From Artemia franciscana (Eukaryota > Arthropoda > Branchiopoda > Anostraca > Artemiidae): DNA of 64,000 bases. A program made the translations under genes and the position numbers. Below, piece by piece: positions 1 through 64,000 of the stretch (within the stretch, counting starts at the first letter, position 1; the number at the start of each line of letters is the position of its first letter). Below the pieces are notes generated by a model. That model ran no database searches. It was not told the origin of the DNA and saw nothing but the letters and a program-made list of their open reading frames with translations. Location of the stretch: contig NC_088875.1 of NCBI RefSeq assembly GCF_032884065.1, positions 45,964,214 to 46,028,213 of the forward strand, written 5' to 3'.

Positions 1-104
1 CGCTTCGCGCCCCCCCCCCAAGCCCCCCCGCGCGCGTAAGTCGTTACGCGCCATAATAGTTACGCGCCATTGTAGTTGTGTCCCTATGTCCCACCTGTGA
101 ATAT

Positions 105-413
<309 letters not shown>

Positions 414-419
414 GACCAT

Positions 420-2157
420 TCCCTGTCCCGGTGTCCCGGTCGTCATTTATATCCCCCTGTTTCCCCCGGTGTCCCCGTTGTAGTTGTGTCCCTGTGTCCC
501 GGTCGTCATTTATATTCCCTGTGTCCCGGTCGTCATTTGTATCCCGGTGTCCCGGTCTGTATATACATTCGTTTTTTAGTTTTGTTTTTCTCCTTTATTT
601 TTTTCCTTTTTTTTTCTTTTTTAGTTTATTTTTTTACCTTCTTTTTAGTTTTGTTAGTTTTTTTTTTTACTTATGTCCTGGTCGTCATTTATACTCCCTG
701 TGTCCCGGTGCTTTGTTGATTGCTAATCGAACATTCCTTTTGTCCTGGTCGCTTTCTCTTTGAGTGTCGTCATTTATTTTTTTCTTTTTTAGTTCTTTTA
801 GTTTTTACCTTTTTTAGTTTTTTTTAGTTTTTTAGATGAAAATTTTTTTTAGTTTTTTCCTTTTTTTCTTTTTAGTTTTTTATTGGTTTTTACCTTTATT
901 TTAGCTTATTTTTCAGTTTTTTCCTTTTTTTTAGTTTTTTTTTATTTTTTATTTTTTTTACCTTTTTTTAGTTTTTTTAGTTTTTTTAGTTTTTTAGCTT
1001 TTTTACTTTTTTTATTAGTTTTTAGTTTTTTTTGTAGTTTTTGCCTTTTTTTAGTTTTTTCAGTTTTTTTTTTAGTTTTTTATTGGTTTTTACCTTTATT
1101 TTAGCTTATTTTTCAGTTTTTTCCTTTTTTTTAGTTTTTTTTTTAGTTTTTAGTTTTTTTAGCTTTTTACCTTTTTTTAGTTTTTTTTAGTTTTTTTAGT
1201 TTTTTAGCTTTTTTATTTTTTTTATTAGTTTTTAGTTTTTTTTGTAGTTTTTGCCTTTTTTTAGTTTTTTTAGTTTTTTAGCTTTTTTATTAGTTTTTAG
1301 TTTTTTTTGTAGTTTTTGCCTTTTTTTAGTTTTTTTCTTTTTAGTTTTTTTGTAGTTTTTACCTTCTTTTTAGTTTTGTTAGTTTTTTTTTTACTCATGT
1401 CCTGGTCGTCATTTATACTCCCTGTGTCCCGGTGCTTTGTTGATTGCTAATCGAACATTCCTTTTGTCCTGGTCGCTTTCTCTTTGAGTGTCGTCATTTA
1501 TTTTTTTCTTTTTTAGTTCTTTTAGTTTTTACCTTTTTTAGTTTTTTTTAGTTTTTTAGATGAAAATTTTTTTTTAGTTTTTTCTTTTTTTCTTTTTAGT
1601 TTTTTATTGGTTTTTACCTTTATTTTAGCTTATTTTTCAGTTTTTTCCTTTTTTTTATTTTTTTTTTATTTTTTATTTTTTTTAGTTTTTTACCTTTTTT
1701 TAGTTTTTTTTAGTTTTTTTAGTTTTTTAGCTTTTTTACTTTTTTTTATTAGTTTTTAGTTTTTTTTGTAGTTTTTGCCTTTTTTTAGTTTTTTCAGTTT
1801 TTTTTTTAGTTTTTTATTGGTTTTTACCTTTATTTTAGCTTATTTTTCAGTTTTTTCCTTTTTTTTAGTTTTTTTTTAGTTTTTAGTTTTTTTAGTTTTT
1901 TACCTTTTTTTAGTTTTTTTAGTTTTTTTAGTTTTTTAGCTTTTTTATTTTTTTTATTAGTTTTTAGTTTTTTTTGTAGTTTTTGCCTTATTTTAGTTTT
2001 TTTAGTTTTTTAGCTTTTTTATTAGTTTTTAGTTTTTTTTGTAGTTTTTGCCTTTTTTTAGTTTTTTTAGTTTTTTAGCTTTTTTATTTTTTTTTATTAG
2101 TTTTTAGTTTTTTTTGTAGTTTTTGCCTTTTTTTAGTTTTTTCAGTTTTCAGTTTTG
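420..2157. repeat. T-rich AGTTTTTT array with a ~724-bp tandem duplication
   Basis: The stretch begins with several copies of GTCCCGGTCGTCATTTATA, which also occur inside the Helitron at 42340-42400. It then becomes almost pure T with regularly spaced AG and CC (AGTTTTTT, TAGTTTTTACC). A marked block (ATGTCCTGGTCGTC, then TTGATTGCTAATCGAACATT, then CGCTTTCTCTTTGAG) occurs at about 673 and again at about 1397, so one unit of about 724 bp is duplicated in tandem. Phe-rich open frames here are artefacts. Confidence 0.9.
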
Positions 2158-2240
2158 TCACCTGATCCAGTTTTTTCAGGTGACGTCACCTGATCCATCC
2201 ACACATCCACAGACAGACAACTTATTTTTATATATATAGA

Positions 2241-2245
2241 TAGAT

Positions 2246-2313
<68 letters not shown>
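2241..2313. repeat. (TA)n microsatellite between two Helitron ends
   Basis: GATA repeats grading into pure TA, lying exactly between the 5' end of the - strand Helitron (2240) and the 3'-end fragment of a + strand Helitron (2314). Confidence 0.95.
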
Positions 2314-2315
<2 letters not shown>

Positions 2316-2457
2316 ATTCACAGGTGGGACACAGGGACTACAATGGCGCGTAACCAATATGGCGCGTAACGACTTACGCGAGCGGGGGGCTTGGGGGGCG
2401 CGAAGCGCCCCACCAACTAGGTGTTGCGGTGGCGCGAAGCGCCACCCCAACAGCTAG
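2314..2457 (+). mobile_element. Solo Helitron 3' end with hairpin and CTAG terminus
   Basis: Inverted relative to the copy at window start. It runs from TCTATTCACAGGTGGGACAC through the GGCGCGTAAC repeats to the terminal stem GGTGGCGC-GAA-GCGCCACC, then CCAACAGCTAG ending at 2457, followed by T. A hairpin about 10 bases before CTAG, with insertion next to T, is the standard Helitron 3' end. No matching 5' part exists on this strand; the fragment begins at the TA tract. Confidence 0.85.
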
Positions 2458-4876
<2,419 letters not shown>

Positions 4877-6676
4877 TTTATTTTTGTTTTAGATTTAAAC
4901 GTGATCCACCCATCACGACATAAATGGAAAATCCCTTTTAAGGCAAATCATCGCCATGAAAGTGAAATATTGCAGGAAAGTAAAATTAGATCTGAAAGCT
5001 TGCTTTCTGAGATTTATCTCCAAGTACGATTTAAACGGAAAACTTCAGATAAAAATGTCGTTGGTTTGAATCGACCCCACTAACCCTCTGGTAATTAGCC
5101 AAAGCTTGTGCTATCACATTAAGACCTGCAAAACTTTTTTTTTTAACGTGTTAGTATAGGCTAATGAAAATGGAAAGCTTAAAAAGGGGTGGGATTATCG
5201 GCAATTTAACTTAGGAAGGTGGGGATTTAAGACTTCTAGCGCTACTGACATTTTAGCGTCTAGTGACCTCATTTAAGAAGAATATAGTTTCGACTAAATT
5301 CGGTAACTGATATAATTAATATGTAATATTATGGGATTAAAGCTGAAATTTATCCGCAACTGGTAATTTCAGTTTTCCAAAATGATTTAAAGCCACAATC
5401 TAGCCTGGACTGGGTAGGCCTAGATTAGCTTGAAAAAATCCTGGCAGGCTAAGTAGGGTAGTTGATTTCAAGCAGTTAGGCCTACTAGTAGGGACGTATT
5501 CGGAGGTGTGGGCTAGAGTGTTTGAACCCACCCCCCCCCCCCCCCAAAAAAAATGTCCAACTTGTAAAAACGTAACACAAATGTATAAAAGCAAATTGTT
5601 GATTCATTTTTAAAGCTTTTTGCCCCCTCCTCCAAAAGAAATAAGAAACTCATAGGTATGGCCCTGCCTACAGGTAACATAATTCCGCTTTCTTAACCCC
5701 CCTTCTTACTTTTAATATGCCAAAAACAACAATCATACCACAGTTAAGGGTAAAAAAATGTCAAATGCTAGATAGCGTTTGATATTTTTTTTTCGACACT
5801 AGCACCAGTTAGAATGAAAAATTTATCCATTGTTGACTATGTTTCCCATACTTTTTGATATAGACTTTATCGTTTAAGACAGACAAGTACATAACCAAAC
5901 AATGTTTGAATTTCAGGACATCTTTAGTGGCCAAAAAGTAGCCTCTTTCTAAATATACAAGCAGATTTTAGCACTTGGTCCACGGTCAATACTATAGTTG
6001 AAAGGAAAAAGCAAAGGAAATGGGGAAAAAAACATAGGGATTAAAAACTATTAGTTCCGCTGACTTTGTAGCTTCCGGAATCTTCACTAAAAAAATGAAA
6101 ATTTCAAGAAACTAAGGTTAATTTTCTTATTATATTATTTGGTACTATGTTCCGTTATCGACGAAATTAAAATGCTTTTGCGCTTCTCTGTAGGGGCACA
6201 GATCTGTGAATAAACTTGGACAAATGAGGGGACTAAGCGGGGAGATGGGGTAGTAAAACTCTACTGATATGTCCTGGGTACAGTTGCGTTTGATGACAGA
6301 TTCGGCAAAGCGTAAGCAAATGCTGTCTTTTTCCGTTTAGGGTGGTAAGTATGATGCTTCAAGGAGGAAGGAGTATTTAACCTCTCAAACTGACCCGATT
6401 TCATCACTTACTTCTATAGAAGCATCAAATTTGATTCATGAAGGAGCTAGAAAATAATGTACTTCAAGTCACGAAGATATCAAAACTAAAGATACCAAAA
6501 TAAAAAATATTAAAATGAAACATTTTTACCCCTTGGTCCCACCATAGGTCTGTTGATACTGAAACTGCAATCTCCTCAGATTTTTCTTGTGGTAGTCTGA
6601 TTTTTCTGTGGTAGCCAGTGGTTTTCTTGTGGATGTTTCTATGTTAGTCTTCAACTAAGCAGTTGAGTCTGATAAT
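4877..6676. other. Non-coding stretch with a degraded MITE
   Basis: No exon recognised. At about 5430-5665 a G/C-run-rich stretch (CCCACCCCCC, AACTTGTAAAAACGTAAC, ending TATGGCCCTGCC) resembles the GGCCGTATCC MITE seen intact at 14278-14446 and 60351-60504, but its ends have decayed. Confidence 0.45.
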
Positions 6677-7022
6677 GCCTTTAATCCGTAAAAACTCAAT
6701 CATTAACAATATACTGATTCTCGAAGACAACTATACATTTAGAAGGAAGCTAAACTTTTTAAACTGATTTGTGGCATACATTTTAACTTATTTTTTGCTG
6801 TTTTTTTTTTCACCCACGTTTCTTTTTTTAAATTTGGCGCTGGCTACTTTACGCCTTTAATCCGTAAAAACTCATTCATTAACAATATATTGATTCTTGA
6901 AGACAACTATACCTTTAGAAGGAAGCTAAACTTTTTAAACTGATTTATGGCATACGTTTTTAACTTTTTTTTTGCTGATTTTTTCACTCACATTTCTTTT
7001 TTTTAAACTTGGTGCCGGCTAC
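6677..7022. repeat. Tandem duplication, two copies of ~175 bp
   Basis: The unit from GCCTTTAATCCGTAAAAACTC through GAAGGAAGCTAAACTTTTTAA to GGCGCTGGCTACT (6677-6850) repeats immediately at 6853-7022 with few changes. It ends about 145 bp before the NSF exon acceptor. Confidence 0.9.
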
Positions 7023-7167
7023 TGCCTGCCTAACTGCATATAGAGGTCCACTGGTTATGTAAGTCTTCACTTAAAACGGTCAAATTTCATTTCCTCTTGT
7101 TATTGGCACTTTAAATCCCTTTCGAAAAAAAAGATGTCGCTGATGTTGTATTGCTTCTGTTTTGCAG

Positions 7168-7326
7168 GTCGATTTTAGAGGAATTAGGAATGGTGTCTGC
7201 ATTTACTGCTGTCCTGCATGTCCCAAATATAAGACAAGTGGATGAAATTGTCAATGTCCTTGAAAACAGTGACGTATTTAGTAGTGAAGACATCAAGCAA
7301 ATAAGGAAAGAAATTGGTCAAAGAAG
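7168..7326 (+). CDS. NSF: NSF internal exon (D2 AAA+ domain C-terminal part)
   Basis: NSF is the hexameric AAA+ ATPase that takes apart SNARE complexes with SNAP adaptors after membrane fusion. This exon encodes about 53 residues, SILEELGMVSAFTAVLHVPN then IRQVDEIVNVLE and ending KEIGQR. That matches the D2 segment after the sensor strand in NSF, where animal proteins have an xVLxExxMLxAFxxxxHVPN pattern. Splice sites are good: a pyrimidine tract with TTTTGCAG before it and AAG-GTAACT after it. The exon is 159 bp and leaves two bases of a codon, which the terminal exon at 11328 completes as Arg in frame. I saw no stop or frameshift. The next upstream exon (sensor GTTSR region) was not found between 1 and 7167. 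The annotation rests on remembered family pattern and on phase agreement with the next exon. Confidence 0.85.
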
Positions 7327-7817
7327 GTAACTTCTATTTTATATTGTCAGTAGTGTTGGCCGGTGCCGATAAATGACTGGTAGATCGAGTCGCAGCTTTC
7401 AGGGAAAGGTTTTTTTATGGGGTGAAAGGTTGTTAATGGGACTCAGAATTTTGAATTAAAGGACAAATTATTTTTTCTCTGCTCCTCATAAAATAGTTGA
7501 ACGATACGGCAATTAAAAAATAATTTATCGAATTTATCAAAAAGATAAAAAAAAATAAAAGATCGAAAAAAGACCGATTGAGAAAAGCTCTGGATCTGAG
7601 GTAATTCTTTTTTCTTTATTCTATCTTGCTTCTATACATGATTTCCAAAACGTCACTGTTTAAATTGTAGAATCGGGCTCTTCGAACGTTGACCGGAGAT
7701 GTATCTACTGGGCATCGAGATAAAATTAAACAAAATCAAATAATATTCAGGGACTCGAAGAGGTAGAGCACTTGAGGTTTTTTAATGGCTTGAAATCTCC
7801 ACGTCTTCTTGAAGACG

Positions 7818-7915
<98 letters not shown>

Positions 7916-10039
7916 AAATTTTTATTGAATTGCTTAATTTTTAAGTTCTGTTACTGAACGACATAATTCTTTGGACAAGTTTGATGAAAGAAGTAGCCAA
8001 AGAAGTGGGATATTTATTTTACAAAAGTGGTACTAAGATAAAAAATGTACAAACAAATAAACCGTATTGCTCCAAGCGGCTTCCCTAATCTCAGATTAAC
8101 TTAGATTTTGTTTAACAGGTTTTTGATCAACTATTCTTTAAATTCTTGAATTAAATTTCAAAATTCTTGTTTAGAGTTTTAGCTGTTTAGGACGTAGCTG
8201 CTTAATCCTTGGTTTGTTTTTCTGTTAAAATTTTCTGACTTTTTTACGTTATTAACGTCATTTTGTCTTTGTTTTCTTTTTTTGTACAGATTTTGACAAT
8301 AACTAAATAATACAGCAAATTGACAAATAAAATCAAATTTAGACAAAGAACAACTAGCAATTTTTTTGGAGCAAATTTACAATTAAAGAATTTGGCATAA
8401 TTGAAATCAGCATAAACATTAGATTTTGCTGGTACATACATAGTAGTCAAAATTTAGTTTTTTAGAGTTTTGACATCTATTGAGGAGAGTCACAGTTTAA
8501 TTTATAGTTTGTTACTACGAATTGAAGTCTCTGTTAAATATAAAAGAGGCAGTTTGATTAAATTTGTACTTCAATGTATATGAAAATCTTTCAGGGTCAA
8601 AAACATAAGAAAGTAAAAAATATCGAGCATTTTGTCCCCGCATAATTCATACTATTGAACTATACAGCCGCTATTGACGGTGCATTTTTTAATTTTCCAT
8701 AATACTGTCTTCTACTATTAGAAAAAAAAGAAGATCGAAATAAACAGTCCAAGTGGCTTACCAAGGACCTTAGATTAGCTTAATTTTTGTCTAACGGGTT
8801 TTTGAGAATGTTTTGCCTAAATTCTCAAATTAGATCTTCAAAACCTCGTACCTTTATTGTTTAAACAATGAAAATTATTCAAAACAGTAAAGTGTATTTC
8901 GTAAATTCTACTGAGTTTACCTAGTAAGCAAACGGTTATGCACAGCCAAATCGTGGCTTGTAGGCTGCATGCAGCTCTTTGAAAGAAGGAGTGTGGCTCT
9001 CGAAAAAAAATGAAAAAACAATATAAATTGATTGGAATAGAATTTTTTTCATTCAATGAAAATAAATGAAATATAATGGAAACATACCATCATAATTTCT
9101 TGAGTAAAAAATAAGAGCTATTCTAAATGAGAATGGCAAAAAAAGTGGAGCGAATAGAACTTCAACAGGAACACAGTCTTGAAAATGAGTTTTGGAAACT
9201 GATGCCATAATCTAAGCACCCAGTTTAAGAAAAGCTGCTTGGCCATTACTGTGCATATTCGGCTATAAAAACTCTAGAAAATCTTTGAAATAGAATTCAT
9301 TTTCATTAAAATGAAAATAAAGGAAATAATTTTTGCCATCATATTTAATGGCATTATCATAATGCCTTGAGACAAAAATTAAAGTTGTTCTAAATAACAT
9401 TTGCAAAAGCAATGGAATTATGAGAACCTGAAGAGGAGCAAAGCCTAAAAACGTATCAAAAATAAGAACAATCCGCAAATGTCTTTGGAAACTAGTGCCA
9501 AATTCAAAGTGCCAAAATTTAAGAAAAGCTCCTTCGACATAACTTGTTGTGAATTCTTTTTTTCAACAATGAAGTTTGCAAAATCAGTGCACCGTTCAAA
9601 ACTTATAAATGAGCATTTTGTAGAATTAGTTCTTATCGTACTCGTATTGTATTATCGAACTAATACGATATAGTATCGTATTAGTTTATATTGTGCTAAC
9701 GAACTATGAACCTTATTTGAGTAAATTCATGAAACAATTCAGTATCATTTTATTTATTTCGTTGATTTTTTCCCTATCGTTGTTTGTGGGCCTTTGCAAG
9801 CTTTGTTTCGCATGCAAGGCATCTACTTTCCTCCTAATATAAATTTGTCCCTCTGAAAAAACACCCCCTTCCCCACAAGCCGTGTCATCATTTTGAATTT
9901 TAGCTGAATGCAGTAATTTTTCCCAAATCAAGTACCGGACATAATAAAATCAAGTTAGATAATGAAAATTAAGGTTGCAAAGGTATGTCACTAAACAAGA
10001 ATAGCGAAAAAAAATGTCAAATATAATAAATAAAATGAA
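7327..10039 (+). other. NSF intron, 5' part
   Basis: AT-rich intron sequence. It contains the (TA)n tract at 7819-7911 and no other recognised element. Confidence 0.6.
7819..7911. repeat. (TA)n microsatellite, ~93 bp
   Basis: A pure TA run inside the last NSF intron, between GAAGACGT and GGCAAAATT. Confidence 0.97.
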
Positions 10040-10680
10040 ATTAGATTGTTTATGAACTGTTGCTAAAACTATAGGGATGAAAGAATTTACTGGGTTGAAC
10101 TTATGTGCAACAAAACAGGTACATAACATTACACTTCATTCAAATGTATATTAAAACAAAATAAAATTAGTAAAATAGAATGAAATTTGGTAAGAACTAT
10201 TGTCAGAATGGGGAGGGGGTTGAAGTCACGTCATAGGTAATGAAACAGCTAGAAAATATTACGTTTCAGTAAAACAAATGAAAAAATAAATGAAATGAAA
10301 TGAAACACAAATTTTTGAGAACTATTATTAGAATTTGCGCATAAAACTACGCACTTGGTTAAACTTGTGCGCAACCAAATGGGTATAAAACCGCACCATC
10401 TCATTCCAGTGCAAAATAAAGGATAATAGAATAAATGAAATGAAATTTTCAATAAAAAAAATTAAATTCTCAAGAACTATAATTAGAAGTAGGGGATTTA
10501 AACCACGTGTCGTGTAACGTGTATGCATACATACTGGTATATAAGATTAAATTTTTATTTTAAGGCATAATAAAATAGAATAGAATTGTGGAGGGTTTTT
10601 GTTGAAATTATTGGGATGAAAACACGCAGTGACTCAACTTTGTGTTCCGCCAATCAGGTAGGTAAATTCGGCTTCATTTA
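10040..10680. repeat. Degenerate tandem repeat, about 5 units of 130-150 bp
   Basis: A recurring pattern AAGAACTATTNTTAGAA ... TTGTGCGCAACCAAATGGGTATAAAA ... AAATAAAATGAAATGAAA is seen starting near 10050, 10190, 10313, 10470 and 10600. The units are diverged and vary in length. The array lies in the NSF intron. Confidence 0.65.
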
Positions 10681-10840
10681 AAATCGTAAAAAAAAAATAT
10701 TGAAAAAATTAATAAAACATTAGTAAAAAAAAAAATAGTCAAAAATTTATAAAAAAAAAATAGGGAAAATAAAGTCGAATTTCTTATGAACTAATTTTAT
10801 TTACTAATATCAATAAAGGACTCTTCTCTTTCCCCTTTTT

Positions 10841-11358
10841 ATATTTGTACTAATTGTGCATTATTATGTATTATTACATAATTGTACTAATTATGTACTA
10901 ATAAATATCAATAAAGGTCTCTTCTCTTTCCCTTTTTATTTTTCACTTACTAAAACATTTTTTGGTCTATTCTACCATTTGATTCTTAATCCTTCTTTTC
11001 CTCATGTTCCTCGTACAGCTTTATTCAAATCTTGAAAATTACCTCCTAATTAAGTGCTCGATTCCAGGTTGTGTGTGGGGATCAAGAAGCTTCTAGCCTT
11101 TTCATATTTGTACTAATTATGTATTATTATGTATTATTACATAAGTGTACCAATTATGTACAAATATTAATAAAAGTCTCTTCTCTTTCCCCTTTTTATT
11201 TTTCACTTACTTAAACATTTTTTGGTCTATTCTACTATTTGATTCTTAATCCTTCTTTTCTTCATGTTCCTCGTACAGCTTTTTTCAAATCTTGAAAATT
11301 ACCTCCTAATCAACTGCTCGATTCTAGGTTGTGTGTCGGTATTAAGAAGCTACTAGCC
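10841..11358 (+). repeat. 260-bp tandem duplication spanning the NSF last acceptor
   Basis: Copy 1 (10841-11098) and copy 2 (11101-11358) share the TTGTACTAATTATG block, the ATCAATAAAGGTCTCTTCTC block, the branch and pyrimidine region, the acceptor, and the first 30 coding bases of the terminal NSF exon. A further fragment of the ATCAATAAAGG block lies at about 10811. Copy 1's exon head (11068-11098) runs straight into copy 2's intron sequence, giving a stop at 11114-11116. Copy 2 continues into the full exon. Confidence 0.92.
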
Positions 11359-11457
11359 CTCCTAGATCTTGTCGGTCAGGCTGAACCAAAAGACCGACCC
11401 AGAAAATTTATTAACATACTTGAAGAGCAGGACATCCTGGAGATGGCCCAGGGATGA
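11328..11457 (+). CDS. NSF: NSF terminal coding exon with stop
   Basis: This exon encodes the C-terminus of NSF: LCVGIKKLLALLDLVGQ, then PKDRPRKFINILEEQ, then DILEMAQG and TGA at 11455-11457. Animal NSF has the pattern W-I-GIKKLLMLIEM then a proline/arginine linker and RKFLxLL, so this is the final D2 helical part. The acceptor is TTCTAG at 11322-11327. Its first base completes the split AGG codon left by the exon at 7168-7326, which supports the joining. Length to the stop is typical, though the family's usual acidic SPLDFD-like tail differs here. No clear AATAAA follows within 200 bp. A partial duplicate of this exon's start lies 260 bp upstream. Confidence 0.88.
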
Positions 11458-13720
11458 GAGGAAACTAGACTGTTGAATCTATGGTTACTGCTACCCTCTG
11501 TTTTTAATATGACTTTTTATCCTTTATTGCAATTGTCTTTAATATGTGTAGTGTCATATTCCAGAATTGGTTTAATCGGTTTCTTTTTTCTTTTTTTTTG
11601 GTCTAACGCAGATAATTTAAATAGTCATAAATAATATGCGGAAGAAGAAGTTATTTCATTTTAAATAAGTTAAAATATATTCAAATTTATTTTTAATTTT
11701 AAGTGGACATTTAAATTTATTTTTAATTTTTTCTGCTTTCAAGGTTTTTACAGCTTAGAACAGCAAAATTTTTTGCTATTAATCATTTATTTATTTATTT
11801 AATTGCTATTAACTAATTATTTTACGCTGAATTTCCCTTTTGCTGCAATTTTTCAAAAATGTTATTATGTCTTTTACTTTTGCGAACTAAGTCATATTAG
11901 ACAGTCAACTTTTAAAAAAACATTAAACGCAAAATCAAAGTGATGAGAACATTCCAGCTCTATTTTCCCATTCAAGATGAAAAAAAGGTTAACTAAAATC
12001 GCATATTTTTGTTGTTTTTTGCATAGTTTAAAGTAAATTCAGTCTATTCAATAGGTCCGATGTCCGACATCTGTTCTACTAACCTAGATAGACCTCACTC
12101 GATCTTGACTATCATCATCGTGTCCAAAGGCCTATCTGCCTCCTCCCAATACTGAAATGTTATGGGCCTATGAATCCTCCAGGGGCTCCGGAGAAAAATC
12201 TCTATCCGAAGAAATTTTCAAAGGGGTATTTTGATTCATAAAACATATATTGAGCTTTTATTGTAGGAATACGGCAATTCTTGTTAAGATAGAATTGTTA
12301 AACTTTCTAAGTTATAAAATAAAAAAATTTCTTTCTAATAAATCGACAGTTTTCTAGAAACTTGTGTTTTACGTATGATTGACAGCAAAATTCTCTTGTT
12401 TTGTTTTTTTAATGTCCTTGAAAAAGAGTGTCCTTGCATAAACAGTTAGGTCTTGTTTATTTTAAACAAAATTTTACCAGTTAGAAACAAAAATTTTCAA
12501 AATTTGATCCGAAATAGAAATAAACGGAACTTCAAATTTCACAAATAAACAAACTTAAGAGAAATAAACGAAATAAGTAAAAGATAAATAAATAAAACAA
12601 ATTTCAACAATGTTAGCTCAACCACTCTCTAGCACTTTAATTACTGTGTATAGATAGATATTTATTGCAATAAAAGTCTGATCGGGTAATGCCAATAAAA
12701 TACTTACACACATGATAATAATACATAAGGATAACAATAACACGCATAATATAGTAATAATGACACTTAACACACCATATATAATTATACACAGAATAAT
12801 AATAAAGTCTCAACACCCTTGATCTACTCACATTATTTGTCAAAAAAATTCCATTTTATCAAAAATTGGTAATACCCACACGGCCAAACTTACCCAACCT
12901 AGCACACTTATCAAAATTTCTACTAAAACAATTTCAATTTTGGCTGTAAGCTTACTTTTTGGATTTTGTTGCTAAAAATTAAATTAAAAAAAATAAAGAG
13001 TATTGTTTTTCAAATCATTAGTATTTTTAGTATTGGTAGCAGCATTAGTGCAAAAAGTTTTAAAATATAATGAAAATAAAGCATGCTAAGTTAGATATAA
13101 CAAAATGAGTAAAAAACAAAATGATATTAAAACAGACTGTTAATTTTATATTACATTTTTCCATTTGATTTAAAACGTAGGCTATTTACATTCTTTAGTT
13201 TTAACTGTCTCTATTTGTTGGTGTATTCTCTATGCAAAGTCAAATTTTCCGAAAATTTACCAAAATTAGGGAATTATAAGAGTTAATCAAAAGTTTTGAA
13301 ATAACAAAACTAGATTTAAACTCCTGTATTTTCCATTTATGACTTGTTTTTACTTTGCTGTTTTTCTTGTTATATTGGATATCTCATCTTTTATCCTCTT
13401 TTTATCTTTATTGCTATAGATTGAAGTTAAAATATATTTATTGTTGTAATACAATGTAGTTCAATAGTAATATAATAAACAGTGGTATTCCAAATGGGTT
13501 TTAGTGGCGATGTAGTGGATAACATGTGCCCTATTTTATACTACATGCGGAGAAAATTTTGCTGAAATTTGCATGACTCTCTGCAAAAATTAGTTATTAA
13601 TTTCCCCGCTTGGATTGTGATGGAAATAGGACATGGTTGAATGGAATATTGAATATGGCAGAATACCGATGGAATATGGTAAAAGTTATAAGACCGAGTT
13701 AAACACCAATAGATAAAAGG
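11458..13720. other. NSF 3' UTR and intergenic DNA
   Basis: AT-rich sequence after the NSF stop. No canonical polyadenylation signal stands out near the stop; weak candidates are AAATAA-type words at 11630-11670. No further gene or clear repeat recognised. Confidence 0.45.
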
Positions 13721-14128
13721 GTACTTGTAAGTTACTCAGAACACACTCAAGAATTTTCTCTGTAGATCTGTAAGAACCGTTTTCATATTTCATAGCCACA
13801 AGACTTATTTAGTTTGACAGAATGCATTGGACTTATATAACTTGGGCTATATATTTGCACATTAGGGGGGGGGGCTTGGGGTAAAGTATTTGGACAGCGT
13901 GAAGTTAGAAAACAATTCTTGCTTCATAATATGCAGAATAATTGTAGCTAACACATTTTGTATCCAGACCCTCCAAACTCTAACCTCCTCCCAAATATGC
14001 AAATATACAGCCCAGATCATAAAGGTCCAATGCATTCTGTCTCTTGTCTTTGTGGCTATGAAACGGGTTTCTCAGATCTTACATTCAGATCAAAATTCTT
14101 GAGTGTGTTATGAATAACTAACAAGTAT
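13721..14128. mobile_element. Fold-back element with ~135-bp imperfect inverted ends
   Basis: The left arm begins GTACTTGTAAGTTACTCAG, then AACACACTCAAGAATTTT, and includes TTTCATAGCCACAAGAC and CAGAATGCATTGGAC. The right arm, read on the - strand, repeats these words in the same order (ACTTGTTAGTTATTCATAAC, CACACTCAAGAATTTT, TTTCATAGCCACAAAGAC, CAGAATGCATTGGAC). Arms are about 13721-13868 and 13978-14128. No transposase is present, so it is a MITE-like or fold-back insertion. Confidence 0.8.
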
Positions 14129-14277
14129 CGATAATAGTTTAACATTAGATAACAAAATTATACTAATATATCTAGTTAGTGTTATATAGTGTCATAGGGA
14201 ACACACCACCTCCATCCCACTCCGTTTAAAGCTGTTTGATGTGGTAAGCTTTCGCAAAATATCCTAGAGCTATAGGC

Positions 14278-14446
14278 AAGGCCGTTTCCAGGGGGGTAGG
14301 GAGTTTGAACCCTCCCCCACCCATAATTTTGTCCGACCCGTAAAAACGTAACAAAAACGAATATAAACAATTTTTTTGCGTTTTTTGAAATTGTTTTACC
14401 CCCCCCCCCCACACCGAAAAAAAAAATCCTGGATACGGCCCTGCCT
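14278..14446. mobile_element. Small MITE, GGCCGTATCC-type ends
   Basis: It begins AAGGCCGTTTCCAGG and ends CCTGGATACGGCCCT, an inverted terminal repeat of about 14 bp. The core has C runs and GACCCGTAAAAACGTAACAA, shared with the copy at 60351-60504 and the decayed one near 5430-5665. Length is about 170 bp with no coding capacity. Confidence 0.75.
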
Positions 14447-17400
14447 AGAGCTTCAGTATATTTTGGTATTTTTCTTATCAAAAACCAAAATTTTATGTAA
14501 GTGTTGTCCCTTATGCAATTACATTCCCAAATTAATTCGTTTATGTCACGCTTAAAAGCCGTGTTTTACATTTTGTTGTCATAAAAACCGTATCTAACAC
14601 TTCAGATATAATTATCAATCTGTTTGTTCTAAGCTGCGCTCAAAGGGAGGAACAGCAGGCCAGGGTCTGTTGAATCACACTTTCATCCTTCTGGTCCACT
14701 TTTTCGTGCTTACTTCTCTTTGGGTAGAGCTTTGTAAACAATTTTCACAATTATTTCGTAAGTGTGAAAATATTATAGACGGCTTTTAGGCGTTACAGGG
14801 AGCGATTTATCGCTTATTCAGTCAGTATGTATGCAGAGCAGGGGGGGGGGGCTTTTTACGAAACCTTATACCTCCTCATTCATAAAATGTCCTAATCCAT
14901 ATTTTTCAGATAAATTTTCTACTTTCCCTATTTTGTTGAATTTGGCCCTCTCTCCACCTAAACGTCTTTTTCCCAAATTTTGCGTACGTGCCTGTTGTCA
15001 TTTGTTTGTTATTGTAATTAGTCGTTGCTAAGTTTTGGTATTTTTTGCTCTAAGCTGCCATACAATGCCTATGTTAATTTGATATTTGTCAGATTTTGTC
15101 AATCGGATCTAAAAATAAAATAGCTGAAATAAAACCTACCCTTGTAATGCGCCTTTAAAACTATTTAGGAAATTTGTCTAATGTTACCGAAAAACTCCGA
15201 ATGAAGAATAAGAAACATCTTATGGTAAACTTAAGGAGTGTGTCAGAAAGATACTTTTAGCAAAAATCCAACACAAAAGTCAGCGAAATATCCAAGTTTG
15301 ATATTCGAAAGCTGATTTGCTGCTTCTTCTTCAGACAAATGCAGACATAGCGATTAGTATACTTGGAATCAGCTGTAAGATATATCAAGTGGTATCTTCG
15401 GGTTTTGCCTAGCGAAGTAATAAATAAACTGTAATTTTACCCACTTGGCTCTGTCCCAGCTCTTCCTTTATGTCTGCGAATGTTCACAAGCTGGCTGATT
15501 TTTTTTTTTTTTTCTTGGCTGATTTTTGGTATTATTTTTGGGTGTTTGGGTATATTTGGTATTATGTGCCAACTGTTATTGAAAAACAATTTCAAGTCAC
15601 TTGAAACCAACAAAATCAAAGAACCTATGTCAGTTGTCTAAGACTATATAAGGGTTTGGAGGTGGGGTGGCTGACACGTAGGTAGACTGAAAGCTATTCT
15701 GATAATAAAATGAACACAAGTCCTCTGTGTTTAATCAACTAATAATTTTTTTTAAGGTGTTCAGTTCAGAAAAAGGTTATTAACAAGACTGTCAAAGAGT
15801 GAGGGAAAGAAAACTGTCATTTTCTCTGCCTAACTATTGCGTTTCTTGTTTCTGTACTTATAAGTATGAGATGTTAAGGTTTTTAATGAAAAGCGTCGAT
15901 TACAATCCGGAGAAGCATATAATCGAAAATTCTCAGATACTTTGCTCTACAATTTTAACAGATAAATACACAAGCCACAAGCATAACAAATAATTTCTAT
16001 TCTTCTAAAATGTAGCACAAGATCCAACACTTTCACCGGATTCTTGGTTGGATTAATATTATCTAATCAATTATCTTAGTTCAAATGAAAAATCTAACGA
16101 AAATCCAGCAACTTAATCAGGATAACACAAGAACACATAGAAAAGTAATCGAGTTACTTGCTTTTGCAACAAGTACGAAAAAATTGAAAATTTAAACTGT
16201 CTGTCAATCAGTTAAGCCCAGGCTTAGAAAAATAAAAAAACATGTACACTTACCATGTTATGATCTTTTGCAGTTGTTCACCACTGTTCTCTCTAGGAGA
16301 TGTCTTCAATCTAGGGGGTATTTTCAAACATAAACTGTTTTGGACAAATACCAGAAATATACGCGATTACTAAGAAATATTTTTTAGAATTATTTGAAAA
16401 ACAATCAGAAATTATTTTGTTTTTTTAAGTTTTTCAGCTGAAAGTAAGTAGGAACAGTAAAACTTAAAACAAACGGAAGTAATTGTTCCGTGTATGAAGG
16501 GGCTCCCACCCCTAGAAAAAATGATAATTGCTGTGTTGCTTTTACATTAAAATTTGAATAAAAAACGGCCACAGATTAATTAAAAAAAGAAACTTTTTCT
16601 GAAGGAAATATAGAGCAAAGTTGAAACTTAAAATGAACAAAAATTATTACTAGCAAAAATGAAATTTGTTTAAAAAAAAAACAACATAAAAATAGCAAAC
16701 AATAAGATTTTTAAGAGTCTGTTGAATTTTGAATTAACAACAAAGTGGTGGACTGCGATGGAAAAGTTAAAACCCATGGATTATCGGAGAAAAATCAAAG
16801 CACATCTTCAAGAAAAATCTTCTTCTTCTTCTTAAAGCAGGACAGGCGTCCTGCTCATCTCACCTGGCATCTGAAATTCAAATGTCACTTGAGAATCGAA
16901 TTAAAAGTAAGCTCCCAAGACTCAAGGTAAAATTTGTTGTCATTTTTTGTCCAAACAGATTTAAATTGTCATTTTCTTTAAGGAAAATCATGATAAATTA
17001 TTAGATTTTGCAATTTGTCATTTAGCTAAAACATGAAAAACTATCTCTTGGGAGGAGACAAGCTGGATACGATGTTGTTAAAGGGGATAGAAAATGAAGG
17101 GTATGCACTTTTGACTAAGGGTATTAGAGGGAAAGGGTACCTATAATTAACCAACCTGATCGAAGATTTGTGCACGTGGCACCTGGCTTCAGTCTGGACC
17201 CCGCGGTTACATAAATCAAAAATCCTTGTACGGCTCTGATATAACCAATGTTATATTTTGTTTTTATATTTAAATAAATATTTAAATAATTTAACGGCTT
17301 AAGGTATGAAACTGTTGCCTCAATGACCGTTGGTGATTGCTTTAGTTAGTTTGAAGTTCTTCCCAAATAATATGGGAAGCTGACTAGAGTGGAAACTGAT

Positions 17401-18236
17401 GCTATTATAGAATAAATGAATGACTAAGGCCATCTAATCTTTTTATACCTTCCGTGAGCTATTATACCCTTTACGGGTATTTTAAAATGTAGGGTAGGTT
17501 AAAAAAAAGCATAATATGGTCCCCAGTAGACCTACCAGCTTAAATTCAACTAGCTTACTTAAACTGGCAAGATTTTCCCAAGTTAATCCAAGCCCACTTT
17601 TGAAGACTGGATTTTGACTTTTTGAAAAAAAAACAACAAAAAGCTACAGATTAATTTTCACTTACAGAGAGATTCTAGCTTTAATCCTATAAAATTGCAG
17701 GGTTATTATAACAATATATTTTTTGTAATTCCTGTCTTTCAATGCTTAATCATCGAAGATCAAACTCTTTTAAACGGTTCCATGCAATTGAAATCCATTC
17801 AACTTATTCCTTGTGTATCTTAGCCCTTGTGTTGCTCAACTTCTGCCCCACGCAGCTAAATTCCGCTTACCTCAACTCCCTTGCAATTTAACTTTATCTA
17901 TCCTAAAGTATAAACAGTCCCGTGCGCAAACGAGGGCTGTATTGAATTGAAGTTGAGTTGCAATTGAGGTGAACTGAATATGACTGAGTTGAATAAGATT
18001 AAGTTGCATGGGGCTGAATTCAACGGTGATTGAGCTAAACGCGATTGAATTGAACAAGGATAAAGTAATGGGGGACATCTTTTAAGCTTCCCATTTTCTA
18101 TGTTTCTGCCGACATGTGTCTAATAAAGTATTTAGTGTTTACTTTATGCAGACTAGCCATCCAAGAACAAACACCGAATTTCTTGGCAAAAGCCTCTTTC
18201 GAGTAATATCGAAAGACTAAAGTCTTTCTAAAGTCT
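14447..18236. other. Intergenic stretch, no gene recognised
   Basis: AT-rich DNA with short open frames only. At about 17935-18070 a quasi-repetitive run of GANTTGAA-like words suggests a decayed short tandem repeat. No splice-bounded exon or domain was identified. Confidence 0.4.
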
Positions 18237-19255
18237 TAGTGAATCATTCTTTCTGCACAGAACTTTCTACACAGAACTCAGGTTGAACAGACCCTGCTAA
18301 ACTGCTGAAAAAAAGATTTATAAATGATCCGGGTTCTTCGTCGACTTTGACGCCTATCCTACTGATGAAGTGTAAAGTAAAAATGGCAAGAATTTGCTTT
18401 GAAAAACCCTACTAACACTAGTTGTTTCCAAGAATTGTGTATGAATACTGGGTCTACTGGGTATATATTTTTTTTAATTCCTTTTGGAGTTGAGTAACAA
18501 AAAAACTCTCTCTACTTTAGCCATCCCTGCTTAATTCCTGTTTTTACTGAAGAACGCCTAACGCCCTCATAAGCGACCACCGTGCAGTAAAAACGAAAAT
18601 TAAGCACTTGAACATCCAACGTTGTCAGTTCAACCACTTCACTGACGGTGGTCAAAAACGTAGCTTATCTTATCTAAACTAAGAGTTCTGTTTCGATACA
18701 GACAGTTAGATTGCGTTCGAGCATCTCTTATTACTGTATTAGTATTTACTTTAACCATCCAAGAGCAAACACCGAATTTCTTGATAACCGGCCTCTTTTG
18801 TGTAATATCGAAAGACTAAAGTCAAGGCTGTGAATAAACACAAGATTATGCATGGTGCCAGTGCCAGATACTTGTACCGGCTTTAATTTGGTGAGTTAGG
18901 CTAAACTTAGTCTAATATTTATGATTGGCCAATCAGAGAAAATATTGAAGGGGAAACTTTCTTAAATTTAAGAGACATAAAAGCTTGGATTTGTTGTTTT
19001 CTTAACTATAAAAGGAATTTAACAAAAGATAAAAAGACACAGCATTCATAAACAGTTCTTGGAAACAATTAGTGTTAGTATAGTTTTTCAAAGCAAATTC
19101 TTGCCATTTTTACTTTGCGCTTCATCAGTAGTACAGATTTCAAAGTCGACGAAGAACCTGGATCATTTATAAATCTTTTTTTTTCAGCAGTTTGGCAGGG
19201 TCTGTGCAGCCTGAGTTCTGTGTAGAAAGTCCTGTGCAGAAAGAATGATTCACTA
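18237..19255. mobile_element. Fold-back element, ~210-bp inverted arms
   Basis: Arm 1 (18237-18446) begins TAGTGAATCATTCTTTCTGC; arm 2 (19044-19255), read on the - strand, begins the same way. Both share TTTCTACACAGAACTCAGG, TTTATAAATGATCC, TTCTTCGTCGACTTTG and AAATGGCAAGAATTTGC. Identity looks like about 90 percent by eye. The ~600-bp loop contains a second, direct copy (18755-18822) of the word CCGAATTTCTTG...ATATCGAAAGACTAAAGTC that lies just outside arm 1 at 18170-18222. Confidence 0.85.
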
Positions 19256-21072
19256 AGATGACGTTTAAAGGATTCATTGTCTTTGTCATATCAAGCAGAA
19301 AATTTGATAGCAACTAAATATAGTATATAATAAACTCTCCTCCTCCCTCCCTCTCTCTCTTTTTTACACAGTTTAAATGCTGAATTGATTCATGTTCTAA
19401 TAATTTAGTATTTTGTTTTCAGTTTCCCTCTCCTTTATGGGCCACGGAGCCTTTCTGGGAGTTTATGATTTCGTTTACTGAATGATTTTTTTTAAGTATG
19501 ATCTTGTCCATTTTGAACACCAGAATACGTAGATATGGTGCTGGGATTTAAAAACCTAACCGTAAGACTCCTGATCCGCAACTATGGAAAATTGGTTTCG
19601 TCAAGCAAACTTGGTGTTAGCTCGCGTGCAAAAGTATTATTCTTAAGAGATCTGTTCTATTGCTGCAGACCAACTGCACATGGATGCTGCCAGCAATTTT
19701 TCCCTTGGGAGGAGAAAGGAGAGGTAGAAAGTTGAAAACTGACGGAATAGTCGAATAGCGCACCAGTAATGCCACAAACGGTGGTGCTTTGACATATCGC
19801 CGCAGACAAGACTGACAGGAGACAATTAACGTTCAAGGACGCCGCCCGTTTCTGCACTGGACATGTAATTTCCTGTTTTTAGACTCGTTTCGAAAATAAC
19901 GTTAATATAAAACATCATTTTCCTATATAATTATCTTAATTGTCTTTGATGTTTTTTTTTGTTTCTGAGGAAGTTGTTGGATTTGAACAAGGTTGATTAA
20001 ATCACGTAAACAATTTGTCCAAAATGAGCTGATAACTGCTGAAGTAGTCTTTCTACGTTCTTTAACGTAGCTGTCACTCCAATTCCCATGAAAGGAAAAA
20101 TCCACATTTAGGTTCACTTTATTAAAGCATGTTAATCTTCAAACTACGTTGTGTGAGGTGTTTGATTTAGTTGTTATACATGATTTTGGGGTCAGTGTAA
20201 CGCCCCACCACTTGCTTTTGACTTCTAGGGCTGGTGCAGGTGTCCTGAGGCATTGTCTGTCGCTGTGAATTTGCCCATTTGAGCTGTCACTCTTGGTTTC
20301 TCCTTATATCTTAAAGGACTTTATTTCAGTCGGTTCTTCGACTCCCTAATTCGTGTGAAATTGTTTCTACTTACTCCTAGGATTTGTTCAGAGTCTGGAA
20401 TATTATAAGAGCTTCTTTCGGTAAAATGAAAATAATTAAGGAAGCGAAAGTAATAATTTAAAAAGAATAGAACATTTTTTAATAAACTATAATTGATTTC
20501 CAATGAGAAATGACAGAGATGTATACTTCATGATTAAGTAATTTGACACTTCTTGGAGAAACCAACTCCCTGCTATTGACAGACATATAATTTCTTTTTC
20601 TGTCACAAAGTATGTTCTAGCCTAAGGGTAAAAGGCTAAAGAAATGATTATTTACTGCTTTTTTATATAGTTAATGTCTAGATAGAATGAAAATTGAGAC
20701 AGGCCTTAGTATATTAAAATTTTATTCAGAAATATTCTGAACATGACTTAAGTAACTACGTGATCAGAAAGGTACTGCTACTAAAGATGTGCAGTTGCAA
20801 ACAAAAGTCAAATGGCAAGAGCGATGGTGAGCACTCCTCCCATATTTTCTTCAGAACTGGGGGCCGTTGGTAAATTGGGGTTCAGTCTACCCCGGAGTGA
20901 GATGTTTTATCTTACATATTTTAGTACAAATGCTGTACCTGCAATTTTTACTCTTAAAACATTAAATTCGCTAAGAGCCTCATTTTTGTATGCATCAGTA
21001 TTATAATGACGTTGTCACACTTGTTACATTTATGTGAAAAAATAGAAGATGCTCATGCATGGAGAAGTTTAC
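19256..21072. other. Intergenic stretch, no gene recognised
   Basis: Short open frames only. The word ACGGAGCCTTTCTGGGAGTTT near 19443 resembles GTGGAGCCTTTGTGGAGGATTT near 60810, so both may belong to an unnamed dispersed repeat. Confidence 0.35.
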
Positions 21073-21385
21073 ATTAAATTGCATAAGCAGCAATTGTAAA
21101 AATACTCATATACATTTTAAAAGGGATTACAACAATTCAAAAACCTCAAAAAAGAAAACCAAAAGCTTGAAGCTTAGTAGAAATCGGTGTTAGAAATAGG
21201 ACTTGCTTCAATAATCAAATATCTTTCAAAAGATTTAGTATGAAAAGACGTCAAATTGCTTAAATAGCAAAATTAGTAATTTCAAAAATATTTGTACATA
21301 TTTTAACAAAAGATTACAACAATTCAAAAACCATAAAAAAAATCCAAAAGTTTGAAGCAGATTAGACGATTGGTGTTAGAAACAA
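21073..21385. repeat. Tandem duplication, ~182-bp spacing
   Basis: The block GATTACAACAATTCAAAAACC ... CCAAAAG(C/T)TTGAAGC ... GGTGTTAGAAA occurs at about 21125-21205 and again at 21308-21385, with diverged flanks that also align. Confidence 0.7.
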
Positions 21386-21399
21386 GTGTTATAAATAAT

Positions 21400-22092
21400 A
21401 TTTCGTTGGAAGAAAAAGTTTTTTGTCCCACCACCTGAACAAGTAACAAATCTGCAACCTGCTCCATCATGTAAAACTAGACCAATAAGGACAGCTAAAG
21501 TAAAGAGGATTGGTAAACTATCTGATGTAGTTAAAATCAAAAATGAAGAAGAAAGAAAAGGGGGGTTAGAAGATAAGCGACAGCGAGAATCGTAACGAGT
21601 CAAAATGGAAAATTTAGTTATGATGATTTGGCTTAGGATTTTTACATGGATAGGGTCATCAAGTTTTGGCGATATGTATTTCATATTGGCAAAAGACAAG
21701 CCGGGGAAAAGTCGACGTTCAACATTTCATAAAAGCTCCAAGCGATGATATAGCTATAAATAACGACATTAGAGTTTATAAGGATGTTAGCCAAGTACCT
21801 GAAACTGCATCAGTCTCTATTAAAAAAGCAAAGGCTCGGCGCTATGTTTTTCATAATGACAAAAGACAATCCAAGGCAAAAGTTAAAGCTCCAATTACAC
21901 AAAAAAAACCTAAAGGTCCTAATTGTAATACAAGGTCGTTTAAAATGTTTAAGGGGTTAATTGATAAAAATGAAGCAGAGATAAATGTAATTAGAAAATT
22001 AGTGAAAGTGAGAATTACAACAGCTAAAGAAAAAGGCATGGAACAAATGACAGCGAGAATCACATTGAATTGTAAACGAAATTTTAAACAGT
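21400..22092 (+). pseudogene. Degraded Helitron N-terminal ORF fragment
   Basis: Nucleotides around 21580-21700 align with the N-terminal ORF of the 40348-42927 Helitron. The shared words are CAGCGAGAATC/GTC, then AAAATGGAAAA, GATGATTTGG, TAGGATTTTTACATGG, GGTCATCAA and GGCGATATGTATTTCAT. A second, diverged copy of the ARRYVFH signature is encoded at about 21835-21860 (AKARRYVFHNDKRQ), so this part is internally duplicated. Stops interrupt the early part; a 142-codon frame (21666-22094) is open downstream but is not a recognised protein. It is probably a relic of an older Helitron insertion. Confidence 0.5.
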
Positions 22093-23830
22093 GATCTATA
22101 GTTGGAAACTGGAAAAGACGTATTTATTATCTATTAAGTCTTAGGAAATTGAATGAGATGTTGTATGAATCTAAACTGCTAAAGCAAAAGGCGTGTAAAG
22201 AACTTTCTGGGGTAAAGATGAAAAAATGGACAATGAAATTTATAGTTGGAAAGCATGGAACAGCGAAGACTGTCCACAAAATTGATCTAAATAGGTCAGG
22301 ACTTTGAGAAAGAATTCGTATTTATCTTAGGGTGGCTGTTTCGAATCTGTGGTGACGTCAGGATATCAAGAAAAGGCTATCTGTTTTTATTTATGTGTGT
22401 ATACATTTTTTACGAAAACGGCGCTATATATTTTTTTTTTTGAAAATTGGCACCCTAAGATTTCCTGACCAGAAATTTTGGGAAAAAAACATGCAAGTGG
22501 CGTCCAATTTATGCACATTTCAAAAGCAAAATTTACATCATTTTCCCCCCAAGAGTGGTAGTAGCGTTTCTGGTATCAATGATGCATGCAAAATTACACA
22601 ACATGACAAATACTCTGAACAGCTAAAGAGAAAGGTTTGGAAGAAGAAACAGCAAAAATCACAGTGAATTAGAAACGAAAATGTTTCACAGTGAAATCTG
22701 CGGTTAGAAGACAAAGCGAAATTACAATGGAGTGAAGGAGCGTGTTAGTTTATCTTGCGTGAGCCTGTGAAAAATAAAAACGAAGAAGGAATTCAATTCA
22801 AGGCAAAATTACTTATTTTTTTGAAAATTGGCACCCTGGGATATCCTGACCTTAAATTTTGGAAAAAAATCATGCAAGTGGCGTCCAATTTATACACATT
22901 TCAAAAACAAAATTTACATCATTTTCCCCCCAGGAGTGGTAGTAGCGTTTTTGATATCAATGACGCATGCAAAATTACACAACATGACAAATTCTCTGAA
23001 CAGCAAAAGAGAAAGGTTTGGAAGAAGAAACAGCAAAAATCACAGTGAATTGGAAACGAAAATGTTTCACAGTGAAATCTGCGGTTAGGAGATAAAGCGA
23101 AATTACAATGGAGTGAAGGAGCGTGTTAGTTTATCTTGCGTGAGCCTGTGAAAAATAAAAAGGAAGAAGGAATTGAATTCAAGGCAAAATTACTTAATTC
23201 AATTGAAATCGCCGATTTTTCACCCAAGAATGACGAAGTGTTATTTTAGTGTCTGTAAATATACACAGGAAAGAAAAACTGAATTCACGTCTGAATTTCT
23301 TAACCAGCCTGGAATGGAATGAAGTGATTTCGGTGTCTTCGAAGGATAAACATAAAAGGAATTGAATTCGTACAAGAAAAAAAAATCCTGGGAGCGACGT
23401 CACATGTGCATACATTTAAAGGCCAAAAAACGTCATCTTTCCCCCAGGAGTGGTCGTACCATTTTCAGTATTTATGACGCATACAAAATTACAAAAGATA
23501 ACAAATGACTTGACTTCAAATACCTAAAGAAAAAGGCAAGGAACAAGAAACAGGAAAATCACATTGAATTGCAAATAAAAATGTTGCACAATGGAATCTA
23601 CGGTTAGAAGACAAGTAAAATTTCAATGAAATGAAGGAACGTGTTAGTTTAGCGTATATGAGTCTGTGAAGGATAAGCACGAAGGAAGATTTTTTTCTGG
23701 TATCTATAGAAAGTGCAAAATTACAAATGACCAATGACTCTGACCAGCTAAAGAAAAAGCATTGAACAAGAAACAGGAAAAATCACATTGAATTGCAAAA
23801 TGAAATGTGACTTAAAACTTAGAGATATTT
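22012..23830. repeat. Tandem array, ~380-bp unit, two good and several decayed copies
   Basis: Copy A (22438-22816) and copy B (22817-23195) are near-identical. Both run GAAAATTGGCACCCT, GCAAGTGGCGTCCAATTTAT, TTTACATCATTTTCCCCCC, GAGTGGTAGTAGCGTTT, AGAAAGGTTTGGAAGAAG, TTTCACAGTGAAATCTGCGG, GGAGCGTGTTAGTTTATC. Shorter diverged pieces occur at 22012-22105, 23380-23690 and 23730-23800 (AGCTAAAGAAAAAGGCA word). The small open frames here repeat the same peptide and are not genes. Confidence 0.88.
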
Positions 23831-23835
23831 TCCAG

Positions 23836-24125
23836 ATGAATTGTATACGGATTTATTGGGTACCCCTTTGACTTAGCGTATTTCAAACAGTAAGCTGTTT
23901 ATAAAATTTGGTTCAATACTACTTCCTAGGGATACAATGATAGAAAGGTTGAGATGGCTAGGACGCGTTTTTCTGCTGAACGGATCATAAAAAAGGATCT
24001 ATTGTAAATTAGAACGTCTTAGGAGAGCATAAAGCTAGAAGTTTTTGAAAGATTCGGATGGAGGGGGATGAACGCTGTTGTGTTGGTCTCGGGCCACCAG
24101 GTGTTTTGGTGAGCTGTTTGTGCCA
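23836..24125 (+). pseudogene. RTE-like retrotransposon 3' fragment (decayed)
   Basis: It aligns with the RTE-like copies at 30190-30560 and 33269-33740: GGATTTATTGGGTACCCC, TTTCAAACAGTAAGCTGTTT, TTTGGTTCAATAC, CTAGGGATACAATGA, GGTTGAGATGGCTAGGACG, and the end GATTCGGATGGAGGGGGAT. It covers only the C-terminal end of the RT polyprotein and is broken by stops and deletions. Confidence 0.75.
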
Positions 24126-24228
24126 CAAGTAGGTGCCACTAAGTGTATTTGACGGCGCAAGGAATGTCACCCAATGAAAAGAATTACCATCTCCATAAAG
24201 CTTTTACAGAACAGTGAGTCACTTTTTT

Positions 24229-24448
24229 CATCCATTGAACCATCCATTGAACCATCCATTGAACCATCCATTGAACCATCCATTGAACCATCCATTGAAC
24301 CATCCATTGAACCATCCATTGAACCATCCATTGAGCCATCCATTGAACCATCCATTGAGCCATCCATTGAACCATCCATTGAACCATCCATTGAACCATC
24401 CATTGAACCATCCATTGAACCATCCATTGAACCATCCACTACATTGAA
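24229..24448. repeat. 12-bp minisatellite (CATCCATTGAAC)17
   Basis: Seventeen exact or near-exact copies of a 12-bp unit at 24229-24432, plus a degenerate edge to 24448. The only internal variants are two GAGC instead of GAAC units. As 12 is a multiple of 3 and no frame contains a stop, long repetitive peptides (SIEP, MDGS and others) open on both strands; none is a credible gene. Confidence 0.97.
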
Positions 24449-24925
24449 CCCTCCACCTAGCTGAATGCAAGTATCTTGTCCCAAGTACGACTTGTTTGAT
24501 ATACAAAAATACCTTTCCCTCTCCTTCATTCCTCTGTGTATGGGATTAGTTCTTCAGAAAGGAAATTTTTATTCAAATCGTGGATCCCTAAAATATTTTC
24601 CCTCTGTCCTAAATAGTTTGCGAATTGTCTCTTAAATGGCAAATTTTCCTTAAAGGACTTGTGCACCTCTTAGGAATTATATATTAGTCCCTGTTCTATC
24701 TACTCGCATTATCAAAAGAGAAGGTGGAAAAAACTGCCGGATTTCCAAACGTCTGAGAACTTGCTTTGTTTCGACTGTTTATCTGCTAGAATTTCCATGA
24801 CAACACAACAAATAAAATGCCAAGTGGATCTTTGAAGCTGACTTTGGATATTACCATTCATAAGGTAGTTTTTTTTTAGTTATTAAAGCTTTTAAACATG
24901 ATTTAAAATAGCTACTGGCACTTAT
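24449..24925. other. Short intergenic stretch
   Basis: No gene or repeat recognised between the minisatellite and the MITE at 24926. Confidence 0.4.
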
Positions 24926-25085
24926 CTGTTAGCCAGTACACACTTGAGAATTTAGATCATAAAATCAGACAATGTATTTGTCTGAAACTACATGTATTTT
25001 TGTTATATTTTAAAATATTTTCTATATTTTAATAAATATTTAGTTGGTATTTTGGTAAGCTTCTCGAGTGTGTACTGGCTAACAG
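24926..25085. mobile_element. 160-bp MITE with 25-bp terminal inverted repeats
   Basis: Left end CTGTTAGCCAGTACACAC then TTGAGAA (24926-24950); right end TTCTCGAGTGTGTACTGGCT then AACAG (25061-25085). The arms are inverted repeats with one mismatch in 25. The core is AT-rich without coding capacity. Confidence 0.85.
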
Positions 25086-26234
25086 TAAAGTACCTAACTG
25101 CTTTCTGTTATGGATTAATTTTAATTACCATAAATACATGGTATCTACATTTCGCAAACCATATTCGTTCTTTATATTCCATGGTTTTTAGTTTTGTTGT
25201 TTTTATTGTGAATCTTCAGCTAATCCACCTTGGAGGCAGAATTTCTTGAGCGTGCAAAATCTACAGTCGAGGTACGCCATTGGCAACAGCTAAACTATAA
25301 ATACTGCTATAAACTTGTCATAATGCCAAATTAAACTGGCGAACTATCCTCCTTAATGTCAACCCCTATTAAGCCTTTTGGTTGCCTCCAAAAAAATTCT
25401 GGCGAATTTTTTAGATCATTTTAATCGTCTTTTCCCGGTCTAATGCACGACAACTGGTCTTTCTTATGCTCCCTTTAAGGCCTAGCCGAAGTCCAAGTAT
25501 TTTACTCCCTAATCAGTTTTTTTTCTGAGGCGGCAACTCGGTCAAAGACAAAGGTGTCAGTTTTTTTTCGTCACTTCAACTGAAAAGACATGAGGAGGTT
25601 GAACTTAAGGGGTTTCTCACACAAAATTACGATTACTGTATTGTTATTCTTCGTAATTTTGCAAGTAAATAGGAAGATTTATCTACAAAAGAAATATTAT
25701 TATATACCGGCAGTTTGGTGTCTGCATGCTACATTTTCTTCAGACTATATTTAAACCGGTTACAACTAACTAATACTTCACTGAATCACTCAAGAACAAT
25801 CCGAGTGGTTAGTCCCTTGGTCTAATTTATGCATTAAATTAGACTCCCCTTTTGAGGGGAATTTTTGACTTTGGAACAAAAATATGTAAAGTGTTTGAAG
25901 GGACCGCAGCCAGTAAGTATATATTATAGAAAAAAGTTTCTGATTGTTGAATAGAATATTTTTTGCTCTATCTTTTGATACCCCACAACAACAGTGTTAA
26001 GTATAGCAATCTAGAATGCAAACCCGAAAAAGGTTTTATAATTATTTTGAAATTATAAAAGAAATAATTGTCGGCTTTAAAATTTGTTTATATCAAAATA
26101 TTCGCCAGATTTTTTTTCTATCTGTTAAAATAAAAACCGCCGAAATCACTGATTCAGGGACGTCGGGTAAACTCCAAATATTTAACATGGGAGGTATAGG
26201 AAGATTAATTGAGAGCCTATTAAAAAAAATTATT
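25086..26234. other. Intergenic or intronic stretch, no gene recognised
   Basis: AT-rich DNA upstream of the first recognised SPATA6-like exon. The small frame at 26016-26243 shows no family features. Confidence 0.35.
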
Positions 26235-26640
26235 GAAAAATAATTAATTTACAATCAAAGCAAAAATTAAAAGTACAACAAATCCAAGAGGAACCAACAA
26301 ACAACATTTGTCAATTAAAAATGAATACAAAAAAAAATATTATAAAATTTGACAAGGACTTTAAAAGTCATAAAAATGTAAAATATAAAAATAAAATGTA
26401 AAATGTAAAATAAAAGTGTAAAATGTAGTTTTGTTGTTGAAATGGCTTTCACAAGTAAATAGCGACTAACTTTCATTGCTGATAAAAAAGAAAAAAATAA
26501 TTAATTTACAATCAAAGCAAAAAATTAAAAGTACGACAAATCCAAGAGGAACCAACAATCAACATTTGTCAATTAAAAATTAGTACAAAAAAAGATTACA
26601 AAATTTGACAAGGACTTTAAAAGTCATAAAAAGTCACATA
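26235..26640. repeat. Direct duplication, ~256-bp spacing
   Basis: The block AATAATTAATTTACAATCAA, GACAAATCCAAGAGGAACCA, CAACATTTGTCAATTAAAAA, AAATTTGACAAGGACTTTAA is present at about 26235-26370 and 26491-26630, separated by AAATGTAAAATA-rich filler. Confidence 0.88.
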
Positions 26641-27166
26641 AAAAGTCAGTTAAAGATAAAAAATGGCAAAGATAGAAAATCAACAAAACAATAGAAGGAC
26701 ATGCGGTTTTAAAGGGGGCTCTAAAAAACATTGAAATTGGAAATATAGGACGGTAAAAATTGCTCCACAATACCTAGTTTCACGTCAACCACTCTCAAGA
26801 ACTTGTTTATGCTGTCAGTCTACTTATTACAAAGGGTACGTTCCAGAACTCAATCATAATTAATGATTATTAGCTAACAGTCAATGCCCCCAGTTAAGAA
26901 CGGACGATAAAAACAAATTGAAGCACTAAACTGATAATTAAATTCTGGAACACACTCAAGGTCTTCCTGTAGAGCGAGATCAATTCCACCAGATCAAAGT
27001 CAAAGGTTATTTGAGCTGGTGTACTTGGCGACACGTGTAGAAGGTTCCTAAACTGATTTAGGGTGCGTTTTACGATTGAACAAAGAGAAGGGTTTAAGGT
27101 TTCATGAAGAAAAGCCGACAACATAAATATTATATTATATATATATATACTATATATTTTTTTTAG

Positions 27167-27304
27167 GTAGAATGTCCTGGCATGCATTTATCGTATGGAG
27201 ATAAATTGCTAGTTCGGTTTTGCATCCTCAATTACCACTTGCGTACAAGCAAAATAAATAAGGGACCAGCCTATGCTTTCAATGAAAGATTCTTCCTTCA
27301 GAAG
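27167..27304 (+). CDS. SPATA6-like exon (start of N-terminal C2-like domain)
   Basis: SPATA6-family proteins are sperm and flagellum associated; the vertebrate protein is needed for the sperm connecting piece. This 138-bp phase-0 exon encodes VECPGMHLSYGDKLLVRFCI then LNYHLRTSKI and ending FNERFFLQK. Vertebrate SPATA6 has a CPGVxLxxKEDIYLSIC, then YKKT, then VFEK series at this place, and its exon there also ends on a whole codon before the next beta strand. The acceptor is a long T run followed by TTTTAG and the donor is CAGAAG-GTAATT. The initiating exon (about 15 residues) was not found. Assignment is by family pattern plus the ungapped fit of the next exon. Confidence 0.65.
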
Positions 27305-27655
27305 GTAATTCTTTCATTAGAAACTGGATTGTTTTATCGTCGGGATTTACTTTCCTTTTTATTGTATAAAAGGAAAAATGTTTTATAGATCAGCTGAGCA
27401 AATATTTTGTGATCTTTTTTTTTTGCTTATCATACGGGGCTTCTCGTTATGTGTTTTTGTTTTTTTTTTTTCAGTTTTTGCTGTAAGCTTATTTTATTTT
27501 GAAGTAGAACATCTAAGTCAAAGCGATAGCTACTATCTATTAAAGTTTAAACTGACCCGTAGTAACCGAAAAGTTTACCAGCTGGCTGTGCTTTTGGCAT
27601 TTTAAGAAGTTTTTGGAAAAACGACGAAACTGTAGTGCAAAAAGTAGCGTCTTAG

Positions 27656-28205
27656 AAGGCGACAGCCCCCCCCACATAATTTCTAGAAACAGTAAAGTTT
27701 ATAGCTTTTAAAATATATGGTGCTTACAGTCCCCCCTCACATAATTCATTTCAATTATAATTGGATCCAATTAATTGGATTTAAAATATATATATGTATA
27801 AGGCGACAGCCCCCCTCACATAATTTCTAGAAACAGTAAAGTTTATAGCTTTTAAAATATATGGTGCTTACAGTATAGTATATAATTATAGCAAGTTATA
27901 GTTACAGTCATTATTGTGACTGTTTCTGTGGTCAATCACAGTCATAGAACTGTTTGTTTCAAATGTTGTCTAAGATCCCCGTCGAAGCTGAAAAAAAACT
28001 GTTATTGAATAGCAACATTAGTATAGTCATAATAACACTACTGCACTCATTTCTATGGTCAAACAGTTATAGTATAGTAAAACTGTATAGCTAAAATTTA
28101 GTTATAGCAGCATTATTGCGTTTATTTCTGTGGTCAAACACAGTCATAGAACTGCTGGTTTCAAATACTGTCTGAGATCTCTGTTGAAGCAGATAGTACA
28201 GCGTA
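27656..28205. repeat. Duplicated blocks in the SPATA6-like intron
   Basis: Block 1, AAGGCGACAGCCCCCC ... CATAATTTCTAGAAACAG ... ATATATGGTGCTTACAGT, occurs at about 27656-27729 and 27801-27873. Block 2, TTTCTGTGGTCAAACACAGTC, ATAGAACTG, TTTCAAATNNTGTCTNAGATC, occurs at about 27895-27990 and 28085-28195, with a shorter piece near 28040. Confidence 0.8.
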
Positions 28206-28548
28206 TCTATCATCGAAAAGCCGATTAAAAACTATAACAAGCAGTAAAAAACTCTTCAGGAGACAGACACCCCCCCCCCCTACCTTTTGATGCTTCAAAA
28301 TAATCTGATTTTTATTGAAAAAGAAACAACTTAAGAGAACAAATACAATTCATATTCAAATTTCAAATGGAATTTTTATTTTTCTTTAAATGTTTAACAC
28401 ATTGCAGAGAAGGCAAGTTGTAACTTTTTGTATTCCTATGGTTTTCATTGCTCTTATGTACGCACATTTAGCCTTTTCTTTGTTAAAATCAATTCTTACG
28501 CGTCTAAATGAGTCTCCAACACTAAGAACGGTGCATAGTTCTCAGTAA

Positions 28549-28596
28549 AATTGGGTCTTCAGTACCCTGAAAACCCAGGGTACTGAAGACCCAATT
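28549..28596. other. Perfect 21-bp inverted repeat, 6-base loop
   Basis: AATTGGGTCTTCAGTACCCT + G, loop AAAACC, then the exact reverse complement. This is a strong hairpin in an otherwise ordinary intron. It may be the remains of a palindromic insertion. Confidence 0.9.
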
Positions 28597-29559
28597 CCTG
28601 TGCTCTTTGGGATCCAAAATCAGGGAAGTGTTTAGGTTACCATTGAACCCAAAGACATCTTAACTCAGAATAATTGCTTCTTCCTTACTCCTTAAAATTG
28701 CGACAATTAGATCAATTTCAGCTTAAAAAAACTCTTTAATTTGATTTCATGGGGGGCCAATAGGAGCCTTTTTCTTCTTTTTTTTTTCTTGGTTATGACA
28801 ACCATGAATACTTTACGCAAAAGAAACTGTATTTTTTTTAAAGTTATGACTTTAAGTTTTTGTTTCTTAGAGGTAGTAGACCACAGATAAATGATGATGA
28901 TCCAGTCTCTTAGAAATGTAACTACGATAGTTATCTGTTGCTGGAATTAATAGAACGTATATATGTCTGAAGAGTCATCTAGATTAATCGTGCTAACATA
29001 TAAACAAGAACGATAGAAACTCTACTAATTTGGTGAACAATTCTTGAGCTGCCCAAGCCCATCCTTTACTCTTGCAGTCACTCAGGATGCAGGCATTTTG
29101 ACAGGACTTCACCAGCAGAATATAACTGAAACATCAAGGTGTCCAGAATGCTTGCTTCTCCTGGGCTTGGTACAATTGGAGACACATGTAGGTACACTAT
29201 TGCAGGATTTTCCAACGATTTTTCAAAACCTTCCTTTGGCAAAGCTGTAAATTGAAGGCAAGATGTGACAACCATGTTTGATTAATTTTTGAAAAATTCA
29301 GATTGGAATGAAATTTTCCGCAATGAATTCAGGCTAGAAATAGTGAAATATACTTGCTAGCATGAATAAGATAGAATAACAGACAAATACAGATGTCCTC
29401 ATCAGTATTTGTAGCCCCTTATTTGTAACCCTTTATCTGCCACGGGCCAATTGCCAGGACCCGGGTTAAGTTTTCAGTTTTAAAGATCATGAGCAAGCGT
29501 TTGATTAAGCAGGTAGAACAGTATTAACGAAGGTACTATTTTTGTGTGGTATATAAGAT

Positions 29560-30560
29560 AAATCCATAAAAGCGGTTAGTGCCATTTACAAGAACACCGT
29601 TAGTGCGGCAAGGTATGAAATAAAGTTAGTAGCTTTTTTTTATTATTGAATCTGGTGTTAAGCAGGGTTGCGATCTATCCGATTTTATGCAGATAACTTT
29701 AGTGGACTTTGTTGACCTAGATGAAAATGTGAGTTAAATGAATGCTGTTTTGGAGGTTTTGAGAGTTTAGTGTGCAAGAATAGTATTAACAACATAATGT
29801 CACTGAGGATAGGAATAAATGAAGGTGAAGAGGTGATGTAGGGTAATGAGAAGATTGATCAAGCGGAAAGCTTTTATTACTAGTAGTAAGTAGTAAGGTA
29901 GTAGTAATAGTAAGAAGGTAATAATAATAATAAAAGTAATAAGTAAAGTAATAAGTAATAGTAATAAGGTAACTAGTAGTAAGGTAGTAAGGAAAAGGCT
30001 AAGAACCAGAGTATTTTTTTTCAAATTGAAGAGCGTTTGAAAAAATAGGAAGATAAGTCTTCGAGCCAAGATTAGAATATTGGAAGCTAAAGCGGTAACA
30101 TTGATCAAATAAGGTTCTGAAGCGTGGGTACTTCGGATGAAAGAGGAGGATTTTCTAAATGAAGAATTGTTTTCTAAAGAGGAATTGTCTACGGATTTTT
30201 GGGATACCCTCTGATTGACCGCATTTCAAAACAGTAGGCTGTATGAAAAATTTGGTTCTATTACGCTTTCTAGGGTTATAATTAGAAAAAGGTTGAGACA
30301 GCTAGGACACCTTTTGCGGATGAAGGATGACAGATTGCCAAAAACCGTCCTTTTCGGCCAAACATTTAAGGCCAACGAAAAGCAGTTCGTCACCAAATGG
30401 GATGGAAAGAGGTCATAAGTTAGGATTTAAATAAAATTGGAACTTGAGAGGAAGTAAAGAGGGAATATCGGGATGAAGAAGGATAGTGCGCGACTGTGTT
30501 GACCTCAAGCGGCTTGATACTGCAGTGAGTTGTTGGTAGTTCTAGTAGTACTTTAGTTGC
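29560..30560 (+). pseudogene. RTE-like non-LTR retrotransposon 3' half (broken)
   Basis: Reverse-transcriptase words are readable in scattered frames: GVKQGC (motif before the catalytic block), then the linker, then KVWK, SEAWVLRMKEEDFLN, ISKNSRLYEKFGSI-like, RQLGHLLRMKDDRLPK, ending DLKEIGT-like and a short tail with TAGTTCTAGTAGTA. Many stops, frameshifts and an internal TAGTAG/AATAAT microsatellite replace part of the coding region (29876-29990). It inserted in the same orientation as the host gene. Related fragments are at 23836, 33269 and 58745. Confidence 0.75.
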
Positions 30561-30803
30561 CCAATTAGGTCTTCATTCCTGTTTTGCGAATCATTTATAA
30601 TTTGGGACAATTTTAAATGTATTTGACATCCATTCCAGACCTTTTCTAGGTTATGTATAATGTCTTTCTACCGAACCCAATGTGTTTTTTTTTTTAGGTT
30701 AAAAGAATGTAACTGCCTTTGTCTTTATTTTAGCTCTTCAGGAAGCTTGTAACCTATGCCGTTTTGTTTTCAGAACAATAATATCTTACAGCTTCATTTT
30801 CAG

Positions 30804-31025
30804 AGTTTACCTCTATGCTTTCAACCCAGACATGTCATTGAACTATTGGCTGGCGATAAATGTGTCCTTGAATTGGTAGCAATAAGAAATGTGATTCCAG
30901 TGACTCTGGCCAGATTTCCAATTGATACCATTTCATTTATTTTTGAAGCCTTGCAGACGATTAAGACTGATGAAATCGTTGAAAAGCGAATGAAACTAAG
31001 ACTACACAAGGTTAGGAACGAAAAG
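30804..31025 (+). CDS. SPATA6-like exon (C2-like domain middle)
   Basis: This 222-bp phase-0 exon encodes 74 residues: SLPLCFQPRHVIELLAGDKC, VLELVAIRNVIPVTLARF, DTISFIFEALQ and a basic tail ending HKVRNEK. From its first residue it lines up without gaps with the vertebrate SPATA6 exon carrying DPGDVV, L-YD, VFELIQL, PVGETL and RDFMFP: the positions of P, V, L, D, VxEL, TL and FxF agree. The acceptor is ATTTTCAG (an earlier AG at 30770 is less likely) and the donor AAAAG-GTATAT. The exon follows 27167-27304 in phase. I recalled the vertebrate sequence from memory; a profile search would settle it. Confidence 0.68.
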
Positions 31026-32251
31026 GTATATTTATCACTTACCACCTTTTTTTCAAAATCAATATATATGACTGGTATCTTTCTCAGTTTCGACCCGTCT
31101 TGAAAAATTTTTCTTATTTACTATTAAGGAAAGCTCAGAGGGCGTATCTGATTTAAGTGTATTACATATAAAGCTAATCTTTTCTTGTCTTTTAATAAAT
31201 AAAAACATCTTTTCTCCAATCAGATTAAAGAGTGACATTAATGCTCAAAACTAACAGAAATTATTGTGAAAATGCGGCGGGCCACATCGATTTCTTATAG
31301 AATTATCTTAAATATAAAGGAGGCTACTGTATTCATCCAATTATGTTTAAATAACAGTTCAAATAGTGATAAATCTTTTCATTAGTAAGTGAGAATAACG
31401 ACAAAAGCTCAGGATATGAAATTATTTTATTATCCTTTAAAAAAAAAGCATGATTTATGATTTTTATTTTCTAAAATAAAATGAAGAGGGACCAAAAGCT
31501 AAAATTTGCTCTTTTGCGCCACAGAATGTCGGGAAATGTCCCTTTGCTGTAGTGTGACTTCTTTTGCTAGAAAAAAAGAAACACTTATCCGTGGCACTTG
31601 TTGTAGGAAAATTCCCAAATTCCTGATTTCGTAGTTAGGGACTTGAAACCTCTGCAAGGGGGTTCTTTGATATGTTGAATGATTTGGGTACAGCCGTTTT
31701 TGGGGATGTTTTTCCCTTTTTTTCTAGAACTTTGCAAATTTTATCATTCTTATAACTTTTGAAGGGTAACTTTAAAATTAATAGACTTTCCAAATTTTGA
31801 ACCACTATCAAAAAAATTTTTTATTTATATTTTCTCATCAAAGTTTCTTTTGTACATTCGTCCGAGTCGCATTTTACTTACAGTTTGTTATCAGCAGGCT
31901 TAGTGTTAACAAAGACAAAATACCTCATATAGTGGAGTATGGATTTTGCACGGGAGGCCTTTGGGTCCATCCCTCCTCCAAATCCTTAGTTTTTCTGAAT
32001 TTCTGGGTTGTTCTTGTACAAATTATTAGCAGAATTTGATTTTTATCATCCCCCCCCCGAAAAAGAATACTGCATGCGTTTCTGTAGATAATGGACTACT
32101 ATCACCATAAAATCTAGTGGGAATTGCAACAGCGTAACCTGCCACCTGCAAAAAAAATCCATGGATTCTATCAATCAGGGTTTCTACTTCATGACTATGT
32201 GTATTATTATCCTTATTCTAGCTTCAAATTATTTTGCCAAAAAAATTCTAG
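31026..32251 (+). other. SPATA6-like intron
   Basis: AT-rich intron. The stretch 31570-31790 (AGGGACTTGAAACCTCTGCA, GGGGGTTCTTTGATATGTTG) is a dispersed repeat also present at 39180-39400. Confidence 0.55.
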
Positions 32252-32371
32252 CTGCCGTTAGATCCTTGCGTTGAAGTGACAGTCCGAAGTCAGTTGGGGG
32301 CAACATGTGGCTTGGACGCGGAAGGTCTCGATCATGCCGTTAACCTATCCTCTGGACAAGTTGGAATCTCG
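32252..32371 (+). CDS. SPATA6-like exon (end of C2-like domain)
   Basis: This 120-bp phase-0 exon encodes 40 residues: LPLDPCVEVTVRSQLGATCG, then LDAEGLDHAVNLSSGQVGIS. The LPLDPCVEVTV stretch fits the last strand of the SPATA6 N-terminal domain (vertebrate KLEFSTTSVI); what follows is lineage-specific. The acceptor is AAAATTCTAG and the donor TCG-GTAGGA. Its phase matches the exon ending at 31025. No later exon was recognised to the right; the rest of SPATA6 is low-complexity and poorly conserved, so it could have been missed. Confidence 0.55.
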
Positions 32372-32520
32372 GTAGGAAGCAACATTTACCTAGTTTTCAC
32401 AAATTTCGAATAGTGAAAAACATTACAAAAACAGATGCTTCTCATTTATGTAATGGATATTTAACGTAAATAACACTGAAGACCATGCTGCCATTTGATC
32501 TGTTTTTCTTAACATATTAT

Positions 32521-32683
32521 CAGTGGCGTTGTTGGGAGGGGAGTTAAGGGCAACAGTCGTCCGTGGGTGCGGCCTCTGAAAGCGGGCCAAAGTGAGTTTT
32601 TTACTTATATTGTGACACTAATTTTGGAGGGGGAACACAAACCAACGTTTTCCCCAGGCGCTGAAAACCTAGCTACGCCCCTG
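32521..32683. mobile_element. MITE with CAGTGGCGT / ACGCCCCTG ends
   Basis: Left end CAGTGGCGTTGTTGGG and right end CCTAGCTACGCCCCTG are imperfect inverted repeats. Flanks ATTAT and ATAAT differ at one position, which could be a decayed target duplication. A truncated relative ends at 37670-37705 (GACCCCCTCAACGACGCCACT). Confidence 0.65.
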
Positions 32684-35750
<3,067 letters not shown>

Positions 35751-35917
35751 CTTTGTATATATTATATATTATATATATATATAATCTTTAAAAGCACCTT
35801 TAAAAGTTCAGAAAAATCGGGAATTTAATTTCGAATGAAATTTATCTCCACATTCAGCTAAGCAAATAAATTCTAAGACCAATGTGGCTAAAAACCGAGG
35901 AATAACTAAACTTGTGA

Positions 35918-35993
35918 AGTAAACTCAAACAGAGCAGAAGAAACACTTGTTTTCTTCTGCTATATTTTTCTTCTGTTTTGTTTGAGTTTACTT
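35918..35993. other. Imperfect inverted repeat (hairpin)
   Basis: GAAGTAAACTCAAACAGAGC and CAGAAGA on the left pair with TCTTCTGTTTTGTTTGAGTT and TACTTC on the right around a ~24-base loop. It could be a MITE relic. Confidence 0.7.
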
Positions 35994-38173
35994 CAAAAGG
36001 TTAGTTTTTCTTCTTTTTTCTAAAACTGATCACGGCTTGTCGGGGGTCCTTGCCGAAATATCTGCTTTTGTCTTTTCTCCTCTTTTCTTACTTCTGGCTG
36101 ATATTACCCTCATTTCCTTGTTATTTTTTATTTTACTTTTTTCTGTTTGTCATTTGTACCGTTAAGCAGCTTGTGGTACCGCCAGATGCTGAATTAAAAA
36201 ATAAAAATAAAAAAGAATCGTGAGTGAAATATTAGCAAAATCAATGGCAACACATATGGCACCGCCCAGCTTGAGAAGGTGAAACTGTAGCTGAGAAGGT
36301 GTTGATGTTTGGATTTTTACAAACGAAAAGGGCTGTAAAATCTGACTTATTAATTATAGGCCTGCATGTGTATCTTCGCAGTTCAACGTGGCAACACTGA
36401 CATAATGTCATACTGCCTTCAGAACTTTTTATTTTTGAAACAACCAAAAAATAAATCTTAAGAATAGCAGTTTTCAGATGTGAATACACATACAATGAGT
36501 CCAGGGGGGGCATTTTTTCATATCCTTCGTCCTTTAAGGAGTTCTCCCAGCGGAAATTTTTAAAGCCACAGCTTTAGTGTCAAAGATCTTGTCAAGAAAG
36601 AGGGGTGTAGCTACAGTATTTTTATTGGGTGGCAAAAGGGGGCTACTGAAGTAGGTGTTATTCAAGCTGCAGTGAAGAGAAGTAACTATTTAACAAACAC
36701 GCTACTTGGTGAATTTTTAAAAAAAAAATAAGCTATACATTATAAGCAATAAACAAACATTAAACAATCATAAATATAAGTGCTGGTGCTTGGCTTTTAC
36801 TAAAATTGACAGCAATGAGCAGCTGCAGATGGCGTCAACACGCTTTCGGATGGGCGTAGGTGAATGTCGTATACAATCGGCTTTTTTCGGCCAGATTCGC
36901 CACTTATGCTGCAGTCCATACCCCCCTCCTCTTCCCACAACCAGCACATGATGCTAAATCTAATAATTGAACCAACCTCTATTCTATTAGCCCCAGGTAT
37001 CGTGCTATTCACTTGCTCGTAATTTTAAATGGATTTTGACTCTCGAAGATTTAAGTTTTTGTGCTAAACTTTTAATATATGTGATTTATTGAAATATTAT
37101 TTAAGGTTTTTGTATTAAATTGATTTTTTCGTGGGCTTGTCAATTTTTTTAAATAATAACATTGATACCAGCGGGCCACATAAAGCCAAAACGAAAATCA
37201 TAGGCATTGCAATGGCGCTGTCTAAGCAAAGATACGGGATAGGTCAAAATATTACCACAGATTGTGTAAAATTATATTGTGACATATTCCCAACATTTAT
37301 ATAGAAACCGTTCTTTAAATTTAAATTTCGAAAAATAAGGTTAAAATTATTAACTTATCCGTTGGGCATAGTTTGACAAAGAGTATCCAGAAAATCCGAG
37401 TAATTCTTGGCATCATTGCGGCAGATTAAAATTAATTAAAAATTAATTAAAAATTGCAAGGGATGCCATTTGGAAGAAAAAATTACTCCTAGAGTTTGAA
37501 AATCACCTTCCCCTTTGTATCTTTGTTAAAAAAAGGATTCTAAAAAAATTACACAAAAGTTTTTCTTGTGTGAACCAGAGTATGGGGGGGGGGTACATTT
37601 TCAGAAGGGGGTTTAAACAGTTTTTTAAGCTACTTAATAACTTAAAGTATTTTTAAAATTATTTGGGGGCGGCTTCCCTCTTGACCCCCTCAACGACGCC
37701 ACTATTAAGAAGTTATAACTAAAAGAAATAGATCTAGGATTTAAATCCTCTAATGTTTTTTTTAATCACATTCTTTATCGAAAATTATATTATCATTATC
37801 ATTATCAAATTTCATTATCAAGTATCTTGGACTGTGTATATAGTTTGTATGTATGTAAGGATGCATTTAACGATTTCCGCTTCTGTACATTCTTGAGTGA
37901 TAATACTTCTATGACAGGATGCATTCCCGTTTGGCTTTCTATTTTGTGAAAAAGATTCATTCTGTTTCAATCTAGTCTTCAGTATTAGTTTAATTCCTAT
38001 GGGAATTATACGTTCCTGATTTTCTGCAGCCCGGCATAAAATCCTTGAAAGTAAAAAAGAAAAAAAATCAACTGAAATTTATAACGAACAGAAGTTGTTA
38101 CGTATATCAAGGGGGTGGCCCCCTTGTGAATACCTCGCTCTTTACGCTTATGATGGAATTTTGTTTCAATTTT
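35994..38173. other. Non-coding stretch, repeats only
   Basis: No exon recognised. A 90-codon frame at 36241-36513 (- strand) is Cys/His-containing but fits no zinc-finger spacing I know. G runs at 37580 and GGGGGCGGC at 37664 belong to repeat ends. Confidence 0.4.
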
Positions 38174-38790
38174 TGTAAGAATAACTACTGAATCACATTG
38201 GTCGTTTAACTAAAATAAATTCTTTTACAAGTACTAAAAACATTTAGCGTAAAGAGCAAAGTATTGACGAGAGGGCGACCCCCTCATTTTCGCAATTATT
38301 TTTGTTCGTTTTAAGGTGTAACGTTGCTCCTTACTTTCAGTTGAAAAAACCTGTTTTTTATTTAATTTCTGATTGTTTTTTTAAATGATGCTGGGAAATC
38401 CGGCTCTTCCTCCCTGGAAAATTCCCTTCCCCGTGAAAAATTCCTCTATGGAAAGATCCTCCCACGTAACCACCGAAGTAACCAATTTTTTCCAGAATAA
38501 CTCCTGAATCGCAAACGTCATTTAATTAAAATAAACAGCTCTTTTACAAGTACTAAGAAAAAAATTAGTGGAGAGAGCAAGATATTGACGAGGGAGCGAA
38601 CCCCATCATATACATAATAATTTTTGTTCGTTTTAATTTGTAATGTTGCTCTTTACTTTCAGTTAAAAAAAATGTTTTTATTTAATTTCTGATCGTTTTA
38701 AATAATACTGGGAGATCCGGCTCTCCCTCCCTGGAAAATTCCCTTCCCCCATGAAAAATTCCTCCATGGAAGGATCCTCCCCCATACCCC
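38174..38790. repeat. Tandem duplication, two ~315-bp copies of a dispersed repeat
   Basis: Copies at 38174-38485 and 38492-38790 share AGAATAACTNCTGAATC, CTTTTACAAGTACTAA, ATTGACGAG, TTTTTGTTCGTTTTAA, TTACTTTCAGTT, CCTCCCTGGAAAATTCCCTT and GAAAAATTCCTC. A shorter third copy is at 58350-58450, and an inverted piece (GTGGCCCCCTTG, CTCGCTCTTTACG) at 38115-38155. Confidence 0.85.
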
Positions 38791-40859
<2,069 letters not shown>

Positions 40860-40886
40860 TAGATAGATAGATGGATACAATACGAA

Positions 40887-42250
40887 TTAACTGCGTAAAA
40901 CTTGCGAATATACAACATTCTTCGCTGTCCAATTGTCGCTGCATATAAATAGATTGTCAGGTTTACCGACCCTCGAACATGCAACGTACAATTGTCCATG
41001 GGAAAAACAATCAGTATTAAGATCTATACCACATTTTTCTAATGATTGACCTTGAGCTTTGTTAATGGTGATTGCAAATGCTAATCGAATTGGGAATTGC
41101 GATCTTTTAAATTGAAAAGGCAGATCCGTTGGAATCATGGGAATGCGAGGAATAAGAACAGCCTTACCCTCAAAATGCCCTGTCAAGATTGTCGCCTTTA
41201 TTAGGCTTTCCATTGTTTTTTTTACGGCAAGTCGCGTGCCATTGCAAAGCTTTGGTGGGTCGCCTATTTTTAGTTGTAGCACGTGTGGTGGAAACCCTGA
41301 AAGATATATGGAATTTAAAAATTCAGATGGATAATTAACCGCTTCATTTGGTTCCAAAACTGTGTCGACTGACTTGCAAAGGACTGCCTGGTCTCGAATC
41401 TTGGTCAAAACAATATTGTTGATTTCGTGGACGTCTATATTTTTGGGTGCGAGAATCGCTCTTTCACTTAGCCATTTATTATTTTTATAATTTTTTAGAA
41501 TATTCGGAAATACTTTTTCAATCAATTCATTTTTGGACGTCACTAAACTACAGAAATCAGCAGGTAGTTGTATACGTCCTGAAATTGAGTCTATCGTATC
41601 ATAAATGTCTTTTTGTTCCGACGTTAACTTGTAAATGTTATTTTGTACATACGACAATAGATCACTCGTACTGTAACTTTGTTCACGATCCAATTCTACA
41701 CATGTCGAAACAGCAGCGATACGGTTAGGTGAAGGCATTCCCAAATCCTGAAGAGGTTTGTTTGCCATACGTACGCACAAATCTTCTATAATAACTAAAG
41801 TGTCGTTATAAATTTCTGATGTAAAATCAAAAGTCATTTCTGACGTCTCTAACTGTTTTCGATGGAGTATATCTTCGGACATTTTTGACTTATATTTTTC
41901 CCATAACTCTGTAGGAGCTGATGGAGAGCAAGTGTACGAATTTGACTTGGGGTTGACGTTTCGCACGCGTCATTGATGCAGTTATCCCAGTGTTGGTCAT
42001 TCTCCAATAAATTCAGAGCTTGGCATGCACTACGGTAAGTGTCATGTATAGTACCGTTTACAGTTCTCAAATACTCAAAGGATGTCGGACCGGGTACATT
42101 CACCAAAAGCAGGCGTAGAAAGAAGCATTCATGTTGATTGGGGTGAACGGTGTAGAGTCTTCCTATCGTGGTATCTTTGAAGATGGTAGGTTGGCCGTAA
42201 ACCCACTGGTTATCTACTTCGATGGTGGTACCGTTGCCATTGTAGGTTTT
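40887..42250 (-). pseudogene. Helitron Rep/helicase gene fragments with internal deletions
   Basis: Reading from 42250: GNGTTIEVDNQWV, then a junction to TIGRLYTVHPNQHECFFLRL, LLVNVPGPTSFEYLRTVNG (helicase-proximal part of Helitron Rep-Hel), down to TPSQIRTL. A frameshift near 41950 follows. Then, in an open 359-codon frame (to 40887): TCSPSAPTELWEKYKSKM, LTSEQKDIYDTID, SGRIQLPADFCSLV, NELIEKVFPNI, FPPHVLQLKIGDP, LAFAITINKAQGQSLEKCG and [13 protein letters not shown], ending QVLRS. Between YDTID and SGRIQL about 190 residues with Walker A, Walker B and motif III are gone. Between DNQWV and GRLYTV the residues that usually include the long linker, and with it everything upstream including the HUH Rep core, are missing. 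The remaining parts are well conserved, so the loss looks recent. Confidence 0.85.
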
Positions 42251-42441
42251 TCAGTCATTTTACAATTAGAAATTTCTCTTTCAACGGTCTTCTTACAATT
42301 AAAAATTTGTCTTTGAACGATATTCTTAAATACCTGTGTCCTGGTCGTCATTTATATTCCCTGTGTCCCGGTCGTCATTTGTGTCCCGGTATCCCAGTCT
42401 GTAATTTCTCTTTTTTCTTTTTTCAGTTTTCTTTTTCTTCT

Positions 42442-42768
42442 TTATTTTTCAGCTTCACTATGAAATACATATCGCCGAACCTTTGTTTTTTTAACTAAAA
42501 TCTGGTAGTCATTGATGACCTTTTCCAAGTCAAAATCCCAAACCCAATCATCATCGCTATCATTTTCAGTTTTAATATGTTTTGACTCTCGCTGTCCAGG
42601 TGGATCTTCATCTAACTGCGCGGTTTTGCGTTCTTTAGCCTCAAGCCTGTTTCCTTGCTGTTCTTTTGATTCCTCGGCACGCTTTCTTTTCTGACTTTCT
42701 CTATCAGCAGCAAGTTTTTTGGCATAGACTCTTTGAGCATCTTCATCAGTCATTGTAAACTTAAACAT
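42442..42768 (-). CDS. Helitron N-terminal ORF fragment, coiled-coil-like and acidic
   Basis: An open frame of 108 codons starting with Met at 42768: MTDEDAQRVYAKKLAADRES, then a charged K/R/E-rich stretch, then RESKHIKTENDSDDDWVWDF, ending KTKVRRYVFHSEAEK. Arthropod Helitron proteins often begin with charged RESQKRKRAEE-type repeats, so this is taken as the start of the transposon protein, cut off before the Rep domain by the GTCCCGGTCGTC repeats. A related relic lies at 21580-21720. Whether a short protein is made is unknown. Confidence 0.55.
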   Translation of the reverse strand: MFKFTMTDEDAQRVYAKKLAADRESQKRKRAEESKEQQGNRLEAKERKTAQLDEDPPGQRESKHIKTENDSDDDWVWDFDLEKVINDYQILVKKTKVRRYVFHSEAEK

Positions 42769-42924
42769 TAATAGAATTCTACGCGAACATATGTCTTATA
42801 TAACTTGAATGACGTCACCTTCAAAGCAAAAATGATGGCAACTAATTTCATGACGTCAGCCGAAACATGACGTCACCTGATCCACAGATCCACAGATCCA
42901 CAGACAACTTATTTTTATATATAT

Positions 42925-43067
<143 letters not shown>

Positions 43068-43307
43068 TATTTATTTTATATGCTATTTATTATTCATTAT
43101 TTATTATATTTTATATATCATTTATTATATATTATTTATTATTTAAAATTTATTATTTTTTATAGTTTATATTTTTTGTGTTCGGTTGTGTGGTGTGCGT
43201 TTGTTTCTGTGTTTGTGCTGTTGCATTGGTGATCTCTTTTTTTCGTTAAAACACTTCTCTTTTTTCGTAAGTGATGAGTTTCATGGAGAATCACAAGAAG
43301 TACGTCT

Positions 43308-43712
43308 TTGTTCACTGAACTTGCAGGGCAGACAACTAGCTTCGAGATTTTTAAAGCACTTGATAGTTATGTCCTGAAACATGAAATTACAGACGGTTCT
43401 GCAAACAAGACTGGACGTTGCTCAGGAGTTGTTTCGAGATTAAAAACTGTTAGTCACCTAGATATTTTATCTCTCCCCTTTATTTTACATCGTGAACAGC
43501 AAGTGGTAAAAAAAGAAAAACTTGTCCTCACAACTAAACAGCCTGCGGTAAGAAACAGCTTGTCTCCAGAGCTAAACAAAGGATTATCCGGTGCTATAAA
43601 AATCAGATTAGACATAAAGCTCTAAATTTTCGAATCTTTGGAATGCTCTGTGAATAAATGGATTCCCAGCATACTCACCTTCTTCTTCACACTGAGGTAA
43701 GATGGCTATTGA
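43308..43712 (+). pseudogene. hAT-family (ZBED5-like) transposase remnant, cut by gap
   Basis: The frame 43308-43625 reads SFEIFKALDSYVLKHEI, TGRCSGVVSRLK, and SLSPELNKGLSGAIKI. These match the catalytic-region pattern of domesticated hAT-like ZBED5 proteins (EIFxxLDxxI, GxxSGxxxRIK, LxPELxxVLxxxIKxxNxIK). A frameshift at about 43618 leads to ALNFRIFGMLCE, and after more damage LLLHTEVRWLL, the well-known LLxHTEVRWLSRG block, at 43674-43711. The N gap starts right there. Sequence after the gap is not clearly the same gene. Confidence 0.7.
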
Positions 43713-43812
43713 NNNNNNNNNNNNNNNNNNNNNNNNNNNNNNNNNNNNNNNNNNNNNNNNNNNNNNNNNNNNNNNNNNNNNNNNNNNNNNNNNNNNNNNN
43801 NNNNNNNNNNNN
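43713..43812. other. Assembly gap (100 N)
   Basis: Exactly 100 N bases, the usual size for a gap of unknown length. The real distance between the flanks is not known. Confidence 0.99.
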
Positions 43813-43814
43813 AT

Positions 43815-43946
43815 GATGTTGCCAATTTAAGAAAATTTTTAACAAGAAAAAGCATTACCGTTATCTCGAAAATGCAAGAATTAAGCTCGGACTTACATTC
43901 TAATCATCGAATCAGTGATTCACCAATTTCGGCCAACAATGAAAGG
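43815..43946 (+). CDS. Possible exon of unknown gene, 5' part lost in gap
   Basis: The frame starting with Asp at 43818 is open for over 40 codons: DVANLRKFLTRKSITVISKM, QELSSDLHSNHRISDSPISA, NNE, and then meets AAAG-GTAAGTTCG, a strong donor consensus. Composition is protein-like. I do not recognise the family. It could be a host exon whose acceptor lies in the gap, a late part of the hAT remnant, or chance. Confidence 0.25.
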
Positions 43947-45309
<1,363 letters not shown>

Positions 45310-45414
45310 ATTTTGTTTAATGTATTTCGTTGTGTTTCCTTTTGCAATCAAAGGTCGTTCAAACCAGATAAATATGGTTTTTCAAAAGAGATGATGTTGC
45401 ACACTTTATTGACA

Positions 45415-47584
45415 GAACTGATAAACGCATTTGACAGACCGTCCTTAACAGGACGGTCAAAATTTGAAAAAAATTTTTTTTTTTTTTTTATTATTATTTG
45501 TTTGGGGCCAAATAAGGAACAAAACAGAAGAGCTCCAATTTTCTGTTATTTCTGCAGGTAAAAAAAGGAGCTTTAACCGTTTCTAAAAAACACATTTGAC
45601 AGACCGTCCTTAACAACCAGCTATTTGTACAAAGGGAACTTCCTAGGTCCTCTAGACTTGGTCTTACCAATTTTGAAATCGAGAGGTCTAAACCTCCAGC
45701 TATTATTACAAGTGAAAAGAGAAACATCGAAGCATTTTGAAACAAACTATTATTTTTTTTCTCATTATTTGTTTGGGGCCAAATAAGGAAACAAAACAGA
45801 AGAGCTCCAATTTTCTGTTATTTCTGCAGGTAAAAAAAGGAGCTTAAACCGTTTCTAAAAAAAAAAACACACATTTGACAGACCGTCCTTAACAACCAGC
45901 TATTTGTACAAAGGGAACTTGCTAGGTCCTCCAGACTTGGTCTTACCAAATTTGAAATCGAGAGGTCTAACCTCCAGCTATTATTACAAGTGAGGAGAGA
46001 AACATTGAAGCATTTTGAAACAAACTATTTTTTTTTCTTATTATTTGTTTGGGGCCAAATAAGGAAACAAAACAGAAAAGCTTCAATTTTCTGTTATTTC
46101 TGCAGGTGAAAAAAATGGAACTTGAACCATTTCTAAAAAACGCATTTGACAGACCGTCCTTAACAACCGGCTATTTGTACAAAGGGAACTTGTTAGGTCC
46201 TCTGGACTTGGTTATACCAATTTTGAAATCGACGGGTCTAACCTCCAGACTGAGGAGGTTATGTTCCTCTCCCTGAGGAGAGGAACATCGAAGCATTTTG
46301 AAAAAATTATTTTTTTTTTTAATTATTATCTGTTTGGGGCTAAATAAGCTGTTATTTCTGCAGGTGAAAAAAAGAATCATTTCTGAAAAAAATTCAATAG
46401 TTTCAGAAAAAATACGCAGAAGAAAATGAAACTGGAAAGATCCAGCGTTCAGCTACTTCTGCAAGTGAAAAGAAGAAATTTAGGACGTTTCGGTAAATAA
46501 AGCTAAATTCTGTCCTCAGTAGGCCAACCAGCACAAAGGGAACTTGCTAGGTCCTCCAGACTTGGTCTTACCAATTTTGAAATCGAGAGGTCTAACCTCC
46601 ATCTATTATTACAAGTGAGGAGAGAAACATCGAAGTATTTTGAAACAAAATATTATTTTTTTTTCTTATTATTTGTTTGGGGCCAAATAAGGAAACAAAA
46701 CAGAAGAGCTCCAATTTTCTGTTATTTCTGCAGGTAAAAAAAGGAGCTTAAACCGTTTCTAAAAAAAAAACACATTTGAAAGACCGTCCTTAACAACCAG
46801 CTATTTGTACAAAGGGAACTTGTTAGGTCCTCTGGACTTGGTTATACCAATTTTGAAATCGACGGGTCTAACCTCCAGACTGAGGAGGTTATGTTCCTCT
46901 CCCTGAGGAGAGGAACATCGAAGCATTTTGAAAAAAAGATTTTTTTTTAATTATTGTGAAACAAAGAATCATTTCTGAAAAAAGTTAAATAGTTTCAGAA
47001 AAAATACGCAGAAGAAAATGAAACTGGAAAGATCCAGCGTTCAGCTACTTCTGCAAGTGAAAAGAAGAAATTTAGGACGTTTCGGTAAATAAAGCTAAAT
47101 TCTGTCCTCAGTAGGCCAACCAGCACAAAGGGAACTTGCTAGGTCCTCCAGACTTGGTCTTACCAATTTTGAAATCGAGAGGTCTAACCTCCAGCTATTA
47201 TTACAAGTGAGGAGAGAAACATCGAAGTATTTTGAAACAAAACATTTTTTTTTTTTTCTTATTATTTGTTTGGGGCCAAATAAGGAAACAAAACAGAAGA
47301 GCTCCAATTTTCTGTTATTTCTGCAGGTAAAAAAAGGAGCTTAAACCGTTTCTAAAAAAAAACACATTTGAAAGACCGTCCTTAACAACCAGCTATTTGT
47401 ACAAAGGGAACTTGCTAGGTCCTCCAGACTTGGTCTTACCAAATTTGAAATCGAGAGGTCTAACCTCCAGCTATTATTACAAGTGAGGAGAGAAACATTG
47501 AAGCATTTTGAAACAAACTATTTTTTTTCTTATTATTTGTTTGGGGCCAAATAAGGAAACAAAACAGAAAAGCTTCAATTAACC
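45415..47584. repeat. Tandem array, ~290-bp unit with 593-bp higher-order duplication
   Basis: About eight copies of a unit holding GACAGACCGTCCTTAACAAC, TATTTGTACAAAGGGAACTT, CTAGGTCCTCCAGACTTGG, TTTGAAATCGAGAGGTCTAA, AGAGAAACATCGAAGCATTT, TTATTTGTTTGGGGCCAAAT and TCTGTTATTTCTGCAGGTAA. Starts are near 45435, 45600, 45875, 46147, 46510, 46782, 47105 and 47370. The variant AAAATACGCAGAAGAAAATG ... TTCTGTCCTCAGTAGGCC occurs at 46410-46525 and again at 47003-47118, showing duplication of a ~593-bp two-unit block. Confidence 0.9.
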
Positions 47585-48324
47585 CTGCAGTGTGCTGCTA
47601 CAGCTGGGTTCAATCTCTGGATCCCGAATTACGTATCTGAATTCTAACCCACTGCCCCACCATAGGAGAATTGACTAAAAAGAGTGTTAACATAATATAT
47701 TTGAAACTACCGCCGAAAAATACGCTTGATATATATGTCCAAGTCGACAGAAAAAGACAAAATTTAAACGCTAAAGAGCAAAATGTCAACATGATGTCGA
47801 CTATCTGACAATTTTGCAATGCTAGCTTAAACTCAACTTAGGTTGGTAGCAGACCGATAAGAGAATGCCGGCGAAAATTGCCTTACTGACAAATTTTGGC
47901 AAAGAAAAAAAAATTACTAAAAATAGTACAAACATCATACTACATTGTTATTCGCGGCTCAAGACGCGTATTTTAATTTGCCATAATTGCCACAAAATAT
48001 TTACCTTCAAAAAGTGCCTGCCTCCCCATATTTATAGTTTTACAACCCATGTTTGCATTACGCAATACTGACCTTAGGACCTATGAAGCGTTTAATATGT
48101 ATAAAAAGAAATTCTTATAGCCTTTCAATGCTATATTTCAAAACTAAAGTAACTACTTATTTAACCCCCACCCCCAAAAAAGGAAATATACTTTAAACTT
48201 TTGAACTCTACTTTTATGAAACCAATCTTTATCCTCTATATGAAAATGAAAAAGGGTGTCAAAATAAAATTTAAATATTTAAATATGGCATATTTAGAGA
48301 AAAAATGTAAGAGAAGAAACTAAC
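47585..48324. other. Non-coding stretch next to the CDC50 exon
   Basis: The last coding exon of CDC50 should lie to the left of 48325 but was not identified here. A weak tRNA-like word pair (GGGGCAGTGGGTTAGAATTC, ATTGAACCC) occurs on the - strand at about 47610-47665, perhaps a decayed SINE. Confidence 0.4.
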
Positions 48325-48490
48325 CTCTTTCCATACTTGATATGGATAAAAACAAAGACAACACCTAAAACCAAGCAAATACTCCCAACAACAATATAGG
48401 CTATTCCAAGAAATGGATTTTTCCCGCCTATTGCTGATGTTGTTGATAAAATGAATCTTTTTGTCCCATCAAATGACGTCACTGGATAAT
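48325..48490 (-). CDS. CDC50/TMEM30 exon with the C-terminal membrane segment
   Basis: CDC50 proteins are the beta subunits of P4-ATPase lipid flippases and are needed for their ER exit and activity. This 166-bp exon encodes (N)[35 protein letters not shown] and [20 protein letters not shown], matching the family signature [18 protein letters not shown] followed by the second transmembrane helix and a basic end. The acceptor is TTTCCTCAG and the donor AAAGAG-GTTAGT. Its first two bases complete the Asn codon split by the donor at 51749, giving NYN-YPV as in other CDC50 proteins. The short cytosolic tail exon is missing from the window or unrecognised. Confidence 0.92.
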
Positions 48491-50679
48491 CTGAGGAAAC
48501 AAACAGCACAAATTAGTTGAATGGCAAAAAGTATGAATAAAGACAAAAGTAAACCAGTAACTATAGCTCAACACAATATCCTTTACAATATAACTCTCTG
48601 GAGAACCTCCCATTAACATGCACAGCTTATACTGTCAGACCTCTGACAAGACTCTAGGCACATATTGATTTATTTAACTGAGAACCTCTCTGCAAAATGA
48701 AAAGCTCAAAGCACAAATGGAAAAACTAAGTCAGAACAAAAAAAAAAAATTTCAGAAAAAAACGACAACAGTAGTAAATTGTGGCGAAATGTAAGAAAGA
48801 AATATAAAAAAAATGGCAGATCAAACAGGAACTGTTAACTGTAGGCAACCTACTCATTTTTTTATCTTTTAAAGATAAATTTGTCAAAGATAAAAATAAA
48901 TTTAATTTGTCAATAAATCTTAAAACGATACTGAAACGCAAAAAGCAAATCAAGGGCCAACGCTCTTGAAACTCTCACCAATATTCACCCCACGTTAAAT
49001 CCGCATTCTTCTGTTAGTCACTCAGCAAAAAGTATTTTATGCCTTTTGCAAAACAACTCACAAGAAATATGGAAGAGCACGAGCTATAATCATAATTAAG
49101 GATTTATCGTCAAATATCGCCACAAAATGTTAAAGCTGCCTGCCCATGGTGGTATGTGGAGCAGATGTTGGCAAAATGAAAGAGGGGAGAGGGGGCCTCT
49201 CCTTTATGGATTTTCAACTAGAAAATCTACTAGAAAGACATTACACAGAGAATGTGAGGCATCAGGACAGCGTTGTAAAGACTAGCGAGGTACAAAGAGA
49301 TGAAATGAAGTATTCGGGAGGCGTAGAGGGCAGATGTAAGATAAGAAAACTGTGAATACGACGGATACTAGTTACAGGCACATGTCCAAACAATGATTGG
49401 CCAGTGATTGTCGAAATATTGGCAAACAACAATTTTTGGAACATGAAACCGATAACAATCAAGATGTAATCTCTAAACATCAAAACCATCACGAAATTCC
49501 TTATAAAACGCAGACGAAAAATTCAAATTTCCAGACTTATTATTGTTCTACTTAAAAGCCTCGGTTACGTTATATAAATTCAGAATCACATTATACGGAA
49601 CCCACAAGGTCCTGATAGACTTGAAGTTGGGGTCACACATCAAAAGCGCCATCTACTTATTCGTTAATTATTGGACCTTGCCAACATAGACTAAAAAATA
49701 TGGTGTGGCGACGCAGTGGGATTGATCTCTGCTGGAGACTCGAGTTCCATTTCAGCTGCAACATCCCACCCCGCAGCAGATCCCAGAATTTGATTTCGGT
49801 GACGAGATTATACGGAGGTATCTCAACAATGATAAAAAAAAAGAACATGGAGTAATATATATGTAGTAATCAAATATATTGTTTTTGTTGAATCTTTGAC
49901 GGGCCTTTTTTTCCATCAGAATCCTTACACATTGTAATATAACAGTATTTTACCATTTTAACACAAATGAATACTTTAAATTTTAGAAGGAAATGCGAGC
50001 TTTTCGTAATGATCACCTTGAAATTTCGTTGCCTCCAAAGAAAAAGTGCATCGATGGAGAAAGAGTCACATGATCGGCATTCTATTTTGTTTATAAACTA
50101 TTTATAAATAACAAAAAACGAGAGGAGAAGAGTGACTATTTCAAACAAGTTTCAACTGAGCTTATACGAATCAAGCTTAATGTTAAACAAACTCAAGCTT
50201 AAACAAACCAAGCAACTAAGTTCCAATCAAGCTTAAAAAGACAAGCTTAATTATTAAAGCTTAATAAAACTAGGATTTAAATTATGATTTTGATTTTGTT
50301 AAGTTTGATGATATTTTGTTGATCTTAATGATTCAAAATAAATACGGGTATTAGCAGTAGATCACAACCCTCTGTACAGTCGCGTTTACAGAGGAATGAA
50401 GTTTACAATGTAACTAAAGCCAATGTAACTATACATAATGTTAGTAAAAAAATTTTAATACCTAAATTAATTTAATATGATATAACTAACTTGAAAATAA
50501 TTTGACTAAAAGCTTGTATTTCTGTTGAAATACAAAAAAAAAAAAAATGGCGTAAAACAAGTTTTAGGAGGTACTAGATTTTTGATCCTTAATATTCAGT
50601 TATGTCGCAGCAAAGGTTTATAAATTTGAAAAAAGAAACAGAATTTTATTTTACAAAACTTTCACTTCTGCACTCGAAC
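48491..50679 (-). other. CDC50 intron, 3' part
   Basis: Intron DNA with a 187-bp block at 49492-49678 repeated in the next intron. A tRNA-like word run near 49710-49760 (TGGCGACGCAGTGGG) may be a decayed SINE. Several GCTTAA-rich words occur at 50150-50270. Confidence 0.5.
49492..49678. repeat. 187-bp block, copy 1
   Basis: CGAAATTCCTTATAAAACGC to CGTTAATTATTGGACCT is also present at 54168-54354 with one mismatch seen by eye. It has no inverted ends. Both copies lie in CDC50 introns. Confidence 0.93.
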
Positions 50680-50753
50680 CTAAATAACTAGAATCAGCAA
50701 TTTGGGTTTTATTTCAGGCATTAATAAACTTCTTTCAAAGAGAAAAGTTTCCT

Positions 50754-50755
<2 letters not shown>

Positions 50756-50842
<87 letters not shown>
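50756..50842. repeat. Poly-T tract, 87 bases
   Basis: An uninterrupted T run (poly-A on the CDC50 strand). A shorter T run sits at 51479-51500 in a related setting, so the flanking unit was duplicated with its poly-T. Lys-only frames are artefacts. Confidence 0.97.
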
Positions 50843-50845
<3 letters not shown>

Positions 50846-50934
50846 GGCAAGTTTGGACTTGAATATGATGATAACAAAGTAAAATAATTCGATTTTAATA
50901 AGGACAGACATTTTTGCCAATCTGTCAATAAAAC

Positions 50935-51749
50935 TTGTAATTCCGGTATTATTCCAAGACTTACTATATTTTACTTGAAGAGTATAATTTCCTTTTGGTA
51001 AGCCATTTTTAAACTTTGCACCTGGTTTATCGTCCCACATTATACTTATTTTACTTGACTTGCTATATTTTACTTGAAGAGTATAATTTTCTTTTGGTAA
51101 GCCATTCTTAAACGTAGTTGCACTAAATTATCATGCCATATTATACTCATTTTACTTGACTTAATAAATTTTACTTGAAGAATATTATTTCCTTTTGGTA
51201 AGCAATTCTTAAATGTAGTTACACCTGGTTTATCGTGTCATATTCTACTTATTTTACTTGACTTACTATATTTTACTTGAAGAGTATAATTTCCTTTTTG
51301 TAAGTTATTTTTAAACGTAGTTGCACCTGCTTTATCGTGCCATATTATCTCAATGATAAAATTTCAAGGACTGTTATTTTCATTCCAGGACTTACTGTAT
51401 TTTAATTGAAGAGTATAATTTCCTTTTGGTAAGCCAATCTTAAACGTAGTTGCACCTGGTCTATATGGAGTAAAACAAGTTTTTTTTTTTTTTTTTTTTT
51501 TAATAAGTTTAGACTGGAATGTGATGACAGTGAAGTCAAATAATTCGATTTTAACAAGGACAGAAATTTTCACCAATCAGGCAAACGACTAAAATAGTAA
51601 TTCAGGTTTTATTCCATGAATTACTGTATTTTCCTTGAAGAGTATAATTTCCTTTTGGTGAGCCATTTTTAAACGTAGTTGTACCTGGTTTATTGTGCAT
51701 ATTATCTCTATAATATTTCCCGAACTATTATTTTTATCCCAGGACTTAC
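50935..51749 (-). repeat. Tandem array of CDC50 exon-end copies, six partial pseudo-exons
   Basis: Six diverged copies of the last ~90 bases of the exon at 51750-51986 lie directly downstream of it on the CDC50 strand. Each encodes parts of WHDKPGATTFKNGLPKGNYT then LQVKYS. Copy ends (donor positions) are near 50960, 51060, 51160, 51262, 51390 and 51620. The first four are spaced at about 100 bp, the others at about 130 and 230 bp. Donors: copies at 50960, 51262 and 51390 keep AGTAAGTC; 51060 has GC in place of GT; 51160 has lost it; 51620 has GTAATT. None keeps the exon's acceptor. Confidence 0.9.
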
Positions 51750-51986
51750 TGTAGTTTACTTGAAGAGTATAATTTCCTTTTGGTAAGCCATTCTTAAATG
51801 TAGTTGCACCTGGTTTATCGTGCCATATTATGCGATAAAGTTTCCTGAATTGGGGGAGGGCCGCCGTTCGCATCCATACAATAAAATCTTCATTTAAAAA
51901 GCCATTGTTTTCCGGATTTTGTTCATCCAATTCCCAAATATTTTTGGACCAAGACAGTGGCTTTGCCCATTCTGAGGTATTATAAG
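51750..51986 (-). CDS. CDC50/TMEM30 exon, central ectodomain
   Basis: This 237-bp exon encodes (A)YNTSEWAKPLSWSKNIWEL, DEQNPENNGFLNEDFIVWM, RTAALPQFRKLYRIIWHD and NGLPKGNYTLQVNY. The NNGFxNEDFIVWMRTAALPxFRKLYR block is the most conserved part of the CDC50 ectodomain. A glycosylation sequon NTS is near the start. The acceptor is TTTTTTTTAG and the donor ACA-GTAAGT; both ends are phase 1 and agree with the neighbours at 58132 and 48490. Reading past the donor stays open to 51589 through a frameshifted copy of the exon end, so intron retention would add about 50 unrelated residues. Confidence 0.93.
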
Positions 51987-53405
51987 CTAAAAAAAAAAAC
52001 ACCAATTAAGTAACATCTAATTAATAATTGAAAATGAAACAATAAATGTTTTTGTTTAAATATAATTATACTGAAAAAATATTATGGTAAAATATTATAA
52101 TACATATAACAGAAATTATAATAAAATTAATTAATAATCAACAATGTTTTATTAACATTCATTCTTTACTGATCAATAATAATCATTAATACTTTTGAAA
52201 CATGATAGTGCCTTTGCCTATCTTGTCCGCAGTACTAAAGACTACAAAATTCATTAATTACTACCTAACATAATATTTAATGAATTATTTATTCCTAGAA
52301 ATAACAAAATTTGGAAGCGAAGTAATGACTTTCCACCCATGCAGTAGAATAAAATAGAATAAGCAATGAATACATTCAATTAATTATATAAAACGATCAA
52401 CCTTTTCAAATAAAATTGTAGCTTCGCCTATTCCTAAGGCCCTTAAACTAGAACAATGATTGGTTAGAATATAATTATAGTTTTTTATTAATTAATCAAT
52501 GTAGAAATGATATATAATATTTTACAAACAAGATCCATTTCATCCAAATCCAAGCCTTAAAATTTAAAATTCAAGATAAAATTCGTCCAGTTCGGAGAAA
52601 ATAATTAAGTTATAAAAACTTCAAATCAATAACAAAATTCTTAGCCCCCCTCCCAAAGAAAAAGTGCACTTTAGAGGCGATATTACTTAAAACCTCAAGA
52701 GGCTTATTAACGTTTTTTATAAAAAATCTCATGCTAAAAGATTTCTTTCTTTTATAAATTAGCCAATGGTCTCTAAGGCTGGGTTGCTGCAGAAATACCC
52801 CATAACTCCCCCAGGACCTTTAAAATCTTGCGCCTCACCTAGCTGTAAATAAAAAAAAATTGTTTCGTAGACATGGCTCTGTTCTGTAGCCAACCATCCC
52901 AGTAAAATGCGTTCAAATGAACGTATTAGTACAAATACCCTCAAATTGCCTTTGGCAAGGCTAATAGAGGCCGTTATCATTCGTTAAGTTCCCTGCGCAT
53001 TTTTGAGCAGAAAAGGAAATGCAAAAAAAAACTTTTAAAAAAAATTACATAATTCTGTAACGTTTTGATTTTATACAGCCATACTTCGAACTAAACGATT
53101 TTAATAATTGAGGTTTAATAATTTAGGACAATTTCCTAAATAATCCAAAATGACTCCAAGTAAAAAGATTGAGTCAAATTCCGAAGCGATGTGATATGCG
53201 ACAGTGGCACCTCAGGTAGAGAGTTTAAGGGATGTCAAGTTCACGTCCAGTCAGTTTTAGCGTCTACAAAGGGTAGTAGAAGAGGTGTCAAGTTCCTATT
53301 CAATCAGTTTTGGGCATTAAAGGGGGCACCAAAATTCTCCATTTGCAATCAAATGAGCTCTTCTCCATCTTGCTATGGTTATTCCTCTTTCAGTAAATTC
53401 CAAAC
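51987..53405 (-). other. CDC50 intron
   Basis: AT-rich intron without recognised elements. The frame at 52759-52980 (- strand) shows no known domain. Confidence 0.5.
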
Positions 53406-54041
53406 AGGTACAATTCTAGTTAATTGACTTCTTGCTATCTCAGAAAGAGTTTAGGTTAGGAAAATGAAACTTTCAGGGATGAATCTACAGACTAAAGTAT
53501 GTCCCGGGGAGGTATTTTGAAGCAACTACCTCCACTCCTTCTTCCTCTAGAGGGCCCTGACCTTTGATGACCTTTAAAAATATGTGTGTCATAGAAGTGA
53601 AACCTTGCAAAAAAGATCTTCTGCTTAATTGAAGTACAACAAAATTGTTTTCAGCTTCATAACTTTGCTCAATTCCATTTTATAAGGTTTTAAAGATATG
53701 CAAATACAATTCCTAAATTAAAAAAAAAAAACATTGATATGGCTCAAAATTCTACTCAAATAACAGGAATTGCATTTTCAGAACTAAAGGCAGAGAAAAA
53801 GCAACTAGTAACTGACAATTAAGGTAAAATGTTGTTTTGTCAAAATTTCAATAGGTATAGACCTCTCATGTAGGCAAATTTCAGGGATCTCTAGAGGGAA
53901 AAGAAGTGGAGCTGGGTACTTTAAAATACCTTCCCGGGACATACTTTAGCCTGTAGACCCATCCCTGATAATTTCATTTTTCCTAACCTAAACCCTTTCC
54001 GAGATAGCAAGAAGTCAATTAACTAGAATTTTACCTCCAAA
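53406..54041. mobile_element. Fold-back element, ~150-bp inverted arms
   Basis: The left arm (53411-53562) reads ATTCTAGTTAATTGACTTCT, TGCTATCTCAGAAAGAGTTT, AGGTTAGGAAAATGAAA, ACTAAAGTATGTCCCGG and CTCTAGAG. The right arm (53881-54036) read on the - strand gives the same words in order with about 80-85 percent identity by eye. A loop of about 320 bp lies between. No transposase is present. It sits in the CDC50 intron next to the satellite. Confidence 0.85.
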
Positions 54042-54055
54042 CACACTGGGAAAAC

Positions 54056-57000
54056 TGTGTCTAATGACTACTTTTTGCATTACAAAGACAAAAACACCGT
54101 TGCTCTACCAATATCATACTACTATACCATTAAAATAAATATGATATAGTAATAGTAACAATATAGTCGAAATTCCTTATAAAACGCAGACAAAAAATTC
54201 AAATTTCCAGACTTATTATTGTTCTACTTAAAAGCCTCGGTTACGTTATATAAATTCAGAATCACATTATACGGAACCCACAAGGTCCTGATAGACTTGA
54301 AGTTGGGGTCACACATCAAAAGCGCCATCTACTTATTCGTTAATTATTGGACCTACGTTCGGCCCTAATGACTACTTTTTGCATTACAAAGACAAAAACA
54401 CCGTTGCTCTACCAATATCATACTACTATACCATTAAAATAAATATGATATAGTAATAGTAACAATATAGTCGTGATAAAATCCAACACACTAGTCACTA
54501 GTGACTAGTAGAAAAATCCATCTGATTAACTCTTCACAATGACAAAAACAGCGCTGTTCTACCACTATAATACTACTATACCATTAAAATAAACATGATA
54601 TAGTAATAGCAACAATACAGCCGTGATAAAATCCAATACACTAGTCACTAGTGTGTCACTAGTGACAAGTGGAAAAATCTCTCAGATTATCCTTACACAA
54701 TGACAAAAACGGCGTTGTTCTACCACTATAATACTACTATACCATTAAAATAAATATGATATAGTAATAGCAACAATACAGCCGTGATAAAATCCAATAC
54801 ACTAGTCACTAGTGTGTCACTAGTGAAAAGTGGAAAAATCTCTCAGATTATCCTTACACAATGACAAAAACGGCGTTGTTCTACCACTATAATACTACTA
54901 TACCATTAAAATAAATATGATATAGTAATAGCAACAATACAGCCGTGATAAAATCCAATACACTAGTCACTAGTGTGTCACTAGTGAAAAGTGGAAAAAT
55001 CTCTCAGATTATCCTTACACAATGACAAAGTCGGCGTTGTTCTCCCACTATAATACTACTATACCATTAAAATAAATATGATATAGTAATAGCAACAATA
55101 CAGCCGTGATAAAATCCAATACACTAGTCACTAGTGTGTCACTAGTGAAAAGTGGAAAAATCTCTCAGATTATCCTTACACAATGACAAAGTCGGCGTTG
55201 TTCTACCACTATAATACTACTATACCATTAAAATAAATATGATATAGTAATAGCAACAATACAGCCGTGATAAAATACAATACACTAGTCACTAGTGTGT
55301 CACTAGTGACAAGAGGGAAAATCTCTCAGATTATCCTTACACAATGACAATAACGCCGTTGTTCTACCACTATAATACTACTATACCATTAAAATAAATA
55401 TGATATAGTAATAGCAACAATACAGCCGTGGTAAAATCCAATACACTAGTCACTAGTGTGTCACTAGTGACAAGTGGAAAAATCTCTCAGATTATCCTTA
55501 CACAATGACAAAAACGGCGTTGTTCTACCACTATAATACTACTATACCATTAAAATAAATATGATATAGTAATAGCAACAATACAGCCGTGATAAAATCC
55601 AATACACTAGTCACTAGTGTGTCACTAGTGACAAGTGGAAAAATCTCTCAGATTATCCTTACACAATGACAAAAACGGCGTTGTTCTACAACTATAATAC
55701 TACTATGCCATTAAAATAAATATGATATAGTAATAGCAACAATATAGCCGTGATAAAATCCAATACACTAGTCACTAGTGTGTCATTAGTGACAAGTGGA
55801 AAAATCTCTCAGATTATCCTTACACAATGACAAAAACGGCGTTGTTCTACCACTATAATACTACTATACCATTAAAATAAATATGATATAGTAATAGCAA
55901 CAATACAGCCGTGATAAAATCCAATACACTAGTCACTAGTGTGTCACTAGTGACAAGTGGAAAAATCTCTCAGATTATCCTTACACAATGACAAAAACGG
56001 CGTTGTTCTACCACTATAATACTACTATACCATTAAAATAAACATGATATAGCAATAGCAACAATACAGCCGTGATAAAATCCAACACACTAGTCACTAG
56101 TGTGTCACTAGTGACAAGTGGAAAAATTTCTCTGATTAACTGTTCACAATGACAAACACAGCGTTGTTCTACCACTATAATACTACTATACCATTAAAAT
56201 AAATATGATATAGTAATAGCAACAATACAGCCGTGGTAAAATCCAATACACTAGTCACTAGTGTCACTAGTGACAAGTGGAAAAATCTCTCAGATTATCC
56301 TTACACAATGACAAAAACGGCGTTGTTCTACCACTATAATACTACTATACCATTGAAATAAATATGATATAGTAATAGCAACAATACAGCCGTGATAAAA
56401 TCCAATACACTAGTCACTAGTGTGTCACTAGTGACAAGTGGAAAAATCTCTCAGATTATCCTTACACAATGACAAAAACGGCGTTGTTCTACCACTATAA
56501 TACTACTATACCATTAAAATAAATATGATATAGTAATAGCAACAATACAGCCGTGGTAAAATCAGATACACTAGTCACTAGAGTGTCACTAATGACAAGG
56601 GGAAAAATCTCTCAGATTATCCTTACAAAATGACAAAAACAGCGTTGTTCTACCACTATAATACTACTATATCATTAAAATAAATATGATATAGTAATAG
56701 CAACAATACAGCCGTGATAAAATCCAACACACTAGTCACTAGTGTGTCACTAGTGACTAGTGGAACAATCTCTCTGATTAACTGTTCACAATGACAAACA
56801 CAGCGTTGTTCTACCACTATAATACTACTATACCATTAAAATAAATATGATATAGTGATAGCAACAATACAGCCGTGGTAAAATCCAACACACTAGTCAC
56901 TAGTGTGTCACTAGTGACAAGTGGAAAAATCTCTCAGATTATCCTTACACAATGACAAAAACGGCGTTGTTCTACCACTATAATACTACTATACCATTAA

Positions 57001-57752
57001 AATAAATATGATATAGTAATAGCAACAATACAGCCGTGATAAAATCCAACACACTAGTCACTAGTGTGTCACTAGTGACAAGTGGAAAAATCTCTCTGAT
57101 TAACTGTTCACAATGACAAACACAGCGTTGTTCTACCACTATAATACTACTATACCATTAAAATAAATATGATATAGTAATAGCAACAATACAGCCGTGA
57201 TAAAATCCAATACACTAGTCACTAGTGTGTCACTAGTGACAAGTGGAAAAATCTCTCAGATTATCCTTACACAATGACAAAAACGGCGTTGTTCTACCAC
57301 TATAATACTACTATACCATTAAAATAAATATGATATAGTAATAGCAACAATACAGCCGTGATAAAATCCAACACACTAGTCACTAGTGTGTTACTAGTGA
57401 CAAGTGGAAAAATCTCTCTGATTAACTCTTCACAATGACAAAAACAGCGTTGTTCTACCACTATAATACTACTATAACATTAAAATAAACATGATATAGC
57501 AATAGCAACAATACAGCCGTGGTAAAATCCAACACACTAGTCACTAGCGTGTCACTAGTGACTAGTGGAAAGATCTCTCTGATTAACTCTACACAATGAC
57601 AAAAACAGCGTTGTTCTACGACTGGAATACTACTACGCCATTAAAATAAACATGATATAACAATAGCAACAATACAGCCGTGATAAAATCCAACACACTA
57701 GTCACTAGTGTGTCACTAGTGACTAGTGGAACAATCTCTCTGATTAACTGTT
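54056..57752. repeat. 161-bp satellite array, ~21-23 copies, in a CDC50 intron
   Basis: Monomer words: ACAATGACAAAAACGGCGTT, GTTCTACCACTATAATACTA, CTATACCATTAAAATAAATA, TGATATAGTAATAGCAACAA, TACAGCCGTGATAAAATCCA, then nested palindromes CACTAGTCACTAGTG and TGTCACTAGTGAC. The CCGTGATAAAAT word recurs at steps of about 161 bp (54621, 54782, 54943 and on to 57681). Left-edge monomers are diverged, and one is interrupted by the 187-bp block at 54168-54354. Confidence 0.96.
54168..54354. repeat. 187-bp block, copy 2, inside the satellite
   Basis: The same sequence as 49492-49678 with one mismatch. It separates two diverged satellite monomers that share the word TAATGACTACTTTTTGCATT (54060 and 54367). 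Confidence 0.93.
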
Positions 57753-58131
57753 CATACAATAACCAAAAAGATAGGCATCCTCATAATAAATGTGGTGGAG
57801 TGTTAACACCATAACAATGCACCGTAATCTAGATACGCAGGCGAAAAATTATCTCCCTTGTTGTTCAAGCCAGGGGACTATAAATCCTTAATAAGAATTT
57901 TCGACCATGATGGTCCCAATGTTATTATTTTTATTCCGATCCAATTTGGCTTCCAGATGATTACTTTTGGGTTACTGTAGGCAGAGCTTCGTCTTTTACT
58001 AGGTTGCAGCTACCGCTACAACTACTATAATATCATGATGCAATACACAAACAATTGTGTGATATAAAGCAAAAACTCTAAAATAAAAGAAAACAATGCA
58101 ATAGACGGAGTAAAATTAAAACACAACTTAC
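57753..58131 (-). other. CDC50 intron next to the exon
   Basis: A unique-looking stretch between the satellite and the donor of the exon at 58132. No other feature seen. Confidence 0.5.
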
Positions 58132-58263
58132 CGGTAGGACCCCCAGGGGGGTTTCTGAACTTGTGAGTTTTGTCACTTGACCAAGCAATTCCTGTTTTAT
58201 TCACTGGAACCTCTTCCATATTGCCTTGAATTCGAGGATTCCGATATTGTAAAGTCAGCGTAT
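58132..58263 (-). CDS. CDC50/TMEM30 exon, ectodomain
   Basis: This 132-bp exon encodes (D)TLTLQYRNPRIQGNMEEVP, VNKTGIAWSSDKTHKF and RNPPGGPT. It matches the CDC50 stretch SLFNDT, then KTGIAWxxDKxxKFxNPPG. A sequon NKT is present. The acceptor is ATTTTTCAG and the donor CCG-GTAAGT, phase 1 at both ends. It joins in frame to 51986 as Ala-Tyr-Asn. Exons for the first membrane helix and cysteine-rich early ectodomain should lie at higher coordinates but were not found up to 64000, so the gene's start is probably beyond the window. Confidence 0.92.
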
Positions 58264-59860
58264 CTGAAAAATACCATTATACGTTTAGAACTCTAAATTC
58301 TCATACGCTTTACTCTTTCTCGTATCTCTACTCTTTGAACCAATGAAAATCTTTAGCGTAAAGAGCGGGGCATTGAGGAGGGGACAGCCCCTTTCATATA
58401 CGGAATAATTTTTGTTCGTTAACTTTTAATGTCACTCCTTACTTTCAGTTATGAAAAAACTTGATTTTTTAATTTGATTTAGTACAAAAAACTTTTTTGG
58501 TTTATATTAACTTAAGTCTAATTTCCTTTGATTAATGAGGAGGCAGCACTTGGACCTTTAGCCCTATTTCACCATTCTCTTATGTGCGCACCAGGCGTAC
58601 GCCCAATCTGAATCTTGCAAATCTTCTTTTTTCCTTATAAACAGCAATATTTTATCCCCCCCCCCTGTAGCGTATTAGAATTTATAACAATATAATAATT
58701 ATGTGATAAATTTGTAATGCTATGGATTCAGATTTATTGTCAGTGTGGAGGAGGAGTGCATGCAGCCGCCTCGACCGCTAGCAGACTTGTGCCGCAGTGA
58801 GCTGTTAGTAGTAATAGTCGTAAAGATTAACTACCTGAATATATACAAGAAAATATGGAAATCAAATTGCAAGACGCAAACTGGTTAACAGCAACCACAA
58901 ATCTAGTAGTTTGGTGGCAAAAAACGATAACGATCAGTTTAGATAACCAGATTTAAATAATCGGTTTTACCTGTGGTAAGCACCTTGGGGACATTTACTA
59001 ATAGCATGGAAGAAAAAGCGCAATGAGCTCGCAAAAACACGTGCTGTCAGTCAGACACAATCGCAGGATTTCTTCCAAGGGGGGGGGGTCAACTACAAAA
59101 TAAATCGAGGGCAGGAATAATAAACAAACGAAATTTGCTTGATAATTTGAAAAAAAAAGTGCCCAAAATCGAAGAAAATTTGAACTAATTGGGAGGGCTG
59201 AACCCCCCCTTCCTCTCCAAATAGATCCCTACTGTCTGCAATATTTAAAAATTACAGCGTCTATAGGGTAGGCAAGCTCCGTCTAGCATTTGGCAACAGT
59301 AATTCAAAAGACAGTATGTGACATCTCTGATCAAAGTGATATTGACAACTTGCTGTACTAAGCGTAATTATTTTCAACTTATTGGTTTAATCTCATTCTT
59401 AATGATCCTCTTCTATTCTCAACATAATAAGAAAGTTTCTCTCTTTCTTTCCCAAAATACGTTATATATTCTTTGCTTCAGGGGTAGCTGAATTTTACAG
59501 AAGAGGAATAGCTGATTACAGAAAGTAGAATTATTGTTCTTTAAAAGGGGTCAGTTCTGTTAACGCAGTCACATTAATTCAAGGGCCCATTTAAACGGGT
59601 TGACATTTATTTTGCCTTAATTATGCTTTCAAATAAATGCTCTTTGAGACATATAAACTTTTGATGATTATTGGTTCTTTGTCAGGAACTTCAAATAAAA
59701 TCCTTTTTTGACCAGTTCGTATCCTGTAACTTGGTATATACCAATATAGTCTAAAGAAAGAAGGAGAGATTACATTTTTATAGTTCCTTTGTAAAACCTT
59801 CTGGTTTACGCATGTGATTTATTTTCGTAAGCGAATCACATCATTGAAAAATAAAGTAAG
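58264..59860 (-). other. CDC50 intron or upstream DNA with repeats
   Basis: It contains a third copy of the dispersed repeat of 38174-38790 (about 58350-58450, TTTTTGTTCGTTAACTTTTA) and the RTE 3' end at 58745-58815. No exon recognised. Confidence 0.45.
58745..58815 (+). pseudogene. RTE-like 3' end, ~70 bp
   Basis: GGAGGAGGAGTGCATGCAGC ... GTGCCGCAGTGAGCTGTTAG + TAGTAATAG matches the end of the copy at 33269-33740. It is a heavily 5'-truncated insertion. Confidence 0.7.
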
Positions 59861-60155
59861 TACTTATGACGGCACTAGATTTATGACGGCATCCCCAAGT
59901 TCTAAGCCCGCAGTGTTGATCTCCGTTTCGTTCCTTCATCCGGAAAGTGCAATCCTGGGCCTTCGCACACCCTTCCTGCTTACCTTACCCAGATTTCTCC
60001 TCTGTACATATTTAGAGCTGAGTCGACTCTGACTGAGCTTACAAAGTCACGCCACTCATACCAAACCAAATAACCGGCTACGCCAGGAATCGAACCCGTA
60101 CCCCTCGGAAAAAAGATTCCCGATCCAGAGCGACAACCACTTAGCCAGGGCGGCT
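59861..60155 (-). mobile_element. tRNA-derived SINE
   Basis: The head on the - strand has an internal pol III promoter: A box TGGCTAAGTGG and B box GGTTCGATTCC about 50 bases apart, in a decayed tRNA shape (GCCGCCCTGGC ... CCTGGCGTAGCC). A unique body follows (GAGTCGACTCAGCTCTAAAT, GTAAGCAGGAAGGGTGTGCG), with a tail of two ATGCCGTCATAAAT-like repeats near 59880. No coding capacity. Confidence 0.85.
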
Positions 60156-60350
60156 AAGAATCGCGGTATTGCTTATTTCTGGAGAGATAAATAGCCCCGT
60201 ATAAAAACTTGACACTTTGAAAACCTCCTGTGAGAAATTTTGAGCCAGTGCAAACAATAAGTAAGTGAATTGCAGCTGGTCGGTTCTTGTTAGTGAAATT
60301 TTAAACCAGAACAAAAACAAAAAGCTTTCAAGGCTAAGTATACGCTCAGA

Positions 60351-60504
60351 GGCCGTATCCAAGGGGTATAGGGTTTAGCCCCCCTTCCAAATGTGTTTTG
60401 ACTCGTAAAAACTCAACAAAAAATGAACAAAAACTAGTTTTCGAATTTTTTTTTTTAGTTTTTGTACCTCCCCTTAAAAAAATCCTAGATACGGCCCTGT
60501 CTGA
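60351..60504. mobile_element. Small MITE, GGCCGTATCC-type ends, second copy
   Basis: It begins AGAGGCCGTATCCAAGG and ends CCTAGATACGGCCCTG, with the core GACTCGTAAAAACTCAACAA. Related to 14278-14446. Confidence 0.78.
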
Positions 60505-61019
60505 GGCCCAAACCTAACTAAGCTTTTTTGATGCTTCCTAACGCTTTTTGAAAAGTAAATTTCAGCTTCAAGCTTGCTCCATATATTTTTTTCTCATATT
60601 GAAGTGGACTTTAAATTTTTATTTGTGGAGTCCTGCATCGTATGATTTTAGTGTCATATTTGAACTAAGTCCCTTTCTTTCTGTCGCTTCTTTTCTTTTA
60701 TTCTGCTCTATATTGTTGCGAATCAGTGTCATATTTGAACTGTATTAGCTTAAATGATTAACAGTTGAATATTTAAAAGTTTTGTTTTGTGATCCCCTTC
60801 TTTTACAGGTCGTGGAGCCTTTGTGGAGGATTTGTGATTGTGCCACTGAGTTGTTTTTTGTTTTGTTTTAAATGTATCTTATCTGATTGGAAGATGTCAA
60901 TCACTTCATCTACTCCTTTTAACAAATTAATTTACAATCCATGAGATAGGAACATACTATATGACCTCAGAGTAGCTTTTATGTTTTACTCCAAACGTGT
61001 ACAAAGTCCTTGATGTACC
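60505..61019. other. Non-coding stretch before the 118-bp satellite
   Basis: The word GTGGAGCCTTTGTGGAGG near 60810 resembles 19443; perhaps a dispersed repeat. No gene. Confidence 0.4.
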
Positions 61020-64000
61020 ATTCCCAAACAAGTCATATCCAAGGGAACGTCCAGCTTGAAAAGATGTGATGTAATTAAAATGAAAATGAGGCTTTGATCT
61101 TCTATTACCCCATTAAGGCTTGAATGTCATTTGCACTGTACAGAAACAAGTCATATCTAGGGGAACGTCCAGCTTGAAAAGATGTGACGTAATTAAAATG
61201 AAAATGAGGCTTTGATCTTCTATTACCCCATAAAGGCTTGAATGTCATTTAACTGTACAGAAACGAGTCAGGTCCAGAAGAACGTCATATCCAGGGTAAC
61301 GTCCAGCTTGAAAAGATGTGACGTAATTAAAATGAAAATGAGGCTTTGATCTTCTATTACCCCATAAACCCTTGAATGTCATTTGCACTGTACAGAACAA
61401 GTCATATCCAGGGGAACGTCCAGCTTGAAAAGATGTGACGTAATTAAAATGAAACTGAGGCTTTGATCTTCTATTACCCCATAAAGGCTTGAATGTCATT
61501 TGCACTGTACAGAAACAAGTCATATCCAGGGGAACGTCCAGCTTGAAAAGATGTGATGTAATTAAAATGAAAATGAGGCTTTGATCTTCTATGACCCCAT
61601 AAAGGCTTGAATGTCATTTGCACTGTACAAAAACAAGTCATATCCAGGGGAACGTCCAGCTTGAAAAGATGTGACGTAATTAAAATGAAACTGAGGCTTT
61701 GATCTTCTATTACCCCATAAAGGCTTGAATGTCATTTGCAATGTAACGGAAACGAGTCATATCCAGGGGAACGTCCAGCTTGAAAAGATGTGACGTAATT
61801 AAAATGAAAATGAGGCTTTGATCTTCTATTACCCCATAAAGGCTTGAATGTCATTTGCACTGTACAGAAACAAGTCATATCCAGGGGAACGTCCAGCTTG
61901 AAAAGATGTGATGTAATTAAAATGAAAATGAGGCTTTGATCTTCTATTACCCCATAAAGGCTTGAATGTCATTTGCACTGTACAGAAACAAGTCATATCC
62001 AGGGGAACGTCCAGCTTGAAAAGATGTGACGTAATTAAAATGAAAATGAGGCTTTGATCCTCTATTACCCCATAAAGGCTTGAATGTCATTTGCACTGTA
62101 CAGAAACGAGTCATATCCAGGGGAACGTCCAGCTTGAAAAGATGTGACGTAATTAAAATGAAAATGAGGCTTTGATCTTCTATTACCCCATAAAGGCTTG
62201 AATGTCATTTGCACTGTACAGAAACGAGTCATATCCAGGGGAACGTCCAGCTTGAAAAGATGTGACGTAATTAAAATGAAAATGAGGATTTGATCCTCTA
62301 TTACCCCATAAAGGCTTGAATGTCATTTGCACTGTACAGAAACGAGTCAGGTCCAGAAGAACGTCATATCCAGGGGAACGTCCAGCTTGAAAAGATGTGA
62401 CGTAATTAAAATGAAATTGAGGCTTTGATCTTCTATTACCCCATAAAGGCTTGAATGTCATTTGCACTGTACAGAAGTACAGAAACAAGTCATATCCAGG
62501 GGAACGTCCAGCTTGAAAAGATGTGAAGTAATTAAAATGAAAATGAGGTTTTGATCTTCTATTACCCCATAAAGGCTTGAATGTCATTTGCACTGTACAG
62601 AAACAAGTCATATCCAGGGGAACGTCCAGCTTGAAAAGATGTGATGTAATTAAAATGAAAATGAGGTTTTGATCTTCTATTACCCCATAAAGGCTTGAAT
62701 GTCATTTGCACTGTACAGAAACAAGTCATATCTAGGGGAACGTCCAGCTTGAAAAGATGTGACGTAATTAAAATGAAAATGAGGCTTTGATCTTCTATTA
62801 CCCCATAAAGACTTGAATGTCATTTAACTGTACAGAAACGAGTCAGGTCCAGAAGAACGTCATATCCAGGGTAACGTCCAGCTTGAAAAGATGTGACGTA
62901 ATTAAAATGAAATTGAGGCTTTGATCCTCTATTACCCCAGAAAGGATTGAATGTCATTTCCACTGTACAGAAACGAGTCATATTCAGGGGAACGTCCAGC
63001 TCGAAAAGACGTGACGTAATTAAAATGAAAATGAGGATTTGATCTTCTATTACCCCATAAAGGCTTGAATGTCATTTACACTGTACAGAAACAAGTCATA
63101 TCCAGGGGAACGTCCAGCTTGAAAAGATGTGACGTAATTAAAATGAAAATGAGGCTTTGATCTTCTATTACCTCATAAAGGCTTGAATGTCATTTGCACT
63201 GTACAGAAACAAGTAATATCCAGGGGAACGTCCAGCTTGAAAAGATGCGACGTAATTAAAATGAAAATGAGGCTTTGATCTTCTATTACCCCATAAAGGC
63301 TTTGAATGTCATTTGTACTGTACAGAAACAAGTCATATCCAGGGAAACGTCCAGCTTGAAAAGATGTGACGTAATTAAAATGAAAATGAGGCTTTGATCT
63401 TCTATTACCCCATAAAGGCTTGAATGTCATTTGCACTGTACGGAAACAAGTCATATCCAGGGGAACGTCCAGCTTGAAAAGATGTGGCGTAATCAAATGA
63501 AAATGAGGCTTTGATCTTCTATTACCCCATAAAGGCTTGAATGTCATTTGCACTGTACAGAAACGATTCAGGTCCAGAAGAACGTCATATCCAGGGTAAC
63601 GTCCAGCCTGAAAAGATGTGACGTAATTAAAATGAAATTGAGGCTTTGATCTTCTATTACCCCATAAAGGCTTGAATGTCATTTGCACTGTACAGAAACA
63701 AGTCATATCCGGGGGAACGTCCAGCTTGAAAAGATGTGACGTAATTAAAATGAAAATGAGGCTTTGATCTTCTATTACCCGATTAAGGCTTGAATGTCAT
63801 TTGCACTGTACAGAAACAAGTCATATCCAGGGGAACGTCCAGCTTGAAAAGATGTGACGTAATTAAAATGAAAATGAGGCTTTGATCTTCTATTACTCCA
63901 TAAAGGCTTGAATGTCATTTGCACTGGACAGAAACGAGTCAGGTCCAGGGGAACGTCCAGCTTGAAAAGATGTGACGTAATTAAAATGAAAATGTGGCTT
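61020..64000. repeat. 118-bp satellite array, ~25 copies, runs off window end
   Basis: Monomer words: AAACAAGTCATATCCAGGGG, AACGTCCAGCTTGAAAAGAT, GTGACGTAATTAAAATGAAA, ATGAGGCTTTGATCTTCTAT, TACCCCATAAAGGCTTGAAT, GTCATTTGCACTGTACAG. The period is 117-119 bp. A 16-bp longer variant (GAGTCAGGTCCAGAAGAACG) occurs near 61266, 62345, 62840 and 63567. Minus-strand frames up to 177 codons are translations of the monomer and not genes. The array is not finished at 64000. Confidence 0.96.

Follow-up and report, generated by a model that had tools for sequence, protein, structure and literature searches.

The window, a stretch of 64,000 nucleotides of the Artemia franciscana genome, carries on its minus strand the 3' portion of a gene of the CDC50 family (TMEM30-type). 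Exon D of this gene scored above the curated cut-off of Pfam CDC50. Joined to exon E, with VNY before the junction and NYPV behind it, it hit 13 distinct PDB sequences; Cell cycle control protein 50A came first (E 6.7e-43), and 50B and fungal Cdc50/Lem3 followed at lower ranks. Upstream exons lie inside the window at 58263-58132 and outside it at 74005-73816 and 80994-80845 (coordinates continued), with ends placed by eye at AG and GT. The upstream introns of the gene contain a satellite of 161-bp units (54494-57746) and another of 118-bp units (61026-64000) that runs past the window. An intronless CDC50-like gene with an open frame of 350 aa, diverged from the window gene, is found on the minus strand of another contig (C18, L007:1462-2514). 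We rejected it as a retrocopy witness of splicing: it is a diverged paralogue with 52.5% identity over exon D and consequently says little about splicing.

Behind exon D, the last 65-89 nt of the exon together with the start of the intron recur in six further, decaying copies between 51705 and 50965 (Table 1). The true exon end is called c0 here and the repeats c1 to c6 in transcript order.

Table 1. Exon D, the array behind it and the host intron, in window positions
Feature	Position	Strand	Remarks
Exon D	51986-51750	-	237 nt; phase 1 at both ends; likely source of the array; Pfam CDC50 and PDB matches, junction; last base 51750
True donor GTAAGT	51749-51744	-	G at 51749 (GTAAGTC); then type A intron tail 51742-51705
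Copy c1	51705-51625	-	donor GTAATT at 51624; then tail C with 22 A
Tail C of c1	51620-51480	-	ends in 22 A; pairs with c6 tail
Copy c2	51460-51396	-	donor GTAAGT at 51395; then tail A
Copy c3	51348-51267	-	donor GTAAGT at 51266; then tail B
Copy c4	51246-51165	-	donor TTAAGT at 51164, dead; then tail B
Copy c5	51144-51064	-	GC donor GCAAGT at 51063; then tail B
Copy c6	51043-50965	-	donor GTAAGT at 50964; 3-nt deletion; then tail C
Tail C of c6	50963-50756	-	ends in 87 A
Host intron	51749-48491	-	3259 nt
Exon E	48490-48325	-	next exon of the CDC50 gene; first base 48490

The sixfold repetition of the exon end claimed by the sequence-only reading is thus real. Counting the exon itself, seven copies stand in register, at steps of 99, 101, 102, 129, 229 and 125 bp, and the repeats agree with the 89-nt exon end at 80/88 (c1), 68/72 (c2), 81/89 (c3), 79/89 (c4), 79/88 (c5) and 79/86 (c6) positions. 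Outside the array, the intron (50900-48500) offers no ungapped match better than 42/89, and shuffling the intron mononucleotides 100 times gave 44/89 at best. That reading had further described steps of about 100 bp followed by longer units carrying poly-A. The steps agree with this, but only one inter-copy unit carries poly-A, the 22 A after c1. A run of 87 uninterrupted A on the transcript strand (50756-50842) stands beyond the last copy. When exons A, B, C, the first part of D and E were compared by blastn with the window plus 20 kb (E <=0.05), no second array was found; besides self-matches there were two weak short ones. Upstream of exon D, a stretch of 34 nt on the minus strand (52221-52188) resembles the 5' part of the exon (51970-51937), with a score reached in 1/300 block shuffles of the nearby intron sequence and in 0/100 of the whole intron. 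It may be the relic of an older copy, or a chance resemblance.

The copies fall into classes by what follows their donors: a type A tail of some 40-50 nt of intron (c0, c2), a type C tail of more than 100 nt ending in poly-A (c1, c6) and a short type B tail (c3-c5). The two type C tails share 79% identity (51623-51503 against 50963-50849). Copy c2 begins mid-unit at ACCAGG, directly behind CCATATAG. This start follows CTTGTTTTACTCCAT-ATAG, giving a block junction that reads CCAT-ATAG-ACCAGG. Downstream of the c6 tail CTTGTTTTACGCCAT is present again, and a second CTTGTTTTAC-CCAT lies at 50565-50547. The direct repeats hold both exon and intron sequence of one gene, as expected of an intragenic tandem duplication that crosses a splice boundary.

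With their seventh base, the donors read GTAATTC in c1, GTAAGTC in c2, c3 and c6, TTAAGTC in c4 and GCAAGTC in c5, so the count of at least three AGTAAGTC donors and one GC donor made from the letters was correct. GTAAGT occurs four times in the 3,259-nt intron, at the true donor and in c2, c3 and c6 only, and the donor 9-mer of c2 is identical to that of the true site; one GTGAGT lies at 49061. A ladder of decoy 5' splice sites therefore exists as sequence. The statement that no copy has an acceptor needs correction, since c2 stands directly behind CTTGTTTTACTCCATATAG, whose AG and short pyrimidine-rich stretch make it a candidate acceptor.

We consider it very probable that the array is a tandem repeat derived from the end of exon D that drifts neutrally in the intron. 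Copies, tails and junctions are observed, and from them we infer an order of duplications. A segment of about 125 bp, made up of the final ~80 nt of exon D with some 40-50 nt of the intron behind it, would have been duplicated in tandem to give c0 and c1. The block running from ACCAGG of c0 through c1, its tail, the poly-A and CTTGTTTTAC-CCAT would then have been duplicated, making c2 the sister of c0 and c6 the sister of c1. Later, a unit of about 100 bp with a shortened tail would have multiplied inside the second block, between c2 and c6, producing c3-c5. Different orders of these steps, combined with gene conversion, are possible. The copies would be expected to leave with the intron, spliced from the true donor. 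Derivation from exon D is supported because the copies cross the exon-intron boundary and, within the limits of the search described below, have no other site in the assembly apart from short matches around the poly-A run. Hence, of the suggestion that this is a young satellite born from an exon, the origin stands. The youth is not supported: divergence between paired tails (K2P 0.19 for c1/c6, 18/107; 0.21 for c0/c2, 7/38) argues against a young array, provided that ordinary rates apply in this species.

The same uniqueness bears on whether a dispersed repeat resembles or includes the exon by chance, as the poly-A tails and repeat-rich surroundings might suggest. We searched the assembly (1.27 Gb, 6468 contigs) with the 915-bp array and with the tail, by a method that leaves out very common words and scores the best candidates only. 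Within these limits, the array found itself and five matches of 30-33 bases around the poly-A run, and the tail (51620-51503) found only itself and 50959-50849. No copies of a dispersed satellite or retroelement were seen elsewhere, and as far as this search reaches the sequence is confined to its gene of origin. A genome-wide repeat unlinked to CDC50, named beforehand as what would speak against the exon origin, was likewise not found, short poly-A matches apart. Moreover, the repeated body is a coding exon end. Within the reach of this search we therefore rejected a dispersed element, which we rate as very improbable. We give hardly any credence to an assembly artefact: repeats and a homopolymer of 87 A are hard to assemble, but the copies differ from the exon by 6-11% and carry distinct tails and indels, and the sole N run of the window (100 N, 43713-43812) is 7 kb away.

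If the copies were neutral, their donors and codon positions should change like the rest, and on the whole they do, although seven sequences of one array give such comparisons little power. Substitutions relative to the consensus were spread evenly over the codon positions (9/160, 12/154 and 10/156). In the 57 nt before the donor the exon frame is open in 6/6 copies, with a simulated probability of 0.40 that no copy would have a stop, and 15/21 changes are nonsynonymous against 15.2 expected. The copies thus show no sign of the coding constraint of a duplicated alternative exon. On these figures we rejected a coding function for them; in addition, c4 has an in-frame TGA and c1 and c5 have one-base deletions, which lie upstream of the best-kept part. 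Donor positions +1 to +6 changed at 3/36 against 31/476 elsewhere (Fisher p 0.72), and GTAAGT is intact in 3/6 copies where 4.0 are expected at the overall rate. Within this one array, and with low power, the donors are therefore not conserved above their flanks as those of a functional alternative site would be. A structured RNA was also rejected for the array: the window has no Rfam match at the gathering score, and the array folds no better than its shuffles (z +1.35, 19/20 shuffles folding at least as well). Two observations count against the neutral reading. The exon-derived body is less diverged than the tail between c0 and c2 (4/72 against 7/38, p 0.045), a difference compatible with constraint acting on c0, with homogenisation of copies or with a body under weak constraint. 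Between c1 and c6 the figures are 9/85 and 18/107 (p 0.30), the body giving 5/68 on the shorter stretch from ACCAGG. In addition, all three extra GTAAGT of the intron sit in copies, and c2 shares its donor 9-mer with the true site.

Use of the decoys would carry a cost in frame. As the sequence-only reading held, the frame from exon D stays open through c1, to a stop at 51591, and the c1 donor would change the phase: it adds 125 nt (2 mod 3) and leads to a stop codon 9 nt inside exon E, with about 156 nt of that exon still to come. The donors of c2, c3, c5 and c6 all lie beyond the stop at 51591. Since all five decoys other than c4 would give an early stop, none would yield a longer working protein, and none of c1, c2, c3, c5 and c6 would keep the frame as a functional tandem alternative donor should. 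Decoy use would thus be predicted to give truncated products or transcripts for decay. The ladder is real as sequence, which by itself speaks neither for nor against an effect on splicing. Nothing shows that the decoys do anything, their donors and the coding positions changing at the pace of the remaining sequence.

It is nevertheless tempting to ask whether the ladder might bind U1 snRNP and compete with the true donor, the truncated transcripts acting as a leak or a brake on CDC50. Three extra GTAAGT within 785 nt, one of them with the true-site 9-mer, and none elsewhere in the intron would suit this, as would the stop that every decoy but the dead c4 brings, in exon E for c1 and at 51591 for the others. 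Between equal donors the intron-proximal site reportedly tends to win (work of Reed and Maniatis), which would also favour the decoys. However, the donors change like their neighbours (3/36 against 31/476), one is dead and two are weakened. Exon definition should moreover disfavour strongly lengthened exons, and extension would produce exons of 362-1022 nt. On balance we regard such competition as unlikely. It is slightly more doubtful still that the series of repeated exon ends with their 5' splice sites might titrate U1 so that copy number tunes the output of full-length CDC50, as if nature had carried out the classical experiment with duplicated donors. Copy c2 might alternatively act as a 65-nt poison exon with the AG of ATATAG as its acceptor. 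It has CTTGTTTTACTCCATATAG immediately before it and an intact GTAAGT behind, and inclusion from ATATAG would bring an in-frame stop within c2, but the short pyrimidine stretch has poly-A immediately on its upstream side, and we consider this reading quite improbable.

A neutral array of exon origin is also in keeping with its surroundings. In 18 arbitrary 10-kb stretches of the genome, 25106/180000 bases (14%) belong to tandem arrays of period 50-500 and 10/18 stretches have at least one; one stretch is satellite throughout, and without it the count is 15106/170000. The corresponding share of the window is 15.8%. As arrays are common in this genome, capture of an exon end by duplication is not surprising.

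The nearest published relatives that we found are tandem duplications within genes that span a splice boundary. In the potato RdRp gene, a tandem genomic duplication across an intron-exon boundary likewise copied splice signals (PMC4974935); it lies on the acceptor side, however, and made a new intron, whereas the CDC50 array involves the donor side, seven times over. Fission yeast genes with a multiply duplicated 24-bp exon segment holding AGGT (as described in PMC4974935) resemble it in having several head-to-tail exon pieces in one gene, but there the piece is exonic and introns span the copies, while the CDC50 copies include intron and stand behind the donor. The intronic VNTR of ABCA7, reported to affect splicing (PMC5954066), is likewise an intron-borne tandem array, and an effect on splicing is conceivable for the CDC50 array too; in the latter the unit is an exon end with its donor. 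Reporters with competing 5' splice sites (PMC1877881) have more than one such site behind one exon, as here, but the CDC50 decoys are natural, decayed and only putative sites. Among the matches listed, judged by titles and abstract starts, there was no comparable exon-end array, which is no proof of absence. The array is thus an unspectacular instance of intragenic boundary duplication, a kind already known, and stands out by its number of copies.

If splicing uses the first donor alone, the locus is a natural experiment in how the true exon end is chosen over three nearby GTAAGT, one in an identical 9-mer. If the decoys are used, gain or loss of copies in arrays of this sort would offer expression a simple way to vary. 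Otherwise the array is a further record of tandem duplication capturing exon boundaries in a repeat-rich genome.

Other observations were made on the repeat content of the window and the assembly. An open frame of 360 aa on the minus strand (40887-41969) matches the Pif1 2B domain and is perhaps a Helitron remnant. The assembly contains 75 COX1 matches, of which many are fragments and many lie on the large contigs C1-C21, and nuclear copies of mitochondrial DNA are likely abundant in it. On one COX1 contig, ND2-like and COX2-like frames lie around COX1 (invertebrate mitochondrial code, by eye), an arrangement that would fit an arthropod. ARAGORN with the bacterial code detected no tRNA on this contig, which might be either the mitochondrial genome itself or a copy of it in the nucleus.
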